Shown one piece after another: positions 1 to 64,000 of a stretch of DNA of 64,000 bases. The translations under genes and the position numbers were made by a program. Positions within the stretch are counted from its first letter, which is position 1, and every line of letters starts with the position of its first letter. The notes beneath the pieces are model-generated. The model had not been told where the DNA came from, ran no database searches, and was given only the letters and a program-made list of their open reading frames with translations. Origin of the DNA: Burkholderiales bacterium (lineage in GTDB: Bacteria > Pseudomonadota > Gammaproteobacteria > Burkholderiales > Burkholderiaceae_C); assembly GCA_016192425.1 (NCBI GenBank), contig JACPUE010000068.1, positions 62,001 to 126,000 of the forward strand, in the 5' to 3' direction.

Positions 1-385
1 CGTGCAGATCCAGCGCGGTGGTGATCGCGTCCAGCTCGTAGTGGTACAGCGCGGTCTGGCGCCAGGTGCCGGTGGCCAGGGCGCGGGTGCGGATGGCTGC
101 AAGGGCCTGCTGCGCCGACGTGATGTGCTCATGCAGGCCGCGCACGATGCCGCGCTGCTCGATGGCCTGTGCGATGTGCATGGCGGTGGCCAGCACGGTA
201 TGCTGGTCTTCGGTGGCCACGCCTTCGCGCAGGCGGGCAAAACAGGCGCGGTAGGGGGCCATGGTTTCGGCCACTTCGGCACGGCTGAGGGCGCTGGCGC
301 GTTTGAGGGCCTTGAACAGTGTGTTCACGCCGCCGGGCTTGAGGTGCTGGCGGGAGCGTGGGGGGGTGTAGCGAGGGAGGGGCAT
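1..385 (-). CDS. Hypothetical phage early protein, partial at window edge
   Basis: An open frame starts at ATG 385-383 and runs off the left edge without a stop (at least 128 residues, beginning MPLPRYTPPRSRQHLKPGG). Its start overlaps the stop of the ParB-like gene by one base (TGATG), which argues for translational coupling in the leftward operon. The visible part is alpha-helical looking and rich in Ala, Arg and Leu, with no motif I recognise. It has no reverse-transcriptase motif in the visible part. Function unknown. Confidence 0.6.
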   Translation of the reverse strand, partial: MPLPRYTPPRSRQHLKPGGVNTLFKALKRASALSRAEVAETMAPYRACFARLREGVATEDQHTVLATAMHIAQAIEQRGIVRGLHEHITSAQQALAAIRTRALATGTWRQTALYHYELDAITTALDLH

Positions 386-2547
386 CACACCACCTCCAGG
401 TGCGCAGCATTGAAGGACTCCACGGCCTCTTTCTTGCGTGCGGTGCCTGTGGGGAAGGCTACGCGCCAGGTGTCGCGGCGCTGGCCTACCAGGTAGCGCA
501 GGGTGCCGGTTTGGCCGATGTAGGGGGCGTTCTTTGGGCCTGCGTCGTGGGGGCGCACGCGCACCGTTGCGCCCTCTTTCAGGGGCTTGGCTGCTTCCAC
601 TGCCGCCCCATCCTGCGCACCCGCACCGCCCAGGCCACCGGGCGCGGGCGCATCCCCGACCGAAGGATCGGGGGGCGCTTCGTTGCCTTGCGCCGCAGGC
701 GCCTGGTTCTGGTCTTCTGCAGCGCGCAACGCTGCAGCGATGGCGGCTTGGGCTTGCGCGGGGGTGGTTTTGGGCGCGGCCTCTGCCTTGGCTTTTGGGG
801 CTTTGCCCTTCCCGCGCGCTGGGTTGGCTTGCGCAGCGGGGTGTGGGGTAGAGGCGCCTTCCGGGGCGGCAGGTTTAGCGGGCTTGGGCAGGTATTGCTC
901 GCGGGCCTGTGCCTGCAGCTCTTCGATCAGCGCATCCAGGTGGTCTTTGAACACGACGCCCGACACCAGCATCAGGCCCTCGTTCTTGGGGCGGTTGTGC
1001 GCGTAGTGGTTGGCGCTTGCATCGCGCTGCATGATGACCAGCAGCATCAAAAAGTCTGGCGATGCGGTGGCCTTGGCAAAGTCAATCAGCGCGCTGTGCG
1101 GGGCCACCTTGCCCAGGTCCAGAATGTCGGCCAGGGCTGCGGCGTCGTCGGCGCTGAGGCTGGCGATCTCGCGGAGCACGATGTAGCGGTGCACGTCCAG
1201 CGAAAACAGGGGCACGATGCACTCGGTGTTGATGGCCTTCCAGGCGCGGTCGATCAGGGCGTCGCGCCAGGCCTGCTCATACCTGGCCTTGGCCTTCTCC
1301 AGCGCCTTGGCCTCTTTGGTCTTGACCAGCTCCTTCACCTCTGCCGCCACGGCCTTGCTGGCCTTGGCCTGGCCCTCCACGGTCTTGAGCAGGCGCAGCG
1401 CCACCTCGTTGGGCAGGGCGGCCACCAGCTCGCCGCGCTTGCGGGGGTTCTCGATCAGCGTGGGCTTGATGCCTTCGGCCTCCATCTGCTTGCCGATGAT
1501 TTTGCGCAAGGGCTGGCCGGTGGGGCTGTCTTCCGCGCTGTCCAGGCGCTTGTAGCCCTTGAGCTTGTGGTTGTAGGCGTCGTAGGCCAGTTCGGCGGCG
1601 TCCTGGCCTGCAATCACGGTCTGGCCCTTGGCCTGGGCCTCGGCCACCATCAGGGCGGTGTGGGCGTCTTCCTTTGCGCGGTAGCACTGCGGGTCGGTGC
1701 ACACGTCTGCACTGTCCACGTCTTTGAACAGATCAGGGTTCGCGCCGGTGCGCTTGGGGCATGCTGCGCAGCTGCCTGCAGCGGGCAACAGGCTGGCATC
1801 GGCAATGGGGAAGCGGGCCTTGTCCAGGCGCAGCATGTATTCGTCTTGCACGTGGCGGGCGCATTCGCGGTAGCCGGGGGCATCGCCCTGCCAGTCGGTG
1901 CGGGTGCAAAACTGGAGCGCCTTGATCTGCATGCCTTCATCGGGGATGCGTGCGATCAGCAGACCCCGGCTGAAGTCGATCTTGCCTTCGCGCAGGGCCT
2001 CGCGGGCCTGCTGGCACAGGTCCAGCAGCTTGAGGCGGGCATACACATAGCTGCGGCTCTTGCCGATCTTTGCGGCCACCTGGTCGGCGTCGGCGTGGCC
2101 GTGCTTCATGAGGGCTTCGTAGCCCTCGGCTTCCTCCAGCGCGGTGACGTCTTCACGCTGCAGGTTCTCGATGACCTGGATCTCCAGCGCCTGTTCGTCG
2201 GTCAGCTCGCGGATCATGGCGGGCACTTCGGCCACCTTGGCAAGGCGGCAGGCGCGCAGGCGGCGGGCGCCTGCCACCAGTTCGTAGGCGGGCAGGGGGG
2301 CGCCCTGGCGGCGGAAGCCGAAGGTCTCGGCCAGGCGCGTGCCGGGCAGCGGCCGCAGCAGGATGGGCTGGTGCACGCCCGTGGCCTTGATGCTCTCGGC
2401 CAGCTCGGCCAGCTTGGCCTGGTCGAAGTGCTTGCGGGGGTTGGTGAGGCTCTCTTCAATGAGGGCTACTTCCACCATGCGCATTTGCGGGCCTGCGCCG
2501 GGGGTGGGCAGGGCCTGGGTTGCGGTGTCGTGTGCTTCGGTTGCCAT
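385..2547 (-). CDS. ParB/RepB/Spo0J-like protein of phage type
   Basis: The 720-residue product has a ParB/Srx-type N domain (about residues 25-120) with the box SLTNPRKHF, the patch GVHQPILLRP and the signature ELVAGARRLRAC, then a helix-turn-helix region (KIGKSRSYVYARLKLLDLC). A Cys cluster (CAACPKRTG followed by CTDPQCYRAK) looks like a zinc-binding insert known from phage members of this family. The C-terminus after an Ala/Pro-rich linker is a small beta-rich domain. I chose ATG 2547 because GAAGGAA lies just upstream; a TTG 21 bases earlier is unlikely. The family binds DNA and some members are CTPases or nucleases. There is no partner parA nearby in the phage, so a role in phage DNA processing or regulation is as likely as partition. 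Confidence 0.85.
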   Translation of the reverse strand: MATEAHDTATQALPTPGAGPQMRMVEVALIEESLTNPRKHFDQAKLAELAESIKATGVHQPILLRPLPGTRLAETFGFRRQGAPLPAYELVAGARRLRACRLAKVAEVPAMIRELTDEQALEIQVIENLQREDVTALEEAEGYEALMKHGHADADQVAAKIGKSRSYVYARLKLLDLCQQAREALREGKIDFSRGLLIARIPDEGMQIKALQFCTRTDWQGDAPGYRECARHVQDEYMLRLDKARFPIADASLLPAAGSCAACPKRTGANPDLFKDVDSADVCTDPQCYRAKEDAHTALMVAEAQAKGQTVIAGQDAAELAYDAYNHKLKGYKRLDSAEDSPTGQPLRKIIGKQMEAEGIKPTLIENPRKRGELVAALPNEVALRLLKTVEGQAKASKAVAAEVKELVKTKEAKALEKAKARYEQAWRDALIDRAWKAINTECIVPLFSLDVHRYIVLREIASLSADDAAALADILDLGKVAPHSALIDFAKATASPDFLMLLVIMQRDASANHYAHNRPKNEGLMLVSGVVFKDHLDALIEELQAQAREQYLPKPAKPAAPEGASTPHPAAQANPARGKGKAPKAKAEAAPKTTPAQAQAAIAAALRAAEDQNQAPAAQGNEAPPDPSVGDAPAPGGLGGAGAQDGAAVEAAKPLKEGATVRVRPHDAGPKNAPYIGQTGTLRYLVGQRRDTWRVAFPTGTARKKEAVESFNAAHLEVV

Positions 2548-2564
2548 GGGGGGTTCCTTCGAGT

Positions 2565-2774
2565 TCAAGGGCTTTCAAACAGGCCATCGGGGCGGGGCGT
2601 TTGGCCTGGCAGCATCAGCAGCGAGGGGTAGCCGAGGCTTCGGGTATGGGCGGCTGCACCAGACGCACCGCGCGCGGGCGCGGCCGTATCCGTTGTGTGC
2701 CTGTCGGTGGGCTTGTGGCCCAGCGGCGCGACCAGATTCACCGTGCGCACGGGCATGAGGGCCTTGACCGTCAT
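2565..2774 (-). CDS. Small hypothetical protein between Avd-like and ParB-like genes
   Basis: A 69-residue frame starting MTVKALMPVRTVNLVAP, whose ATG overlaps the stop of the Avd-like gene (ATGA). The junction supports translation, but composition is Pro/Thr/Ala-rich and I recognise no domain. This is the position where a DGR usually has its template repeat. I compared the sequence with the variable repeats upstream and found no resemblance, so it does not appear to be the template. Confidence 0.45.
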   Translation of the reverse strand: MTVKALMPVRTVNLVAPLGHKPTDRHTTDTAAPARGASGAAAHTRSLGYPSLLMLPGQTPRPDGLFESP

Positions 2775-3133
2775 ACTGCTGGCGCCCTGTTCTTGGCGGA
2801 CTTGAGCCACCCGCCGGCCTGCGCTCCGATGTTGCCCAGCAATTGCACGCCCTGCGCCCAGAGCTTGGGCGAAACGCGCTGGGCCTCAAAGCCCACGCGA
2901 AGCAACACCTCTACCGTGCGCTGGTGCTTGAGCAGCTCGCGCAGGTAATGCGCCCGCGTGTCCTGGGCGGCGTTGGCCAGGGCCATCAACTCCAGGATGT
3001 CTGTGCAGTGCTGAGCGATCTTCTCGCCCACGGTGCGCTTCATGCCGCGCGGCATCTGTTCTTGCACGCTGTGAGCGAGCGAGAGCAGCTCCAAGCCCGT
3101 GCGGTAGATGGGCAGTTGGGTATGCAGGGCCAT
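2771..3133 (-). CDS. avd: Avd-like four-helix-bundle protein (DGR accessory variability determinant)
   Basis: The 120-residue product is all helical and matches the pattern of the Avd/S23 four-helix-bundle family: an N-terminal Tyr-containing helix (LPIYRTGLELLSLAHSV), a basic turn (MPRGMKRTVGEKI), a helix with LKHQRTVEVLLRVGFE, and a final helix near GGWLKSAKN. In known DGRs Avd is a pentameric barrel that binds the reverse transcriptase and nucleic acid and is needed for mutagenic retrohoming. It lies 24 bases downstream of one variable-repeat gene, as in known DGR loci. I chose ATG 3133; a TTG 12 bases upstream is possible. Related four-helix proteins also occur outside DGRs, so the assignment relies partly on context. 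Confidence 0.75.
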   Translation of the reverse strand: MALHTQLPIYRTGLELLSLAHSVQEQMPRGMKRTVGEKIAQHCTDILELMALANAAQDTRAHYLRELLKHQRTVEVLLRVGFEAQRVSPKLWAQGVQLLGNIGAQAGGWLKSAKNRAPAV

Positions 3134-3157
3134 GGGGTGGCTCAAGAATTAAAGGGT

Positions 3158-3550
3158 TTAAGGAATCAATCTGCGGACGGCAACTGCTGAGCCCTCACAG
3201 CTCTTGTGGCTGAAGTACTGGTCGCCGCTGATGAAGAGGCAAACCCAGGCGTAGGAGGCGTCTTCTTCGTCTTCCTGGCAGGACCAGTGCCAGCCCGGCT
3301 GCAGGTGCGGCTTGCAGTTGGCGAACAGCAGGGCCTGTTCTTGCCGGTCTGGCAGTTGTGCGCCGATGCCTTCGGCCCAGGCCATGGCGTCTTGCCAGCT
3401 CAGGCACCGTTCAGGCCGCGCGGGCAGCAGCACGAGGTGGTGCTTGATCTGGCCCGCTTCATCGAGCACGGGACCGGCGTAGCGCTCGCCCGGGTGCAGC
3501 TCGATGGTGGCTGCAGGCAGGTGGATGGTGGATGTAGTTGCTGTGGTCAT
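3158..3550 (-). CDS. DGR-type variable protein, C-type-lectin/DUF1566-like (target C)
   Basis: A 130-residue protein with a short N-terminus (LHPGERYAGPVLDEAGQ) and a lectin-like fold signature: SWQDAMAWAEGIGAQLPDRQEQALLFANC, then HWS near residue 90, YAW, and a C-terminal segment ending GSAVAVRRL. This pattern (W.S...YAW..G....K....VR) is that of DUF1566/formylglycine-type ligand-binding domains used as DGR variable proteins. Its last third is the variable repeat described separately. It is one of three paralogues and lies directly upstream of the Avd-like gene. No signal peptide or membrane segment is seen, so the protein should be cytoplasmic or released by lysis. Its ligand is unknown. 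Confidence 0.72.
   Translation of the reverse strand: MTTATTSTIHLPAATIELHPGERYAGPVLDEAGQIKHHLVLLPARPERCLSWQDAMAWAEGIGAQLPDRQEQALLFANCKPHLQPGWHWSCQEDEEDASYAWVCLFISGDQYFSHKSCEGSAVAVRRLIP
3167..3259 (-). repeat. DGR-like variable repeat C
   Basis: This stretch is nearly identical in DNA to the ends of two other genes (3617-3703 and 5739-5832). The differences sit almost only at eight codons, here TAC, CTC, ATC, AGC, GAC, TAC, TTC, AGC. All keep C in the third base, as expected if AAC or TAC template codons were mutated at adenines. The following 24 bases, from GAGGGCTCAGCA to CCGTCCGC, are identical in all copies. Two further single differences here (GTT for GGT and TGT for TTT) are not at adenines of the inferred template. 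Confidence 0.75.
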
Positions 3551-3586
3551 GGTTTACCCAGAAAAAGGAAAAAAGGACTGAAGAAC

Positions 3587-3979
3587 TCATGCGCTCGCGG
3601 GGGTGAGCGGAATCAAGCGGACGGCAACTGCTGAGCCCTCAAAGCTCTTGTGGTAGCCGTACTGGAGGCCGTCGTCGAAGTCGCAACCCCAGGCGTAGGA
3701 GGCGCCTTCGGTCTCCAGGCACCAGTGCCACCGGGGCGGCAGCAGGGGCTTCACGTTGGCGAACAGCAGCGCAGCGATGGGACGGGTTGGCAACTGGCCG
3801 CCGCGCTCTTGCGCCCAGGCAGCGGCGGCGGGGTGGTCGAGGTCTTCGCCGCGGTCGGGCAGCAGCACGACGGCGATGTGCTTGCCGTCGGGCATGGTGA
3901 CGATGCCCGCGAAGGCGCCGCCTTCGATGGGTTCGGCCAGGGCCGGGAGTTGGCTGAGAGTGAGGCTGGATTCAGGCAT
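3587..3979 (-). CDS. DGR-type variable protein, C-type-lectin/DUF1566-like (target B)
   Basis: A second 130-residue paralogue. The N-terminal half differs from the other two (TLSQLPALAEPIEGG, then VVLLPDRGEDLDHP), whereas the second half keeps the lectin-like frame: QERGGQLPTRPIAALLFANV, WHW, YAW and the end EGSAVAVR. The start ATG 3979 has AGGAG six bases upstream. It lies between the dNMP kinase gene and target C in the leftward operon. The strongly diverged N-half with a nearly identical DNA end indicates that the ends are kept alike by copying, not by recent gene duplication. Ligand and function unknown. Confidence 0.72.
   Translation of the reverse strand: MPESSLTLSQLPALAEPIEGGAFAGIVTMPDGKHIAVVLLPDRGEDLDHPAAAAWAQERGGQLPTRPIAALLFANVKPLLPPRWHWCLETEGASYAWGCDFDDGLQYGYHKSFEGSAVAVRLIPLTPASA
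3617..3703 (-). repeat. DGR-like variable repeat B
   Basis: At the eight variable codons this copy reads TAC, GAC, GAC, GAC, CTC, TAC, GGC, TAC. All other codons from GCCTCC to GTCCGC are identical in DNA to copy A. There is no synonymous third-base difference within the repeat, although the flanking N-terminal halves of the genes have diverged strongly. This matches template-directed copying into the gene end. Confidence 0.75.
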
Positions 3980-4013
3980 GAAAGCTCCTGTGGGGTGGTG
4001 GGGAAAGGGTTGG

Positions 4014-4760
4014 TCAGGCGCTGGCCGGTTCGGTGGCAGTGCTGGGGTGCTGCGGCACCTCCACGCGCACACCGGGCAGACGCCACGCCAGTTCGGCAAA
4101 TTCGCTGAGCACCAGGCCCTGCAGGTGGCGCAGGTCGTGGGCGTTGTTGATGACGGCGTCGGGCGCGAAGGCGCTGCCGTCCACCTCGCTGGTGTGCTGC
4201 TGGGCGGCGGGATCGCAGCCGGGGCGCTTGATCTGCCAGATAAAGCCGTTCAGCTGGTGGCGGATCATTTCTGCCTCGTTCTCGAAGCGCACGTCGCTTA
4301 CCACCACCAGGCGGGCGCCGACGCCCGACATGAGCCACTGCACGTGGTTGCGGGTGCGGGTGGTCCAGTAGCCGGGGCTGTTGGTGCGGCGGTATTCGGT
4401 GCCCCACCACTGCATGATCTGGCGAGGGCTGCGGGGCGCGGCCAGGTCGAGCCGCTCGCCCTCGATGCCGCCCTGGGGTATGCCTGCCAGGTGGTGGGCC
4501 ACCATGCGGTCCACGAACGCGGTATCCATGCAGCGGTTGAGGGCCAGGGCGCCCATGGGGTGCTCTTTGATTTCGCGGCGCGTGAGGAAGATGTGCTCGA
4601 TGCAAAAGGCGTCGCAGATCTCGCCGCGCAGGGCGTCGGCAAAGGCCGTGACGTGCGCGCCGCAGTGCGTGTGCAGCAACTGCGCCACGGTGTCTTTGCC
4701 GGTGCTGGCGTGGCCGGTGAGGCCGATGACGATGGGGTAGGGGTGGGCGTGGTGGGTCAT
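4014..4760 (-). CDS. Deoxynucleoside monophosphate kinase-like P-loop protein
   Basis: A 248-residue P-loop kinase. The N-terminal strand-loop-helix reads IVIGLTGHASTGKDTVAQLL, which is the Walker A of phage dNMP kinases and adenylate-kinase-like proteins. It is followed by a substrate-lid-like region (ADALRGEICDAF, MQWWGTEYRR) and VVVSDVRFENEAEMI, typical of the phage deoxynucleotide monophosphate kinase family, in which Asp-Arg contacts nucleotide. The expected role is to raise dNTP precursors during phage replication. ATG 4760 overlaps the stop of the upstream gene (ATGA), so a longer in-frame extension is rejected. Confidence 0.75.
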   Translation of the reverse strand: MTHHAHPYPIVIGLTGHASTGKDTVAQLLHTHCGAHVTAFADALRGEICDAFCIEHIFLTRREIKEHPMGALALNRCMDTAFVDRMVAHHLAGIPQGGIEGERLDLAAPRSPRQIMQWWGTEYRRTNSPGYWTTRTRNHVQWLMSGVGARLVVVSDVRFENEAEMIRHQLNGFIWQIKRPGCDPAAQQHTSEVDGSAFAPDAVINNAHDLRHLQGLVLSEFAELAWRLPGVRVEVPQHPSTATEPASA

Positions 4761-5092
4761 TCGAGGTCGGCGCGCTGCGCCGTGGGTTGGGGTGGAACGA
4801 TGTGTTCGGCCTCGCACTCCAGCCGCTTGGCCTTGAAGCGCGGGTTGATGGCCTTGAGGTCGGCGTGCTGGCCGGCCATGCGGTTGGCGAGGGAGCGGGC
4901 GGCCACGCAGCTGGCGGTGCCCTTGTCGGGGTAGCGGTGGGTGATGCAGACCGTTTGCCCGGTGTGGCGGTCTTCAATCTCCAGCTCCACTACGGGCAGG
5001 CCGTGGCGCGTGTAGCGGCAGACGCTACGGGTTACCTGGCCGCTGATGTGCAGCGTGAAGGCGCCCGGTGTAGGTTGTGCGCACGTGTGCAT
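4757..5092 (-). CDS. Hypothetical phage early protein, possibly OB-fold
   Basis: A 111-residue protein. The middle (FTLHISGQVTRSVCRYT, LPVVELEIEDRHTGQTVCI, KRLECEAEHIV) reads as alternating beta strands with a helical insert, similar in layout to small single-strand-binding OB folds. This is pattern inference only. Its start codon lies inside one copy of a recurrent palindromic TGTGC-GCAC element. It is coupled to the kinase gene by an ATGA overlap. Confidence 0.55.
   Translation of the reverse strand: MHTCAQPTPGAFTLHISGQVTRSVCRYTRHGLPVVELEIEDRHTGQTVCITHRYPDKGTASCVAARSLANRMAGQHADLKAINPRFKAKRLECEAEHIVPPQPTAQRADLE
5075..5092. repeat. Palindromic TGTGCnCACGTGTGCA element, copy 1
   Basis: The sequence TTGTGCGCACGTGTGCAT covers the start codon of the gene at 4757-5092. 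With its left flank (GCGCCCGG..GGTTGTG) it matches copy 3 at 6126-6146 over about 32 bases. Role unknown; a protein-binding site or a spread coding motif are both possible. Confidence 0.5.
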
Positions 5093-5107
5093 GGCGGGGC
5101 TTGCGGG

Positions 5108-5260
5108 TTAGCGGATGCCGTAGGCCGGGGCAATCTCGGCCAAGACGGAAAGGCCCACCAGTAGGGCGACGGCCAGCCAGGCAGAGAGTGCGCGGGCCTT
5201 GGTGCAGCGGCGCAGGCGGTTGCGGCGGTAGGGGCCGTAGACCTGGATGGGGGCACTCAT
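5108..5260 (-). CDS. Small membrane protein, hypothetical
   Basis: A 50-residue frame (MSAPIQVYGPYRRNRLRRC...). A basic N-terminus with five Arg residues is followed by one hydrophobic segment (ALSAWLAVALLVGLSVLAEIA), which suggests an inner-membrane protein with N-in orientation. Its ATG overlaps the stop of the gene upstream (ATGA). It may act in superinfection exclusion or be a toxin-like phage protein, but nothing shows this directly. Confidence 0.6.
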   Translation of the reverse strand: MSAPIQVYGPYRRNRLRRCTKARALSAWLAVALLVGLSVLAEIAPAYGIR

Positions 5261-5397
5261 GGCAGCCTCCGGGCGCTGACTTTTTGCACGCCGTGCAGGG
5301 CCATGGCGGCCTCGATGGCCAGGCAGGCGCTGGGGGCCAGGGCGGTGTATTCCAGGCCGGCGCAGCGAATGCGGTAGGGGTGGAGGGGGGTGTTCAT
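5257..5397 (-). CDS. Small hypothetical phage protein
   Basis: A 46-residue frame (MNTPLHPYRIRCAGLEYTAL...). It overlaps by ATGA with both the gene before it (stop at 5394) and the gene after it (start 5260), a pattern that strongly supports translation in the operon. No domain is recognised. Confidence 0.55.
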   Translation of the reverse strand: MNTPLHPYRIRCAGLEYTALAPSACLAIEAAMALHGVQKVSARRLP

Positions 5398-6164
5398 GCG
5401 GCCCCGCCTTCTTGCGTCATCACCAACAGTTGGCCGCTCTTCGTAAGACCGACCGTCTTGCCGGCATCTTCGAGGTCGTTGACGAGCTCCATGGCATCCA
5501 TCCGCCACGATTCGGCCACATCCCATGCGCGGCGGGCTTCGGACTCCAGGGCGTCGATGCGCTCTTGCGCGGTCTCCAGCCGGTCTGCCTGTTCCTGCAC
5601 GAGCTTGCGCAGGTGGTCCAGCTCCCAGCGGTCCAGGCGCTTGCGGATGTTGCTGACCTCGGCCTTGGTCAGGGCGGGGTGTGCGCACGCGTGTGCACTG
5701 GTGGGACTGCTGGCAAAAGAATTGAAGGATTCAAGGGGCAATCTGCGGACGGCAACTGCTGAGCCCTCAAAGCTCTTGTGGTTGTTGACCTGGTAGCCGT
5801 CGCCGAAGTGGCAACCCCAGGCGAAGGAGGCGTCTTCTTCGTCTTCCTGGCGTGACCAGCACCATTCTTCGGACAGGGCGTCGCGGCAGTTGGCGAACAG
5901 CAGGGCCTGTTCTTGCCGATCGGGCAGTTGGGCGCCGATGCCATCGGCCCAGGCCATGGCGTCATCCCAGTTCAGGTGCCGTTCAGGCCGCGCGGGCAGC
6001 AGCACCAGGTGGTGCTTGAGTTGGCCCGACTCATCGAGCACGGGGCCTGCGTAGTGCTCGCCTGGGTTCAGAGTGGGGGTGTTGATCGCCTTGGTTGCAG
6101 TGGCCTGTGCGGCGCCCGGCGCGGGTTGTGTGCACGCGTGTGCACTAGGGTTGGGGTGGTGCAT
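5394..6164 (-). CDS. DGR-type variable protein fused to a coiled-coil domain (target A)
   Basis: A 256-residue protein, the first gene of the leftward operon. Residues 1-30 are a low-complexity leader (SAHACTQPAPGAA); residues 35-145 are the lectin-like variable domain (ERYAGPVLDE..., NWDDAMAWADGIGAQLP, FAW, GSAVAVRRLP). After a linker (ESFNSFASSPTSAHAC) residues 160-256 form a charged coiled coil (RKLVQEQADRLETAQERIDALESEARRAWD). Targets B and C stop just after the variable repeat. Here the equivalent stop codon is GAA and the next possible stop TTT, so the gene reads into what looks like a separate small gene. It starts downstream of an operator-containing promoter at 6196-6224. Confidence 0.72.
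   Translation of the reverse strand: MHHPNPSAHACTQPAPGAAQATATKAINTPTLNPGEHYAGPVLDESGQLKHHLVLLPARPERHLNWDDAMAWADGIGAQLPDRQEQALLFANCRDALSEEWCWSRQEDEEDASFAWGCHFGDGYQVNNHKSFEGSAVAVRRLPLESFNSFASSPTSAHACAHPALTKAEVSNIRKRLDRWELDHLRKLVQEQADRLETAQERIDALESEARRAWDVAESWRMDAMELVNDLEDAGKTVGLTKSGQLLVMTQEGGAA
5680..5698. repeat. Palindromic TGTGC-GCAC element, copy 2
   Basis: TGTGCGCACGCGTGTGCAC lies in the linker of target A just after the variable repeat and encodes the AHAC motif there. It repeats the element found at 5075 and 6126. Confidence 0.45.
5739..5832 (-). repeat. DGR-like variable repeat A
   Basis: At the eight variable codons this copy reads TTC, CAC, GGC, GAC, TAC, GTC, AAC, AAC, again all ending in C. 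The invariant codons are identical in DNA to copies B and C. Unlike them it lies in the middle of its gene, at about residues 111-141 of 256, because the frame continues past the usual stop. Confidence 0.75.
6126..6146. repeat. Palindromic TGTGCACGCGTGTGCAC element, copy 3
   Basis: The core GTGTGCACGCGTGTGCAC is almost perfectly self-complementary. It lies at codons 7-13 of target A, close to the leftward promoter, so it could be an operator within the early transcript or simply part of a shared leader sequence. Confidence 0.45.
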
Positions 6165-6195
6165 TTTTGCCCTCGTTGGTGTGTCAACGGTGGCC

Positions 6196-6224
6196 AGAAT
6201 ACCAAAAGGTAAGATTTAATGCAA
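6196..6224 (-). promoter_or_regulatory. Leftward early promoter (PL-like) of the target A operon
   Basis: On the minus strand a -35 box TTGCAT (6224-6219) and a -10 box TATTCT (6201-6196) are 17 bases apart, about 32 bases upstream of the start of target A. Two operator-like sites overlap the two boxes. The core (GGTATTGCAT, TTACCTTT, GGTAT) is the same as that of the rightward promoter at 7878-7905, which suggests one repressor for both. Confidence 0.6.
6199..6212. promoter_or_regulatory. Phage operator site OL1 (ATACCAAAAGGTAA)
   Basis: One of five sites with consensus ATACC-AAAGGTAA. It overlaps the -10 box of the leftward promoter and lies 25 bases from the next site. Binding by the repressor at 7350-7823 is inferred from the matching sites in front of that gene. 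Confidence 0.6.
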
Positions 6225-6237
6225 TACCAAAAGGGAA
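6224..6237. promoter_or_regulatory. Phage operator site OL2 (ATACCAAAAGGGAA)
   Basis: It has the same consensus and direction as OL1, with one mismatch, and touches the -35 box of the leftward promoter. Confidence 0.58.
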
Positions 6238-6242
6238 TGATC

Positions 6243-6275
6243 GAAGAAAAAGAAAAGCCCGCTTGTTGCGGGCTT
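6243..6275 (-). terminator. Rho-independent terminator after the TerB-BRCT gene
   Basis: On the minus strand an 8-bp stem AAGCCCGC / GCGGGCTT with a 5-base loop is followed by TTCTTTTTCTTC. It lies 14 bases after the stop of the gene at 6289-6918 and just before the PL-like promoter, so it separates the repressor-side transcript from the early operon. Confidence 0.75.
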
Positions 6276-6288
6276 GTCTGTGCGGGCC

Positions 6289-6918
6289 TTACACGGCCAT
6301 TAAGACCTCTGTCCAGCGGCGCTCGGAGATGACCCTGATAGGGTGGCCACCCTGGCGTAGTTCCATGGCCTGCTCGATCTTGCGGCCATAGGAGGTGTGT
6401 GCCCATTTTTGCGAAACGTTGGTGCCCACCACCAGAAACGACACCTTGCGGGTCACCCCAGGCACGGGAATGGCGCCATGGGCGACGGACAGCCTTTCGC
6501 ATGCGGCGCGTGTGCCGTAGATGAATTCCCCGGTCAGGCAAATGTGTCTGTCGCGCAAGTCCACATGATCTTCGTCCTGTAGGGGTAGGCCTGCGACTTG
6601 AGGGGCCGCGCAACCGGTTCCGGTGAAGTCGATAGCGGCCAGGGGCTGGAGTGTTGCGAGTAGGTGCGCGCGTTCTTCCTCGGTGATGATGCCGTCGGCC
6701 AGGACGTGCTCGATGCGTTGGGCGATGATGCTCCCAGGCCAGGCGCTGGCGGCGTATTCATTCTCTGCCAGCCATGCCCTGAGTAGCTTGATCTCCATGT
6801 CATGCAAGTGCCCGTCGGCCACGATGCCGGTGATCATGCCCAGCAGCAGTTCGATGGCCTTGTTGTTTTGGCGCTGGGCCATCGCCTGTGCGGCGCCGAT
6901 GTTGTCCATGGCCATCAT
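6289..6918 (-). CDS. TerB-like domain plus BRCT domain protein
   Basis: A 209-residue two-domain protein. Residues about 15-95 have two acidic helix-loop units (GIVADGHLHDMEIKLL and HVLADGIITEEERAHLL) like TerB-type domains with DG..hxxxE. Residues about 120-205 are a BRCT domain (LRDRHICLTGEF, KVSFLVVGTN, YGRKIEQAMEL, RVISERRWTEVL) as in NAD-dependent DNA ligase. BRCT domains bind phosphoproteins or DNA ends, so a role in sensing DNA damage or replication is possible. Its ATG overlaps the upstream stop (ATGA). Confidence 0.72.
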   Translation of the reverse strand: MMAMDNIGAAQAMAQRQNNKAIELLLGMITGIVADGHLHDMEIKLLRAWLAENEYAASAWPGSIIAQRIEHVLADGIITEEERAHLLATLQPLAAIDFTGTGCAAPQVAGLPLQDEDHVDLRDRHICLTGEFIYGTRAACERLSVAHGAIPVPGVTRKVSFLVVGTNVSQKWAHTSYGRKIEQAMELRQGGHPIRVISERRWTEVLMAV

Positions 6919-7292
6919 TCTTCTCCTGTGCTTTGGCCCAGTCGCTTGATGTCATCGGTGTAGATGACGGTGGTGCCGGTGCGCGCGCACTGGATGTGTA
7001 CATCCTGGCCTTGTTCTATGTCCAGGTCTTCGCCGCGCAAGCCTTGCCAAGTGGCAAGGTAGTAGTGCGCTCCGATCTTTGACTTGGCTTTGATAGGCTT
7101 GTCCAGGCCACCTTTCCACCCCATGGCTGGAAGTTCCCCGGCGCGGGCCTTGGCGGCTAGGGCGAAGTCTGTTTGAGATCGTTCGATGCCGTTCAGCCAA
7201 CAGCAGATCAGGCCCTTGTCAGGCCCTTCCCAGCGTTCTTCCCATGTGGGGCCGATGCTGGGCGGGTTGTTGATCGATGCGGTGATTCTCAT
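6915..7292 (-). CDS. Hypothetical phage protein
   Basis: A 125-residue protein with no domain that I recognise. It has a Trp-rich N-terminus (GPTWEERWEGPDKGLICCWLNGIE) and a C-terminus (DVHIQCARTGTTVIYTDDIKRLG) that reads as beta strands. It is coupled to the TerB-BRCT gene by an ATGA overlap and is co-oriented with the repressor, so it may be expressed in the lysogen. Confidence 0.6.
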   Translation of the reverse strand: MRITASINNPPSIGPTWEERWEGPDKGLICCWLNGIERSQTDFALAAKARAGELPAMGWKGGLDKPIKAKSKIGAHYYLATWQGLRGEDLDIEQGQDVHIQCARTGTTVIYTDDIKRLGQSTGEE

Positions 7293-7349
7293 GTCCGGCG
7301 GCTCAAGTGGTGAGGGAACGCAATGATTCGCGCTGTGTGGCGGTGCGGG

Positions 7350-7823
7350 TCAACTTTTTACTGCTAGTGCCTCGCGCTCCCACTTCATCACGGCAATGTC
7401 GAGGTACTTGTCAATATCGCTGATGGCCTCCTGGCCTTGCTTGTAGCCAAGGGTTTTTTGGAGTTCTGTGATCCTGCTGTAGCTCACTCGCTTGAACGGC
7501 CACGTCATGTTGTATTGCCGAGGGGCTTCCAGTCCTGGGTCTGAGGCTGGCATCAGGCGGATGGGGGCGTTTTGCGTTTGGCCTGGCAGGGCAGTGCCCA
7601 TGGGCATGTCAAACCAGCCGCGCGGCAGGGCAAAGGCGGCTTCGATCACCCGCTGCATTTTGTCTGCAATGGGCTTTTCCTGGGACTTCCCGACAGGGTA
7701 GAGCATGCGCGAGACGTAGTTGTCACTGCGCGCAATGCGGCGTGCCAGCTCAGCGATCTTGCCTTCGCAGGTGTGATCCATGAGTTCGCGCAGCCTGTTT
7801 TTGCGGTGCTCTGCCAGTTCCAT
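7350..7823 (-). CDS. Phage repressor, HTH XRE-like without peptidase domain
   Basis: A 157-residue protein from ATG 7823 (MELAEHRKNRLRELM). Residues 1-65 form a helix-turn-helix (GKIAELARRIARSDNYVSRML) like that of short phage repressors. The rest has no LexA-type Ser-Lys protease signature, so induction is unlikely to work through RecA-stimulated self-cleavage. It is divergent from the Cro-like gene, with three operator-like sites between them. In-frame starts upstream (7883, 7889) would place the operators inside the gene. One of them, 7883, has a fair AAAGG spacing, so the start is not certain. Confidence 0.75.
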   Translation of the reverse strand: MELAEHRKNRLRELMDHTCEGKIAELARRIARSDNYVSRMLYPVGKSQEKPIADKMQRVIEAAFALPRGWFDMPMGTALPGQTQNAPIRLMPASDPGLEAPRQYNMTWPFKRVSYSRITELQKTLGYKQGQEAISDIDKYLDIAVMKWEREALAVKS

Positions 7824-7843
7824 TGGCGCATTTTCGCGCCCCG

Positions 7844-7902
7844 TTACTCTTTGGTATATGCCCAAAAGGTTAGGGTATTGCATAAACATTACCTTTAGGT
7901 AT
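7844..7902. promoter_or_regulatory. Divergent operator region OR with three sites
   Basis: Three copies of the ATACC-AAAGGTAA motif: 7844-7857 (inverted, TTACTCTTTGGTAT), 7859-7872 (TGCCCAAAAGGTTA, weaker) and 7889-7902 (inverted, TTACCTTTAGGTAT). They lie between the repressor and Cro-like genes, as in lambdoid control regions. The last site overlaps the rightward promoter in the same way that OL1 overlaps the leftward one. Confidence 0.6.
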
Positions 7903-7905
7903 GAT
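7878..7905 (+). promoter_or_regulatory. Rightward early promoter (PR-like)
   Basis: TTGCAT at 7878-7883 and TATGAT at 7900-7905 are 16 bases apart. The -35 hexamer and the placing of the operator are the same as in the PL-like promoter. Transcription would begin near 7912, so the ATG at 7913 would be at or very near the 5' end of the message. Confidence 0.55.
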
Positions 7906-7912
7906 GCTGGAT

Positions 7913-8167
7913 ATGGAAGAACTACGTGCATACCTCAACGGGCTGCCTGTCGCCGAGCAGGATGGCTTTGCCAAGCGCTGCGGCACCACGGTTGGGTACT
8001 TGCGCAAGCTGCTGGCGACCGGCGACAGGGTGCGCGAGAAGACTTGTGTGGCAATCGAGCGCGAGAGCGGCGGTGCTGTGTCTCGAATGGCCTTGCGGCC
8101 AGATTGGCGCGAAATCTGGCCTGAGCTTTCCGCAGCAAATCCGGTCCAGGAAGTTGCGAGTGCGTAG
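7913..8167 (+). CDS. YdaS/Cro-like regulator
   Basis: An 84-residue protein (MEELRAYLNGLPVAEQ...) with a helix-turn-helix (FAKRCGTTVGYLRKLL) and the C-terminal signature CVAIERESGG-AVSRMALRPDW, typical of the YdaS family that takes the Cro position in many prophages. It probably represses the opposite promoter and helps to enter lytic growth. An ATG at 7901 gives four extra residues, but it lies in the predicted -10 box. ATG 7913 would make a leaderless or near-leaderless message, as no clear ribosome-binding site is seen for either. Confidence 0.78.
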   Translation: MEELRAYLNGLPVAEQDGFAKRCGTTVGYLRKLLATGDRVREKTCVAIERESGGAVSRMALRPDWREIWPELSAANPVQEVASA

Positions 8168-8375
8168 CGCTGTGTTTCCCCGCCACCCCGCCACTACCAG
8201 CAACGCCTGGCCGGGGGTTCCCTCCTTTCCCCACGCATTCGAGCAGGGCCGCAGCGCGCGGGCAGGTGCGCGGCGTTCCAGGCGTTGGGGCGGGGTGGCG
8301 GCTTTTGTTGGGCATGGGCGCACTTTCGCGGCCTGCCGTCATGTCGGTCTGTAGCGTTTTTGAGAGGTGGATGGG

Positions 8376-8858
8376 ATGGACATTCTTGATTCTGTGCGGC
8401 GCGCTGTGCGCCATTACCCCGGCGGGGTGGATGCCGTGGCCGCGCGCTTGGGCAAAAGCCCCAGCACGCTGGAGAAGGAATTGCGCGCGGCGCCGCAGTA
8501 CAAGCTGGGCGCTGTGGACGCTGCCGAGATTGCCGCCATGTGCGTTGAGCACGGCAGTGACTACGGCCTGGAGTACCCCACGCGCATTGCCGAGGCGGTG
8601 GGCGCCACGCTGCTGGTGTTGCCGCGCGGCACCGATGTGCCCGACGGCGTGACGGCCCAGGCGCTGGCCTGCCTGGTGCGCGAGTTTGCCGATGTGGTGA
8701 CCTCTGCCACGCTGGCCGATGCCGATGGCGAGATTTCGCGCAACGAGCTGCTGGCCGTGGAGCGCCAGTGGGCCGAGCTGGTGGCCGCAGGCCAGGGGCT
8801 GATGCGCCACCTGGGCGCAAAGCACCAGGCCACCATGCGCAAGTGGGGGGCGCTATGA
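8376..8858 (+). CDS. Phage CII-like regulatory protein
   Basis: A 160-residue protein. Residues 1-55 (MDILDSVRRAVRHYPGGVDAVAARLGKSPSTLEKEL) carry the helix-turn-helix of the phage CII-like family (PF06892 type). The rest is helical and acidic (VREFADVVTSATLADADGEISRNELLAVE). The family sits after cro and often activates lysogeny promoters or controls replication genes. I chose ATG 8376, which has GAGAGG upstream; a GTG at 8367 is also in frame. Confidence 0.78.
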   Translation: MDILDSVRRAVRHYPGGVDAVAARLGKSPSTLEKELRAAPQYKLGAVDAAEIAAMCVEHGSDYGLEYPTRIAEAVGATLLVLPRGTDVPDGVTAQALACLVREFADVVTSATLADADGEISRNELLAVERQWAELVAAGQGLMRHLGAKHQATMRKWGAL

Positions 8859-9142
8859 GGCCCGCCGGGGAGGTGCGCCAGGCCCTGCTGCGGGCCTGTG
8901 CCGAGCTGGCCGCGCCCGAGCGCGGCGCCACCCTGCGCGAGATGGCGCATCGCGCCTGCGTTGGCGTGGACGCCGCCCGCCGCACGGTGAGCGACATGCA
9001 CCGCGCGCGCCAGATCATGGCTGTGGGCTGGCGCAAGGTGGACTACCGCAACCGCCCTGTGGCGGAGTACGCGCCCGCCGCCCCAGAGCAGAGCGCGGGC
9101 TTTGTGGACTTGGCCGATGTGATGGCCTCTTGGGGCGGCTGA
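8855..9142 (+). CDS. Hypothetical winged-helix-like phage protein
   Basis: A 95-residue protein that overlaps the CII-like gene by ATGA. The segment ERGATLREMAHRACVGVDAARRTVSDMHRARQI reads as a winged helix. It probably takes part in regulation or replication, being followed by the primase-helicase gene, but no family can be named with certainty. Confidence 0.6.
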   Translation: MRPAGEVRQALLRACAELAAPERGATLREMAHRACVGVDAARRTVSDMHRARQIMAVGWRKVDYRNRPVAEYAPAAPEQSAGFVDLADVMASWGG

Positions 9143-9226
9143 CGAAACCATGACGCTTGCCCAATATGCCGCCGGTGGTGGAGACGCCGGCATCTGTGGC
9201 TTTTTCTCCTGTGCGGGGGTGTTGAC

Positions 9227-11854
9227 TTGGTAGCGCCCACACCCCTGCCTCCCATCCGATTCACCGACCTGGCTGCGGCGCTACTGCAGCATGCCGACAC
9301 CCTGGTGCCCCAATGGTTGCCGGGGGGCGCCAAGCGAGGGCACGAATACGTGTGCGGCTCGCTGGCGGGCGGCAAGGGGTCGAGCTGCTCGGTGAACCTG
9401 ACCAATGGCCGCTGGGCCGACTTTGCCAGCGACGAACAGGGCGGCGACTTGCTGAGCCTGTATGCCGCCATCCACGGCTTGAGCATGGCCAAGGCTGCCG
9501 TGCAGGTGGCACGCGATGAAGGGCTGGAGAGCGTGGCGGGCATCGTCACGCCTGCGCCCGGTGGCGCGCCCGTGCCCAAGGCGCCACCGCGCCCGGCGCC
9601 GCCGCCCAAGCCCCAGGCAGAGCCCGAGGGCTGGGCCACGGTGCGGCCGGTGCCTGCCCATGCGCCTGCGCCCACGTTCAAGCACTTTCACCGCCAGCCG
9701 GGCGACCTTGAGCACACGGCCACGTACCAGGTGGGCGGCGATTTGCACGGGTACGTGGTGCGTTTTCGCACCAGCGACGGCGGCAAGGACACGCTGCCCT
9801 ACACCTGGTGCCAGAGTGCGCGCGACGGCGCGGCAAAGTGGCATTGGCGCCAGTTTGATGAGCCGCGGCCCTTGTTCTTGCCCGGTGGCGCTTTGCCCGG
9901 TGGCCGCACGGTGGTGCTGGTGGAAGGCGAGCGCAAGGCGGAATGCCTGCAGGCGCTGCTGGATGCAGGGGCGCCCGGTGTGTATTGCGTGGCCAGCTGG
10001 CCCGGCGGCAGCAAGGCATGGCAGAAGGCCGATTGGTCTTGGCTGCAGGGCTGCACGGTGCTGGCCTGGGCCGACTGCGATGCCAAGCGCGAGCCATTGA
10101 CCGCTGCCGAGCGCAAGGCCACGCCCGACAAGGCAGCGCAACTGGTGCTGCAGCAGGCCAAGCCCTTGCTGCCCGCCCACAAGCAGCCGGGCATGGCCGC
10201 CATGCTGGGCATTGGCGCGCTGCTGCGGGATGCGCACGGCTGCACGGTGCAGTTGCTGCCCATCCCCGAGCCCGGTGCTGTGCCCGATGGCTGGGACTGC
10301 CGCGATGCCATCGAGACGGATGGATGGGACTTTGCCCGCGTGCAGGCCTTCTTTGCGCAGGCGCATGCACTGCCCGCCGATGGCTGGGACGCGGCGCCGG
10401 AAACCAAAAAAATCGATCGCCCCGTTGGCACTGAGGGCGGCCCCTTGGCCCTGGGCGAGTGCCCCGGCGCGCGCCTGGTGCCTGACTGGCTGGCCCCGTA
10501 CTGGGACAAGGAAAAAAAGCGCTGGAACGCATCGCGCCGGATGGTGATCCTGATCCTGGAACGCGACCCGGTGCTGTGCGATGTGCTGGCCTTCAATGAG
10601 CTGAACAACAACGTGCAAGCGCGTACCGCCTGGCCCTGGCTGCATGGCAAGGCGGGCGACGTGACCGACGCGGTGGATTTGCTGTTGGGCGACTACCTGA
10701 CCGACCAGTACGGGCTGCCCAGCATTTCGCGGGCGGCACTGAGCGAGGCGATCCAGACCGTGGCGCACAAGCGGCGTTTCCACCCTATTCGCGAATGGCT
10801 GCAGGGCTTGCAGTGGGATGGCACCAGCCGCATCGATAAGTGGCTGATTTTTGCGCTGGGGGAGTCGCCCGAGTCGCTCAAGCCCGCGATGCAGGAGTAC
10901 CTGCAGATTGTGGGCCGGTGCTGGCTGCTGGGCATGGTCAACCGCGTGATGCACCCTGGCTGCAAGTTCGACTACTGCCCGGTGCTGGAGGGCGCGGGCG
11001 GTCTGCGCAAAAGCACGCTGGTGGAGGTGTTGGCCGGGGCAGACTACTTCAGCGACACACCTTTTCAGGTGGGCGCGGGCAAGGAAGGCCAGGAGCAGGT
11101 GCAAGGCCTGTGGCTCTATGAGATTGCCGAGCTGACGCACTTCAGCAAGTCGGAGGTGGGCGCCATCAAGGCGTTCATCAGCTCAAAGGCTGACCGCTAC
11201 CGGGTTGCCTACGGCGCGGTGGTGCAAAAGTTTGACCGGCAGTGCGTGCTGGTGGGCACCACCAACGAATCCACCTACCTGCGCGACCGATCGGGCAACC
11301 GCCGGTTCTGGCCCATACCTGTGCGCCACCGCATCAACACCGAGTGGGTGGCGAAGTACCGCGAGCAGCTGTTTGCCGAGGCCTATGCGCTGTACCTGCA
11401 GGGCGCGGTGTATGCGCCTACGGAGGAGCAGGAGAAGCGCTTGTTCGAGCCCATGCAGGAAAGCCGCTTGCAGGAAACGGCGGTGCAGTCCGAGCTGCTG
11501 CATGTGCTGACGCGTGCGCCTGGGCCTGCGGGCATTGCCGCCGTGGTGAACGACCTGGCCACGTTTGTGACCATCTCGCAACTGGCTCTTGCGCTGGGCG
11601 TGGATGCCGCAAAGAGCACGCCGGGCCTGGAAGGCCAGATTCGCGCGTGGCTGGAGCACGAAGGCTGGCAGCGCGTGAAGCGCCAGGTGAACGGGGTGCG
11701 GGCCTGGGGATACCAGCGCCCGCCCAAGTGGCCGGGGGATGAGGCATCCACCGCGCTGGATGAGCCCCTGCCGCCGCCGCCCAATGGGCCGGTGGTGGAT
11801 GTGCAGGGCAGTGCGCCGGATTATGGACAGGAGCCCGACGATGCGCCGTTTTGA
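9227..11854 (+). CDS. Primase-helicase with VapE (virulence-associated E) domain
   Basis: An 875-residue replication protein. The N-terminus (HEYVCGSLAGGKGSSCSVNL, GRWADFASDEQGGDLLSL) resembles a primase zinc-finger module. Residues 210-300 look like TOPRIM (VVLVEGERKAECLQALL, VLAWADCDAK). From residue 400 onward it is a VapE-type P-loop ATPase with Walker A GAGGLRKSTLVEVL, Walker B GLWLYEIAEL and the box NRRFWPI. It should unwind and prime phage DNA. The start is uncertain: TTG 9227 is the first in-frame candidate, and no ATG fits before the conserved part. Confidence 0.85.
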   Translation: MVAPTPLPPIRFTDLAAALLQHADTLVPQWLPGGAKRGHEYVCGSLAGGKGSSCSVNLTNGRWADFASDEQGGDLLSLYAAIHGLSMAKAAVQVARDEGLESVAGIVTPAPGGAPVPKAPPRPAPPPKPQAEPEGWATVRPVPAHAPAPTFKHFHRQPGDLEHTATYQVGGDLHGYVVRFRTSDGGKDTLPYTWCQSARDGAAKWHWRQFDEPRPLFLPGGALPGGRTVVLVEGERKAECLQALLDAGAPGVYCVASWPGGSKAWQKADWSWLQGCTVLAWADCDAKREPLTAAERKATPDKAAQLVLQQAKPLLPAHKQPGMAAMLGIGALLRDAHGCTVQLLPIPEPGAVPDGWDCRDAIETDGWDFARVQAFFAQAHALPADGWDAAPETKKIDRPVGTEGGPLALGECPGARLVPDWLAPYWDKEKKRWNASRRMVILILERDPVLCDVLAFNELNNNVQARTAWPWLHGKAGDVTDAVDLLLGDYLTDQYGLPSISRAALSEAIQTVAHKRRFHPIREWLQGLQWDGTSRIDKWLIFALGESPESLKPAMQEYLQIVGRCWLLGMVNRVMHPGCKFDYCPVLEGAGGLRKSTLVEVLAGADYFSDTPFQVGAGKEGQEQVQGLWLYEIAELTHFSKSEVGAIKAFISSKADRYRVAYGAVVQKFDRQCVLVGTTNESTYLRDRSGNRRFWPIPVRHRINTEWVAKYREQLFAEAYALYLQGAVYAPTEEQEKRLFEPMQESRLQETAVQSELLHVLTRAPGPAGIAAVVNDLATFVTISQLALALGVDAAKSTPGLEGQIRAWLEHEGWQRVKRQVNGVRAWGYQRPPKWPGDEASTALDEPLPPPPNGPVVDVQGSAPDYGQEPDDAPF

Positions 11855-12002
11855 CCACAAGGTCACGGCGCAACAAACGCGCCGTGCTGCAAACGCTGGG
11901 GGAGGCGTGATTCGCGCCAGCGTGCCCGAAGGGCTGGAGGGCGCTATCCGCCCCCGTTGCGGTGCGGTGGCGGGGAAGTCGGCGCATGGGCCGATGACGT
12001 AG
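11841..12002 (+). CDS. Small hypothetical phage protein
   Basis: A 53-residue frame (MRRFDHKVTAQQTRRAANAGGG...). AGGAG lies eight bases before its ATG, and the start overlaps the end of the primase gene by 14 bases. The product is basic. No domain is recognised. Confidence 0.5.
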   Translation: MRRFDHKVTAQQTRRAANAGGGVIRASVPEGLEGAIRPRCGAVAGKSAHGPMT

Positions 12003-12044
12003 GTGTCCAAGTGTCCACGGTGTCCATGCGTTGGCATGGACGCC
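12003..12044. other. Iteron-like repeats and hairpin, candidate phage replication origin
   Basis: Three copies of GTGTCCA at 12003, 12011 and 12020 run into a perfect hairpin GTCCATGC-GTTG-GCATGGAC (12022-12041), which extends by three more pairs including one G-T. It lies directly after the primase-helicase gene in a short non-coding gap. Iterons with a hairpin beside the replication gene fit an origin, but this is inference. Confidence 0.4.
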
Positions 12045-12225
12045 ATCCATAGCCCCTCCCCCTGGTTTTTGGGGGTTGAAGCCGCTGCATTGTCTGCTGG
12101 CTTCAGGGCAGGTGTCCCGGCCCATGTTGCAAGGCGGGCGGGCGGGCGCAGGCAGGGGCGCGTGCGCGCACTCGTGCGCAAGCACACCACCCATACCCAT
12201 AGGCTCTATCAGAAAGGTTGGACAG

Positions 12226-12567
12226 ATGGACACTCAGGCAGACCCAAAGGCCGATGTGAGCGGCAAGGTGGCAGAGATCAAGGAGCACATGCCCGCTGTG
12301 TACAAGGCCATCCAGGCAAAGGCGGGTGAGGTGGGCAATGTGGCCTATGAGTGGGTGCGCAAGGCCCTGCGTGGCGAGCCGGGGTGCTTTTGGGCCATAG
12401 AGGGCGGGCGCGTGGTGGGCACGCCGTTTTATGGCCACCCGGTCATGGATGTGGTGGCCAAGGGCCTGGTGGAGTTTGGCTGTGCATACGTGTGCATCTG
12501 GCCAGACCAGCAGCCCGCAATGGGCCTGCAGCGCAACACGGGGGCGGCGCAGCATGGCCAGGCTTAA
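12226..12567 (+). CDS. Hypothetical phage protein
   Basis: A 113-residue protein (MDTQADPKADVSGKVAEIKEHMPAVYK...) with GAAAGG before its ATG. The N-half is helical; the C-half (CFWAIEGGRVVGTPFYGHPVMDVVAKGLVEFG) is conserved-looking but of unknown function. It overlaps the antiterminator-like gene by 14 bases. Its place between replication and Q-like genes is common for small regulatory phage proteins. Confidence 0.65.
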   Translation: MDTQADPKADVSGKVAEIKEHMPAVYKAIQAKAGEVGNVAYEWVRKALRGEPGCFWAIEGGRVVGTPFYGHPVMDVVAKGLVEFGCAYVCIWPDQQPAMGLQRNTGAAQHGQA

Positions 12568-12976
12568 ACACATCCAGCAGCGCCTGGACAACTGGGCCAT
12601 CTGGACCACGCGCGGCGCCAGCGGTGGCCTGGGGTACGCCACGCGCTCGGTGCTGGCCAGCGAGGTGTGGAGCCGGGGCAGCTACAACCATGTGCCGATC
12701 CCGGTGTTCGATGAGGAGGCCGCAGAGACTGACCAGGCGGTGCGTGCGCTCAAGCTGTCGAAGTCGCATCTGTTCGTCACGCTGGAGTGCATTTACCTCA
12801 AAGACCTGGGCGTCAAGGCCACGGCCCGGCGCATGCACCGGGCAGAGTCCACCATCAAGGCGCAGCTGGAGCAGGCAGACCACGCCATTGCCGCCTGGCT
12901 GGATGCCAGGGCAGATGAGCGCGAGCGCAAGCGGGTGCAGGCGACGGTATCCGCCCGGCGCACCGATGCGCTATAG
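12554..12976 (+). CDS. Antiterminator Q-like protein
   Basis: A 140-residue protein that begins RLDNWAIWTTRG, like the phage antitermination Q family (PF06530 type). A helix-turn-helix follows (LYLKDLG-like segment: IYLKDLGVKATARRMHRAESTIKAQLEQADHAI). Proteins of this family let RNA polymerase read through a terminator ahead of the late genes. A terminator does lie 90 bases downstream (13068-13106), just before the HNH and terminase genes, which supports the call. Confidence 0.7.
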   Translation: MARLKHIQQRLDNWAIWTTRGASGGLGYATRSVLASEVWSRGSYNHVPIPVFDEEAAETDQAVRALKLSKSHLFVTLECIYLKDLGVKATARRMHRAESTIKAQLEQADHAIAAWLDARADERERKRVQATVSARRTDAL

Positions 12977-13067
12977 ACGCGCGGGGGAGTTTTCCGACAT
13001 AGACCTTTTGGGTACATTTCAGGCACTGTGTGTGTATTGCGCCTCCACCCGCGATGCACACGGTGGG

Positions 13068-13106
13068 AACCCCGGCATGTGAAAGCGTGTCGGGGTTTTT
13101 CTTTTC
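13068..13106 (+). terminator. Terminator between the Q-like gene and the late operon
   Basis: The stem AACCCCGGCA / TGTCGGGGTT (10 bp with one G-T pair) has a 10-base loop and is followed by TTTCTTTT. It is the expected target of antitermination at the start of the late genes. Confidence 0.7.
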
Positions 13107-13120
13107 CAAGGCGGTTGGAT

Positions 13121-13435
13121 ATGGCTTTGAAGATGCTCAAGACCTCTGCCGTTCCTTTGCTGAATGCTGATCGCGTAAGGGTACTGGCCGCCAGTGCTGG
13201 TGCGACAGAGCGATGGCGTGGCAGTAAGTGGATGAAAGTGCGCCGTCGAATTCTTGGGCGAGATGCCGCCTGCGTTGACTGCGGAAGAGTGAGCCCAACA
13301 AACCAGATTGACCACGAGATACCGCGCAGCCTCGGCGGATCGAATGACGACTCGAACCTTCGTGTGCGCTGCGTGGATTGCCACAAGGAAAAGACGGCGC
13401 GCGAGGCGAGCGCCAGAGCGGGGAGGGGGGGGTAA
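13121..13435 (+). CDS. HNH endonuclease, next to terminase
   Basis: A 104-residue protein with the HNH motif: CVDCGRVSPTNQIDHEIPRSLGGSNDDSNL, then RVRCVDCHKEK. Two CxxC pairs bind zinc, and His in DHEIP and Asn in DSNL match the catalytic set. HNH proteins beside terminase are known in HK97-like phages to help terminase cut the cos or packaging site. ATG 13121 follows the terminator by 14 bases. Confidence 0.85.
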   Translation: MALKMLKTSAVPLLNADRVRVLAASAGATERWRGSKWMKVRRRILGRDAACVDCGRVSPTNQIDHEIPRSLGGSNDDSNLRVRCVDCHKEKTAREASARAGRGG

Positions 13436-13510
13436 ATGTCTGAGGGCATTTCGTCTGGAAACCGCACGGTATCCCACGCAGAGATTTTTTAACCTGGGGA
13501 GATTTTGTTA

Positions 13511-13954
13511 ATGGCTTTAACACTGAAGAAGCGAGCCTTCGTGGACGCGGTGTTGGCCGGCAAGTCCAACCGGGAGGCCGCTGTAATGGCTGGCTACAGC
13601 GCGAAGACCGCATCGGCGGCGGGCGCTCGCCTGGCGAAGTCGCCGGATGTGCTGGAAGTGCTCAACGCCCGCGTGAAGGAAATGGCGAAGGCCGATTCCG
13701 TTCCAGTGAAGCCGATGGACCCGGCCGATTTCGACCTTCGGCCCGATGCCCCCATCGTGTGGACCGATCCGATGTCGTTCCTTCGGGCTGTGATGAACCA
13801 TAAGCATTCGGATCTGAAGTACCGCATCGATGCTGCCAAGGCCATGCTGCCCTACGAATACGCGAAGCCTGGCGAGATTGGCAAGAAGACGGAAGCTGAG
13901 CAAATGTCATTGGGATCCGAGCAGGGCACGAGCTGGGAAGGCCTACTGCAATGA
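13511..13954 (+). CDS. terS: Terminase small subunit
   Basis: A 147-residue protein. The N-terminus (KKRAFVDAVLAGKSNREAAVMAGYSAKTASAAGARL) is the helix-turn-helix DNA-recognition domain of phage small terminases. The C-terminal tail should contact the large subunit, whose start overlaps this stop (ATGA). ATG 13511 has GGGGAG upstream; the TTG six bases before it is not preferred. Confidence 0.85.
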   Translation: MALTLKKRAFVDAVLAGKSNREAAVMAGYSAKTASAAGARLAKSPDVLEVLNARVKEMAKADSVPVKPMDPADFDLRPDAPIVWTDPMSFLRAVMNHKHSDLKYRIDAAKAMLPYEYAKPGEIGKKTEAEQMSLGSEQGTSWEGLLQ

Positions 13955-15588
13955 TGTGGGACACCTCGTGCAAGGACTGGGGTGATCGCATCCTGGCCGG
14001 AAGGTCGCTTTGCCCTTCCTTGCCGCTCTTTGAAAAGGAGGTGAGCAAGGCTGAACGAATCTTCACCCAGCTGCGCTTGCCCGACGTACCTGGAACGCCG
14101 ACGCTGGCAGAGGCAGGTGGGGAATGGTTTTTGGATATCGTGCGCGTCCTGTTTGGGAGCTGGGACTCCGAGCAGTTGTTCCGTCATATCAGGGAACTGT
14201 TCATCCTCTGTCCGAAGAAGTCCAGCAAGACCACGTATGCGGCAGCGCTTTTGTTGACGGCCGTGATCATGTCGCCCCGGCCACGCAGCGAGTTTCTTTT
14301 CATCGGCCCAACGCAGGCGGTCGCTGAACTCGCGTTCCGCCAGGCGGCTGGCATGGTGGCCCTTGACCCGGTGCTGGCGAAGAAGTTCTTGATCCAGGAG
14401 CATCTCAAGACGCTCACTTTCCGTCGTACTGGGGCGAATCTGAAGGTCAAATCCTTCGATCCAAAGGTGCTCACAGGCGTGAAACCTTCGGGTGTGCTGG
14501 TTGATGAGCTGCACGTTATCGGCGAAATGAATAACGCGGATCGCGTGCTTGGCCAACTGCGCGGCGGCATCATTTCGCAGCCAGAAGCGTTCCTGATCAA
14601 CATCACTACGCAGTCGGAACGCACGCCTGCTGGGGTGTTTCGTAGCGAATTGCTGAAGGCGCGAAAGGTGCGCGACGGCGAGACGCAGGCGCCCATTCTG
14701 CCGATCCTGTATGAGTATCCGCAGGGCATCGACTGGAGGAACCCTAGCAACTGGTGGATGGTCACCCCGAACCGGGGGAAGTCAATCACTGTGGAGCGCC
14801 TGGTCTCCGACTATGAGCAGGCCGAAGCGTCGGGCGAAGAAGAACTGCGCCGCTGGGCATCGCAGCACTTGAACGTCGAGATCGGGCTCGCGCTCATGTC
14901 CGACCGCTGGGCCGGGGCCGACTTCTGGGAGACGCAAGCGCGCAAGATCAGCCTGGAGAGCATCCTGGCCGAATGCGATGTCATCGACGTGGGAATCGAC
15001 GGCGGTGGCCTGGACGACCTGCTGGGCCTTTCTGTGCTGGGTCGGCACAAGACCACGAAACAGTGGATGTTGTGGATTCACGCCTGGGCGCATCCCTCGG
15101 TGCTTGAGAGACGCAAGGCGGAAGCCGCGCGCTTTCGCGACTTCGCTGCAGACGGTGACTTGACCTTGGTGAAGACGGTTGGTGAAGACGTGGCCCAGCT
15201 CGCCGCGACGGTGGCCCGAATTGAGTATGCCGGCCTGCTGGACAAAGTGGGCGTGGACCCCTCGGGCATCGGCAGCGTGCTTGAAGCCCTGGACGCAGCA
15301 GGCGTACCGGCGGACAAGATCATCGGCATCAGCCAAGGCTGGAAGATGACGGGCGCAATCAAGACGGCTGAACGCAAGCTGGCCGAAGGAGCACTCGTGC
15401 ACGGTGGTCAGCCGCTCATGACATGGTGCGTCGGCAATGCCAAGGTAGAACCGCGTGGCAACGCCGTGATCATCACAAAGCAGGCCGCAGGCGCCGCGAA
15501 GATCGACCCTCTCATGGCCACCTTCAATGCCGTGACGCTCATGAGCATGAACCCCGCCACCGAAAAGTCATTCTGGGAAACACTGTGA
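13951..15588 (+). CDS. terL: Terminase large subunit
   Basis: A 545-residue packaging motor. The ATPase domain has Walker A CPKKSSKTTYAAALL and Walker B GVLVDELHVIGE. The C-terminal nuclease domain shows acidic motifs DVGIDGGGLDDLLGL and VGVDPSGIG. It cuts concatemers and pumps DNA into the prohead through the portal encoded next. Length is usual for HK97-type terminases. Confidence 0.93.
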   Translation: MMWDTSCKDWGDRILAGRSLCPSLPLFEKEVSKAERIFTQLRLPDVPGTPTLAEAGGEWFLDIVRVLFGSWDSEQLFRHIRELFILCPKKSSKTTYAAALLLTAVIMSPRPRSEFLFIGPTQAVAELAFRQAAGMVALDPVLAKKFLIQEHLKTLTFRRTGANLKVKSFDPKVLTGVKPSGVLVDELHVIGEMNNADRVLGQLRGGIISQPEAFLINITTQSERTPAGVFRSELLKARKVRDGETQAPILPILYEYPQGIDWRNPSNWWMVTPNRGKSITVERLVSDYEQAEASGEEELRRWASQHLNVEIGLALMSDRWAGADFWETQARKISLESILAECDVIDVGIDGGGLDDLLGLSVLGRHKTTKQWMLWIHAWAHPSVLERRKAEAARFRDFAADGDLTLVKTVGEDVAQLAATVARIEYAGLLDKVGVDPSGIGSVLEALDAAGVPADKIIGISQGWKMTGAIKTAERKLAEGALVHGGQPLMTWCVGNAKVEPRGNAVIITKQAAGAAKIDPLMATFNAVTLMSMNPATEKSFWETL

Positions 15589-16802
15589 ACTTCCTCACCC
15601 GCCTCTTCAGCCGAAAGAGCTACTCGGTCACCGACCTGGCGCAGGAGTTCGGCCTCTCGGCGCCGGTCAAGTCCGGCGTGCGAGTGGGCCGGCTGCAGGC
15701 CCTGCAGGTTGCCACCGTGTTCGGCTGCCTTCGCGTACTGGGGGAGGGCGTTGCCCAGGTGCCGCTCAAGCTCATGCAGGGCGAGGGCCGTGGCAAGCGC
15801 ACGGCCGTGGAACACCCGCTGCACGAGCTGCTGCACGTCAAGCCCAACGACTGGATGAGCAGTTTCGAGCTGCGCGAGACCATGACCTGGCATGCTGGCC
15901 TGTGCGGCGCGGCCAAGGTGTTCGTGGTGCGCGACTCGCTGGGCAAGCCCATCGAGCTGATCCCACTGGAGCCCGGATCGGTCACCACCAAGCAGCAGAG
16001 CGACTATCGCCTGGTGCACCAGGTCACATCGCCCAATGGCGGCCAGCGCGAGTTCCCGCAAGAGGCAATCTGGATGCTGCGCGGCCCCAGCTGGAACGGG
16101 TTTGAAGGCTTGGACGTGCTGCGCATCGCGCGCGAAGCCATCGGCCTGAGCATCGCCGCCGAAGACCACCACAGCCGCATGCACCGCAACTCGGTGGCGC
16201 CTTCGGGCCTGTACAGCGTGGACGGCGCTCTGGGCGCAGACCAGTACAAGGCCCTGCGCTCATGGCTCGAAAAAGAGTACGGCGGCCTGGAAAACACCGG
16301 CCGCCCGATGATCCTCGACCGCAACGCCAAGTTCACGCCCTACGCCTTCAAGGGCGTGGACATGCAGCACCTGGAGACCCGCAAGCACCAGATCGAGGAG
16401 GTGTGCCGCTACTTCCGCGTCATGCCCATCATGATCGGCTACAGCGACAAGGCCGCCACCTACGCCAGCGCAGAGCAGATGTTCCTTGCGCACCTGGTGC
16501 ACACCCTCATGCCGTGGTACGGGCGCTTCGAGCAGTCCATCACGGCCAACCTGCTGACCGCGAAAGACCGCAAAGAGGGGTACTACCCCAAGTTCACCGA
16601 GCGCGGCCTGCTGCGCGGCGCCATGAAGGATGAGGCCGAATACCTCAGCAAGCTGGTCGAGCGCGGCGTGCTCACCCGCAACGAGGCGCGCGAGCTCATG
16701 GACCGCAACCCCATCGATGGCCTGGACGAACCCCTGACCCCCATCAACCTGACCGCCGACCTGAACCCGGCACCAGCCCCGAAGGAAAAACACCATGCGT
16801 GA
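15585..16802 (+). CDS. Phage portal protein, HK97 family
   Basis: A 405-residue portal protein that starts at GTG 15585, overlapping the terminase stop (GTGA). Family marks are ATVFGCLRVLGEGVAQVPLKL near the N-terminus, HPLHELLHVKPNDWMSSFEL, and the stem region IEEVCRYFRVMPIMIGYSDKA. A dodecamer should form the DNA gate at one vertex. Confidence 0.92.
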   Translation: MNFLTRLFSRKSYSVTDLAQEFGLSAPVKSGVRVGRLQALQVATVFGCLRVLGEGVAQVPLKLMQGEGRGKRTAVEHPLHELLHVKPNDWMSSFELRETMTWHAGLCGAAKVFVVRDSLGKPIELIPLEPGSVTTKQQSDYRLVHQVTSPNGGQREFPQEAIWMLRGPSWNGFEGLDVLRIAREAIGLSIAAEDHHSRMHRNSVAPSGLYSVDGALGADQYKALRSWLEKEYGGLENTGRPMILDRNAKFTPYAFKGVDMQHLETRKHQIEEVCRYFRVMPIMIGYSDKAATYASAEQMFLAHLVHTLMPWYGRFEQSITANLLTAKDRKEGYYPKFTERGLLRGAMKDEAEYLSKLVERGVLTRNEARELMDRNPIDGLDEPLTPINLTADLNPAPAPKEKHHA

Positions 16803-17427
16803 CTATCTCGACATGCCGTTCAAGATCAAGGCCGTCTCTGAAGACGGCCTTTTTTCTGGCTACGGATCCGTGTTTGGCGTGGTGGACAGCTACAAGGAAG
16901 TCGTCGCTCCCGGCGCCTTTGCCGACTCGCTCACCAGCCGCATGCCTTCCCTGCTGTGGCAGCACCGCAGCGGCGAGCCCATCGGCGTGTACACCACCGT
17001 CAAGGAAGACAGCGTGGGCCTGTACGTCGAGGGCAAGCTGGCCCTCAAGACCGCGCGCGGCGCAGAAGCCTACGAGCTGCTCAAGATGGGCGCCGTCAGC
17101 GGCCTGTCCATCGGCTTCATCAGCCGCGAGGACAGCTACGACAAGGTCAGCGGCGTGCGCACCCTCAAGAAGCTCGACCTGTGGGAAGTCTCCCTGGTCA
17201 CCTTCCCGGCCAACGACAGCGCCCGTGTCTCGGGCGTCAAGTCCATCGAGGCCATCACCACCCTTGCCGACGCTGAAGCCTACCTGCGCGATGCAGGCGG
17301 GCTCAGCAAACGCGAAGCCTGCGCCCTGGTGGCGCGGGTCAAGTCCCTGCACAGTCGGAGCGATTCCGATGGTCTGGGCGAACTGGCCGCGCTCATCCAG
17401 CGCAACACCTCCATGCTCAACAACTGA
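16795..17427 (+). CDS. HK97-type prohead protease
   Basis: A 210-residue S78-family serine protease. The catalytic His lies in LLWQHRSGEPIG and the Ser in MGAVSGLSIGF; LWEVSLVTFPAN is a third family motif. It removes the N-terminal delta region of the major capsid protein during maturation. It overlaps the portal gene by 8 bases. Confidence 0.92.
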   Translation: MRDYLDMPFKIKAVSEDGLFSGYGSVFGVVDSYKEVVAPGAFADSLTSRMPSLLWQHRSGEPIGVYTTVKEDSVGLYVEGKLALKTARGAEAYELLKMGAVSGLSIGFISREDSYDKVSGVRTLKKLDLWEVSLVTFPANDSARVSGVKSIEAITTLADAEAYLRDAGGLSKREACALVARVKSLHSRSDSDGLGELAALIQRNTSMLNN

Positions 17428-17439
17428 AAGACCATCACC

Positions 17440-18795
17440 ATGCACACTACCCGCAAGCACCTGACCATCGGCTTCCTGGCCGTGGTCGCCATCATGGCCA
17501 TCGCCACCCTGGCCGGCCATCCCATCCTGCCGCCCGACGCTCTGGCGGCCCTCGGCGTCCTGCCCTTCGCCATGACCGGCGAGCTGGACACCAAGGGCTT
17601 GAAAGAACTGCTGGAGAAGCAAGGCCAGGCCTTCGATGAGTTCAAGGCGACCAACGACGCCCTCATCAAGGCCAAGGCAGACGGCAAGGCAGTCTCCGAC
17701 CTGGAAGCCAAGCTCACTACGCTGAACGCCGCATTCGACGACGCCCAGGCCCAGCTCAAGGCCCTGGAAAAGCGCCAGGGCCGCCCCGGCACCGGCGGCG
17801 ACGTGGATCCCGCCAAGGCAGAGCACAAGGCAGCGTTCGGCGCATTCCTGCGCAAGGGTGACGACGGCAACCTTGCCGAGCTGCAGAAGAAGGCCTACAA
17901 CATCACCACCGATGCCGATGGCGGCTTCGCCGTGCCCGAGGAGCTGGATCGCGACATCCTCAGCCTGATGGTGGACGTGTCCCCCATCCGCGAAATCGCC
18001 AACGTGCGCACCGTGGGCACCAGCGACTACAAGAAGCTGGTCAACACGCGCGGCACCGCATCGGGCTGGGTGGACGAAGACGACGCCCGCACCGCCACCG
18101 CTGGCTCCAGCCTGGCGCAGGTGACCCCCTTCATGGGCGAGATCTACGCCTACCCGCAGGCCACGCAGCAAATGCTGGATGACGTGTTCTTCAACGCCGA
18201 GCAGTTCATCATTGATGAGTGCTACACCGAGTTCGCCGCCAAGGAAGGCGCGGCATTCGTGTCGGGCGATGGCACCAAGAAGCCAAAGGGCTTCCTGGCC
18301 TACACCACTGCCGCCACGGCAGACGGTGCCCGCGCCTTTGGCACGCTCGAACACGTTGCCACGGGCGTTGCCGGCGACTGGGCAGCGTCCAACAAGACCG
18401 ACGTGCTCATCACCCTGGTGCACCGCCTCAAGGCGGGCTTGCGTGCCAACGCTCGCTGGGTGATGAACAAAACGATCATGGGTGAAATCCGCACCTTCAA
18501 GGACGCGGAAGGCAACTACATCTGGCGTCCCGGCCTGGAGGCAGGCCAGCCCGCCACCCTGCTGGGCTACGGCATCACCGAGGCTGAAGACATGCCTGTC
18601 AAGGCCGCCAACAGCCTGAGCGTTGCCTTTGGTGACTTCAAGCGCGGCTACACCATCGTGGACCGCATCGGCACCCGCATCCTGCGCGACCCGTACACGA
18701 ACAAGCCCTACGTCGGCTTCTACGTGACCAAGCGCGTGGGCGGCATGGTGGTGGACTCCCAGGCCATCAAGCTGCTGAAGTTCGCTGTGGCCTGA
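17440..18795 (+). CDS. Major capsid protein, HK97 fold, with hydrophobic N-terminal segment
   Basis: A 451-residue protein. Residues about 46-120 are a charged helical delta/scaffold region (KGLKELLEKQGQAFDEFK); from about 150 on is the HK97 fold (ITTDADGGFAVPEELDRDIL, SGWVDEDDA, YAYPQATQQMLDD, DFKRGYTIVDRIG). Unusually, residues 8-30 form a hydrophobic stretch (LTIGFLAVVAIMAIATLAG) like a signal anchor. An internal ATG at residue 45 would skip it, but I see no good ribosome-binding site there. The protease upstream would remove the whole N-region. Confidence 0.9.
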   Translation: MHTTRKHLTIGFLAVVAIMAIATLAGHPILPPDALAALGVLPFAMTGELDTKGLKELLEKQGQAFDEFKATNDALIKAKADGKAVSDLEAKLTTLNAAFDDAQAQLKALEKRQGRPGTGGDVDPAKAEHKAAFGAFLRKGDDGNLAELQKKAYNITTDADGGFAVPEELDRDILSLMVDVSPIREIANVRTVGTSDYKKLVNTRGTASGWVDEDDARTATAGSSLAQVTPFMGEIYAYPQATQQMLDDVFFNAEQFIIDECYTEFAAKEGAAFVSGDGTKKPKGFLAYTTAATADGARAFGTLEHVATGVAGDWAASNKTDVLITLVHRLKAGLRANARWVMNKTIMGEIRTFKDAEGNYIWRPGLEAGQPATLLGYGITEAEDMPVKAANSLSVAFGDFKRGYTIVDRIGTRILRDPYTNKPYVGFYVTKRVGGMVVDSQAIKLLKFAVA

Positions 18796-18855
18796 TAAGT
18801 GGCGCAGGGCTGGCCTGGTGCCAGCCCTGCCATTGCAACCTGAAAGAGACACGCC

Positions 18856-19119
18856 ATGAAACTCAAAGTCACCAAGCCATTCGACTTCGCGCACCGTGGC
18901 TGCGAAGTCAAGCGCTACGCCAAGGGCGAAGAAATCGACACCGACACCGCCGACCCCGAGCTGGTGAAGGTGGTCACCGACGAAGGCTGGGCCGCAAAGG
19001 CCCGCGCCAAGGCCGAAGGCCAGGGCGGCAAGGAACCTGCCGACCCGCTGCCCGGAGACCCGCCCGGCTCCGACGAACCCGACCCGGCGCCCCCGGAAGA
19101 CCCCGCTCCACAGCCCTGA
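18856..19119 (+). CDS. Hypothetical head-module protein
   Basis: An 87-residue protein (MKLKVTKPFDFAHRGCEVKRYAKGEEID...) with an acidic, Pro-rich tail (DPLPGDPPGSDEPDPAPPEDPAPQP region). It resembles small phage proteins that lie between the capsid and connector genes, with a short beta-rich core. Role not known; a capsid decoration or connector-side role is inference from position. Confidence 0.65.
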   Translation: MKLKVTKPFDFAHRGCEVKRYAKGEEIDTDTADPELVKVVTDEGWAAKARAKAEGQGGKEPADPLPGDPPGSDEPDPAPPEDPAPQP

Positions 19120-19180
19120 TCCCCCTTCGCCATGCCTCCGCCCACACCGGCGGGCGCATGCCAAAGGCGGAACCCGCACC

Positions 19181-19741
19181 ATGACCACCACCCGAATCAC
19201 CGACGCCACTACCGAGCCCGTCACGCTCGACCAGGCCAAGGCCCACCTGCGCGTGGACGGCAGCGACGAAGACACGCTCATCACGGCCCTCATCACAGCC
19301 GCTCGCCACGACGCCGAAAACCGCCTGGGCCGCGCTCTGCTGCATAGCACCTGGCGCCTGACGCTCGACGGCTTCCCCACCAGGCCAGGCAGCGCCCTGG
19401 CCCTGCAAATGGCCCCCATCATCGCCATCACCAGCGTGCAGCACTACGACCCGGCCGGTGTGCTGCAAACCCTGGACCCCAGCGCCTACCGCCTGGCAGA
19501 CCACAGCCTGGAGCCCACCGCCACCTGGCCAGCCACCCAGGCCCGGCTCGATGCGCTGCAGGTCACCTACACCGCAGGCTACGGCACTACGGCAGACAAG
19601 GTGCCCGCCCCTATCGTGCAATGGATGCTGCTGGCCATTGGCGACCTGTACGCCAACCGCGAACGCAGTGCTGAGCGCCCCGTGGTCGCCCAGGGCTTTG
19701 CTGACGCCCTGTTGGATCCCTACCGCGTGTGGGTGGTGTAG
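19181..19741 (+). CDS. Head-tail connector protein (gp6/phiE125 gp8-like)
   Basis: A 186-residue protein with the connector pattern: EPVTLDQAKAHLRVDGSDEDTLITALITAARHDAENRLGR, then VTYTAGYGTTADKVPAPIVQWMLLAIGDLYANRE. These are the helices of HK97 gp6-type adaptors that bind below the portal. The start ATG 19181 has a weak upstream site. Confidence 0.85.
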   Translation: MTTTRITDATTEPVTLDQAKAHLRVDGSDEDTLITALITAARHDAENRLGRALLHSTWRLTLDGFPTRPGSALALQMAPIIAITSVQHYDPAGVLQTLDPSAYRLADHSLEPTATWPATQARLDALQVTYTAGYGTTADKVPAPIVQWMLLAIGDLYANRERSAERPVVAQGFADALLDPYRVWVV

Positions 19742-19743
19742 CC

Positions 19744-20064
19744 ATGGTGCGGGCCGGTCAATTCAACACCCGCGTCACCGTGCAGCGCCAGACCGCAGCA
19801 GAGGACGCCTGGGGACAGCCCCTGCCAGCAGGTTGGGAGACACATGTCACTCTGTGGGCCAGCGTGCGCCACCTCTCTGGCGCTGAGGCCATCAAATCTG
19901 GCGCCGACGTGTCCATCGTAGCGGCATCCATCCGCATCCGCTGGCGCGAAGACATCACCGCAGGCATGCGCGCGGTGTGCGGCGCGCGCGTGTACGACAT
20001 TGAAGCTGTGCTCCCCGGCCCCCGCCGGGAGTACGTGGACTTGACAACCAAACAGGTGCAATGA
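19744..20064 (+). CDS. Head closure protein (head-tail adaptor)
   Basis: A 106-residue SPP1 gp16/PF05521-type protein: GQFNTRVTVQRQTAAEDAWGQ, TLWASVRHLSG, and IRWREDITAGMRAV. It should seal the connector after packaging. I chose ATG 19744, not the GTG at 19729, which lies inside the previous gene. Confidence 0.82.
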   Translation: MVRAGQFNTRVTVQRQTAAEDAWGQPLPAGWETHVTLWASVRHLSGAEAIKSGADVSIVAASIRIRWREDITAGMRAVCGARVYDIEAVLPGPRREYVDLTTKQVQ

Positions 20065-20498
20065 TGGGCATGAAGATCCGCATGGACGTAGCGCGCTTCA
20101 AAGAGCAGCTGCAGGCCAGCGCAGACAAACTGCACGCCGCCACCCGCCCGGCGGCGCAGGCTGGCGCGCAAGTCCTGTATGAGCGTGCCCTGCAGCTCGC
20201 CCCCGTATCGCAGGCTGCGCACATGTTCCACGGCACGCACGGTGTGTACGGCCCCTACAGCCCCGGCAACTTGCGCGACTCCATCTATCAGGTCTACTCC
20301 AAAGACCGCAGCTTCGAGGACGTCAGCACCTACCACGTCAGCTGGAACGCCAGCAAGGCGCCCTATGGCGCCATGGTCGAATTTGGCACCAGCCACGCTC
20401 CGGCGCATTCCTTCATCGGCCGCGCCGTGGCCGAGACCCGTACCCAGGTGCGCGAGGCTGTGAAGACACGATTTTTGCAAGAGGCTCGCAGCAAATGA
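20061..20498 (+). CDS. HK97 gp10-like tail-completion protein
   Basis: A 145-residue protein with the gp10 signature: a helical N-terminus, VLYERALQLAPVS, SPGNLRDSIYQVYSKD, and APYGAMVEFGTSHAPAHSFIGRAVAE. It acts at the head-tail joint. ATG 20061 overlaps the upstream stop (ATGA). Confidence 0.83.
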   Translation: MMGMKIRMDVARFKEQLQASADKLHAATRPAAQAGAQVLYERALQLAPVSQAAHMFHGTHGVYGPYSPGNLRDSIYQVYSKDRSFEDVSTYHVSWNASKAPYGAMVEFGTSHAPAHSFIGRAVAETRTQVREAVKTRFLQEARSK

Positions 20499-20848
20499 GC
20501 ATGGAAGCCGACCTCGCCGTCGCCCTGAAGGCGCTGTGCACACGTGTGTACCCCGACACGGCACCCGCCGCTACACCAACGCCCTACATCACGTGGCAGG
20601 CCCTGGGCGGCGAGTCCATCTACACGTTGAGCAACGCGCCCATCGACAAGCGCCGCACCCTCATGCAGGTCAACGTGTGGGCCGCATCGCGCCTGCAGGC
20701 CACCACCCTGTCCCGCGACATTGAAGCCGCACTGGCAGGCACAGCCGCATTCGTAGCCACGCCTACAGGCGAACCCATGTCCGTGTACGAAACCGACACC
20801 AAGCTCTACGGCTCCATCCAGCGCTTTGACATCTGGTCTTCCAGGTAA
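20495..20848 (+). CDS. Tail terminator/tail completion protein (DUF3168-like)
   Basis: A 117-residue protein (ALKALCTRVYPDTAPAATPTPYITWQALGG, NAPIDKRRTLMQVNVWA, DTKLYGSIQRFDIW) with the layout of gp17/DUF3168 tail terminators, which stop tube growth and join tail to head. It overlaps the gp10-like gene by ATGA. A terminator follows. Confidence 0.8.
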   Translation: MSMEADLAVALKALCTRVYPDTAPAATPTPYITWQALGGESIYTLSNAPIDKRRTLMQVNVWAASRLQATTLSRDIEAALAGTAAFVATPTGEPMSVYETDTKLYGSIQRFDIWSSR

Positions 20849-20874
20849 GTCGCGCGCACCACCCCAGACAACAG

Positions 20875-20897
20875 AACCGCCCCGGGGCGGTTTTTTT
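20875..20897 (+). terminator. Strong terminator between head-tail and tail-tube genes
   Basis: AACCGCCCC-GGGGCGGTT is a perfect palindrome followed directly by five or more T residues (20890-20897). It lies within the late operon, 27 bases after the tail-terminator gene and about 90 before the tail-tube gene. Confidence 0.85.
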
Positions 20898-20988
20898 GTG
20901 CCCGCACAGGGCTTACCGCACCCGCCGCTACCCATCGCGGCGGTCTTTGCCCGTTGCGGGCACCCACCACAAAGAAAGGCCCATTACC

Positions 20989-21636
20989 ATGGCTTACTCT
21001 CTCCCAGAAGGCTCCAGCCAACAGTTTGCCAATACGTTTGCGTCGGCAAAAACCATCACCGCAGTCACCAACGCAAACCCTGCAGTCGCGACCTGCGCAT
21101 CGCACGGCTACGCCACGGGTGACGAAATACTGCTCGCATCGGGCTGGGAAGACGCCACCGACTCCGTCTACAAGATCGAGACCGTGGATGCCAACAGCTT
21201 TAAGATTCTCGGTCTGGACACTTCCAGCACGAGCTTCTACCCTGCTGGCTCCGGCACCGGCACCTGCCAAAAAATCTCTGGCTGGACGGCCATCCCCCAG
21301 GTGCTGACCATCTCCGCATCCGGCGGCGATGCCCGCTTCACGGACGTCAACCCGCTGGCAAAGCGCAACGGCATCAAGATCCCCACCGGCTTCAACGCTA
21401 CCAGCATCACGCTGTCGCTCGGGTTCGACGCCACCAACGCCAACTACAAAACCATGGTGGGCATCGCCCGAACGCTGTCCAAGGTGGCGTTCAAGCAAGT
21501 GCTGTCGGGCGGTTCCGTGCAATACGGCTACGGCTACATGAGCGTTAGCGAATTCCCCAAGCTCAACAACAATCAGGTCAACACCGTGGACGCCGCGCTG
21601 ACGTTCCTCGGGCGCACCATGTCCTACGACTCCTGA
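20989..21636 (+). CDS. Major tail tube protein
   Basis: A 215-residue protein. The N-terminal part contains a beta-rich insert (SHGYATGDEILLASGWEDATDSVYKIETVDANSFKIL); the C-terminal part is tube-like (VSEFPKLNNNQVNTVDAALTFLGRTMSY). Position after the tail terminator and before the frameshifted chaperone is that of the siphovirus tube protein. ATG 20989 has GAAAGG upstream. Confidence 0.85.
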   Translation: MAYSLPEGSSQQFANTFASAKTITAVTNANPAVATCASHGYATGDEILLASGWEDATDSVYKIETVDANSFKILGLDTSSTSFYPAGSGTGTCQKISGWTAIPQVLTISASGGDARFTDVNPLAKRNGIKIPTGFNATSITLSLGFDATNANYKTMVGIARTLSKVAFKQVLSGGSVQYGYGYMSVSEFPKLNNNQVNTVDAALTFLGRTMSYDS

Positions 21637-21678
21637 GCGAGCCGCCCCCACCCCTGGCGCAAGCCACCCCCGGCACCG

Positions 21679-21730
21679 GCCCGGCCCCGTTCGTCCTTCG
21701 CAGGGCGGCGGGGCTGGGCACGGGCTTTTT
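21679..21730 (+). terminator. Possible attenuator after the tail tube gene
   Basis: GCCCGGCCCCG (21679-21689) pairs with CGGGGCTGGGC (21709-21719) over 11 bp with one G-T pair. A run of five T comes six bases later. The large loop and offset T-run make it a weaker candidate; it may tune expression of the chaperone below the abundant tube protein. Confidence 0.4.
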
Positions 21731-21752
21731 CACCACTCTGCGAAAGATCATC

Positions 21753-22145
21753 ATGGCAAAAATCATCCTGGGCAAGCGCCCCAGAAACTTCAAGCGCGTC
21801 GTCTCTTTTGACCTCCCCGAAGGCGGCAAAGGCTCCATCGAAGTTTCGTTCGTGTACCGCACGCGCAAAGAGTTCGGCCAGTTCGTTGACGAAGTCTTCT
21901 CCGCTGCGGGCGTGGCCCCCGCCAGCCAGGCAGACGACGACGTGAAGTTCTCGTTGGCCAAGGCGCTGGAGAAGACCGTTGACACCAATGCGGACTACAT
22001 CATCAAGATCGTGGACGGCTGGAACCTCGACGCCGAATACAGCCGCGACGCCGTCCAGCAGATGTGCGACGAATACCCCGGCGCCGCACAGGCGGTGATC
22101 GAGTCCTACCGCCTCGCCATCACCGAAGGCCGCCTGGGAAACTGA
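21753..22145 (+). CDS. Tail assembly chaperone G-like
   Basis: A 130-residue protein (MAKIILGKRPRNFKRVVSFDLPEGGKGSIEVSFVYRTRKEFGQ...) with the fold pattern of phage tail assembly chaperones. It ends at TGA 22143 directly after a slippery heptamer. As in lambda G/GT, most ribosomes should stop here and a fraction should shift to make a longer form that helps load tube protein on the tape measure. Confidence 0.82.
   Translation: MAKIILGKRPRNFKRVVSFDLPEGGKGSIEVSFVYRTRKEFGQFVDEVFSAAGVAPASQADDDVKFSLAKALEKTVDTNADYIIKIVDGWNLDAEYSRDAVQQMCDEYPGAAQAVIESYRLAITEGRLGN
22136..22142 (+). promoter_or_regulatory. Programmed -1 ribosomal frameshift site GGGAAAC
   Basis: The heptamer G GGA AAC is in the correct phase (X XXY YYZ) and is followed at once by the zero-frame TGA. 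A -1 slip continues into the open frame that ends at 22462. Confidence 0.82.
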
Positions 22146-22462
22146 AGGCCGCAGGCGCTGCGCGGTACGAGAAAGCAGCGCCTGAGCAGGACAAGGCAAA
22201 CCCCTTCATCGCCGCCATCCTCAGCGCTGGCGGCGAACAGGTGGTCGAAGTGTGGCCCGAGAACTGGCCCGCCTTTGTCCTGTTCAACCGCCTGGGCACC
22301 CAGTGGAACGTGGGCTTTGGCGGCCCCGTGGGCCTGCGCTACGAAGCGCTCTACCCCCTGCTGGACAGATGCACCCCAGGCCCCGACGACTGGTCCGACA
22401 TGTTTGAAGACGTGCGTGTTCTCGAATCCGCCGCCCTCGGGGCCATCAACAACAACGAATAG
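22142..22462 (+). CDS. Tail assembly chaperone T extension (DUF1799-like), made by -1 frameshift
   Basis: After the slip the frame continues LKAAGAARYEKAAPEQDK, then AFVLFNRLGTQWNVGFGGPVGLRYEALYPLLDR, which is the DUF1799 pattern. It adds 106 residues to the G-like part, giving a 236-residue GT-like product. It has no plausible start of its own, so it is annotated as the frameshifted part. Confidence 0.8.
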   Translation: MKAAGAARYEKAAPEQDKANPFIAAILSAGGEQVVEVWPENWPAFVLFNRLGTQWNVGFGGPVGLRYEALYPLLDRCTPGPDDWSDMFEDVRVLESAALGAINNNE

Positions 22463-22497
22463 CCGCCCCATGGCGGCTTGATTTTTGGAGCCCCGCA

Positions 22498-25400
22498 ATG
22501 TCTGACCTCAAGCTCCAGGGCGAAGTCTCCCTGTCCACAGAGAAGGTCGAAGCCGCGTTTGACCGCGTTGGGGACAAGGCAGAGCAAATGTCCAGCACAG
22601 TGGGCCGCGCGGCGGCCACTGCGGGCAAATCTGTGGACAACATCGGCGCCGGGGCCGAGCAAAACGCAGAGCGCTTCACGCGGGCCGAGAGCCGCATGCG
22701 CGATGCGATCCGGCGCTCCACGCAGGAACTGCAGCTTCTGGGCAAGACAGCCAGCGAGAAGCTGGAGTTCAATATTGCCGCCAAGGGCCTGGACGCCAGC
22801 AAGTTCGCCCCCTACATCGCCGAACTCAAGCAGGTCGAAGCCGCCCAGCGCGCCGCAACTGGCTCGCTCGACAAAATGGGCGTGTCCGCCGCCCAAACCG
22901 CGGCCGCGTTGCGTGGTGTGCCAGCCCAGTTCACGGACATCGTCACCAGCCTACAAGGCGGGCAGCAGCCCCTCACCGTGCTGCTGCAGCAGGGCGGGCA
23001 GCTCAAGGACATGTTTGGCGGCGCCGGTGCCGCAGCGCGCGCCCTGGGCGGCTACATCGCGGGGCTGATTACCCCCTTCACCCTGACTGCCGCCGCCGTT
23101 GCTGGCGTGGCCGTCGCGTACGCCAAGGGCAGCGCCGAGGCCGACGGCTACCGCAAGGCCCTGGTGACCACCGGCAACGCCGCAGGCCTCACAGCCTCGC
23201 AAATGCAGCAAATGGCTGCCCGCATCTCTACCGTCGTCGGCACGCAGAGCGGTGCCGCCGACGTCCTTGCGCGAATGGCTGCGAGCACGCGCATCAGTGC
23301 GCGTGAAATGGATTACTTCGGTGAAGTCGCGCTCAAGGTTGAGAAGACCATAGGCACCTCCGTTGCCGACACCGTGAAGCAATTTTCCGAACTCGGCAAG
23401 GCACCGGTGGAGTCGTCGCGCAAGCTCAACGAAGAAGCCAACTACCTCACCGCATCCATCTACGAGCAAATCAAGGCGCTCAAGGAACAGGGCCGCGAGA
23501 GTGACGCCGCCGCGCTTGCGCAAAAGACCTACGCCGACGCGCTCAACGGCCGCACGGCGCAAATCACCCAGAACCTTGGCACTCTCGAAAGGGCTTGGCA
23601 GGGCATCACGGGGGCGGCCAAGGGTGCTTGGGACTCGATGCTGAATGTGGGTCGCGAAAGCTCGCTCAGCGACCGCATTGCCGAGGTGCGCAACAAGATC
23701 AACCAGGCCAACGGCAACGACCCAAACCGCCGGTTCAGCGTGCCGTTTTTTGACACGCCAAAGGCAGAGCTGGAGCAGCAGCTCGCCTACCTGACCGAAG
23801 AAGACCGCATGCTGCGCCGTGGGGCGGAAGCCCAGGCCCAGCGCGTGCAGGCAGAGAATGCAGCCATCACCGCTGCAGACGCGCTCCAAAAGGCCCAAGA
23901 CAAGGGCCTGACAAAGCAGCAGCAGATGAACAAGGCGCTGGAGGAGTACCGCCAGCAACTGGCAGACTTGCGCGCAACAAACCCAAGTTCTGCTCTGCTA
24001 TCCACCGAGGCAGTGGCGCGCGGAGAACAGTGGATTCGCGACCAGTTCAAGGAATCCGGCTCCAACGTCGGCCAAGGCGAAGTTGCGTCCATCAGGGCCC
24101 GCACCATCGAAATGCAGCGCTACCTGGAGCTGTTGCGCACACACGGTTCCGAGGCCGAGAAGATGACTGATGGCGAGAAGCTGGTCATCAAGATCCAGGA
24201 AGAACTGAAAACCTCCATCAGCGGCGTGGCGCGCGCAGAAAAAGAGAAAGCCCTGGTGGCAGCCCAGGCCCTGGCCGTGGTGGATCGTGAAGTGGCGTCT
24301 GAGTCGGCGCGCCAGAAAGCCATTAAAGACACCGAGGCTGCGATGGGCCGCCAGATCGACGCCATGCGCGGCCAGGCCGACTCCATCCGCGACCATGCCG
24401 CAGCCCAAGAAGCCGTCAACGCCAACCTCGGCAAAACAAAAACGGCAGTGGAGCAGGCCACACTCGCCCAGATCAAGCTGCAGCTTGCAGAAGCCGATTC
24501 GTCTGATCGATTTGCCCCGGCCTATGTCGCCGCCTTGGCAGCAAAGGCCGAGGCACAGCAGCGTTATGTCAAAGCACTGCAGGACGCAGAGTACCTGCAG
24601 CGCTCAGTCAAGCAAACGGAGGCCTCGCGCCTCGCCGCCGAAGAGTCTGACACCCTCGACCTGCAACTGTCGCTGCTGGGCCAATCGCAACAGGAGCGCG
24701 AAAAAATCATTGCCCAGCGCCAGATTGAGGTGCGCCTGGCAAAAGAGCTTGCGGAAATCGAAAAGCTCAACCTCGGCGAAGGCGTAGAGGCCGACGAAAA
24801 GCGCGCAACCCTGCGCGCCCAGGCGCAGGCAAACGCCATTGTGGAGGCGAACAACGCCGCCAAGAAATCTGTCGTTGACGAATGGCAGCGCACCTCCGAC
24901 CAAATCAGTCAGAGTCTCACCGACGCCCTGATGCGCGGCTTCGAGTCCGGCAAGGACTTTGCCAAGAACCTGCGCGACACGGTAGTCAACATGTTCAAGA
25001 CCATGGTGCTGCGGCCCGTGATTTCGGCCATCATCAACCCCGTGGCCGCGGCATTGTCCGGCGCGCTGGGCTTTGCTGGCACAGCGGCTGCCGCGCAGGG
25101 CGGGGCTGGCAATGGCGTGTCTACAGCCCTCGGAGGTGCATCGATGCTGGGCAACAGCGCGTTTGCCATGGGCCTGAACGGTGCCTGGGGCGCGGGTGGC
25201 GGGTTGCTCTCCACGCTGAATGCTGGTGCGTCGCTGCTGGGCTCTGGCTCCATCATGCAGGGCCTGGGAGTGCTCGCAGGCGCCCTTGGCCCCATCGCCA
25301 TTGGCTTCTCGCTGCTCTCCAGCCTCATCAAAAAGAGCACCCCGCACATGGGTGCAGGCGTCACGTACAGCGCGGAACACGGGCTCACTGCCGGTGCAAG

Positions 25401-28059
25401 CCAGTACAACCGGGGCAACTACGGTTTTGGCGCCGCGAGCGAATACAGCAGTGCTGCAGAGTCCACCGTGTCCGCCGTGGCCCGCGGCATTGCCACCGCG
25501 CTGGATTCCACCGCCCGCACCTTTGGCCGCCAGGCGGGGTTTGAGATCAGTACCGCCTTTGCCGACGATGCCAGCAAAGATGGCGCCTGGGGCCAGTTTG
25601 CGATCCGGCGCAACGGCCAGACCATCCTTGACTGGCGCGATGGCCAGACTGATCGCTGGGCGCCGCGCGTGTTCTCGGACGGGGAGGCGGGCGTGCAGGA
25701 ATACCAGCGCGCCGTGGCCCAGAGCATGCGCGAAGCACTGGACAAAATGGATCTGCCCGGCTGGGCCAGCGACATGCTTGACGCCCTTGGCGACTCGCCC
25801 AGTATCGAGAATCTGGGCAACACGCTCGATCAGATCAACGCGGCGCAGACTGCGTTCGAACAGCTGGGGCAGGGGATCAGCGCATTCAGCAACATCAGCA
25901 GCGAGGCCCTGGATGCCCTGGTGAAGGCTGCTGGCGGGCCGCAGGCGCTGATTGCCAGCGCCAATGCTTACTACCAGGCCTTCTACTCTGATGCAGAGCG
26001 CGCCGCTGCAGTCACTCGCCAGGTGGCCTCATCCATGGAAGCCCTGGGGCTGAGCATGCCGTCGTCTCGCGAGCAGTTCCGGGCGCTGGTCGAAGCGCAA
26101 GACCTCACCACGGAATCCGGGCGGGCCACGTACTACGCCCTGCTGCAGCTCTCGCCAGCATTTGCCAGCGTCACATCGGCAGTGGAAGACACGGCGACCG
26201 CCCTCGCTCAGCAGCGCACCGACGCCTATAGCGCGCTTGAGCATGCAGTGTCTGCGCAAAAGCGGGTGCTGCAGAGCCAGCTCCAGGCTGCACAAGATGT
26301 CGTGAACACTTTGAGCGGTCTGTTCCGCGTGTTGCACGATAACGTGCGCGACCTGTACGGCAGCGTGGAGTCCGCCAGCGCCCAGCAATCCGGCCAGGCT
26401 AGCCAGTACATCGCTGCTGCCCTGGCCACTGCGCGCGCATCCGGCTATCTTCCCGACGCCGACCAGATCGCCGAGGCCATCAGCGCAGCCCGCGCTGGGC
26501 TTGACGTCAGCAACTATGGTGGCAGCAGCGCCGAGCGGGACTATGCCGCGCTGGTGCTCGCCGGGCAGCTTAGCGGCCTGGAAGAAGTGGCAGGCAAGCA
26601 GCTCACGGATGCGCAGCGTACTGTGCAGGAACTGGAGCGGCAGACAGAGCAACTCGACCAGACGCTTGAATACTGGCGCCAGCAGATCGACATCGCCAGT
26701 GGAACCTACACCGGTGTGTTGAGTGTCGCGACTGCGGTGGATCGCTTGTCCGCGATCCTGTCGGGCAACTCTGCCAGCACGGGCCCAGCCAGCAGCAGTG
26801 GTGGTGGTGGCGAGATCATCGGCCCGGCCTATCGCGATCGCGGCACGGTTGCGCGCGTGGACTACGGTGCCGACGTCGCGCTCAGCAGCTTTGACAAATT
26901 CAAGGCCTGGTACCAGGGGTACGCCACCAACGCCAACACCGCAGCGATGCAGAGCAGCGGCTATAAGGTGCCGGACTGGATGCGCGTGTCCCACGCGCCC
27001 AGCAACGATGACGAGATGTTCGGCACCTACCTGTTCTTTCGGAACAACCCGCAGTACGCGGCCGATTTCGAGCAGGTCATGACTACGGGCCGCTCCAGCA
27101 TGCCAACGGACGGCAGCACGTTGGTGCGCAGTGACTTGTCCAAAATGCCTGCGGATGCTGCAGAATTTTTTGCCCACGACCGCAACAGCCTGCTGAGCTA
27201 TGAGGCTTTTGGCCTTGACCCCGTGCTTGCCTACCGCCTGTACAAAGACGGCCCCGGCCAATTTGGCCTGGACGGCAAGCGCGAGAACTTCACAGAGTGG
27301 CTGCGCACCCACAAGTGGACGGAAGGCGGCATCGTAGAGACCGACAACACGCTGACCTACGCAAACGCTCAGTACCAGGGGTACAAGCTGCCGCGCTGGG
27401 ACACCTCCACGGGCAACATCGTTGACCTGGATGGCCGCATCTACTCGCCTGATGGGCGCTTCTTGGGCACCGCCAGCCGCGACATGATGTCCAACATCTA
27501 CGGCTCTGCATTTGTGGACAGCTTGGGGGGCAACTACGGCAGTACCACCCACTCTGCGCTCTACAACAGCCATGTGACCGACAGCCAGTCCGAGGCCGCT
27601 TTCTACGCGGGCATCAAAGACAAGTTCGATGCCGCCATTGCGGGCGGGCAGTCTGCACAAGACCTGGCCGACGAGATTGCGCGCAGCGGGGTGTCCATGT
27701 CTGATGTGGCTGCGGCCTACGGCATATCGGTGGCCGTGCTGGAAGAAAACCTGCGCAACGGCGGGGCCACCAACATCCCCAAGTTTGCCGTGGGCACTAA
27801 CTACGTGCCCCGCGACATGCTGGCCTACATCCATGAGGGCGAGGCCGTGGTGCCCAAGGCCTACAACCCGGCGCTCAACAACTTTGGCGCCGGGGATACG
27901 GGGCGGCTTGAGGCCCTGATCGAGAAGCTTACCGCAGAAGTTGCCGAACTCAAGGCCGCAGCCAACGCCACCGCCGACAACACCGGCAAATCGGCCGGCG
28001 TGCTGGTGGCAGTGCAGCGGGGCAACAGCTTGAGCCAAGTGGCAGAACCCACCTTCTGA
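22498..28059 (+). CDS. Tail tape measure protein, lambda H type
   Basis: An 1853-residue protein. The N-terminal domain has VPAQFTDIVTSLQGGQQPLTVLLQQGGQLKDMFGG, the signature of lambda H-type tape measures (TMP_2), then a hydrophobic segment (ALGGYIAGLITPFTLTAAAVAGVAVA). Long coiled-coil stretches follow (residues 400-810). The region around 820-860 (RGFESGKDFAKNLRDTVVNMFKTMVLRPVISAI) matches the lambda tape C-terminal domain. Hydrophobic Gly/Ala segments lie around 870-950. The last part ends IHEGEAVVPKAYNP, typical of tape measure ends. Length sets the tail length, which should be long. Confidence 0.95.
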   Translation: MSDLKLQGEVSLSTEKVEAAFDRVGDKAEQMSSTVGRAAATAGKSVDNIGAGAEQNAERFTRAESRMRDAIRRSTQELQLLGKTASEKLEFNIAAKGLDASKFAPYIAELKQVEAAQRAATGSLDKMGVSAAQTAAALRGVPAQFTDIVTSLQGGQQPLTVLLQQGGQLKDMFGGAGAAARALGGYIAGLITPFTLTAAAVAGVAVAYAKGSAEADGYRKALVTTGNAAGLTASQMQQMAARISTVVGTQSGAADVLARMAASTRISAREMDYFGEVALKVEKTIGTSVADTVKQFSELGKAPVESSRKLNEEANYLTASIYEQIKALKEQGRESDAAALAQKTYADALNGRTAQITQNLGTLERAWQGITGAAKGAWDSMLNVGRESSLSDRIAEVRNKINQANGNDPNRRFSVPFFDTPKAELEQQLAYLTEEDRMLRRGAEAQAQRVQAENAAITAADALQKAQDKGLTKQQQMNKALEEYRQQLADLRATNPSSALLSTEAVARGEQWIRDQFKESGSNVGQGEVASIRARTIEMQRYLELLRTHGSEAEKMTDGEKLVIKIQEELKTSISGVARAEKEKALVAAQALAVVDREVASESARQKAIKDTEAAMGRQIDAMRGQADSIRDHAAAQEAVNANLGKTKTAVEQATLAQIKLQLAEADSSDRFAPAYVAALAAKAEAQQRYVKALQDAEYLQRSVKQTEASRLAAEESDTLDLQLSLLGQSQQEREKIIAQRQIEVRLAKELAEIEKLNLGEGVEADEKRATLRAQAQANAIVEANNAAKKSVVDEWQRTSDQISQSLTDALMRGFESGKDFAKNLRDTVVNMFKTMVLRPVISAIINPVAAALSGALGFAGTAAAAQGGAGNGVSTALGGASMLGNSAFAMGLNGAWGAGGGLLSTLNAGASLLGSGSIMQGLGVLAGALGPIAIGFSLLSSLIKKSTPHMGAGVTYSAEHGLTAGASQYNRGNYGFGAASEYSSAAESTVSAVARGIATALDSTARTFGRQAGFEISTAFADDASKDGAWGQFAIRRNGQTILDWRDGQTDRWAPRVFSDGEAGVQEYQRAVAQSMREALDKMDLPGWASDMLDALGDSPSIENLGNTLDQINAAQTAFEQLGQGISAFSNISSEALDALVKAAGGPQALIASANAYYQAFYSDAERAAAVTRQVASSMEALGLSMPSSREQFRALVEAQDLTTESGRATYYALLQLSPAFASVTSAVEDTATALAQQRTDAYSALEHAVSAQKRVLQSQLQAAQDVVNTLSGLFRVLHDNVRDLYGSVESASAQQSGQASQYIAAALATARASGYLPDADQIAEAISAARAGLDVSNYGGSSAERDYAALVLAGQLSGLEEVAGKQLTDAQRTVQELERQTEQLDQTLEYWRQQIDIASGTYTGVLSVATAVDRLSAILSGNSASTGPASSSGGGGEIIGPAYRDRGTVARVDYGADVALSSFDKFKAWYQGYATNANTAAMQSSGYKVPDWMRVSHAPSNDDEMFGTYLFFRNNPQYAADFEQVMTTGRSSMPTDGSTLVRSDLSKMPADAAEFFAHDRNSLLSYEAFGLDPVLAYRLYKDGPGQFGLDGKRENFTEWLRTHKWTEGGIVETDNTLTYANAQYQGYKLPRWDTSTGNIVDLDGRIYSPDGRFLGTASRDMMSNIYGSAFVDSLGGNYGSTTHSALYNSHVTDSQSEAAFYAGIKDKFDAAIAGGQSAQDLADEIARSGVSMSDVAAAYGISVAVLEENLRNGGATNIPKFAVGTNYVPRDMLAYIHEGEAVVPKAYNPALNNFGAGDTGRLEALIEKLTAEVAELKAAANATADNTGKSAGVLVAVQRGNSLSQVAEPTF

Positions 28060-28064
28060 AGACC

Positions 28065-29018
28065 ATGTACTACATCGAACGCAACACCATCACCGACGCG
28101 ATGTTCCTGGCCGGGAGCGTGGGCGAGCCTGCTACGGGGGAGTCTGCCTGGGCCGCGGGCACCTATGCGGTGGGGGCCGAGGTCATCCGCCCCACCACCC
28201 ACCGCGTGTACCGCTGCGCCGTGGCGCGTGCGCCCACCGATACGCTGCCGCCCGAGCTGGACGCCACCGCCTGGGCCGACATGCGCCCCACCGCGCGCTA
28301 CCTGCCCTTCGGGCCGCAGGTGCGCACGGACGGCAAGCTGGTCTATCAAAACTACCCGCTCAAAACCACCACTGCCAATATCGAGTATCGGCTGGCCCAG
28401 CGCTATGCCAACGCGGTGGCCATCTTTGGGGCCAAAGGCGCCACCTGGCGCGTGCAGGTGTACGACGCGCCTGGCGGCACGCTGGTGCACGAGCGTAGCG
28501 GGCGCATCAAGTCTGCCGCCCGCAGCTACTGGGACTACGCCTACGGCCAGCGCACCACCACAGACCGGGTGCTGGTCACCGGCCTGCCCATCTACCCCAA
28601 CGCTGAGGTGCGCATCAGCATCGAGGGCGCTGGCGCGCAGTTGCGCGCCGTGAGCCAGATCGAGGTGGGGAAGTTGCGCTATTTGCCCGGTGTGGATCTG
28701 GGCGGCGTGCTCACCGGTGTGAGCCGCTCGCCCAAGGTTTTCACAAGCCGCAAGACCGACGACAACGGCTCCACCTCCGTGCTCATCTACGGCACCAGCT
28801 ACGACATGAGCGGCACTGTGTGGCTTAGTGGACAGCAAGAAGACTCTGCGCTCATTCAGCTGCGCAGCCTACTGGGCCGGGGCGTTGCGTATGCGCCCAC
28901 ACTGGTGCCTGGTTTTCAGCAAAGCCTGGTGTTCGGCGTCCTCAAGTCGTCGGACGTGTCGCGCGACACCTTTGTTCAGTCGTCTGTCCAGTTCCAAATC
29001 GAAGGCCTTCCCACCTGA
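28065..29018 (+). CDS. Tail tip/baseplate protein, hypothetical
   Basis: A 317-residue protein that follows the tape measure by 5 bases. Residues 25-65 (SAWAAGTYAVGAEVIRPTTHRVYRCAVA) resemble a small carbohydrate-binding module of the ChtBD3 kind. The rest is beta-rich (RVQVYDAPGGTLVHERSGRIKS, VLVTGLPIYPNAEVRISIEG). It takes the position of a distal tail or baseplate protein. No classic Dit/Tal/central-fibre gene of lambda J size is seen, so this protein and its neighbours may form the tip. Confidence 0.65.
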   Translation: MYYIERNTITDAMFLAGSVGEPATGESAWAAGTYAVGAEVIRPTTHRVYRCAVARAPTDTLPPELDATAWADMRPTARYLPFGPQVRTDGKLVYQNYPLKTTTANIEYRLAQRYANAVAIFGAKGATWRVQVYDAPGGTLVHERSGRIKSAARSYWDYAYGQRTTTDRVLVTGLPIYPNAEVRISIEGAGAQLRAVSQIEVGKLRYLPGVDLGGVLTGVSRSPKVFTSRKTDDNGSTSVLIYGTSYDMSGTVWLSGQQEDSALIQLRSLLGRGVAYAPTLVPGFQQSLVFGVLKSSDVSRDTFVQSSVQFQIEGLPT

Positions 29019-29023
29019 CCATC

Positions 29024-29698
29024 ATGCCAATCACCACACCCACACCCATTGCCGCGGGGCCTGCGATCCCCAATTCCAACGACCCGGAGACCACCTTCGA
29101 CTCGCAGTTCGAGGCTTTTTTTGCATGGGAACGCAACGCGCTGGCCCCCGGCGTCAACGCGCAGTCCCAGGCCGCGTTCGACAACGCCAGCAGCGCCCAG
29201 GCCAGCGCTACTGCAGCACAGGCCGACGCGCTGGCGTCCGAGGCGTCTGCCCTGGCCTCGGCAGCCAGCTCCCACTTCAAGGGCGACTGGGCCGCACTGA
29301 CCGGCGCCCTTGCCCGGCCCGCCAGCGTGGCACATGCAGGGCGCACCTGGCTGCTGCTGAGCGACCTTGCCGACGTGGCCGCTGCCGTGCCCGGCGTATC
29401 TGCCGCCTGGCGCGCATACGACGTGGTGCTGCCCCTGGTGCACGTCACCACGGCCAGCGCCGTGGCCGTTGCGGGCTACCACTACGCCATCGAGTATGCG
29501 GGCCAATGCACCCTGACCATGCCCGCCTACGTGGAGGGCTCCGCGCTCATGGTCGCCGTGTGCAATGGCCGGTACGACACGGTGCTGCAGCGCGCCGCGC
29601 CCACTGATTCGTTCATGGGCCAGGTCGATGACCTGACGCTGGTGCAGCCCACCACCTACAGCTTGCGCGCCATCAACAATTCCTGGAGGGGTCTATGA
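29024..29698 (+). CDS. Tail fibre-like protein, hypothetical
   Basis: A 224-residue protein. The N-half has an Ala/Ser-rich helical repeat (SQAAFDNASSAQASATAAQADALASEASALASAAS region) as in trimeric phage fibres; the C-half (HVTTASAVAVAGYHYAIEYAGQCTLTMP) is beta-rich. It overlaps the next gene by ATGA. Likely part of the tail tip or a side fibre. Confidence 0.65.
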   Translation: MPITTPTPIAAGPAIPNSNDPETTFDSQFEAFFAWERNALAPGVNAQSQAAFDNASSAQASATAAQADALASEASALASAASSHFKGDWAALTGALARPASVAHAGRTWLLLSDLADVAAAVPGVSAAWRAYDVVLPLVHVTTASAVAVAGYHYAIEYAGQCTLTMPAYVEGSALMVAVCNGRYDTVLQRAAPTDSFMGQVDDLTLVQPTTYSLRAINNSWRGL

Positions 29699-30816
29699 TT
29701 TTTTCGTCTCAATTCGGCGGTGGCCTGGCGCTGGGCACCGTGGTGCAGGGCGTCGGCCTGGCCGCGCCCGAGTATGTGGCATGCGATGGCCGCATCTTGT
29801 CGCGGGCAAGCTATGCGCGCCTGGCCACGTTGTTCCCATTTGGCAAACTAACTGGCACCGTGCGCGCACTGGTTGAGTCGTCCACCAACTACTGCATCGC
29901 GGCCAGCCCCAATTACCTGGTGGCGGCGGCAGCGACGGCGGCCAGCGCTGTGCAGTATTCGACCGACGGCGCGTCCTGGTCAAAAACCGGGGTTGTGACG
30001 CCATCCATGGCGGTCAGCAGCCTGATCTTCGCGGGCTCGCGCTGGATTGCCACTGGCGGCGCCGGAACCGCCCCCGCCGTGACCACTGGTGACAACCCCA
30101 ACTCCACCTGGGCAGCCCTCACCGGCGGCACGCCATCGGGCGTGGTGCGGTACGGGGTGGCGTACAGCGCGGCGCTGGGCCGTGCGGCATTGATCTCCGC
30201 TTCCGGCTCAACGATCCACACCCTCGAAAACGGCGCCACCGCACTGGTGGCCCGCACGGCCAGCTCGCAGGCCCGCTCGGGCATTTGTCACACGGGCACG
30301 CAGTTCATCACCCTCAACGGGGCCACAATCTCCACTTCTGCCGACGGCATCACCTGGGCCGATGCGCCGCTTCCCGAAGCGGCTTCAAGCACTGCAGGCA
30401 TCGCCAGCAACGGCGCGGGGGGGGTTGTCATCTCTGGCGTCGGGTCTGGACTGCTGGTAAGCCAAGACCATGGCGCCAACTGGGCCGTGGCCGCCATCCC
30501 TGGGGTGCCAGCGGATTCGGCCTGGCAGGTGTACTACTCGGGCGACCGCTTTTTTGTGCCCACCACCCGTGGCGTTGCCATGTCGCTCGACGGGCGGGCG
30601 TGGTTCCTGGAGCCGCAGCCCATCCAGCTGCGCGCCACCGCCACCATGTTTGCAAAAAAAGGGGGCGCATTTTTGCAAACCCAGACGGGCTCTACCGTCG
30701 CCTATTCGTTCGCAGAGTCGGCCACGGAGTTCAACGCGCCGCTGCTGCAGGCCTACATGCCTGCCGCATCAGGCAACCCCATCCCCTTGCCCCCCAGCTA
30801 CATCAAGGCGCTGTGA
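29695..30816 (+). CDS. Tail collar/beta-propeller-like tail protein, possible receptor binder
   Basis: A 373-residue protein. The N-terminus APEYVACDGRILSRASYARLATLFP is a tail-collar motif. From about residue 60 on, repeated units with the pattern SxDGxxW (YSTDGASWSKTG, STSADGITWADAP, VSQDHGANWAVA, MSLDGRAWFLEP) indicate a BNR/sialidase-type beta-propeller. This makes it the best candidate for contact with the host surface. It has no NNC-type variable repeat like those in the early arm. Confidence 0.68.
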   Translation: MIFSSQFGGGLALGTVVQGVGLAAPEYVACDGRILSRASYARLATLFPFGKLTGTVRALVESSTNYCIAASPNYLVAAAATAASAVQYSTDGASWSKTGVVTPSMAVSSLIFAGSRWIATGGAGTAPAVTTGDNPNSTWAALTGGTPSGVVRYGVAYSAALGRAALISASGSTIHTLENGATALVARTASSQARSGICHTGTQFITLNGATISTSADGITWADAPLPEAASSTAGIASNGAGGVVISGVGSGLLVSQDHGANWAVAAIPGVPADSAWQVYYSGDRFFVPTTRGVAMSLDGRAWFLEPQPIQLRATATMFAKKGGAFLQTQTGSTVAYSFAESATEFNAPLLQAYMPAASGNPIPLPPSYIKAL

Positions 30817-31268
30817 TGACCACCCTGTACTACTACGACCTGTTCGGCTGGCTGACCACCACCCCCCTGGAAGGCCGCAGCACCCCCGTTGTGCCTCCGG
30901 CGCAAACACCCACCCACAAAGCCAACTGGGCGGGCAATGAATGGGTGCTGCGCGAATACACCGCGCCCCCCGCACTTGACCTTGCGGCGCCCCCCGCGCT
31001 GCGGCGCATCACCCGGCTGGCGTTCCTTTCGCGCTTCGCCGATGCGGAGGCCGTGGCCATCGACCTGGCCAGCATCGGCGCCACGCCGCAGGCCGCAGGC
31101 ATGCGCCGGTACATGAGCAGAGTGAACGCCGCAACCTACATCGACCTGGACCGCGCAGACACCCGCGCGGGCGTGCAAGCGCTGGAGGCCGCTGGCGTGC
31201 TCGCTGCGGGCCGCGCGCTGCAGATCCTGGACGCACCGGTGCAGCCAGAGGAAGGATGGCGCGGATGA
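30816..31268 (+). CDS. Tail-module hypothetical protein
   Basis: A 150-residue protein (MTTLYYYDLFGWLTTTPLEGRSTPV...). The N-part has WAGNEWVLREY, a pattern seen in small tail-fibre-associated proteins; the C-part is helical (ITRLAFLSRFADAEAVAIDLAS). Its start overlaps the upstream stop by one base (TGATG). It may be a fibre chaperone or a minor tail protein. Confidence 0.6.
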   Translation: MTTLYYYDLFGWLTTTPLEGRSTPVVPPAQTPTHKANWAGNEWVLREYTAPPALDLAAPPALRRITRLAFLSRFADAEAVAIDLASIGATPQAAGMRRYMSRVNAATYIDLDRADTRAGVQALEAAGVLAAGRALQILDAPVQPEEGWRG

Positions 31269-31786
31269 AGCTCGCCAGCTACCACGGCACACGCGCGGGC
31301 CTCATGGGCCTGGGCAATGTGCTCATTCGCCTGCGCCTGCGCGGGCGCTACAGCCACAGCGAAATCGTGTTCGAGCCCGGCGACGGGGTGGATCACCTCA
31401 TGCCCGACGGCACCTGTGCGCCCGATGCCAGCGGTGCCCTGTGGTGCGTCAGCAGCACCGGCCTGGAGCACGTCCCCGCCTGGAGCGCGCGCAGGCCCGG
31501 CAAGCGTGGCGGCGTGCGCTTCAAGCGCATTGCCCTGGGCGAGAAGTGGACGCTGGACGCCACGCCCACATGCCCGCGCCAGGCCGCGCAGTGGGCGCGC
31601 GACAACCAGGGGCGCCTGTACGACTGGCAGCTCATCCTGGGTTTCCTGGCGTGGCTGATCCCCAACAAGCCCAGCCGCGTGATGTGCAGCGAGGCCTGCG
31701 CAGAGATGCTGGGCCTGCAGGATGCCTGGCGCTTTGACCCGTGCGCCCTGCGCGCCGTGGTGGCAATGCAAAAAGGAGGTGTGTGA
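31265..31786 (+). CDS. Putative papain-like cysteine hydrolase of the tail module
   Basis: A 173-residue protein. An early His in GRYSHSEIVFEP and a late Cys in PSRVMCSEACAEMLG, with YDWQLILGFLAW between them, match the permuted NlpC/P60-like (YiiX/YebB, C92) arrangement His...Cys. Such an enzyme could cut peptidoglycan or host peptides on entry. The family call is from motif spacing only. ATG 31265 overlaps the stop before it. Confidence 0.55.
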   Translation: MKLASYHGTRAGLMGLGNVLIRLRLRGRYSHSEIVFEPGDGVDHLMPDGTCAPDASGALWCVSSTGLEHVPAWSARRPGKRGGVRFKRIALGEKWTLDATPTCPRQAAQWARDNQGRLYDWQLILGFLAWLIPNKPSRVMCSEACAEMLGLQDAWRFDPCALRAVVAMQKGGV

Positions 31787-32520
31787 TGTGGTGGATTCTT
31801 GCCCTGGGCGCCCTGGTGCTGGCTTGGAACCTTGCCCCCGTGCTCATGCTGTGCACGCTGCCCATCCCCGCCCGGCACAAGCTGTGCGGCTCGCTGAGCC
31901 TGCTGCGCGCTGCCGGGCGCGGCCTGCTTGTGCTGCCTGCTGCACTGCTGGCCCCGCTGGTGGTGCCCATTGCACTGCTGCAAACGCCGCGCGCCGCCAA
32001 CGCGCTGCCCCGCTGGGCGTGCTGGTGGGATAACGACGTGTCTATCAACGGCGACGGCTGGGCCGTGCTGCGCGCAGGCCAATGGGTGCGCGTACAAGGC
32101 GACGAGCTGCCCGGCGAAGTGGCCGTGCCCTACACAGACCCTGCCTACGCCGGGGACGCCTACTACGCCCCCGGTCACCACCCGCGCAGCTTCTATGCCC
32201 GTTGGGTGTGGCTGGGCCTGCGCAACCGCGCCAGTGCTCTTGCCGCGCGCCTGGGCTACGCAGTGCAGCCTGCTGACTTGCTGGATGCCAACACCTGGGG
32301 CACCGATACCACCGGGCGAAACCATGCGGGCTGGTGCGTGCGCCGCAACGGCCCGGTGTATCAGCTCAGCATCGTGCGCCCCATCGGCGCCGGGCTGTGC
32401 CTGCGCGTCAACACCGGCCACAAGCTCGATCTGGTGCGCCGCTGGGGCCGTGACGTGGCCCTGGTGGTAAATATCACGGCCAGCGTGCTGCGCTTCAAAG
32501 GGGAGGACGCCCATGGCTGA
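31786..32520 (+). CDS. Phage membrane protein, DUF7338-like
   Basis: A 244-residue protein. Two N-terminal hydrophobic segments (ILALGALVLAWNLAPVLML; LLVLPAALLAPLVVPIALL) precede a soluble part with conserved-looking motifs (PRWACWWDNDVSINGDG, SFYARWVWLGLRNRASALA, HAGWCVRRNG). Proteins of this layout occur before lysis genes in many phages. Function unknown; the start overlaps the upstream stop (TGATG). Confidence 0.65.
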   Translation: MWWILALGALVLAWNLAPVLMLCTLPIPARHKLCGSLSLLRAAGRGLLVLPAALLAPLVVPIALLQTPRAANALPRWACWWDNDVSINGDGWAVLRAGQWVRVQGDELPGEVAVPYTDPAYAGDAYYAPGHHPRSFYARWVWLGLRNRASALAARLGYAVQPADLLDANTWGTDTTGRNHAGWCVRRNGPVYQLSIVRPIGAGLCLRVNTGHKLDLVRRWGRDVALVVNITASVLRFKGEDAHG

Positions 32521-32845
32521 CGTGCCGCCCACACTTGACCCGAGCCTGAGCAAAGTGCTTGCCGGTGTTGCGGGCGCTTTCGTGAGCCTGCGCTTCGTGC
32601 AAGGCAGCGCGCTGGAGCGCGGCAGCATGGCCGTGGGTGGCGCCGTGGTCAGCTACTACGCCACCACGCCTGCAGCGCTGTGGATGGGCATGCAAAACGC
32701 TGAGGGCCTGGTGGGCTTCCTCATCGGGCTGTTCGGCATGGCGATCATCGCCAAGGTGTACGAGGCTATCCACGCCGTGGACGCGCCCCGCATCGCTGCC
32801 GACACCTGGGACGCGATCCGGCGCCGCATCGGCGGGGGAGGGTGA
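32513..32845 (+). CDS. Holin-like membrane protein
   Basis: A 110-residue protein with hydrophobic segments at about 15-30, 38-58 and 65-85 (GSMAVGGAVVSYYATTPAALWMG; GLVGFLIGLFGMAIIAKVYEAI). The basic tail (DAIRRRIGGGG) and the place just upstream of the endolysin support a holin role. It overlaps the previous gene by 8 bases. Confidence 0.65.
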   Translation: MADVPPTLDPSLSKVLAGVAGAFVSLRFVQGSALERGSMAVGGAVVSYYATTPAALWMGMQNAEGLVGFLIGLFGMAIIAKVYEAIHAVDAPRIAADTWDAIRRRIGGGG

Positions 32846-32848
32846 GCC

Positions 32849-33148
32849 ATGGCCACGATCTACACCCTTGCGCTGCTCATCATCGCGGCTGTTAGTGCGC
32901 TGGGGGTGTTGCACCCCCGGTATGAAGACACGCTGCTGCAGCGTGTGGGCATGGCCGTGGCCTGCTTGGGCGCCGTGGCTGAACTGGCTGCCCTGGCCAG
33001 CGGCTACGACCGCATCAACGCACACATCACAACTTCTACGGGCGCGGCCCTGTTCGCGCTGGGCACCATGCTCAAAAAGTGGCGCGGCCCCCGCATGGGG
33101 CGGCGCCGTACCGACAAACACGCAAGACAAGGGAGGCACCCATGCTGA
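32849..33148 (+). CDS. Second holin-like membrane protein
   Basis: A 99-residue protein with three hydrophobic segments (IYTLALLIIAAVSALGVL; VGMAVACLGAVAELAALA; TGAALFALGTML) and a very basic C-terminus (RGPRMGRRRTDKHARQGR). It overlaps the endolysin start by 7 bases. With the protein before it, it may form a holin/antiholin pair. Confidence 0.65.
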   Translation: MATIYTLALLIIAAVSALGVLHPRYEDTLLQRVGMAVACLGAVAELAALASGYDRINAHITTSTGAALFALGTMLKKWRGPRMGRRRTDKHARQGRHPC

Positions 33149-33705
33149 CCGTTGACACCCTGCGCGCGGCCACCGGCTGCACCGCAGCCCGCGCGCAAGA
33201 CTGGCTGGCGCACATCCAGCGCGCGTGCGACTTGTTTGCCATCAACACCCCCGCGCGGCTGGCCGCTTTCTTGGCCCAAATCGGCCACGAATCGGGCCGC
33301 CTGGCCTACGTGCGCGAGATCTGGGGGCCCACCCCTGCGCAGCAGCGCTACGAGGGCCGCGCCGACCTGGGAAACACCCAGCCCGGCGACGGCAAGCGCT
33401 ACCTGGGCCGGGGCCTGATCCAGACCACGGGCCGCGCCAACTACCGCGCCACGCGCGACGGCCTGGCGCAGTTTGTGCCCCACGTGCCCGACTTTGAGGC
33501 CGTTCCAGCGCTGCTGGAGCGCCCCGACCTGGCCGCCCTGAGCGCTGCGTGGTACTGGCGCAGCCGGGGCCTCAACGCCCTGGCCGATGCGGGCGACTTT
33601 GTGTCCATCACCCGCCGCATCAACGGCGGCACCAACGGCCTTGCAGACCGGCAGGCCCTGCACCACGCGGCCTGCCTGGCACTGGGTGCTGTGGGGGCGG
33701 CATGA
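33142..33705 (+). CDS. Endolysin, glycoside hydrolase family 19
   Basis: A 187-residue chitinase-like lysozyme. The catalytic Glu lies in FLAQIGHESGRLAYVREIW; family motifs KRYLGRGLIQTTGRANYRA and WYWRSRGLNALAD follow. No signal peptide is seen, so release depends on the holins. It should cut peptidoglycan glycan strands. Confidence 0.92.
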   Translation: MLTVDTLRAATGCTAARAQDWLAHIQRACDLFAINTPARLAAFLAQIGHESGRLAYVREIWGPTPAQQRYEGRADLGNTQPGDGKRYLGRGLIQTTGRANYRATRDGLAQFVPHVPDFEAVPALLERPDLAALSAAWYWRSRGLNALADAGDFVSITRRINGGTNGLADRQALHHAACLALGAVGAA

Positions 33706-34238
33706 TCCCCGTCCTCTACACCCACGCCGCCGCCGCAGCCATCGCTGCAGCCCTGGCCTTTGGCGCTACGTGGCAAGTGCAAGCCTGGCGCTGGGCCGCA
33801 GCCGACGGCCAGCGCATCGAGCAAGAGCAAATCGCCCAGGCCGCGCGCGAAACCGACGCCCGCCAGCAACGCCACTTTGCCGACCACGCCGCCGCGCAGC
33901 ACGCGCAGCAGCTCGCCACTATCAACACCCAACTCGGAGACGCCCATGCCCACATCGCGCAACTCTCTGGCCGCGCTTGCTTCGGCGCTGGCACTGTCCG
34001 CATGCTCAACGGTATCGGGGCCAGTGGTCTTGGGGTGCGAGCCCCTGCCGCAAACCCTGCGGGTGCGCCCCCAGCCCCTGCCGCCCCTGCGCCTGACGAC
34101 GCCTACGCCAGCGAGCGCGACACCGCAGAGCACATCGCCCTCTGCCGCGCCAGCTATGCGGCCGTGAGCGACCAGCTCAATCGGATTCTCGACATCGAGG
34201 ACGAGCGCGAGCGCCGCCGTGCAGCCACGTCACGTTGA
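33702..34238 (+). CDS. Rz-like i-spanin
   Basis: A 178-residue protein with an N-terminal membrane anchor (HAAAAAIAAALAFGATWQVQAW) and a long helical periplasmic part (GQRIEQEQIAQAARETDARQQRHFADHAA). It follows the endolysin with an ATGA overlap and holds a lipoprotein frame inside it, as in lambda Rz/Rz1. It should link the inner membrane to the outer-membrane spanin. Confidence 0.85.
   Translation: MIPVLYTHAAAAAIAAALAFGATWQVQAWRWAAADGQRIEQEQIAQAARETDARQQRHFADHAAAQHAQQLATINTQLGDAHAHIAQLSGRACFGAGTVRMLNGIGASGLGVRAPAANPAGAPPAPAAPAPDDAYASERDTAEHIALCRASYAAVSDQLNRILDIEDERERRRAATSR
33946..34167 (+). CDS. Rz1-like o-spanin lipoprotein, embedded in the Rz gene
   Basis: A 73-residue frame in +1 phase inside the Rz-like gene. 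It has GGAGA before its ATG, a signal sequence with lipobox LALSAC (Cys 20), and a Pro-rich mature part (CEPLPQTLRVRPQPLPPLR). These are the three marks of Rz1-type outer-membrane spanins. Confidence 0.85.
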   Translation: MPTSRNSLAALASALALSACSTVSGPVVLGCEPLPQTLRVRPQPLPPLRLTTPTPASATPQSTSPSAAPAMRP

Positions 34239-34386
34239 CCAACCCACGCGCCCAAAGCGCCTGGCCCAGCAGCAAAAACAGCGCCAACGCCGCGCCCAGC
34301 GCGAGCTGGAGCAGGCCCTGCGCGAGCGCGCAGAACAAGACGCAGCCCCACGCCGCGATGACGGTCTGATGCCGCGCATAGATTAG
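34219..34386 (+). CDS. Possible small basic coiled-coil protein
   Basis: A 55-residue frame from GTG 34219 that overlaps the end of the Rz-like gene. The product is highly charged (RLAQQQKQRQRRAQRELEQALRERAEQD region). No ribosome-binding site stands out, so the call is weak. Confidence 0.35.
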   Translation: MQPRHVDQPTRPKRLAQQQKQRQRRAQRELEQALRERAEQDAAPRRDDGLMPRID

Positions 34387-34408
34387 GGTTTGCCCCTGCA
34401 AAAAAGGC

Positions 34409-34436
34409 TTGCGAAGTTTCAAAATGAGACTACAAT
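34409..34436 (+). promoter_or_regulatory. Sigma-70-type promoter of the right-end cluster
   Basis: TTGCGA at 34409-34414 and TACAAT at 34431-34436 are 16 bases apart in a locally AT-rich stretch, 69 bases before the next start codon. The leader holds a short hairpin TGCACA-N8-TGTGCA near 34444-34463. A separate promoter after the lysis genes suggests lysogen expression of the following cluster. Confidence 0.6.
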
Positions 34437-34504
34437 TCAACCCATGCACACGAAATCATGTGCACCGCCCCGGCGGCTCCGGGAATCCTCTGAAGGATCA
34501 CATC

Positions 34505-34771
34505 ATGGCAAATACCACCCTCGTCACCGTTTCTGGCGGCTTCCACAACGCCGGTGAAATCAAAATCCGCGCCAAGGTCGATCCGCGCGGTGGCATCAAG
34601 CTAAGCGAGGGCCAGGCCAAGCGCATTGGCAATCACATGTGCGGAATAAAGGGTTGCATCTGCGGAATGCACCACGGCTGGCTCGTGGAAGGCGTTTCGC
34701 ACGGCGATTTGTCTGAGGCGCTGGCGGATGCCAACGCAGACCGCTACCTCAATTCCTCGCGCAACCGCTGA
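34505..34771 (+). CDS. Hypothetical protein of right-end cluster, Cys/His motif
   Basis: An 88-residue protein (MANTTLVTVSGGFHNAGEIKIRAKVDP...). AAGGA lies before its ATG. The segment HMCGIKGCICGMHHGW has C-x4-C-x-C plus two His and could bind a metal. It is the first gene after its own promoter. I do not recognise a family. Confidence 0.62.
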   Translation: MANTTLVTVSGGFHNAGEIKIRAKVDPRGGIKLSEGQAKRIGNHMCGIKGCICGMHHGWLVEGVSHGDLSEALADANADRYLNSSRNR

Positions 34772-35106
34772 TGCAGCAGACCGACGCCCTGATTCACCTG
34801 CGCGTCCCGGCTGCCACAAAGGCGCGCTGGGTGCGCGAAAGCCGGGCCGCTGGGATGCGGCTCACGGATTGGATAGTTACCCGCATTGACGGGCAAAAAG
34901 GAGAGAAGACCATGATCCAGTACACCATCCGCCCCTCCGTCCTGACCGTGGACACGCGCGCTGCCGCAGATGCCTGCAATCGTGAGCTGGCCTCTGCTGG
35001 CGACACATTTGACAGGAGCGCGGTCGAAAAGAAGTTGGCAGAATGCGCGCCCAGCCTGCGCGAGTGGCTGACCATCGATGCAGAAGAGATCGAGGTCGAG
35101 GAATGA
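34771..35106 (+). CDS. Hypothetical protein with ribbon-helix-helix-like N-terminus
   Basis: A 111-residue frame. Residues 6-45 (ALIHLRVPAATKARWVRESRAAGMRLTDWIVTRI) look like a ribbon-helix-helix DNA-binding unit. A second ATG (34912, MIQYTIRPSV) has a strong GGAGAGAAGACC site before it, so a shorter 64-residue product may also be made. The start overlaps the upstream stop (TGATG). Confidence 0.6.
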   Translation: MQQTDALIHLRVPAATKARWVRESRAAGMRLTDWIVTRIDGQKGEKTMIQYTIRPSVLTVDTRAAADACNRELASAGDTFDRSAVEKKLAECAPSLREWLTIDAEEIEVEE

Positions 35107-35414
35107 CATCTACTCCCATCGCCATCCCCGAGGGGGTGGCATTCGCCGACCTGCGCCTTGCGCGCGACGGGGCCACGGGTGATGTGTCATTTGACACCGC
35201 CGTGATTGAGCACATCGAGCGCGAGAGCGGCCTGCCTGCTGGTTTTTTCATGGGCCAGCATGAGGATGCCGTGGCATCCCTCATAACCACCTGGTACAGC
35301 GCCCACAGAGCCGCCGGTGGCGACCCCGACCCGGTGGCCGAAGACCTGCTTGCCGAGGTGCGATCCGAAGACGCAGCAGGTCAGCCCTACAGCCACAAGC
35401 CGGGCCGCGCATGA
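35103..35414 (+). CDS. Hypothetical phage protein
   Basis: A 103-residue acidic protein (MTSTPIAIPEGVAFADLRLARDGATGDVSFD...). It contains DTAVIEHIERESGLPAGFF and a helical AVASLITTWYSAHRAAGG. It overlaps both neighbours by ATGA. Function unknown; it lies in the moron-like cluster. Confidence 0.6.
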   Translation: MTSTPIAIPEGVAFADLRLARDGATGDVSFDTAVIEHIERESGLPAGFFMGQHEDAVASLITTWYSAHRAAGGDPDPVAEDLLAEVRSEDAAGQPYSHKPGRA

Positions 35415-35635
35415 CCCCCGCCGACCTTCGCGCCTGGCAGGCCCACATGGGCCTGACGTACGACACAGCGGCCCAGGCCCTGGGCGTGAGCCGGTCAACG
35501 TATGCCGAGTGGGTTGCAGGCAAAAGCCGCACCACCGGCAAGCCCGTTGCGCCGAGCCGCACTGTCGCGCTGGCCTGTGCTGCCCTGGCTGCTGGGCTTG
35601 AGCCGTGGGGGCATCATCCCATCGCGGCTGAGTGA
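35411..35635 (+). CDS. XRE-type HTH DNA-binding protein
   Basis: A 74-residue single-domain protein: DLRAWQAHMGLTYDTAAQALGVSRSTYAEWVAGKSRTTGK is a clear helix-turn-helix of the XRE type. It is the last phage gene before the boundary. It could control the right-end promoter. Confidence 0.75.
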   Translation: MTPADLRAWQAHMGLTYDTAAQALGVSRSTYAEWVAGKSRTTGKPVAPSRTVALACAALAAGLEPWGHHPIAAE

Positions 35636-35651
35636 TACGCAAAGTGATACG
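35631..35651. repeat. Direct repeat AGTGATACG x2 near the prophage right end
   Basis: Two exact copies of AGTGATACG (35631-35639, 35643-35651), 12 bases apart, overlap the end of the last phage gene. They could be integrase arm-type sites, which is inference from position. Confidence 0.35.
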
Positions 35652-35670
35652 ACCGCCCCGCCCGCACTCT

Positions 35671-35698
35671 GCAGGCGACCCATTGAACTACGAGGAGC
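35671..35698 (-). other. tRNA 5'-end-like fragment, possible attR
   Basis: On the minus strand GCTCCTC-GT-AGTTCAATGG looks like the acceptor strand and D-arm start of a tRNA gene. It then loses tRNA structure towards the phage. It lies where the prophage should end. It is not a functional tRNA as seen. Confidence 0.25.
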
Positions 35699-35731
35699 GG
35701 CAGCGCAGGATTGTACGCGTTCGAACGCTTC

Positions 35732-35786
35732 CATTTTGATAGCTGTTCACGCTTGATGGACAAGCGCTGCAGGCCAATTTGGCCTA
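35732..35786. repeat. Dispersed Comamonadaceae-type intergenic repeat, copy 1
   Basis: TTTTGATAGCTGTTCACGCT followed by ACAAGCGCTGCAGGCC is a longer copy of a repeat also found at 45410, 46719 and 60001. Its core reads ATAGCTG-n-CGCTT...AAGCGCTG with an inner inverted repeat (GCGCTT/AAGCGC type). It marks the chromosomal side of the boundary. Confidence 0.6.
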
Positions 35787-35796
35787 AATTGAACCT

Positions 35797-38700
35797 TCAG
35801 TCGAAACGCCGGGTGTAGATCAGGTCCAGCGCGGCCTTTTCGCCTGTCTGGGCGCGCAGGGTGAGGTGGCGCGAGAGGTCGTAAAAGATGTACAGCGTGC
35901 CCAGTGCTCCCGAGAGACTGCGCTCGTAGCTCAGGTACAGGTCTTGCGACAGCCGCTTGCCCAGGGTGAGGGCGGCGGTGCTGGCGCCGTTGCTGTCTTC
36001 GGTGCTGCGGATGCCCAGTTCGTCCAGCCCCAGGCGGCTGGCCAGGGGGGCGGTGGGGGTGGCGCCATTGCTGCCCAGCAGCGCCAGCGCGGCCTGTTGC
36101 AGCAGCACGGCTTCGGCGCTGCCGCTGGAGGTGTTGCGGCCCAGCACGACCAGGGCCAGTTTTTCGGCGTCGGGCCGCTCGGGGTCGGCGTACAGGCGCA
36201 CGCGCGGGGCCTGTGCCGTGCCTTGCACCTGTACGCCCGCCCGTGTGCTGAGGTGCGGGCGCATGGCCAGGATGTCCAGCGCCGGGTCGTCGTAGGGGCC
36301 GTTGAAGCGGATCAGCCCGTTTTCTACGTCCAGCATCTGGCCCCAGGCGCGGTAGCGGCCTTGTACGGTGCGCACTTCGCCGGTCACGCGCAGCGGGGCG
36401 CCTGCGGGGCCGCCACTGTTCAGTGCGATCTGCCCGGCAAGGCGTGTGGTGATGCCGTGGCCTTGCACGGCAAAGTCGTCGCCCAGGTCCAGGCGCAGGG
36501 CGACTTCGGGTGTGCGGGCCGGGGGGCGCGGGGGGGCTTCGGCGGTGCTGTGCGTTGGCTCGTTGGCGCGGTGTACGACCACGTCGCTGCCCAGGCGGGG
36601 GGCGTTTGCGTCGGGCAGCAGCAGGGCGGCGCGGTCGGCACGCAGTTGGCCCTGCAGGCGCACCTGGCCCTGGGCCAGGGTGGCGCGCACGCTGCCCGAT
36701 ACGCTGGCCTGGCGGTCGGCGCGGGCCAGCACCTGCAGGGTGTGGGCCTGGGCGGTCAGGTCCATGGCCAGGCCCTGGCCTGCGGCCCAGGTGATGTGGC
36801 CCTGGGCCTGCAGGTAGCCGCCCTCGCGCGGGGGCGGTGTGCGGTTGCCGCTGTAGCCGGGGATGTGGGCGCCGCCGCCGGGGCTGCCTTGCAGGCGCAG
36901 TTCGGTGATCTCGATGCGGTCGCCCTGCAGCGCTGCGCGCAGGCGGCCGTCGCGCAGGTCCAGGCCGTCCAGCACCGAGCGCAGCGCAAAGCCGTCTGCC
37001 GCCAGGCTGCCGTGCCAGCGCGGCTGGCTGCGCGTGCCCGAGAGGGTGGCCTGCGCATCCAGCGTGCCCTGCACGCGCCAGCCTGGCGGCGCCAGGGCTG
37101 ACCACACCCCCAGTTGCGGCAGGCGGGCCTGCACCTGTGCGGCCACGGGGGCTTGCTCGGGCCAGCGCCAGCCTTGGCCTGTGGCTGCCAGTTGCGTGGA
37201 TGCCTGCACCTCCAGCGTGCCAGCGCGGGCGCTGTCCCAGTGCAGGCGACCGCGCAGGGTGCCGCCTTCGGTATCCACCTGCAAGGCCAGCGTGCGCACA
37301 CCGGCGGTGCCGGGGGCGGCGCCGGTGTCTGCCAGGGGCAAGGGCAGGTCGCCGCTTTCGCGTTGCAGGCTGGCGCTGGCGCGCGGGCGGGGGCCGCCCT
37401 CGGTGTCCCAGCGGCCTTGCAGCAGCAAGGGGGCGATGCCTTGCGCCGTGGCGGGCAATGGGGCGGCAGGTGAGGACGCCAGCGCTGCCAGCCAGGCCAG
37501 CGGCAGGCCGCCCAGCGTGCCACGGCTTTGCCACTGCCAGGGCTGCGTGGGGTGGGTGCGCAGGCGCTGCGGCTCCCAGCGCAGTAGCGTGTGGCCGGGC
37601 AAGGGGCCGCTGATGTGGGCCGAGCCCGCATCCGCCTGCAAGGCCAGCGTGGGGCCGGGTTCGGTGTGCAGCGCCAAGGCCAGGGGGTCTGCCAGGGCCA
37701 GCACCCAGGGCTTGCCTGCGCCCGTTGCCATGGGCTGGGCCGTCAGTTGCAGGGTGGCGATGCGGGCATGCCATGCCGACCCGGCTGGGGCGTTGTGCGC
37801 CGGGGCCTCCTGGCCGCCGCTCAGGCGGGTTTGCAGGCGCAGGCGCTGGCCTTGCGCCAGGGCCTGGGCGTCCAGGTCGAGCCGGGCCTGCGCCGCATTG
37901 CCGCTGAGCCGGGCCTGCACATCGCGCCATTGCAGTGCGGGCGTGGTGTGGGAGTCTGCCGTGCGTGCGGCCCAATCCAGGCGTGGGGCGGCCAGGGTGG
38001 CTTCAAGCTGTGGTGCGGGGCTGTTGGCACTGCGGGCTGCGCCTGCCTGCACTTGCAGGCTGTCCTTCCAGCCGCCTTGCCAGCGCAGGTCCAACCGGGC
38101 CTGGCCCTGGGCCGTGCCTGCGTCCAGTGCGCCGGGCGGCAGGCCGGGCAGGGTGCGCAACCAGGCCTGTACCTGGGCGGCCTGCTGCACGTCCACCTGG
38201 GCCTGGCCTGCGCCGCTGTGGGCGCTCCAGTGTCCGCTGGCCTGGGCGCTGGCGCCGGGCAGCGTGAGGTTCAGGCTGCCGCGTGCCTGGGGTGTATCGG
38301 CCCAGCGCAGTTCCAGCCCTGGGCTTTGCGCGCGGGCCTGCAGGGCTTGCAGGTCCAGGCGGTCGATCTGCAGGCTGCCGTCGTGCCAGCGGCCCTGGGC
38401 GCGGGCATGGTCCAGGCGCAGGCCCGGCCCAGGCGCTGTGCGGCGTGTGTCGGCCTGTACGTCCACGCGCCAGTCCAAGCCCGTGGCGTTCTGTTGTGCC
38501 TGCAGTGATCCGCTGAGGGGCTGCGGCGCCCAGGCGCTGTGCAGCAGGGAGGGGCTGAAGGCGTGTAACTGGGCGCTGCCTTCCAGGGCCTTGTCGGTAG
38601 GGTGGTAGCGGCCTTGCAGGGTCATGTGGCCGCTGCCTGCCTGCAGGCGGGCCTGGGCCAGCTCCCACAGCGTACCGTCGTAGCGGGCGCGGGCTTGCAG

Positions 38701-39828
38701 GGCCTGCAGAGGCAGGCGTTGCTGGTCCCAGGGGCCGTGCTGTGGGTTGGTCAACTGGGCGTCAATCTGCCAGCCCGCACCTTCTGGCTGCACCTGTACG
38801 TGGCCCTGCAGCGCGGTGTGCGGCGCCTGGGGCCACAGAATGGCCAAGTCCAGCGCCTGTAGCTGGACCCGGGCCTGGCGCAGCGGTTGCGCGGCCCAGG
38901 GCGCCACGGTGGCGTCGATCTGGGCGGCGGTGTGCGTGGTGGGGCCGTGTGCTGTGTCGGGCTGCAGTTGGGCCTGCAACTGCAGCAGGGCATCGGCCCC
39001 GGCCAGAGGGCCTTGCAGCCGGGCCTGTGCCTGAAGAACCAGGTCCTGCCCGGTCGCGGTGCTGGTGTGCACCTGGCCCTGGGCCTTCACGTCCAATGCC
39101 ATGGGGGCCAGGGCCTGCAGCGTGCCGCTGGCCTGGTAGCGGCCCTGGGCCATCTGCACCTGGGTGAGCTCCAGCCGGTGCGTGTTGCCGTCGTACCCGT
39201 AGTGCGCCTGCAGGTCTTGCGCCAGGGGCTGGCCGTTCCAGTGGATCTGGCCGATGTGGGCTGGAGTGTCCACGGGCAGGGGCAGGCCGAGCTGTGTCGG
39301 CGCGGTCGTGTTGTGCTGGGCCACGCTGGGCTGGGGGGTGTGGGTCAGCGCAAGCTGTGCGGCCTGCAGGCGTGTGAGCACCACACGGCCCTGCAGGAGC
39401 GTGGCAAGGTCCCAGGCGATCTGCACGTCCTGGGCCTGCACCTGCAGGCCGGGGCCGCTCCAGCGCAGCGAGGCCATGCGGCCCCCATGGCGCAGGCTGC
39501 CCTGCACGCCCTGGACCTCGAGCTGTTGGCCTGCGGGCAGCAGCGGGGTGATCCATTGCACTGCCGTGGCCAGTGAGCCGGGCAGGTGCAGCCACACCAG
39601 CAGGGCCGTGCAGGCCAGCAGCACCAGGGCGCCCGCGCGCATCAGGGCATGGCCCAGCAGGGGCAGCAGCCAGGGCTTGCGCCGTGGCGGTGTGCTGGTG
39701 TTTGCACCCTGGCCGGAGGCGGCTGCGTAAGGGTTGGGGCCGCTGGGCCGGCTCGCGCCAGCGGCAAACACCTCGGGGCTGGGCGCGCTGGATGGGGCGG
39801 GTGGGGTACGGCGCGGCATGGTGCCCAT
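35797..39828 (-). CDS. tamB: Translocation and assembly module protein TamB
   Basis: A 1343-residue protein with an N-terminal membrane anchor (ALMRAGALVLLACTALLVWL) after a Pro-rich cytoplasmic tail, a very long beta-rich periplasmic body with repeated strand pairs, and the DUF490 C-terminus (RYRAWGQMLDVENGLIRFNGPYDDPALDILA, ... ending YIFYDLSRHLTLRAQTGEKAALDLIYTRRFD region). TamB spans the periplasm and works with TamA in outer-membrane protein or phospholipid transport. ATG 39828 shares one base with the tamA stop, so both are one operon. Confidence 0.92.
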   Translation of the reverse strand: MGTMPRRTPPAPSSAPSPEVFAAGASRPSGPNPYAAASGQGANTSTPPRRKPWLLPLLGHALMRAGALVLLACTALLVWLHLPGSLATAVQWITPLLPAGQQLEVQGVQGSLRHGGRMASLRWSGPGLQVQAQDVQIAWDLATLLQGRVVLTRLQAAQLALTHTPQPSVAQHNTTAPTQLGLPLPVDTPAHIGQIHWNGQPLAQDLQAHYGYDGNTHRLELTQVQMAQGRYQASGTLQALAPMALDVKAQGQVHTSTATGQDLVLQAQARLQGPLAGADALLQLQAQLQPDTAHGPTTHTAAQIDATVAPWAAQPLRQARVQLQALDLAILWPQAPHTALQGHVQVQPEGAGWQIDAQLTNPQHGPWDQQRLPLQALQARARYDGTLWELAQARLQAGSGHMTLQGRYHPTDKALEGSAQLHAFSPSLLHSAWAPQPLSGSLQAQQNATGLDWRVDVQADTRRTAPGPGLRLDHARAQGRWHDGSLQIDRLDLQALQARAQSPGLELRWADTPQARGSLNLTLPGASAQASGHWSAHSGAGQAQVDVQQAAQVQAWLRTLPGLPPGALDAGTAQGQARLDLRWQGGWKDSLQVQAGAARSANSPAPQLEATLAAPRLDWAARTADSHTTPALQWRDVQARLSGNAAQARLDLDAQALAQGQRLRLQTRLSGGQEAPAHNAPAGSAWHARIATLQLTAQPMATGAGKPWVLALADPLALALHTEPGPTLALQADAGSAHISGPLPGHTLLRWEPQRLRTHPTQPWQWQSRGTLGGLPLAWLAALASSPAAPLPATAQGIAPLLLQGRWDTEGGPRPRASASLQRESGDLPLPLADTGAAPGTAGVRTLALQVDTEGGTLRGRLHWDSARAGTLEVQASTQLAATGQGWRWPEQAPVAAQVQARLPQLGVWSALAPPGWRVQGTLDAQATLSGTRSQPRWHGSLAADGFALRSVLDGLDLRDGRLRAALQGDRIEITELRLQGSPGGGAHIPGYSGNRTPPPREGGYLQAQGHITWAAGQGLAMDLTAQAHTLQVLARADRQASVSGSVRATLAQGQVRLQGQLRADRAALLLPDANAPRLGSDVVVHRANEPTHSTAEAPPRPPARTPEVALRLDLGDDFAVQGHGITTRLAGQIALNSGGPAGAPLRVTGEVRTVQGRYRAWGQMLDVENGLIRFNGPYDDPALDILAMRPHLSTRAGVQVQGTAQAPRVRLYADPERPDAEKLALVVLGRNTSSGSAEAVLLQQAALALLGSNGATPTAPLASRLGLDELGIRSTEDSNGASTAALTLGKRLSQDLYLSYERSLSGALGTLYIFYDLSRHLTLRAQTGEKAALDLIYTRRFD

Positions 39829-41681
39829 CAGAAGCGAAAGCCCAGGCGCAGGTGCAGGCGCAGCTTGCGCTCCTGCACCCCGTAGGCCAGGTCGGCCTGC
39901 ACCGGCCCTACCGGGCTGCGCCAGCGCAGGCCTGCACCTACACCCACGCGGGCGTGCAGGTCGCCAGGCTGGTCGGCCACGGCGCCGGCATCCAGGAACA
40001 AGGCGCTTTCCCAATCGGAGGGCGCGCCGTCCAGCACCAGGGGTTGCTGCCATTCCACGCTGCCCACGGCCAGGTAGCGGCCGCCGGTGGTCTGGCCTGC
40101 CGTGGTGCGCGCGCCAATGCTGTGGTAGCCGTAGCCGCGCACCGTGGTGTCACCACCGGTCACGAACAACTGGCTTACCGGCACGGGCGTGCCATCGCGT
40201 GCCAGAACGGCACCGCCCTCGGCGCGCCAGGCGATGCGCGCCCTGGGGCCGGGCTTCGTGGCCGTGCCGACCCGCCCCAGCGGCTGGTAATGCAGCCAGC
40301 GCACCAGTGCGCGCACGTAGGGGTCGCGCTCGGGGCGCAGGGTGTGGCCCAGGCCCAGTTCCCAGGCCAGGCCCCAGCCGCGCGTGGGGTTGGTGGGCTG
40401 GTTGAAGTAGCGTCCCGTCCAGGCGTAGTGCAGGCCCAGGGCGGCGCTGGAGGGAGGGGCGCCGATGCCCTGGCTGTCTGCGCTGTCGTATTGCAGTGCC
40501 AGGGAGCGGTCGATGCGCTGGCTGCTCTTGGCGCGGCCTGCACGCAGGCGGCTGCTGTGCACCATGGTGCTGCCTGTGGCGTCGCGCTGCACCAGGGCGC
40601 CGGTGAACCAGCGCCAGCCGCTGTCGTGCGGCAGGCCGGTCCAGTCGGTGGCCAGAGACTGGGTGTTGCGGTCCCAGCCGATCTTGCTCAGGGCGCGCCA
40701 GCCCAGCCAGGGCAAGCGGTTGTGAGTGTGATCCAGCGACAGGCGCAGGCCGCTGTCGGTGGAGGCGCCCACGCCCAGTACCCATTTCTGCAGCGGTGCT
40801 TCACGCACCTGGGCCAGAACGGGTGCGGAGAGCGGGTCTTGCACTTCGGGCGCGAGGCTCAGGAACACGGCGTCGAAATAGCCGCTGTCGGCCAGGCGCT
40901 GCTGCGCGTCGAGTAGGGCGGTTTCGTCGTAGGGGCTGCCCAGGGGCAGGCGGGCGATGCGGCGCACGGTGTCGCTGCCATAGCGCTCGCTGCCTTGCAC
41001 CTGCAGTGCGCCAAAGCGGTACAGGGGGCCGCTGTCGTACTGCACGGCCAGGCGGGCTTGGTGCTGTGGGGCATCGATGTCGGCGCGGCTGTGGGCGATG
41101 CGTGCCGCCGGGTAGCGCTGCGTTTGCAGCGCGCGCAGGCCCTGCTGTTTGGCGTTGTCCCAGGCGTCCTGGGTGAAGGGCTGGCCACTGGGCAGCGTCC
41201 ATGCCGATTGCAGGCCTTGTTGCAGGCGCTCGGCACCGGGGGCTTGTGCGCCAGGGCCTTGCAGGCGGATGTCCACCTGTGCAACCTGGGTGCGGGGGCC
41301 GGGCTCCACCTGCACGCGGATGTGTTGTGCGGTGGGGCTGCCTGGGGGCGCCTGCGTCAGTAGCACCTGCACATCGGGCGAGAAGTAGCCCTGGGTGGCC
41401 AGCAGTTCGCGGGCGTTGGCGGCTGCGGCGTCGTGCAGGCGTTCGAGCTCGTCGGCGCGCAGGTCGGGCAGGTGGCGAAAGCGTTGCAGCTCCAGGTGCT
41501 GTTCCAGCAGCGGGCGCAGCGCATCCGGGGCCTGGATGTGCAGCACAAAGGCCTGCGGCCCGTCAGCATCCGCTTTGGGCGTGGCGCCCTGGGTGCGGGG
41601 CCACAGGCTGCAGCCCGTCAGCATCAGGCAGAAAAACAGCAACGCCGACCATCGGGCCGGCGTTGGAGCGTGGCGTGGCAT
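39828..41681 (-). CDS. tamA: Translocation and assembly module protein TamA, with lipobox
   Basis: A 617-residue Omp85-family protein. After the signal sequence come POTRA domains (YFSPDVQVLLTQAPPG; YDSGPLYRFGALQVQGSERYG) and a 16-strand barrel domain with the conserved GGDTTVRGYGYHSIG and the end RLHLRLGFRF. The signal ends FCLMLTGC, a good lipobox, so it may be lipid-anchored, which is unusual for the family. It pairs with TamB, encoded next. Confidence 0.9.
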   Translation of the reverse strand: MPRHAPTPARWSALLFFCLMLTGCSLWPRTQGATPKADADGPQAFVLHIQAPDALRPLLEQHLELQRFRHLPDLRADELERLHDAAAANARELLATQGYFSPDVQVLLTQAPPGSPTAQHIRVQVEPGPRTQVAQVDIRLQGPGAQAPGAERLQQGLQSAWTLPSGQPFTQDAWDNAKQQGLRALQTQRYPAARIAHSRADIDAPQHQARLAVQYDSGPLYRFGALQVQGSERYGSDTVRRIARLPLGSPYDETALLDAQQRLADSGYFDAVFLSLAPEVQDPLSAPVLAQVREAPLQKWVLGVGASTDSGLRLSLDHTHNRLPWLGWRALSKIGWDRNTQSLATDWTGLPHDSGWRWFTGALVQRDATGSTMVHSSRLRAGRAKSSQRIDRSLALQYDSADSQGIGAPPSSAALGLHYAWTGRYFNQPTNPTRGWGLAWELGLGHTLRPERDPYVRALVRWLHYQPLGRVGTATKPGPRARIAWRAEGGAVLARDGTPVPVSQLFVTGGDTTVRGYGYHSIGARTTAGQTTGGRYLAVGSVEWQQPLVLDGAPSDWESALFLDAGAVADQPGDLHARVGVGAGLRWRSPVGPVQADLAYGVQERKLRLHLRLGFRF

Positions 41682-41685
41682 GCGC

Positions 41686-42873
41686 TTATTTTGACAGCAG
41701 GCGCATGGTGTCTTCGAGGCCTTTGAGTGACAAAGGGAACATGCGGTGGCCCATGAGCTGCTGGACGATGCTGATGCTCTGGCGGTACTCCCACACGCCT
41801 TGCGGCTCGGGGTTGATCCAGGCGTAGCGGGGGAAGGCGTGCGTCAGGCGCTGCAGCCATTCGGCACCGGCTTCCTCGTTGTTGTATTCCACGCTGCCGC
41901 CGGGCTGCAGGATCTCGTAGGGACTCATGGTGGCGTCGCCCACGAAGATGAGTTTGTAGTCCTTGTTGTACTTGCGGATGATGTCCCAGGTGGGGAACTT
42001 CTCGGCAAAGCGGCGCCGGTTGTTCTTCCACATGAAGTCGTAGACGCAGTTGTGGAAGTAGTAGAACTCCAGGTGCTTGAACTCGGCTTTCACGGCACTG
42101 AAGAGTTCCTCCACGCGCTGGATGTGCTCGTCCATGGTGCCGCCCACGTCCATCAGCAGCAGCACCTTCACGTTGTTGTGCCGCTCGGGCACCATCTTGA
42201 TGTCCAGGAAGCCCGCGTTGGCCGCCGTGCTGCGGATGGTGTCCGGCAGGTCCAGCTCCAGCTCGTGCCCCTCGCGTGCGAACTTGCGCAGCCGCCGCAG
42301 CGCCACCTTGATGTTGCGCGTGCCCAGCTCCTGCTGGTCGTCGTAGTCGCGGTAGGCGCGCTGTTCCCACACCTTGACGGCGCTGCGGTTCTTGCCTGCA
42401 CCGCCAATGCGTATGCCCTGCGGGTTGTAGCCGCCGTGGCCGAAGGGGCTGGTGCCGCCCGTGCCTATCCACTTGCTGCCGCCTTCGTGGCGCTCTTTCT
42501 GCTCTTCGAGGCGCTTTTTCAGCGTCTCCATGAGCTCGTCCCAGCCCATTTTCTGGATCGCGGCTTTCTCCTCGGGGCTCAGTTCGCGCTCCAGCACCTT
42601 GCGCAGCCAGTCGGCGGGGATTTCCTTGGTGAAATCGGCCAGCATCTCCACGCCCTTGAAGTAGGCGGCAAAGGCGCGGTCGAACTTGTCGAAGTGCTTT
42701 TCGTCCTTGACCAGCGCGGTGCGCGCCAGGAAGTAGAAGTCGTCCAGGCTCCAGGCGTCCTCGGAGCGCGGGCCCACCACGCCCGCCTCCAGGGCTTCGA
42801 GCAGGGTGAGGTATTCCTTCACCGAAACCGGCAGCTTGGCAGCGCGCAGGGTGTAGAAAAAATCGATCAACAT
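41686..42873 (-). CDS. VWA domain protein, CoxE-like
   Basis: A 395-residue protein (MLIDFFYTLRAAKLPVSVKEYLTLL...). The C-half is a von Willebrand A domain with a degenerate MIDAS motif DVGGTMDEH (DxSxS usual) and FVGDATMSPYEI. Together with the MoxR ATPase encoded four genes on, it forms a typical MoxR-VWA pair that acts as a chaperone for metal-cofactor insertion or complex assembly. The substrate is not known; the name CoxE is by family similarity. Confidence 0.85.
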   Translation of the reverse strand: MLIDFFYTLRAAKLPVSVKEYLTLLEALEAGVVGPRSEDAWSLDDFYFLARTALVKDEKHFDKFDRAFAAYFKGVEMLADFTKEIPADWLRKVLERELSPEEKAAIQKMGWDELMETLKKRLEEQKERHEGGSKWIGTGGTSPFGHGGYNPQGIRIGGAGKNRSAVKVWEQRAYRDYDDQQELGTRNIKVALRRLRKFAREGHELELDLPDTIRSTAANAGFLDIKMVPERHNNVKVLLLMDVGGTMDEHIQRVEELFSAVKAEFKHLEFYYFHNCVYDFMWKNNRRRFAEKFPTWDIIRKYNKDYKLIFVGDATMSPYEILQPGGSVEYNNEEAGAEWLQRLTHAFPRYAWINPEPQGVWEYRQSISIVQQLMGHRMFPLSLKGLEDTMRLLSK

Positions 42874-42894
42874 AAAAATGGCCTCCAGCGCGCG

Positions 42895-43494
42895 TCAATC
42901 CTGCGCATGGCGCTGCAAAAGGTATAGCAGCTGCGCGCGGGCTTCGGGCCATTCGCCGCTGCGCATGCTGTACATCACGGTGTCGCGGATGGTGCCGTCG
43001 CGGCGCAGTGCGTGGCCGCGGATCACGCCGTCCTTCCTGGCGCCCAGGCGTTCGATGGCGCGCTGGCTGGCGAAGTTGAAGTTGTCGGTGCGCCAGCCCA
43101 CCACGTGGCAGCCCAGCGTGCCAAAGGCGTGCCCCATCATCAGCAGCTTGGCGGTGGTGTTGACGTGGGTGCGCTGCACGCTCTGGCGGTACCAGGTCCA
43201 GCCGATTTCCACCCGGCGCACGGCCGGCACGATGTCGTGGTAGCTGGTGGTACCCAGCACCTGGCCGCTGGCGTCGTCCAGCACGGCAAAGGCGAAGCGG
43301 TGGCCTTGGGCACGGCCCTCCAGCGCGGTTTCGATGTAGGCGCGCGTGTCCTGCGGCTCGGGCACCGAGGTGATGCGCAGCTTCCACAGCTCGCCGTCGG
43401 CGGCGGCTGCGGCCAGGCCCGGCGCATGCTCCAGGCCCAGGGGCTCCAGGCGTACGTTGCGGTCTCTCAGGATGGTGGGTTCCACAAAGGCCAT
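42895..43494 (-). CDS. GNAT family N-acetyltransferase
   Basis: A 199-residue protein of the RimJ/RimL-like group: VRLEPLGLEHAPGLAAAA, YHDIVPAVRRVEIGWTWYRQSVQRT, then AFGTLGCHVVGWRTDNFNFASQRAIERLGAR, which carries the acetyl-CoA-binding and asparagine motifs. Substrate unknown. ATG 43494 was chosen because the family start falls here. Confidence 0.85.
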   Translation of the reverse strand: MAFVEPTILRDRNVRLEPLGLEHAPGLAAAAADGELWKLRITSVPEPQDTRAYIETALEGRAQGHRFAFAVLDDASGQVLGTTSYHDIVPAVRRVEIGWTWYRQSVQRTHVNTTAKLLMMGHAFGTLGCHVVGWRTDNFNFASQRAIERLGARKDGVIRGHALRRDGTIRDTVMYSMRSGEWPEARAQLLYLLQRHAQD

Positions 43495-43499
43495 GGGGT

Positions 43500-43736
43500 T
43501 CACTTCTCTTTCGTGTCTTGGGGGCTGCGGGTATTGCGCCAGCGCCGGGCCGCTTGCAGTCCCAGGCCTGCGCCCAGGCCCACCAGTGCGATGGCCAGCA
43601 CCGTGGTGGTTCCGTAGCCGGGGGCAAAGATGTCCCACCCGAGCAGGTTGCCGATCCAGAAGCCGGCCAGTGCGCCGCCCACGAAGCCCACGGCGTCGGA
43701 CAGGCCTTCCATCAGCAGGCGCTTGGTGTCGCTCAT
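43500..43736 (-). CDS. Small membrane protein, hypothetical
   Basis: A 78-residue protein with two hydrophobic segments (DAVGFVGGALAGFWIGNLLGW; TTTVLAIALVGLGAGLGLQAA) and a basic tail (RRWRNTRSPQDTKEK). It lies five bases upstream of the acetyltransferase gene and just after moxR. Function unknown. Confidence 0.65.
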   Translation of the reverse strand: MSDTKRLLMEGLSDAVGFVGGALAGFWIGNLLGWDIFAPGYGTTTVLAIALVGLGAGLGLQAARRWRNTRSPQDTKEK

Positions 43737-43750
43737 GGTGTGCGGCAACT

Positions 43751-44605
43751 TCAGCGGTTGCGTTGGTTCATGAAGACGAGCTTTTCGAACAGGCTCACGT
43801 CCTGCTCGTTCTTGAGCAAGGCGCCCACCAGCGGCGGCACCGACACCTTGTTGTCCGCGCTTTGCAGGGCCGACAGCGGAATGTCCTCGGCCACCAGCAG
43901 CTTGAGCCAGTCCAGCAGCTCGGAGGTGGAGGGCTTTTTCTTCAGCCCGGGCAGGTTGCGCACGTCATAAAAGGTCTTCATCGCCACCGAGAGCAAATCG
44001 CCCTTGAGCGTGGGGAAATGCACCCCGATGATCTGGCGCATGGTGTCGGTCTCGGGGAACTTGATGAAGTGGAAGAAGCAGCGGCGCAAGAAGGCGTCGG
44101 GCAGTTCTTTCTCGTTGTTGGACGTAATGAACACCAGCGGGCGGTGCTTGGCCTTGATGAGTTCGCGCGTCTCGTAGCAGTAGAACTCCATGCGGTCGAG
44201 CTCGCGCAGCAGGTCGTTGGGGAATTCGATGTCGGCCTTGTCGATCTCGTCGATCAAGAGCGCCACGGGGCGATCGGCCGTGAAGGCTTGCCACAGCACG
44301 CCCTGCACGATGTAGTTGCGGATGTCCTTGACGCGCTCGCTGCTGTGCTCGTCATTGAGCTGGCTGTCGCGCAGGCGGCTCACGGCGTCGTATTCGTACA
44401 GGCCCTGCTGGGCCTTGGTGGTCGATTTGATGTGCCACTGCAGCAGCGGCATGTCCAGCGCCTGGGCCACTTCCTCGGCCAGCATGGTCTTGCCGGTGCC
44501 GGGTTCGCCCTTGACCAGCAGCGGGCGCTGCAGCCGGATGGCCGCATTCACGGCCAGCATGAGGTCCTGGGTGGCGACGTAATTCTGGGAGCCTTGGAAT
44601 TTCAT
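43751..44605 (-). CDS. MoxR-type AAA+ ATPase
   Basis: A 284-residue ATPase: Walker A VKGEPGTGKTMLAEEVA, Walker B VALLIDEIDKAD, sensor I FITSNNEKELPDAFLRRC. MoxR proteins act with a VWA partner, which is encoded three genes downstream. I chose ATG 44605 (MKFQGSQNYVATQD), which fits the family start; the much longer upstream frame overlaps the cytochrome gene. Confidence 0.9.
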   Translation of the reverse strand: MKFQGSQNYVATQDLMLAVNAAIRLQRPLLVKGEPGTGKTMLAEEVAQALDMPLLQWHIKSTTKAQQGLYEYDAVSRLRDSQLNDEHSSERVKDIRNYIVQGVLWQAFTADRPVALLIDEIDKADIEFPNDLLRELDRMEFYCYETRELIKAKHRPLVFITSNNEKELPDAFLRRCFFHFIKFPETDTMRQIIGVHFPTLKGDLLSVAMKTFYDVRNLPGLKKKPSTSELLDWLKLLVAEDIPLSALQSADNKVSVPPLVGALLKNEQDVSLFEKLVFMNQRNR

Positions 44606-44652
44606 GTAAATAAATGCGGTATCGTTGACAAATGGGCTTGACAGGTGCTGGC

Positions 44653-44658
44653 TATAAT
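44653..44658 (+). promoter_or_regulatory. Possible extended -10 promoter of the cytochrome c gene
   Basis: TGGCTATAAT ends at 44658 and is a good extended -10. Two TTGACA copies upstream are at 9 and 22 bases, neither being a normal spacing, so the -35 is unclear. Confidence 0.4.
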
Positions 44659-44713
44659 CATTTGCACGCACCTGTGCCCCAGGGTTCTCTTCCACAAAGA
44701 TTGTGCTCGCAAA

Positions 44714-45379
44714 ATGAAAAAGACGCTCCACACACTTGCTGTATTGGCTGTCGCTTGCGGGACCGCCGCCACCCACGCCCAGGAGGTGCAGGGCAACGCC
44801 CAGGCGGGCGAACAGAAGAACGCCATGTGCATTGGCTGCCATGGCATCGCAGGGTACCAGTCCAGTTTTCCGCAGGTGCACCGCGTGCCCATGATCTCGG
44901 GCCAGAACGCCGCCTACCTGGCTGCGGCGCTGCAGGCCTACCACCAGGGCGAGCGCAGGCATCCCACCATGCGCGGCATCTCCATCAGCCTGAGTCCGCA
45001 GGATATGGCCGACCTCTCGGCCTACTACGCCCAGCACGGCAAGGCGGGCGCCGAACTGCCCGCCACCCCGCGCCGCGAGCCCAGTGCCCAGGTGGCGCAG
45101 CTGCTGCAAAAAGGGGCGTGTGTGTCCTGCCACGGCGACAACTTCGCCAAGCCCATCGACCCTTCATATCCCAAGATCGCCGGGCAGCATGCCGACTATC
45201 TGTACGTGGCCCTCATGTCCTACCAGGCCAAGCCCGACCAGGCCTACGTGGGGCGCGGCAACCCAGTGATGGCGGGTGTGGTGTCGCAGTTCACCCCGGC
45301 GGAACTCAAGGCGCTGGCGCAGTACATCGGCAAGCTCGATGGCGATCTGCGCGTGGTGCCGCAGTCGCGTTGGCGGTAA
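44714..45379 (+). CDS. Di-haem cytochrome c (c4-like)
   Basis: A 221-residue periplasmic protein with a signal peptide (MKKTLHTLAVLAVACGTAATHAQ) and two haem sites: CIGCH near residue 39 and CVSCH near residue 137. Distal Met ligands are likely in VPMISGQNAAY and PVMAGVVSQ. The two similar halves fit the cytochrome c4 family, an electron carrier to terminal oxidases. It is divergent from moxR. Confidence 0.9.
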   Translation: MKKTLHTLAVLAVACGTAATHAQEVQGNAQAGEQKNAMCIGCHGIAGYQSSFPQVHRVPMISGQNAAYLAAALQAYHQGERRHPTMRGISISLSPQDMADLSAYYAQHGKAGAELPATPRREPSAQVAQLLQKGACVSCHGDNFAKPIDPSYPKIAGQHADYLYVALMSYQAKPDQAYVGRGNPVMAGVVSQFTPAELKALAQYIGKLDGDLRVVPQSRWR

Positions 45380-45409
45380 GAGAGAACGCGGCCCTGGCGC
45401 CTGTGGAAT

Positions 45410-45437
45410 AAGCGCTGGAAGCTATTAAAACAATAGC
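45410..45437. repeat. Dispersed intergenic repeat, copy 2 (short)
   Basis: AAGCGCTGGAAGCTATTAAAACAATAGC shares the AAGCGCTGGA and GCTAT-AAAACAATAGC blocks with the copy at 60001, in a different order. It lies between the convergent cytochrome and DUF1841 genes. Confidence 0.5.
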
Positions 45438-45440
45438 AAA

Positions 45441-45875
45441 CTAGTCCCGCGTTGCCAGGCGCTGCACGGCGGCGACATAAGCGTCGCCGTCGGGCGGGCG
45501 GCCTGAGCGCTGGCTGTCCCACAGCATTTGTCCCAGGCATTCCATGGCAGTGTGGTGCGCGTCGTGCAGGGAATCGAGCCTGCGCGCCAGCAGTTCCACC
45601 GCCTGGCGGATGCCGCGCGGCTGGTCGATGCTGCACTGCTCGCTGATCGACAGGTGCATCGACAGGTGCAGGAAGGGGTTGGTGCGCTCGGGCGTTTCGT
45701 CGTAATTGCGCGCCACGGCCGCGTCGGCGTCTGCGAGTTCGGCGTGGTACTCGGGGTGTTCGTCAATCCACAGGCTGGCCAGGGTCTCGATGGCCTCCAT
45801 GGGTTCGCCCGCACGTGCCTTGGCATGTGCTGCACAGAAGAATCGGCGGACGTCGGCTTGGCTGGGCTGGAACAT
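45441..45875 (-). CDS. DUF1841 family protein
   Basis: A 144-residue protein with the family pattern FQPSQADVRRFFCAAHAKARAGEPMEAIETLASLWIDEHPEYHAELAD, TNPFLHLSMHLSISEQCSIDQPRGIRQA and HHTAMECLGQMLW. The His-rich motifs suggest a metal-binding helical protein; function is not known. ATG 45875 gives the usual family start, although the frame is open upstream. Confidence 0.88.
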   Translation of the reverse strand: MFQPSQADVRRFFCAAHAKARAGEPMEAIETLASLWIDEHPEYHAELADADAAVARNYDETPERTNPFLHLSMHLSISEQCSIDQPRGIRQAVELLARRLDSLHDAHHTAMECLGQMLWDSQRSGRPPDGDAYVAAVQRLATRD

Positions 45876-46072
45876 GGCGGCAGTGTAGCGGTGCAGCCCG
45901 GCCGTGACTGCCACGCAGGCCTCCAGCGGCAGCGATTCGCTGGCGTGGATCTGGCGCCGCGCCATGCCGGCCCAGCCGTCTGCGAAGGCCGCCGTGGCGG
46001 CGATTTCCAGCAGCAGGCGCTGGGGCTTGCTAAGATGCCTTGCTCGATTTTGGCTTGAGGCGGACGGTTCCC

Positions 46073-46711
46073 ATGGATGTGCAGACTTGGTTGGCTTTTT
46101 TGGTGGCTTCGTGCCTGATTGCAATCTCGCCGGGCTCGGGGGCGGTGCTGTCCATGAGCCACGGGCTCAACTACGGGGTGCGCAAGGCGGGGGCCACCAT
46201 CCTGGGCCTGCAGTTGGGGCTGCTGCTGGTGCTGGTCATTGCCGGGGCGGGTGTGGGCTCGCTGCTGCTGGCGTCCGAGTGGGCGTTCAACCTCGTCAAG
46301 GTGCTGGGGGCGTGCTACCTGCTGTACCTGGGGTTCAAGCAGTGGCGCGCGGGCGAGGCCTCGCCCCTGCAGGCGCAGGACGAGGGGCCGGCGGGCACCT
46401 GGAAGAAGCGCTGCCTGACCGGCTTTTTGACCAACGCCACCAACCCCAAGGGCATTCTCTTCATGGTGGCCGTGCTGCCGCAGTTCATGACCGATACGCG
46501 CCCGCTGTGGATCCAGCTGCTGGTGATGGCCGCCACTACCGTGGCGGTCGATGTCACCGTGATGCACGGCTATGCCGCCAGTGCCAGCGCACTACGCAGC
46601 TTGATGCGTAGCGCCCGTGCCATGCGGGTGCAGAACCGCGTGTTTGGCGGGCTGCTCATGGCGGTGGGCACGGGGCTGTTCTTCGTCAAGCGGGGTGGGC
46701 AGCACGCATGA
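46073..46711 (+). CDS. LysE/RhtB family exporter
   Basis: A 212-residue membrane protein with about six hydrophobic segments. The N-terminus WLAFLVASCLIAISPGSGAVLSMSHGLNYGVRKAGATILGLQLG and the loop LTGFLTNATNPKGILFMVAVLPQF are family marks. It probably exports amino acids or related small molecules; substrate unknown. Confidence 0.88.
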   Translation: MDVQTWLAFLVASCLIAISPGSGAVLSMSHGLNYGVRKAGATILGLQLGLLLVLVIAGAGVGSLLLASEWAFNLVKVLGACYLLYLGFKQWRAGEASPLQAQDEGPAGTWKKRCLTGFLTNATNPKGILFMVAVLPQFMTDTRPLWIQLLVMAATTVAVDVTVMHGYAASASALRSLMRSARAMRVQNRVFGGLLMAVGTGLFFVKRGGQHA

Positions 46712-46718
46712 TTCGGTT

Positions 46719-46764
46719 GCTATAAAAATCATAGCTGCTAACGCTTTATTTGTCGGTGTTTCTG
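46719..46764. repeat. Dispersed intergenic repeat, copy 3
   Basis: GCTATAAAAATCATAGCTGC then TAACGCTTTATTTGT matches the copy at 60001 closely over 36 bases. Here it is non-coding, between the LysE and ParA genes. Confidence 0.6.
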
Positions 46765-46801
46765 GCGTTTTGATAGGTTTTCTGGGCAAGGAGGTCGGAT
46801 C

Positions 46802-47419
46802 ATGCCGGTGGTGGCCATAGCCAATCCCAAGGGCGGCGTGGGCAAGTCCACGCTGTCCACCCAGGTGGCGGGTTACTGGGCGCGCCAGGGCCATGCGGTG
46901 GTGCTGGGCGATGTGGACCGCCAGCAGTCCGCGCGCCTGTGGCTGGGCCTGCGCCCGCCCCAGGCGCGGCCCATTGCCTGGTGGGACACGGGCGACGGCG
47001 ACTCCATCGCCAAGCCGCCCAAGGGCAGCCACGCGGTGCTGGACACGCCTGCGGGCCTGCATGGGTGGCGGCTGAGTGATGCGCTCAAGCTGGCCGACAA
47101 GATCATCGTGCCGCTGCAGGCCAGCATCTTCGACATCTACGCCACGCGCGACTTCCTGGACCAGCTCGCCGCCCACCGCCGCGCCGGGCATGCGCAGGTG
47201 GGCATCGTGGGCATGCGGGTGGACGAGCGCACACGCTCGGCGGAGCAGCTCCACCATTTCGTGGACAGCCTGGGCCTGCCCGTGCTGGGCACGCTGCGCG
47301 ACACGCAGAACTACGTGCACCTGGCGGCGCACGGGCTCACGGTATTCGACATCGCGCCCGGCCGCGTGGTGCGCGACCTGGAGCAATGGCAGAGCATTTG
47401 TGCATGGCTGGATTCGTGA
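46802..47419 (+). CDS. ParA/MinD-like ATPase
   Basis: A 205-residue deviant Walker ATPase: AIANPKGGVGKSTLSTQVAGYWA (Lys in KGGVGKS), GDVDRQQSARLWLG, HAVLDTPAGLHGWRL. AGGAGG lies nine bases before its ATG. No parB partner is adjacent, so it may place another cargo (chemoreceptors, carboxysome-like or membrane complexes) or act alone. Confidence 0.88.
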   Translation: MPVVAIANPKGGVGKSTLSTQVAGYWARQGHAVVLGDVDRQQSARLWLGLRPPQARPIAWWDTGDGDSIAKPPKGSHAVLDTPAGLHGWRLSDALKLADKIIVPLQASIFDIYATRDFLDQLAAHRRAGHAQVGIVGMRVDERTRSAEQLHHFVDSLGLPVLGTLRDTQNYVHLAAHGLTVFDIAPGRVVRDLEQWQSICAWLDS

Positions 47420-47476
47420 TGTACCCCTGTCGCACGCCAGACATCGCCCCGGCAATGGCGGCGCTACATTGCGGCC

Positions 47477-47941
47477 ATGAAAACCTTTCGTTCCTACACC
47501 GAAGTGAGCGCCTGCGTGGGCCAGGAAGTGGCCGTGACCGACTGGATCACCATCACGCAGGAACAGGTCAACCAGTTTGCCCAGGCCACGGGCGACCACC
47601 AGTGGATCCATGTGGATCCCGAGCGTGCCAAGGACGGGCCGTTCGGGGTGCCCATTGCGCATGGCTTTCTCACGCTGTCGCTGATTCCGCGCTTTTTCGA
47701 TCTGGCCATCCATATCGAGGGTGCGCGCATGGGCGTCAACTACGGCCTCAATCGCGTGCGCTTCACCGCGCCGGTGCCTGTGGGCAGCCGTGTGCGCGCC
47801 CGGCTGAGCTTGCAGGCCACCGAGGCGCTGGCGCCCGATGGGCTGCAGATGGCCTGGCTGGTGACCGTGGAGCGCGAGGGCGCCGACAAGCCCGCCTGCG
47901 TGGCCGAATCGCTTTCGCGCAGCTACGGTGCGCCGGTGTAG
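47477..47941 (+). CDS. MaoC-like dehydratase (hotdog fold)
   Basis: A 154-residue protein with the hydratase-2 motif ATGDHQWIHVDPERAKDGPFGVPIAHGFLTLSLIP, which holds the catalytic Asp and His, and NYGLNRVRFTAPVPVGSRVRA. It should hydrate enoyl-CoA; the natural substrate is not shown. Overall length is usual for single-hotdog MaoC proteins. Confidence 0.9.
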   Translation: MKTFRSYTEVSACVGQEVAVTDWITITQEQVNQFAQATGDHQWIHVDPERAKDGPFGVPIAHGFLTLSLIPRFFDLAIHIEGARMGVNYGLNRVRFTAPVPVGSRVRARLSLQATEALAPDGLQMAWLVTVEREGADKPACVAESLSRSYGAPV

Positions 47942-48091
47942 GGTGCCAACCCCCTGAGTGGCTGCGCCGCTTCCCCCTTCTCTCTTCGCGCTGCGCGCTG
48001 CGGGAAGGGGGACACCGCCAGCGCGGCGGGGCGGCCCTTGCGCGGCGGCCGCTGGCCTTGGCCGCGCCCAGTGCTGGGCGAAGGGACTGAG
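47942..48091. repeat. GC-rich intergenic repeat-like region
   Basis: The gap starts GCCAACCCCCTGAGTGGCTG and contains several inverted blocks (CGCGCTGCGCGCTGCGGGAA, GCGCGGCGGGGCGGCC). A related start, GCGCCAACCCCCTGGGCGG, occurs near 51435 ahead of coxB. It looks like a dispersed repeat of this genome. No gene is seen in it. Confidence 0.4.
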
Positions 48092-48093
48092 CG

Positions 48094-49035
48094 ATGGACC
48101 GCCTGCAAGCCATGAAGGTGTTTGCCCGCGTCGTGGACGAGGGCGGTTTTGCTGCGGCGGCACGGGCGCTGGACATGTCGCCCCCCGTGGTCACGCGCAT
48201 GGTGGCCGACCTGGAGCAGCACCTGGGCACGCGGCTGCTGCAGCGCACCACGCGCAAGGTGGCGCTGACCGACGCGGGCCAGACCTACCTGGAGCGCGTG
48301 CGCACCATCCTGTTTGACCTGGACGATGCAGAGGCCCAGGCCGCCGCGAGCGCACATGAACTGCGGGGCAGCCTGCACATCCTCGCGCCGCCGGTGCTGG
48401 CCACCTACTTCCTGGGGCCGCGTGTGGTGCCCTGGCGTGCGCGCTACCCCCGGCTGTTGCTGGACATCACGACCGACAACAACGTGGCCTCGCATGTGGA
48501 TGAATTCGATGTGACCTTCATGGTGGTGCCCGAGGACTTCGACGGCAACATCGTTGCGCGCAGCCTGTTCAAGGGGGAAGCCATCGTGGTGGCATCGCCA
48601 GCCTACCTGCAGCGCGCTGGCGTGCCGCAGCAGCCCAGCGATCTGGCGCAGCACCAGTACCTGCGTGACAGCGGCGTCGCTGCACGCACGCAGTCCGGGC
48701 GCAAGCTGCGCTTGCAGCATCTGCATGGCCGGTTTCCCGCGCAGGAGGTGGACATGCCTCAGGTGGTGCTGCAATCGGTCAGCACCGAACTGCTGTTGCG
48801 TGCTGCGCTGGACGGTGTGGGCGTGGCCGTGATGGCGCGCCTGCTGGTCGAGCCCTTCCTGGTCAGTGGCGCCCTGGTGCAGGTGTTGCCGGACTGGATG
48901 TTTTCGCGCTACACCGTGTATGCCGCGCTTCCCACGCGGCGCATGGTGCCTGCGCGCACCAAGGCCTTCCTTGACTTTGTGACCGAACAGGTGCCCCAGG
49001 CCGTGGCCCAGCAGCGCGCGGCTGCGGCCGTGTAG
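48094..49035 (+). CDS. LysR family transcriptional regulator
   Basis: A 313-residue regulator. The N-terminal winged HTH (MDRLQAMKVFARVVDEGGFAAAARALDMSPPVVTRMVADLEQHLGTRLLQRTTRKVALTDAG region) is typical of LysR proteins, followed by a periplasmic-binding-like effector domain. The target is unknown; LysR regulators often control a divergent neighbour, but here the upstream gene is co-directional. Confidence 0.92.
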   Translation: MDRLQAMKVFARVVDEGGFAAAARALDMSPPVVTRMVADLEQHLGTRLLQRTTRKVALTDAGQTYLERVRTILFDLDDAEAQAAASAHELRGSLHILAPPVLATYFLGPRVVPWRARYPRLLLDITTDNNVASHVDEFDVTFMVVPEDFDGNIVARSLFKGEAIVVASPAYLQRAGVPQQPSDLAQHQYLRDSGVAARTQSGRKLRLQHLHGRFPAQEVDMPQVVLQSVSTELLLRAALDGVGVAVMARLLVEPFLVSGALVQVLPDWMFSRYTVYAALPTRRMVPARTKAFLDFVTEQVPQAVAQQRAAAAV

Positions 49036-49515
49036 TCAAACGCTGGCAGAGGGCGTGGCAAAACCGATTTGCCGCCAGGCCTCGAACACCGTCACCGCCA
49101 CGGCGTTGGACAGGTTCAGGCTGCGCTGGCCGGTCAGCATGGGCAGGCGCAGTTGCTGCGCGGGGGCAAAGGTCTCGCGCAGCGCAGGGGCCAGGCCGCG
49201 CGATTCGGCGCCAAACACGAACCAGTCGCCAGGCTGAAAGCACGCTTCGTGCACCAGGCGCTGGCCTTTGGTGGTGAGGGCGAACATGCGCTGCGGATCG
49301 GGACGGTGCGCCGCCAGGAAGGCGGCCCAGCCGCGGTGGCGCAGCACGCGGGCGTATTCGTGGTAGTCCAGCCCGGCGCGGCGCATCAGGCGGTCTTCCA
49401 TCGAAAAGCCCAGCGGCTCGATCAGGTGCAAGGTGCAACCCGTATTGGCCGCCAGGCGGATGGCATTGCCCGTGTTGGGCGGGATTTCGGGTTCGACCAG
49501 GACGATGTGGAACAT
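49036..49515 (-). CDS. trmL: tRNA (cytidine/uridine-34-2'-O)-methyltransferase TrmL
   Basis: A 159-residue SPOUT enzyme: FHIVLVEPEIPPNTGNAIRLAANTGCTLHLIEPLGFSMEDRLMRRAGLDY (region), VFGAESRGLAP and NLSNAVAVTVFEAWRQ, the knot motifs. It methylates the wobble base of tRNA-Leu isoacceptors. Stop directly abuts the convergent LysR stop. Confidence 0.93.
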   Translation of the reverse strand: MFHIVLVEPEIPPNTGNAIRLAANTGCTLHLIEPLGFSMEDRLMRRAGLDYHEYARVLRHRGWAAFLAAHRPDPQRMFALTTKGQRLVHEACFQPGDWFVFGAESRGLAPALRETFAPAQQLRLPMLTGQRSLNLSNAVAVTVFEAWRQIGFATPSASV

Positions 49516-49542
49516 GGGGCGTATTGTCCGTGCTGGCGCGCC

Positions 49543-50283
49543 TCACTCGGGCGCAGGCGTGCGTGCAAACACCAGTGCCGACACCGCGCGGGCCCCTGCC
49601 TGGCGCAAGGCCAGCGCTGCGGCCTGCAGGGTGGCGCCGGTGGTCATCACATCGTCCACCAGCAGCACGCTGCGCCCCTGCAGTGCGCTGGCGCGCAGTG
49701 GGTCCACGGCCAGTGCGCCTTGCAGGTTGCGCAGGCGCTGCGCGCGGCCCAGGCCGCTTTGGGCCTGCGTGTCGTGCAGGCGCAGCAGCAATGTGGCGTC
49801 TGTCTTGGAAGGCGCCAGGGCGCGGGCCAGCAGCAGGGCCTGGTTGAAGCCGCGCTCGCGCAGGCGTTGGGCAGACAGTGGAATGGGCAGCACCCGGTCG
49901 GCGGCATCGATCAGCGGTTCGGCCCAGGGCGTGCTCAGCAGCAGCCGGGCCAGGGCGGGTGCCCATGCGGGGTCGGACTGGAACTTGTATTGCGCCACGA
50001 TGCCCGCCCAGGGGTAGGCGTAGTCCACGGCCGCCACGCACTGCTCCAGCCCCAGGGGCGTGCGCAGGCAGGCGCCACAGCGCATGCCCTTGGAGGTATG
50101 GCTGCTGGCGGGCAAAGGCAGGGCGCAACCGGTGCAACGCGCCAGCGGCTGGGCAAAGCGGGCGGCGCAGGCATCGCATACGCGGCGCGCGGGCCAGGCG
50201 TGGCAGATGGCGCACTGGCTGGGCAGCCATGCACCCAGGCGCTGCAGGGCAGAGTGCAGCATGGAGGGCGAAGGGGTATGCAT
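49543..50283 (-). CDS. comF: ComF family phosphoribosyltransferase-like protein
   Basis: A 246-residue protein. The N-terminal zinc module has two CxxC pairs (CAICHAWPARRVCDAC; CTGCALPLP...CGAC), and the C-terminus the PRTase motif SVLLVDDVMTTGATL. ComF proteins act in DNA uptake in competent bacteria or in purine-linked metabolism. Another ATG at 50262 is possible as start. Confidence 0.9.
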   Translation of the reverse strand: MHTPSPSMLHSALQRLGAWLPSQCAICHAWPARRVCDACAARFAQPLARCTGCALPLPASSHTSKGMRCGACLRTPLGLEQCVAAVDYAYPWAGIVAQYKFQSDPAWAPALARLLLSTPWAEPLIDAADRVLPIPLSAQRLRERGFNQALLLARALAPSKTDATLLLRLHDTQAQSGLGRAQRLRNLQGALAVDPLRASALQGRSVLLVDDVMTTGATLQAAALALRQAGARAVSALVFARTPAPE

Positions 50284-50345
50284 GATCGTGTCCAATATAG
50301 GGCAGGGCGCAGCAGACGGTTGCGCCATTCGCCTTTGTAGCTGCC

Positions 50346-51242
50346 ATGTCCTTCGAGCGCCCCCCCACCATCGACCCCGTTGCCGCCGCCCGCTGGCATG
50401 CCACTGCGCCTGCGCTCTCGCCCTGGTTGCACGAGGAGGTGGCGCGCCGCATGGAGCAGCGCCTGCAGTGGATTCGCCAGGCCCCCCAGGCCTGGTGCCA
50501 TTGGAACCCGGTGCGCGGCGGCCTGCAGGCCCACGCCCTGGTGCGCGCACGTTACCCGCAGGCGCTGTGCCACATCGTTGAAACCGCGCCCCACCTGCAA
50601 GCGCAGGCCAAGGCCCTGGCGCCTGCATGGTGGTCGGCATCGCGGTGGAAAGGGGCGGGCGTGTGCTTTGAAGCGCCCGCGCCCGGTGCCGTGCAGATGC
50701 TGTGGGCCAACATGGCGCTGCACATGGCCGCCGACCCGCAGGCCCTGATTGCGCAGTGGCAAAAGGCCTTGAGCGTGGACGGCTACCTGATGTTCTCGTG
50801 CCTGGGCCCAGACACTTTGCGCGAGCTGCGTGCACTCTACGCCGCGCTGGGCTGGCCCCTGCCCGGCCATGCCTTCACCGACATGCACGATTGGGGCGAC
50901 ATGCTGATCGAGGCGGGCTTTGCCGAGCCGGTGATGGACATGGAGCACATCACCCTGACTTTTGCCAGTGCGCCGCGCCTGCTGCAGGAATTGCGTGAAC
51001 TGGGCCGCAACCTGCACCCGGCGCGCTTTGCCGGGCTGCGCGGGCGGCGCTGGAAAGCGGGCCTGGAGCAGGCACTGACCGAAAGGCTTGCGGCGCCGGA
51101 ACACGGGGGGCAACTGGCGCTGACCTTCGAAATCATCTATGGCCACGCCTACAAGCCCACCCCCCGCGTGCCCGTGGCGGGGGAGAGTGCGGTGTCCTTG
51201 CAGGACATGCGCGCCATGCTGCGCGGCAACAGCCGCCGCTGA
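50346..51242 (+). CDS. BioC-like methyltransferase with degenerate SAM motif
   Basis: A 298-residue protein. The C-half matches BioC (DGYLMFSCLGPDTLRELRALY, FTDMHDWGDMLIEAGFAEPVMDMEHITLTF, LALTFEIIYGHAYKP). The N-half, where a glycine-rich SAM loop (D-GxGxG) is expected, reads WCHWNPVRGGLQAHALV and lacks it. It may have lost activity or changed role, though the start of biotin synthesis (malonyl-ACP methylation) is the family function. It is divergent from comF. Confidence 0.72.
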   Translation: MSFERPPTIDPVAAARWHATAPALSPWLHEEVARRMEQRLQWIRQAPQAWCHWNPVRGGLQAHALVRARYPQALCHIVETAPHLQAQAKALAPAWWSASRWKGAGVCFEAPAPGAVQMLWANMALHMAADPQALIAQWQKALSVDGYLMFSCLGPDTLRELRALYAALGWPLPGHAFTDMHDWGDMLIEAGFAEPVMDMEHITLTFASAPRLLQELRELGRNLHPARFAGLRGRRWKAGLEQALTERLAAPEHGGQLALTFEIIYGHAYKPTPRVPVAGESAVSLQDMRAMLRGNSRR

Positions 51243-51344
51243 GTATTCTGGGCGGCCTGCCCATCTTTGGATCAATGATGCAACGCAAAAACACTGCTTT
51301 CGCAAGCGGTAATTACGCGAACATCTGATTTATCTCAATATCGC

Positions 51345-51350
51345 TACAAT
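51345..51350 (+). promoter_or_regulatory. Possible -10 box of the cox operon
   Basis: TACAAT lies 124 bases before the chosen coxB start in a locally AT-rich stretch (TTATCTCAATATCGC). No clear -35 is seen. The 230-base leader before coxB has no gene; it includes an imperfect GCGCCAACCCCCTGGGCGG repeat. Confidence 0.4.
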
Positions 51351-51474
51351 GGTTTCGCCGCCCTTGGGCTGCGTTCTGGGTTGGCCGTGCAGCCACTGTG
51401 TCTGCACGTGCAAGCCTGGCTCTGTGGCGGGCGGCGCCAACCCCCTGGGCGGTTGCGAGGGAGACGACTCGACG

Positions 51475-52668
51475 ATGAGGCACAACAAAGTGAAAACCAT
51501 GATGCGCATTTCCCCCGTGCTGACCGGCGCCCTGTGCTGGGTTGGCGCCTGGGTGGCTACGGCAGTGCATGCCGCGCAGGACCTGCCCGGCGGCCCTGCG
51601 GTCCACCAGCTCAACCTGCACCCGCCCGCCACGCGCATCGCCCAGGAGCAGCACTGGCTGCACTGGATGATGCTCATCATCTGCACGGTGATCTTCGTGG
51701 GTGTCTTTTCGGTGATGTTCTTTTCCATCTGGAAGCACCGCAAGTCCCAGGGCGCGCAGGCGGCCCATTTCCACGAGTCGGTCACCGTCGAGGTGGTCTG
51801 GACGGTGATCCCCTTCATCATCGTGGTCCTGATGGCGCTGCCTGCCACCAAGGTGCTGGTCGCGCAGAAGGACACGACCAACGCCGACATCACCATCAAG
51901 ACCACGGGCTACCAGTGGAAATGGGGATACGACTACCTCAAGGGCGAAGGCGAGGGCATTGCTTTCCTGTCCACCCTCGACAGCAGCCACCGGGCCATGT
52001 CCAACAGCGGCGACGTGTCCCAGGCACCAGCCGACTACCTGCTGAAGGTGGACAACCCCCTGGTGGTGCCCGTGGGGCAGAAGATCCGCATCATCACCAC
52101 GGCCAACGACGTGATCCACTCCTGGATGGTGCCAGCCTTCGGCGTGAAGCAGGATGCGATTCCCGGCTTCGTGCGCGACACCTGGTTCCGTGCCGAGAAG
52201 GTGGGCGACTACTACGGCCAATGTGCCGAACTGTGCGGCAAGGAGCACGCCTACATGCCCATCCATGTGAGGGTGGTGTCGGCCCAGGACTATTCGGCCT
52301 GGGTGGCCGAACAAAAGAAGAAGGCGGCGGCACTGCTCGATGACCCCAAGCGTGTCTGGGGCCTTGACGACATCGTGGCGCGCGGTGAGAAGGTGTACGC
52401 CGCCAACTGCGCGGCCTGCCACCAGGCCAATGGCAAAGGGGCGGCGGCGGTCAAGCCGCTGGACGGCTCGGCCATCGTCAAGGATGCGGACGCTGCGCGC
52501 CAGGTCCAGGTGCTGCTGCAGGGGGCCGGCAACGGCGCCATGCCCACCTGGAAGCAGCTCAGCGATACCGACCTGGCGGCCGTGATCAGCTACACCAAGA
52601 ATGCCTGGTCCAACAAGACCGGCCAGCTCGTGCAGCCGGCCGATGTCGTGGCCCAGCGTGGCAAATGA
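51475..52668 (+). CDS. coxB: Cytochrome c oxidase subunit II with C-terminal cytochrome c domain
   Basis: A 397-residue protein from ATG 51475, with a signal sequence (TGALCWVGAWVATAVHA) and two membrane helices (LHWMMLIICTVIFVGVFSVMFF; VVWTVIPFIIVVLMALPA). The CuA site is GQCAELCGKEHAYM. A C-terminal cytochrome c domain has CAACHQANGKG and distal GAMPTWKQL. This makes it caa3-like in layout, so it can take electrons from a soluble cytochrome on its own haem. ATG 51499 or 51502 are alternative starts. Confidence 0.93.
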   Translation: MRHNKVKTMMRISPVLTGALCWVGAWVATAVHAAQDLPGGPAVHQLNLHPPATRIAQEQHWLHWMMLIICTVIFVGVFSVMFFSIWKHRKSQGAQAAHFHESVTVEVVWTVIPFIIVVLMALPATKVLVAQKDTTNADITIKTTGYQWKWGYDYLKGEGEGIAFLSTLDSSHRAMSNSGDVSQAPADYLLKVDNPLVVPVGQKIRIITTANDVIHSWMVPAFGVKQDAIPGFVRDTWFRAEKVGDYYGQCAELCGKEHAYMPIHVRVVSAQDYSAWVAEQKKKAAALLDDPKRVWGLDDIVARGEKVYAANCAACHQANGKGAAAVKPLDGSAIVKDADAARQVQVLLQGAGNGAMPTWKQLSDTDLAAVISYTKNAWSNKTGQLVQPADVVAQRGK

Positions 52669-52698
52669 ACCGTGCCTGAGTGCACCGAGGAATTCCCC

Positions 52699-54330
52699 AT
52701 GAGCGCAGTTCTTGACCATTCCGCACACGCTGCAGGCGCCGCGCACGGCGCGCATGACCACCATGGCCCCACGGGGTGGCGCCGCTGGGTCTATGCCACC
52801 AACCACAAGGACATCGGCACGCTGTACCTGCTGTTCTCCTTCACCATGCTGATGGTGGGCGGGGTGCTGGCGCTGCTCATCCGTGCCGAGCTGTTCCAGC
52901 CCGGACTGCAGCTGGTGAACCCCGAGCTGTTCAACCAGCTCACCACCATGCACGGCCTGATCATGGTGTTCGGCGCCATCATGCCGGCCTTCGTGGGCTT
53001 TGCGAACTGGATGGTGCCGCTGCAGATCGGCGCCTCCGACATGGCCTTTGCGCGCATGAACAATTTCAGCTTCTGGCTGATGATCCCGGCCGCGCTGCTG
53101 CTGGTGGGCTCGTTCTTCATGCCTGGCGGCGCGCCTGCTGCCGGCTGGACGCTGTACGCACCGCTGACGCTGCAGATGGGGCCGTCGATGGACGCCGGTA
53201 TCTTCGCCATGCATATCCTCGGCGCCAGTTCCATCATGGGCTCGATCAACATCATCGTGACCATCCTCAACATGCGCGCCCCCGGCATGACGCTGATGAA
53301 GATGCCCATGTTCTGCTGGACCTGGCTCATCACCGCCTACCTGCTGATCGCCGTGATGCCCGTGCTGGCTGGCGCCATCACCATGACGCTGACCGACCGC
53401 CACTTCGGTACCAGCTTCTTCAACCCGGCGGGCGGCGGTGACCCAGTGATGTACCAGCACATCTTCTGGTTCTTCGGCCACCCCGAGGTGTACATCATGA
53501 TCCTGCCGGCCTTCGGCATCATCAGCCAGATCGTGCCGACCTTCAGCCGCAAGAAGCTGTTCGGCTACGCCTCCATGGTGTACGCCACCTCGTCCATCGC
53601 CATCCTGTCGTTCATTGTGTGGGCGCACCACATGTTCACCACCGGCATGCCGGTGACGGGGCAGTTGTTCTTCATGTACTCCACCATGCTGATCTCGGTG
53701 CCCACGGCGGTGAAGATCTTCAACTGGGTGGCCACCATGTGGCGCGGCTCCATGACCTTCGAGACCCCCATGCTGTTTGCGGTGGGCTTCATCTTCGTGT
53801 TCACCATTGGCGGCTTCACCGGTCTGATCCTGGCCATGGCGCCCATCGACATCCAGTTGCAGGACACCTACTACGTGGTGGCGCACTTCCACTACGTGCT
53901 GGTGGCGGGCTCCCTGTTTGCGTTGTTTGCGGGCGTGTACTTCTGGCTGCCCAAGTGGACTGGGTTCATGTACTCCGAGCGGCGCGGCAAGATCCATTTC
54001 TGGACCTCGCTGGTGTTCTTCAACATCACCTTCTTCCCCATGCACTTCCTGGGCCTTGCAGGCATGCCGCGCCGCTATGCCGACTACCCCATGCAGTTTG
54101 CCGATTTCAATGCCATTGCCTCCATCGGTGCACTGGGCTTTGGCCTGGCGCAGGTGTACTTTTTTGTTGCCGTGGTCTGGCCCTGCATGCGCGGGCAAGG
54201 GGCCAAGGCACCGGCCAAGCCCTGGGACGGTGCCGAGGGCCTGGAGTGGGAGCTGCCTTCGCCCGCACCATTGCACACCTTTGAAACCCCGCCAAAGCTC
54301 GATGCCACGGCCACACGCATCATTGGCTGA
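52699..54330 (+). CDS. coxA: Cytochrome c oxidase subunit I
   Basis: A 543-residue, 12-helix protein. Ligand motifs: [15 protein letters not shown] (haem a His), [19 protein letters not shown] (CuB His and the cross-linked Tyr), WAHHMF (CuB His pair), [12 protein letters not shown] (haem a and a3 His). It is the catalytic proton-pumping subunit. ATG 52699 has GAGGAA upstream. Confidence 0.96.
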
Positions 54331-54340
54331 GGAGACCGCC

Positions 54341-54454
54341 ATGCCCACTGCCGCACAACGCAAGGCCAACGTACGCACCGCCTTGGGACTGGTGGCGCTT
54401 GCTGCCATGTTTCTGGCGGGTTTTGTGGCCAAGATCGTCTGGCTCAACGCTTGA
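54341..54454 (+). CDS. Small cytochrome oxidase assembly-type membrane protein
   Basis: A 37-residue protein (MPTAAQRKANVRTALGL...) with one membrane helix (ALGLVALAAMFLAGFVAKIVWL), between coxA and ctaG, with GAGGAG before its ATG. Short proteins in this position are common in betaproteobacterial cox clusters. Its exact role is unknown. Confidence 0.7.
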   Translation: MPTAAQRKANVRTALGLVALAAMFLAGFVAKIVWLNA

Positions 54455-54461
54455 GGCGACC

Positions 54462-55079
54462 ATGCCACCGCGCCGCGCCAATGCCCGAATGTTCGGCAAG
54501 CTCGCCGTCATCGCGGTGGGCATGTTTGCGTTTGGCTATGCGCTGGTGCCCATTTACCAGCGGATATGCGAGTTCACAGGCATCAACATCCTGGCCTTGT
54601 CCGAGCGCCAGGTTCCGGGCAACGGCGTGGCCGGGCGCGATGTGCAGGCGCCCCGCAACACCCAGGTGGACCGCAGCCGCACCATCACGGTGGAGTTCGA
54701 TGCCAACGCCCGCGGCCCGTGGAAGTTCTGGCCCGCACAGCGCTCCATCCAGGTGCATCCGGGCGAGCTGGCCACGGTGATGTACGAGTTCGAGAACGTG
54801 CAGAACCGGCGCATGGCAGCGCAGGCGATTCCCAGCTATGCCCCCAGCCAGGCGGCTGCGCATTTCAACAAGCTGGAGTGCTTCTGTTTCAGCCAGTACA
54901 CACTGGAGCCGGGCGAAAAGAAGCAATGGCCCGTGGTCTTTGTGATCGACCCGCGCATCTCGCGTGATGTCACCACCATCACGCTGTCCTATACCTTTTT
55001 CGAGGTGGGTGGGCGCACGCCCGCCGCCCCCGCCACGCCCGTGGCGCAAGTGCGTGCAACCCCCAAGGCCGGCACATGA
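54462..55079 (+). CDS. ctaG: Cytochrome c oxidase assembly protein CtaG/Cox11
   Basis: A 205-residue protein with an N-terminal anchor (LAVIAVGMFAFGYALVPIY) and the copper-binding CFCF motif in NKLECFCFSQYTLEPGE. It delivers copper to the CuB site of subunit I. Confidence 0.95.
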   Translation: MPPRRANARMFGKLAVIAVGMFAFGYALVPIYQRICEFTGINILALSERQVPGNGVAGRDVQAPRNTQVDRSRTITVEFDANARGPWKFWPAQRSIQVHPGELATVMYEFENVQNRRMAAQAIPSYAPSQAAAHFNKLECFCFSQYTLEPGEKKQWPVVFVIDPRISRDVTTITLSYTFFEVGGRTPAAPATPVAQVRATPKAGT

Positions 55080-55297
55080 AGCAAGCCACCGAGCCCCGCC
55101 CGCCCCAGGCCCCTGGCCGCAGTTCGGCGCTGCGCAGCGTCCGTGCCGTAGCGTGGTCGCTGATAGGCCTGCGCAAAGGCAGTGAATACCGCGAAGACCT
55201 GCAGAGGGTGCATCCCCTGCATGTGATTGTGGTGGGCCTGGTGGCCATTTTCGGACTGGTGGCGCTGCTCATGGCCCTGGTCCACTTTGTTGTGTGA
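55076..55297 (+). CDS. DUF2970 family membrane protein
   Basis: A 73-residue protein: VRAVAWSLIGLRKGSEYREDLQRVHPLHVIVVGLVAIFGLVALLMALVHFVV is the DUF2970 pattern with one C-terminal membrane helix. It overlaps ctaG by ATGA and lies before coxC, as in other betaproteobacteria. Function unknown. Confidence 0.88.
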   Translation: MKQATEPRPPQAPGRSSALRSVRAVAWSLIGLRKGSEYREDLQRVHPLHVIVVGLVAIFGLVALLMALVHFVV

Positions 55298-55333
55298 ACC
55301 CTAAAAGAACATGCAGACCCAGGAGCCAGCGAA

Positions 55334-56215
55334 ATGAGTACAACCACCCCCAGCAGCACCCCGTACTACTACGTGCCCACGCAGTCGAGCCGCCCCGTCA
55401 TGGCTGCGGCCGGGCTTTTCTTTGTCATCCTGGGGGCGAGCCAGTGGATCAATGGCATCGACTGGGGTGCCTACGCGCTGGGCTTTGGCCTGCTGTGGTG
55501 GCTGGCGGTGCTGTTCCAGTGGTTCCGCGACGCGGCCCGCGAGAGCGAGGGCGGCTTGTACGGGCGCAAGATCGACCTGTCCTACCGCTGGGGCATGAGC
55601 TGGTTCATCTTCTCGGAGGTGATGTTCTTTGGCGCGTTTTTCACCGCACTGTGGTGGGCGCGCGCGCACTCGGTGCCTGCGCTGGGCAGCCTGGAAAACG
55701 GCCTGTTGTGGCCCGGCTTCAAGGCCGTGTGGCCCAGCGTGGCGGCGGGCGCCACCGCGTCACCGGCGGGCATCGTCGAGCCGTTCAAGACGGTGGGGCC
55801 GTTCTGGCTGCCCACCATCAACACCGCCTTGCTGCTGAGCTCCGGGGTGACGCTGACCATCGCCCACCACGCGCTGCGCGAGAACCAGCGCGGCAAGACC
55901 ATCGCCTTCATGTGGATCACCGTGCTGCTGGGCGCCACCTTCCTGTGCGTGCAGGGCTATGAGTATTTCCACCTCTACACCGACCTGAACCTCAAGCTCA
56001 GTTCTGGCATCTTCGGCTCCACGTTCTTCATGCTCACGGGGTTCCACGGCTTCCACGTGTTCCTGGGCATGTTGATGCTGCTGTTCATCACGCTGCGCCT
56101 GCATCAGGGGCATTTCAGTGCCGAGCGGCATTTTGGCTTCGAGGGCGCTGCCTGGTACTGGCACTTTGTGGATGTGGTCTGGCTGGGCCTGTACCTGCTG
56201 GTGTACTGGATGTAA
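55334..56215 (+). CDS. coxC: Cytochrome c oxidase subunit III
   Basis: A 293-residue, seven-helix protein: SYRWGMSWFIFSEVMFFGAFFTALWWARAH, LLLSSGVTLTIAHHALRENQ, and the end GFHGFHVFLGMLMLLFI...WYWHFVDVVWLGLYLLVYW. It stabilises subunit I and the proton pathway. Confidence 0.95.
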   Translation: MSTTTPSSTPYYYVPTQSSRPVMAAAGLFFVILGASQWINGIDWGAYALGFGLLWWLAVLFQWFRDAARESEGGLYGRKIDLSYRWGMSWFIFSEVMFFGAFFTALWWARAHSVPALGSLENGLLWPGFKAVWPSVAAGATASPAGIVEPFKTVGPFWLPTINTALLLSSGVTLTIAHHALRENQRGKTIAFMWITVLLGATFLCVQGYEYFHLYTDLNLKLSSGIFGSTFFMLTGFHGFHVFLGMLMLLFITLRLHQGHFSAERHFGFEGAAWYWHFVDVVWLGLYLLVYWM

Positions 56216-56221
56216 GGGAGC

Positions 56222-56452
56222 CTACGCTGCAGGCAGGCCGGTGGGCTGGATGTAGCCCAGCTTCCAGGCCAGCAGCAGGGCCACGAACAGTGCGATCGAC
56301 AGCCCGACACGCCAGGCCAGCATGCGTGCCATGCGCTGACCATCGCGTTCACCGTTCGGTGCGGACTTGCGGTCGCCGCGCAGCATGAAGAACAATGCAG
56401 CGCCCAGGCTGGCCAGAATGGCCAGGAAGGCGAGCAGAACCACGGTTTTCAT
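56222..56452 (-). CDS. Twin transmembrane protein (DUF2909-like)
   Basis: A 76-residue protein with two helices (VVLLAFLAILASLGAALFFML; VGLSIALFVALLLAWKLGYI) and a basic loop (RGDRKSAPNGERDGQRMAR). It runs against the cox operon between coxC and the SURF1 gene, as in related genomes. A role in oxidase assembly is inferred from location only. Confidence 0.82.
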   Translation of the reverse strand: MKTVVLLAFLAILASLGAALFFMLRGDRKSAPNGERDGQRMARMLAWRVGLSIALFVALLLAWKLGYIQPTGLPAA

Positions 56453-56483
56453 GGAGAGTCATTATCCCGGGACGGTGCAAGGC

Positions 56484-57239
56484 ATGCAGGCACAAGGGCG
56501 ATTCTGGAGCGTGACCCTGGCCGCCGTGTTGGCCATGGGGGTGACTGTGTCTTTGGGCCGCTGGCAGATGGATCGCGCCGCCCAGAAGCAGGCTTTGCAG
56601 GCTGCCGTGGAGACACGCTCCGCCCAGCCTGCCATGGCGCCGAGCGAGGCGGCCATGGCCCTGCACCCTGGCGCTGCGCAGGATGCAGGCCTGCTGCACC
56701 GCACCGTACACCTGCGTGGGCGCTGGCTGGCAGAGCGTACCGTGTACCTGGACAACCGCCAGATGAACGGCGGGCCAGGCTTTTTTGTGCTCACCCCGTT
56801 GCAACCGGAAGGGGCTGCGTACAGCGTGCTGGTGCAGCGCGGCTGGATTGCACGCAACTTCCAGGACCGCACCGCACTGGCCCCGGTGCAGACGCCGTCA
56901 GGCTGGGTAGATGTGACAGGGCGGATTGCACCCGGTCCTTCGCGCCTGCTGGAGCTGGCCGGGGCCGACCAGGGACCGGGGTCTTCGCGTATCCGGCAGA
57001 ATCTGGATCTCGCTGCCTTCTCGGCTGAAACCGGCCTGGCCCTGGCGCCTGTGACGGTGGTGCAAACCCAGGGGCCTGCCGATGGCCTGCTGCGCCAGTG
57101 GCCCGCATTCAGCACCGGGGTGGAAAAGCACTACGGCTATGCCTTCCAATGGTTCGGGCTCAGCGGCCTGATTGCACTGCTCTATGTCTGGTTCCAACTC
57201 GTCCGACGCATCCGCCCTCGCCGCCCTGGCGCCGTCTGA
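56484..57239 (+). CDS. SURF1 family oxidase assembly protein
   Basis: A 251-residue protein with two membrane helices, at the start (SVTLAAVLAMGVTVSLG) and end (FGLSGLIALLYVWFQLV), and the family motifs SLGRWQMDRAAQKQ, VHLRGRWL, YLDNRQMNGGPGFFVLTPL, VQRGWI and YAFQWFGLS. SURF1 helps insert haem A into subunit I. ATG 56451 is an alternative start. Confidence 0.92.
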   Translation: MQAQGRFWSVTLAAVLAMGVTVSLGRWQMDRAAQKQALQAAVETRSAQPAMAPSEAAMALHPGAAQDAGLLHRTVHLRGRWLAERTVYLDNRQMNGGPGFFVLTPLQPEGAAYSVLVQRGWIARNFQDRTALAPVQTPSGWVDVTGRIAPGPSRLLELAGADQGPGSSRIRQNLDLAAFSAETGLALAPVTVVQTQGPADGLLRQWPAFSTGVEKHYGYAFQWFGLSGLIALLYVWFQLVRRIRPRRPGAV

Positions 57240-57879
57240 AAGCGGCAAGCCCGGCGCTGCGCGCGTCCGGCGCCGCGCGCGCTGGACGCTGCTGTTGCTG
57301 CTGCTGGCCTGCCTTGCGCCGGTGCTGGCGTCGTACTTTGCCTACTACGTGGTGCGGCCTGAGGGGCGGCGCAACTTTGGCAGCCTCATCGACCCGCAGC
57401 GCCCCGTCCCCGAGGCGTTGGCCACCACCACGCTGGACGGGCGGACGGGGCGCATGGCCGATCTGCGCCAACAGTGGCTGTTGGTGAGCGTGGGCTCCGG
57501 CGCCTGCGACGCAGTCTGCGAAAATCACCTGTATTTGCAGCGCCAGATGCGCGAGGGCCTGGGCCGTGACAAAGACCGGATCGACTGGGTCTGGCTGGTC
57601 ACCGACAACGCCCCCGTGCCGCAGGCGCTGCAGCCTGCGCTGGGGCAGGCCACGGTGCTGCGCGTCGATGCCCAGGCCTTGGCGCGCTGGCTGGAACCTG
57701 CCCCTGGGCAGGGAATGAACGAACACCTTTACGTTGTGGATCCCATGGGGAACTGGATGATGCGCTTTCCTGCGGCGCTGGACGCCGCGGGCGCTGCCAA
57801 AGCCAAGCGCGACCTGGAGCGCCTGCTGCGCGCTTCGGCTTCCTGGGACACGGCGGGACGCACGGAAACCTCGCGATGA
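57184..57879 (+). CDS. SCO-like/thioredoxin-fold protein of the cox cluster
   Basis: A 231-residue protein with one N-terminal helix (WTLLLLLLACLAPVLASYFAYYVV). The periplasmic part has a thioredoxin-like layout: TTLDGRTGRMADLRQQWLLVSVGSGACDAVCENHLYLQRQMREGL (region) with CDAVC in place of the SCO CxxxCP, then NEHLYVVDPMGNWMMRF. The Cys pair could handle copper or reduce CuA. It overlaps the SURF1 gene by 56 bases; ATG 57184 was chosen. Confidence 0.82.
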   Translation: MSGSNSSDASALAALAPSESGKPGAARVRRRARWTLLLLLLACLAPVLASYFAYYVVRPEGRRNFGSLIDPQRPVPEALATTTLDGRTGRMADLRQQWLLVSVGSGACDAVCENHLYLQRQMREGLGRDKDRIDWVWLVTDNAPVPQALQPALGQATVLRVDAQALARWLEPAPGQGMNEHLYVVDPMGNWMMRFPAALDAAGAAKAKRDLERLLRASASWDTAGRTETSR

Positions 57880-59081
57880 ATGAAACCCAAGCCTTGTACG
57901 ACTATGCCCCGCTGGTGCGGCTCATGCTGCTGGGGGCCGCCATCGCCCTGGGGCCGTTGTCCTGGGTGGCGTGGCGCAGCCGGGGCGCTGCACACGGGCA
58001 GCGCCTGCAGGCGCTGATGGTGCTCACGCTGTTTCTGACCTTTGACCTGGTGATGTTCGGCTCGTTCACGCGCCTGACCGACTCCGGCCTGGGCTGCCCT
58101 GACTGGCCCGGTTGCTATGGCAATGCCAGCCCTCTGGGTGCGCGCTCAGAAATCACCGCCGCCGAGCAGGCCATGCCCACTGGCCCGGTCACCCATGGCA
58201 AGGCCTGGGTGGAGATGGTTCACCGCTACCTTGCCAGCAGCGTGGGGGTGCTCATCATCGCCATCACCGTGGGAGCCTGGCGGCAAAGACGCCAGTGGCA
58301 GCGTGAGGGCGCACGCGGTGCTGCGCCCCTGCACCCCGCCTGGGCCGCCGCCACCCTGGCGTGGGTGTGCCTGCAAGGGGCTTTTGGTGCATGGACGGTG
58401 ACCATGAAACTGTTCCCCGCCATCGTCACCCTGCACTTGATCGGCGGGTTGGTCTTGCTGGCCTTGTTGTGCGTGCAGGCGGTGCGGCAGGTGCATACCA
58501 CCCAGGGCACGCCGCGGGTGCAACTGCCCCGTGCGTTGCGCCTGGGAATGTGGCTGGCACTGGCGCTGGTGGCGTTGCAGGTGGCGCTGGGCGGCTGGGT
58601 CAGTACCAACTATGCCGTGCTGGCTTGCACCACCTTCCCCGCGTGCCACGGCAGCTGGTGGCCCGCCATGGACTTTACCCAGGGTTTTGAGATCTGGCGT
58701 CCGCTGGGCCTGCTCAGTGATGGCAGCCACATCGGCTTTGCTGCGCTCACGGCCATCCACTACGTGCACCGCTTGTTTGCCTACCTGGTGCTGGCGGCGC
58801 TGCTGGTGCTGGGCTGGCGCATGCTGCGTGCTGGCGGTGCAGGCCAGCCGGTGGCTGCGCAGGGGCGCTGGCTGCTGGCCCTGGCGACCTTGCAATTGCT
58901 CACGGGCCTGAGCAACGTGATTTTGGACTGGCCCCTGGCCGCAGCCGTGCTGCACACCGGCGGCGCCGCAGCGCTGGTGGGCGTGCTGGCCTGGGCGCTG
59001 GCGGGCAGCCGTGCCAGTGTGGTGCCGGTGGCATCGGTTTCGGCAGACGCTGCCCTTGCGGCAGCCAAGGCCAAGGCATGA
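57876..59081 (+). CDS. ctaA: Haem A synthase CtaA/Cox15
   Basis: A 401-residue, eight-helix protein. Motifs: [37 protein letters not shown] (His), [14 protein letters not shown] (His), [14 protein letters not shown] (His pair). It oxidises haem O to haem A. It overlaps the gene before it by ATGA. Confidence 0.94.
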
Positions 59082-59974
59082 GCGTGGCTGCCGCAGTGTC
59101 GCTCCCCTCGCGTCTGGCGCAGTACCACGCGCTGACCAAGCCGCGTGTGGTGCAGCTCATCGTGTTCTGTGCGCTCATCGGCATGGTGCTGGCGGTGCCC
59201 GGTGTGCCCACGCCCGATCAACTGCTGCGCATGCTGGTGGCCTGCCTGGGCATCTGGCTGGTGGCAGCGGCCGCCGCAGCCTTCAACTGCCTGGTCGAAA
59301 AAACCATAGACGCCAAGATGAAGCGCACCGCCTGGCGCCCCACGGCCAAGGGCGAACTGAGCGACATGCAGGCGCTGCTGTTTTCTGCGGTGCTGTGTGT
59401 GGCCGGCTCGGCCATCCTGCACGAGGGCACCAACCCGCTGACCATGTGGCTGACCTTTGCCACCTTTGTGGGCTATGCCGTCATCTACACCCTGCTGCTC
59501 AAGCCGCATACGCCGCAGAACATCGTCATTGGCGGCGCTTCGGGCGCCATGCCTCCGGTGCTGGGCTGGGCCGCCATGACCGGCGATGTGGCGCCGCAGG
59601 CGCTGATCCTGTTCCTCATCATCTTCTTATGGACGCCGCCGCACTTCTGGGCGCTGGCCCTGTACCGGGTGGAGGACTACCGCAAGTCCGGCCTGCCCAT
59701 GCTGCCGGTGACGCATGGCAATGCCTATACGCGCCTGCAGGTGCTTTTGTACACCCTGGTGCTGTTTGCTGCTGCCCTCATGCCCTTTGTGTCCGGCATG
59801 AGCTCCTGGGTCTACCTGGGCGCCGCCGTGCTGTTGGGCGCCGGTTTCTGTGCCTATGGTTTCGCGCTGTGGCGCAGCTACTCGGACGCGCTGGCGCGCC
59901 GCACCTTCCGTTTTTCCATCGTCTACCTCAGCCTGCTGTTTGCGGCCCTGCTGGTGGACCACTACCTGCAGTGA
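59078..59974 (+). CDS. ctaB: Protohaem IX farnesyltransferase CtaB/Cox10
   Basis: A 298-residue, membrane prenyltransferase of the UbiA family: [30 protein letters not shown] (Asp-rich active-site motif), [37 protein letters not shown]. It turns haem B to haem O, the substrate of CtaA encoded just before. Confidence 0.95.
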
Positions 59975-59985
59975 GCACTCCATCC

Positions 59986-60600
59986 ATGCCCCGTCGAAAT
60001 GCTATAAAAACAATAGCTGCTTGCGCTTTATTTGTAAGCGCTGGAGCCATTTTTTCTGCTTGTTCCAAAAGCCAGCCGGAGTTCCGGGGCGTGGACTTGT
60101 CGCAGATGGACTATGCGCGCGACTTCGCGCCGCTCAAGGACCACAACGGCCAGCAGCGCAGCATCCAGGACTTCCGCGGCAAAGTGGTGGTGGTGTTCTT
60201 TGGCTATACCCAGTGCCCCGATGTGTGTCCCACCACCCTGGGCGAGATGGTGGAGGTCAAAAAGATGCTGGGTGCCGACGGCGAGCGCCTGCAGTCCATC
60301 TTCGTCACTGTGGACCCTGAGCGCGACACGCCCGACATGCTCAAGGCCTACATGGCCAATTTCGACCCCAGCTTCCTGGCGCTGCGCGGCACGCCCGAGC
60401 AGACGGCAGCCATCGCCAAGGACTTCAAGATCTACTACAAGAAAGCCGAGGGCAAAACCCCCACGAGCTACACCATGGACCACTCGGCCGGCAGCTATAT
60501 CTACGACACCCAAGGCCGCCTGCGCGTGTACTACCGCTACGGCAGCGGCGCCGAGGCCATGGCGCACGATGTGAAGCAACTGCTCAAGGAAGCCCGTTGA
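59986..60600 (+). CDS. SCO1/SenC family copper chaperone lipoprotein
   Basis: A 204-residue protein with copper-binding CPDVCP (YTQCPDVCPTTLGEM) and the partner His in TMDHSAGSYIYD. It delivers copper to CuA. The N-terminus ends GAIFSACSKS, a lipobox. Most of this signal sequence is encoded by a dispersed repeat (60001-60055) with ATA, TTA and GTA codons that are rare elsewhere here. GTG 59971 overlaps the ctaB stop (GTGA) and may be the actual start, adding five residues. Confidence 0.93.
   Translation: MPRRNAIKTIAACALFVSAGAIFSACSKSQPEFRGVDLSQMDYARDFAPLKDHNGQQRSIQDFRGKVVVVFFGYTQCPDVCPTTLGEMVEVKKMLGADGERLQSIFVTVDPERDTPDMLKAYMANFDPSFLALRGTPEQTAAIAKDFKIYYKKAEGKTPTSYTMDHSAGSYIYDTQGRLRVYYRYGSGAEAMAHDVKQLLKEAR
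60001..60055. repeat. Dispersed repeat, copy 4, encoding the SCO1 signal peptide
   Basis: GCTATAAAAACAATAGCTGC, then TTGCGCTTTATTTGTAAGCG and CTGGAGCC. It shares its first 36 bases with the non-coding copy at 46719 and the AAGCGCTGGA block with 45410. Here it is read in frame and gives the hydrophobic part of the lipoprotein signal. Confidence 0.65.
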
Positions 60601-60623
60601 GGCCTGTGGAGTTGGCGCCCTGA

Positions 60624-60660
60624 AAACACCAGGGCTGCACATGGCAGCCCTGGTGTTTCT
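60624..60660. terminator. Bidirectional-looking terminator between the cox cluster and rpoH
   Basis: A perfect 15-bp stem, AAACACCAGGGCTGC (60624-60638) and GCAGCCCTGGTGTTT (60644-60658), with a 5-base loop. It lies between two convergent genes and ends in T on one strand and has A before it, so it can serve both. Confidence 0.85.
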
Positions 60661-60683
60661 GGGGGAGTCGAGGGTTCAGACCA

Positions 60684-61619
60684 TCAGGCGAACTCGGCCA
60701 GCGCCTTCTTCATCTTTTTCATCGCCGCCACTTCGATCTGGCGGATGCGCTCGGCGCTCACGCCGTATTCGGCGGCCAGTTCGTGCAGCGTCATGCCGCC
60801 AGAGCCGTCGTCGTTGACCCGCAGCCAGCGCTCCTCCACGATGCGGCGGCTGCGTGCATCCAGGTTGTCCAGCGCTGTGGCAATGCCGTCAGAGGCCAAC
60901 AGGTCGCGCTGGCGCGACTCGATCATGGCCGTGGGCTCGTGCGCTGCATCGGCCAGGTAGGCAATGGGGCCGTAGGCCTGCTCGCCATCGTCGGAAGGGG
61001 CGGGATCCAGCAGCACATCGCCACCGGACATGCGCGTTTCCATCTCCAGCACTTCCTCGCGCTTGACATTGAGCTGTGCCGCCACTTGGTCGATTTCGCT
61101 CTCGGTCAGCGTATTGCGGTGCGTGTCCAGCGCATCGGCATCGGCCTTGAAGCTCTGCTTCATCGAGCGCAGATTGAAAAACAGCTTGCGCTGCGCCTTG
61201 GTAGTGGCCACTTTGACCATGCGCCAGTTCTTCAGGATGTACTCGTGGATCTCGGCCTTGATCCAGTGCATGGCGTAGCTGACCAAGCGCACGCCCTGGT
61301 CGGGGTCAAAGCGCTTGACCGCTTTCATCAGCCCCACATTGCCTTCCTGGATCAGATCGCCCTGAGGCAGTCCATAGCCCAGGTACTGGCGCGAAATGGA
61401 CACCACCAAGCGCAGATGCGACATCACCAGGCGCCCTGCGGCGTCCACGTCGTTATGGTCGCGCAGGGCGCGCGCTGCGTCCTGCTCCTCTTCTGCAGTG
61501 AGCAGCGGCAGGCGGTTAACCGCAGAAATATAGGCGTCCAGATTGCCCAGCGGGGGCACCAGCGCCCAGGGATTGGCAGAAGCCAGGGCGGTCGTCGCAG
61601 TGATGGATGGAAGGGTCAT
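60684..61619 (-). CDS. rpoH: RNA polymerase sigma factor RpoH (sigma-32)
   Basis: A 311-residue sigma factor. Region 2: VMSHLRLVVSISRQYLGYGLPQGDLIQEGNVGLMKAVKRFDPDQGVRLVSYAMHWIKAEIHEYIL (area), followed by the RpoH box QRKLFFNLR. Region 4: LHELAAEYGVSAERIRQIEVAAMKKMKKAL. It directs heat-shock transcription. AAAGGA lies before ATG 61619, and its leader has a CIRCE operator. Confidence 0.96.
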   Translation of the reverse strand: MTLPSITATTALASANPWALVPPLGNLDAYISAVNRLPLLTAEEEQDAARALRDHNDVDAAGRLVMSHLRLVVSISRQYLGYGLPQGDLIQEGNVGLMKAVKRFDPDQGVRLVSYAMHWIKAEIHEYILKNWRMVKVATTKAQRKLFFNLRSMKQSFKADADALDTHRNTLTESEIDQVAAQLNVKREEVLEMETRMSGGDVLLDPAPSDDGEQAYGPIAYLADAAHEPTAMIESRQRDLLASDGIATALDNLDARSRRIVEERWLRVNDDGSGGMTLHELAAEYGVSAERIRQIEVAAMKKMKKALAEFA

Positions 61620-61650
61620 TTGGCTTGTCCTTTCCTTATATGCCTTCATA

Positions 61651-61677
61651 TTAGCACTCTCTTGGAGGGAGTGCTAA
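61651..61677. promoter_or_regulatory. CIRCE operator (HrcA site) in the rpoH leader
   Basis: TTAGCACTC (61651-61659), nine bases, GAGTGCTAA (61669-61677): a perfect match to CIRCE, the HrcA-binding site. On the minus strand TTAGCA and TAATAT, 18 bases apart, form a likely promoter that overlaps it, 30 bases before the rpoH ATG. HrcA should thus repress rpoH directly. Confidence 0.92.
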
Positions 61678-61738
61678 GTGCAGAGTTCCCATGTGGAGTC
61701 CATCTTTTGGGATCCCCTCGCTGATACCCTGCAGGGGC

Positions 61739-62428
61739 TTAGCGCAAGGGTGGAGGTGGGATCCAGCCGGTGGATGCGGCGATGGTGTGCTGGGATTCGG
61801 TCTTTTTCAGGGCCAGCAAAAAGGCATCAACCGCATGGGCTGCTGCGCGCTGGGGGTTGGCCTCGGGTTCCGCCCATGCCTGCGCCATGGCGCGCAAGGC
61901 CTGGCGGCTGCTGCGTGTCCATGCGCCGCCCATAGGGTCATCTGCGTCGTTCGAGAGCTTGGCGCAATACAGGCGACGTGCCTGGGCGCTGTGAGATACC
62001 AGGCACAACAAGGAACGTGCAGTGCGGTCAAAGGCCACGGCGCCCAGTGTGCCTCGTCCATCGGGCTGGGCATACCAGGCACACAGATATTCGATGGGCC
62101 CCATGGTGCGCGTGGGGCCAGCGGACGAGGTCAGTGTAGTGCCCCAAGCTGCATGGCGTCCTGAAGGGATGCGTCCGGTTTGCAGCGCCAGCATCAGGGT
62201 GTTTGCAACAGCGGTTTGCGCGGCAGCATCACCATGCTCGCCTATGAGGCAAAGTACCTGCAGGATGGCGGGATAGAGGGCATCGCCCAGCGACAAGCAC
62301 AGACGCTCCAGCCATCGCACGCGTTCTTCAGCGGTCGGAAGGTGTGCGCAGCCTTCAATAAGCACCTCTGCCGCGCCAGACCAATCGGGCTCTGGGCGGG
62401 GTGCCAGACCCTGCGGGGGAATAGACAT
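61739..62428 (-). CDS. Hypothetical protein
   Basis: A 229-residue helical protein (MSIPPQGLAPRPEPDWSGAAEVLIEGCAHL...). It contains LGDALYPAILQVLCLIGEHGDAAAQTAVANTLMLALQTGRI and GPIEYLCAWYAQPDGRGTLG, and ends with a Pro run. I recognise no domain; the heat-repeat-like helices and the place between rpoH and a type III secretion cluster give little hint. Confidence 0.7.
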   Translation of the reverse strand: MSIPPQGLAPRPEPDWSGAAEVLIEGCAHLPTAEERVRWLERLCLSLGDALYPAILQVLCLIGEHGDAAAQTAVANTLMLALQTGRIPSGRHAAWGTTLTSSAGPTRTMGPIEYLCAWYAQPDGRGTLGAVAFDRTARSLLCLVSHSAQARRLYCAKLSNDADDPMGGAWTRSSRQALRAMAQAWAEPEANPQRAAAHAVDAFLLALKKTESQHTIAASTGWIPPPPLR

Positions 62429-62469
62429 GGGAAGGAGAACACGCCTGCCAGTTTGCAGGCGCTGGAGAC

Positions 62470-62694
62470 TCAGGCGTGGATGAACAGGCAGTCGATAAAG
62501 CGTGCCTGCAGCGTGGCTGCGCTGCTGCCACTGGCGGGCACAACAGAGAGCGGCCGAGCGGCATGGTCATTGGCAGTGAAGCCGAATACACGAGCGGAAT
62601 CGGTGAATTCCGCTGCTGGCCGGGCCAAATTCCAGCTGGCGGCTTGCGGATGCATGCCTGCTGCAAGTGGTGGTAGGGACGTGAAAGTACTCAT
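62470..62694 (-). CDS. Possible small hypothetical protein
   Basis: A 74-residue frame (MSTFTSLPPLAAGMHPQAASW...) in the 376-base gap between the hypothetical gene and sctT. It has no clear ribosome-binding site or domain. Apart from this frame and a short hairpin (CGCCTGC/GCAGGCG near 62445-62464) I see nothing in the gap. Confidence 0.3.
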   Translation of the reverse strand: MSTFTSLPPLAAGMHPQAASWNLARPAAEFTDSARVFGFTANDHAARPLSVVPASGSSAATLQARFIDCLFIHA

Positions 62695-62804
62695 GGCGAT
62701 AACGGAATGTGGCTGGATATCAAATGGATTGAGCAGATCTTAGGCATCCTTGCTCCAGCGCGCCATAAGGAAGATTCCTAGTGTGGCATTTTGAATCCAT
62801 CAAA

Positions 62805-63602
62805 TTATCCCAGTAGTGACTGAACACGGTGCAACAAATTGGGCATCAGTGCTGCGAGGTGGTTTTGCAAGGTCCGTACTAGTGTGGACAGCATCACAAG
62901 CCATACCAATACTGCGGCAACGCTTTTGAGGGAGGTGGAAAGTGAATACAGGTTCAGTTGAGGTGCAAAGCGATTCATCAGTCCTAGAGACAGATCAATG
63001 GCGTACAGCACCACCAGGGCAGGTGCTGCGAGCATGAAGCTGAGTCCCGCAAACTGCGCAAAAGCGCTTTCGAACAGCAATACGCCACCGTGTTTGAGGG
63101 TGAGCCCAGGTTGTGCCAGAGGCCACAGCGTGAAGCTTTCCATGAGGACACCGATCCACAGCATCAGGCCACCTGAGAACATGAAGACATACACGGCCAG
63201 CCGCCCCAGAAATGCGCCGGATAAGGAGGTTTGCCTGCCCGAGAGAGGATCCATCACCTGTGCTTGGGCCAGGCCGCTGGCGCCATCAACCACTTCGCCC
63301 GCCGCATCAAAGGCCCACAGGACAGCAGCCAAAAGCAGGCCCAGGGCCAGGCCGATGAAGGCCTCCTTGGCAAAGAGGCCAATCCAGTGTGAGACGCTCC
63401 ATCCAGTCACTTTCACGGCTGGCTGGATGGCCAGCGTAATGACGCCAAACGCAAGGAAGATGGCGCCGCGCACAAGTTGAGGCACTGTTTCCTGTGCCAG
63501 GATGGGCAACAGCAAAAACGCCATGGCAAAACGTGCGCTGGCCAGCGCTGACAGCAGTGCGAGGTCGCTCAGGTTGTTGATGGCCGCAAACGCTTCTCCC
63601 AT
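62805..63602 (-). CDS. sctT: Type III secretion export apparatus protein SctT (FliR family)
   Basis: A 265-residue membrane protein with about six helices: ALASARFAMAFLLLPILAQETVPQLVRGAIFLAFGV, the FliR-type loop DAAGEVVDGASGLAQAQVMDPLSGRQTSLSGAFLGRLAV and MLAAPALVVLYAIDLSLGLMNRFAPQLNLYSLS (regions). These match SctT/HrcT of injectisomes. It follows sctS by 12 bases, in the usual R-S-T order. Confidence 0.9.
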   Translation of the reverse strand: MGEAFAAINNLSDLALLSALASARFAMAFLLLPILAQETVPQLVRGAIFLAFGVITLAIQPAVKVTGWSVSHWIGLFAKEAFIGLALGLLLAAVLWAFDAAGEVVDGASGLAQAQVMDPLSGRQTSLSGAFLGRLAVYVFMFSGGLMLWIGVLMESFTLWPLAQPGLTLKHGGVLLFESAFAQFAGLSFMLAAPALVVLYAIDLSLGLMNRFAPQLNLYSLSTSLKSVAAVLVWLVMLSTLVRTLQNHLAALMPNLLHRVQSLLG

Positions 63603-63614
63603 ATCGGCACCAGC

Positions 63615-63887
63615 CTATTTTTTGACCATGGCCGGGAATTCGGTCATCACCCGGTCGGCAAATCGGTACAACGTACCTCCCAGCAGCGATGCGGTGAGGA
63701 AAATTGTCAGAACAATGGCGAAGAATTTCAGCGCGTATTGCAGCGTTTGTTCCTGGATCTGCGTGGCTGCCTGAATCAGCGCAACCACCAATCCCACCAG
63801 TGCAGCCACCACCACCGGGGGCGCAGACAACATCAGCACCAGCCACAATGCCTGGTACATCAGCTGTATGGTCTGGCTTTCACCCAT
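63615..63887 (-). CDS. sctS: Type III secretion export apparatus protein SctS (FliQ family)
   Basis: A 90-residue protein with two membrane helices (LWLVLMLSAPPVVVAALVGLVVALIQAATQIQEQTLQYALKF region; FAIVLTIFLTASLLGG), the FliQ/SctS signature including QAATQIQEQTL. With SctR and SctT it builds the export gate. ATG 63887. Confidence 0.92.
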   Translation of the reverse strand: MGESQTIQLMYQALWLVLMLSAPPVVVAALVGLVVALIQAATQIQEQTLQYALKFFAIVLTIFLTASLLGGTLYRFADRVMTEFPAMVKK

Positions 63888-64000
63888 GGCAAGGCCCCGG
63901 TGTGGATTCAGTATGCTGGTTCATGGTTGTGCCGGGTTGGTCAATAGCGTTGTGCAGTACAGGCATGGGGCTCGCCGCAGGATGCGGTCAATACGAGAGC
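63888..64000. other. Edge region without assignable gene
   Basis: Upstream of sctS one expects sctR on the minus strand. The visible minus-strand frames end at stops 40-70 bases before sctS, and none shows a clear SctR C-terminus, so no gene is called here. Confidence 0.4.

Follow-up and report, generated by a model that had tools for sequence, protein, structure and literature searches.

The SCO1/SenC gene near the end of the window (the whole analysed stretch of 64,000 nucleotides from a Burkholderiales bacterium) raises the question of how DNA of a dispersed repeat came to encode the hydrophobic core of a signal peptide. The features of the locus are given below.

59986..60600, + strand: SCO1/SenC gene, an ORF of 204 aa plus stop (Pfam SCO1-SenC PF02630, E 2.3e-46)
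59986..60063, + strand: predicted lipoprotein-type signal peptide, to Cys26, from a by-eye reading of the sequence
60000..60054, + strand: in-frame copy of the dispersed motif, SCO1 codons 5 to 23 (PWM 79.9; model R1 63.4 bits)
59078..59974, + strand: UbiA-family gene, the upstream neighbour of SCO1, listed for context (Pfam UbiA, E 5.6e-68)

The upstream gene is one that we take to be the heme O synthase gene, and the downstream neighbour is a sigma-70-type gene in the opposite orientation. The N-terminus read from the ATG at 59986 is MPRRNAIKTIAACALFVSAGAIFSAC, with the Cys26 codon at 60061-60063, and by its sequence it is probably an ordinary working signal peptide. The motif starts 14 nt 3' of the ATG, and the reading frame through it runs GCT ATA AAA ACA ATA GCT .... 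As an earlier note on this DNA had stated, the repeat is read in frame here and supplies the hydrophobic core of the SCO1 signal; the copy at 60000-60054 is among the best-scoring members of its family.

Four further copies were found in the window, listed here with their scores and, where available, the corresponding site in the related genome G022.

35726..35780, + strand: motif copy between called genes (PWM 62.7)
42875..42929, - strand: weak motif copy (PWM 25.0; orthologous copy in G022, 30.6), absent from the list in the earlier note
45384..45438, - strand: motif copy between called genes (PWM 52.9; in G022 the site holds about 1.3 kb of other DNA)
46718..46772, + strand: motif copy between called genes (PWM 46.9; orthologous copy in G022, 73.3)

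The five copies of the window thus score from 25.0 to 79.9; five shuffled windows scored -28.7 at most. The non-coding copies reported earlier at 46719, 35732 and 45410 were all PWM matches (46.9, 62.7 and 52.9), and they form one family with the signal-peptide DNA. The likeness to the copy at 46719 was real, but the figure of 36 shared bases did not hold, as 32 of the first 36 bases agree, and 41 of 58 overall.

The motif is an imperfect palindrome of ~55-68 bp with a GC content of 44% and the consensus TGCTATTAAATTGATAGCTGCTAGCGCTTGATGGACAAGCGCTAGAGGCCAATTT; A is also preferred ~6-9 bases past its 3' end. In the source genome, which is Acidovorax-like, the SCO1 stretch had at least 40 BLAST places (40 scored among 183 first-look candidates), and each of two sequence models gave at least 150 matches. 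With a PWM trained on 141 of 157 source-genome copies, the listed coding copies being excluded, 193 distinct copies scored above 20 in the window and the stretches fetched around the model matches. For the alignments, copy L007 was omitted from A2 (10 of 11 kept) and L025, in which the PWM had settled on a false site, from A3 (35 of 36 kept). By gene calls from our own codon model, used in place of any annotation, 156 of the 193 copies were intergenic or overlapped gene ends, 8 lay at N-termini in the signal-peptide frame, 27 were internal to genes and 2 were N-terminal antisense. The 27 copies inside called genes comprised 10 sense copies in the same frame, 3 sense copies in another frame and 14 antisense copies, and some of the low-scoring internal ones (28-40) may be chance likenesses.

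The eight N-terminal in-frame hosts were SCO1, SIMPL, an M16 peptidase, GspD, a Peripla_BP_6 binding protein, an ABC_trans_aux lipoprotein, a DsbD_N protein and a GTPase. Judged on the mature domains, independently of the signal, seven of the eight belong to exported families, so that the search for repeat copies in other signal peptides of the genome, which the earlier note had suggested, gave a positive answer. From the sequences together with these mature domains, we infer that the motif-encoded N-termini of these seven would act as signal peptides. The GTPase is of a cytosolic type (GTP_EFTU; L285:1192-2499, source C39:9349), and presumably CysN; its in-frame motif start, MSNTINSIAASAVNTGAAGQND, shows no obvious signal peptide.

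To see how SCO1 is built in relatives with and without the repeat, as the earlier note had suggested, 60 genomes were searched, the source included, and SCO1 was read in 50 of the 55 that gave a match (G048, G049, G050, G052 and G059 were left out). Among the first 30 genomes, namely the source and 29 relatives, 26 carried the motif in SCO1, always 14 nt after the ATG and with PWM scores of 17.2 to 79.9. The four non-carriers, G002, G004, G007 and G027, scored -28.7 to -72.2, and none of 20 more distant genomes carried the motif in SCO1 (-29.6 to -80.3), so that the two kinds of N-terminus separated cleanly. Where family rows were aligned, motif-free SCO1 proteins aligned to the carriers without gaps and had the same signal length. 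An insertion is not visible in SCO1 because the motif-free orthologues align in this way, and presence or absence of the motif there is best read from the sequences as recoding in place rather than insertion.

The motif in SCO1 was also conserved at silent sites. Of the 26 carriers, 25 have ATA and one has CTA at codon 10, and all 26 have GCT at codon 11. In the mature part of the 26 orthologues, ATA encodes 3 of the 120 Ile residues and GCT 17 of the 419 Ala residues, which bears out the earlier remark that the repeat uses unusual codons. When the peptide was recoded with the gene's own codon usage, the observed score was reached in 0 of 500 trials in each of the 26 carriers. Uniform codon usage gave the same result (0/500 per carrier), G028 excepted (4/500); G028 is a weak carrier because recodings reach its score. 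SCO1 (0.738 vs 0.634), SIMPL (0.781 vs 0.633) and GspD (0.832 vs 0.724) had a higher codon identity at identical residues in the motif than in the mature part, as compared over sequence pairs that are not independent, and the binding protein showed no such excess (0.639 in the motif vs 0.698 outside). The DNA of the motif in SCO1 is kept beyond what the peptide needs.

The dispersed copies and the SCO1 copy for the most part occur and disappear together. At E 1e-6, 30 of the 36 genomes in family f1 contained the dispersed family, as did 0 of 24 others (a per-genome count of 93 stands for at least 93). All 26 SCO1 carriers had at least 11 dispersed copies, and the nine f1 genomes with a motif-free SCO1 had 0, 0, 2, 0, 19, 0, 1, 0 and 0, the 19 being those of G027; G020 had dispersed copies and no SCO1 match. 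Within the genus, the non-carriers G002, G004 and G007, with 0-2 dispersed copies, fell inside the carriers on the SCO1 tree (support 95/94 and 96/95). A single carrier clade without loss was rejected at p-AU 0.009 (33 rows, G034 left out), on a tree of one gene with 179 columns and with the clade chosen for testing once the tree was known. The first tree included 8 of the 20 further SCO1 rows and the second 4. GspD, ECH_2 and SrkA lacked the motif in both G002 and G004, and SCO1 was the gene examined in G007. G009, which adjoins this trio, had 30 copies; its SCO1 score, 17.2, was the lowest among the 26 carriers. The clade that all but lost the dispersed copies lost the SCO1 copy too.

The motif was likewise shared by orthologues of other host proteins. 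It was present in GspD of 11 of 14 relatives, in SIMPL of 9 of 12, and in the binding protein of 11 of 12 (G013 scoring only 0.2), G002 and G004 having been dropped from the last set with best matches only 41-42% identical. With the source included, ECH_2 bore it in 11 of 15 genomes, and SrkA scored above zero in 11 of 17. Exceptions occurred in motif-bearing genomes: SIMPL lacked the motif in G011 and G006, both motif-rich, ECH_2 lacked it in G028, and SrkA lacked it in G013 and was borderline in G028 (-0.9). Motif-free ECH_2 had equal length in three of four rows and was one residue longer in the fourth. Motif-free SrkA was 5 aa shorter in G002 and G004, 8 aa shorter in G032 and G030, and of equal length in G013, and this length difference would fit a small insertion at the motif site. 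At that site, the shorter SrkA of the motif-poor G002 and G004 (L333 and L335, orthologues of L170) keeps CTGATAGCCAGCGG, which is possibly a relic of the motif.

The age of the copies was examined by comparison with 400 kb of G022. Both flanks were found there for 20 of the 193 copies, mostly at ~85-98% identity; 19 of these copies were orthologous and one was a weak likeness. The ~1.3 kb of other DNA opposite the copy at 45384-45438 is not a clean empty site. The motif family is old, and the SCO1 copy is not a recent insertion. The proposal of the earlier note, that a mobile repeat was taken up as a targeting signal, therefore stands as regards the repeat serving as the signal core, and finds no support as regards a recent uptake by SCO1, given the constant register of the motif in 26 of the 30 genomes, the gapless non-carriers, the 19 of 20 placed copies common to G022, the silent-site upkeep and the joint loss in one clade. 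Of the two findings that the note had named as speaking against it, one was made, in that relatives do share the signal sequence, and the other was not, as the non-coding copies belong to one family with that sequence.

We consider it fairly probable that the motif is an old chromosomal DNA sequence, kept by an agent acting in trans and reused where an open frame encodes a hydrophobic segment. Such an agent on DNA, for instance a protein that binds it or a bias in recombination or uptake, would hold its sites to the motif sequence, and coding DNA would host a site only where some open frame of the motif is tolerated. One frame encodes (A)IK.IAA.AL.ISAGG and so offers a ready-made hydrophobic core, because of which the signal peptides of exported proteins would be favoured hosts. 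No candidate for the trans factor was found in this analysis. Against upkeep in trans weigh the SCO1 of G027, motif-free despite 19 dispersed copies, the exceptions in SIMPL, ECH_2 and SrkA, the shorter SrkA proteins, and the binding protein with no excess of codon identity in the motif.

A more specific form of this reading, which we regard as possible but doubtful, is an uptake-sequence-like or chromosome-marking system of the Comamonadaceae, whose long (~55-68 bp) motif would dictate amino acids, would have recoded in place both the signal peptides of core proteins such as SCO1 and GspD and enzyme surface segments, and would decay everywhere at once after loss of the factor that recognises it. 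The USS/DUS of Pasteurellaceae and Neisseria are described, in the passages of van Passel (2008, PMC2346458) consulted, as 10-12 bp in length, their copies numbering as many as about 1,500 in a genome. By that description the likeness to our motif lies in hundreds of copies, no clear chromosome-strand bias, a bias of in-gene copies to gene ends and upkeep by an outside process; the present motif is several times longer. By analogy, the copy number, the absence of a strong strand bias and the recoding in place would fit an uptake sequence, with a motif far longer than the known ones. On the chromosome of G003, 77 copies lay on the plus and 71 on the minus strand, with a spacing CV of 1.07; a slight strand bias is possible there because the half-chromosome split gave p 0.0485, and a strand-polar chromosome motif is weak at best. 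Among repeats of the same bacteria, the BRE occurs in several Comamonadaceae, mostly between genes and sometimes in coding sequences, according to Hot (2011, PMC3110155). By this description it is about 90 bp long, has 69% GC in Bordetella and is often in tandem, as against 44% GC here.

A MITE- or REP-like mobile element could instead have inserted long ago into, or next to, the 5' ends of genes for exported proteins, its open frame replacing their signal peptides and its copies being inherited since; we judge this unlikely. The family is dispersed and palindromic with about 190 copies, those in genes lie in open frames, motif-free SrkA is 5-8 aa shorter, and the copy at 45384 faces other DNA in G022, all as such an element would have it. 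There are precedents, too. The RU-2/YPAL repeat lies in the signal peptide of Yersinia YPO1552, a gene whose relatives have unrelated signals, as the excerpts consulted of Delihas (2007, PMC2759123) relate, and the Rickettsia palindromic elements (RPE; Ogata 2000, as described in PMC2229807) lie both between genes and in frame inside proteins. The motif described here agrees with a repeat-derived signal peptide of the RU-2 kind in that 156 of its 193 copies lie outside called genes and 7 of its 8 N-terminal in-frame copies belong to exported families. In those excerpts, however, RU-2 is a 168-bp enterobacterial element with one exported-protein case of low conservation, and the passages contain neither silent-site upkeep nor concerted loss, whereas our 55-bp motif has seven cases, including SCO1 and GspD, shared across genera. 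RPE, as there described, are inserts of 105-146 bp, whereas most of the motif-free orthologues compared here have the same length.

The absence of a length change in motif-free SCO1 and most motif-free ECH_2, and the sharing of 19 of 20 placed copies with G022, argue against such an element. Bare inheritance, moreover, predicts neither the silent upkeep of ATA and GCT nor the joint absence of the motif from SCO1, GspD, ECH_2 and SrkA in the copy-poor clade. The motif resembles REP/RAYT sequences as a short palindrome in high copy number near gene ends, but a search of the 60 genomes for the RAYT kind of Y1 transposase (PF01797) gave 0 matches in the source genome, and this transposase family was present in the motif-free G002, G004 and G007 (4 each in G002 and G007). 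PF01797 does not track the motif over the 60 genomes, and a RAYT/REP link was rejected.

It is improbable that the motif acts as RNA, as a terminator or an mRNA-stabilising hairpin, with the coding copies as by-products. The motif can fold, and its placement would suit such a role: of 153 copies with at least 30 bits, 135 were intergenic with both neighbours called, 54 of these 135 were separated by 0-9 nt from the gene 5' of them, and only 6 had divergent neighbours, as compared with 41 of 248 comparable gaps. However, for three of the four folds at least ~5% of their own shuffles did as well, and pairing over 188 copies gave pair counts close to those of shuffled columns, with one stem pair ~3 sd above. 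Tandem copies pointed both ways (51 and 40), no Rfam family at gathering scores covered any motif copy of the window, and such a role would leave unexplained why copies lie 14 nt past an ATG. The folds, the pair counts and Rfam on the window gave no good support for a structured RNA element. Elsewhere in the window, positions 2633-2787 (- strand) matched Rfam RF03018 (RT-15 RNA) with 100.3 bits, above the gathering score.

We find it very hard to believe that the family is a segment of a signal-peptide gene spread over the chromosome, even though the SCO1 copy is among the best-scoring and 79 of the 141 non-coding copies have an open signal-peptide frame. That frame has a stop in the other 62, a reverse-strand frame is open in 84 of the 141, and the non-coding copies show no codon periodicity (information of 1.11, 1.10 and 1.09 bits in the three codon phases). 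A signal-peptide-first origin was rejected on account of the equal phase information and the stops. Least credible of all is a convergence in which signal peptides favour both hydrophobic residues and rare AT-rich codons and resemble the repeat by accident: the carriers' motif codons do often end in A or T (mean 0.64), but recodings that favoured AT-ending codons reached the observed scores in only 41 of 5200 trials over the 26 carriers, 33 of these in G028 (33/200), which refutes the idea for most carriers, and the same DNA occurs in six further exported genes and several enzymes.

No published description of the motif was found in the literature searched, most subscription papers lying outside its reach, and word searches of PMC3733652 and PMC2817692 found none of six Comamonadaceae genus words. 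A repeat-derived signal peptide has a precedent in RU-2; the scale, the upkeep at the DNA level and the concerted loss appear to be new. If upkeep in trans is correct, a DNA motif, and not the needs of the protein, sets part of the sequence of conserved exported proteins, and the N-terminal likeness (IKTIAA.AL.ISAG) of unrelated exported proteins reflects shared DNA, not ancestry or targeting. The concerted losses would then be a natural experiment for finding the trans factor, and the occurrence of motif-rich and motif-free species within one genus makes the question directly testable.

Beyond the genomes compared above, a database-wide pattern scan of contigs matched at least 115 stretches, of which 80 were listed as loci with one match each. 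An in-frame ATG within 60 nt was present in 30 of the 80 listed loci, about the third expected by chance, and therefore in-frame ATGs are not enriched among them. In 12 listed loci at least 70 aa followed the motif; three M16-like, one ABC_trans_aux-like and one SIMPL-like protein were recognised by eye among these, repeating hosts of the source genome. The few listed matches beyond the order (e.g. Aestuariibaculum and Halalkalibacter) are probably due to chance. Among plasmids, the typed consensus occurred in 3 of 72,556 records, and the two copies that were inspected sit at gene boundaries.
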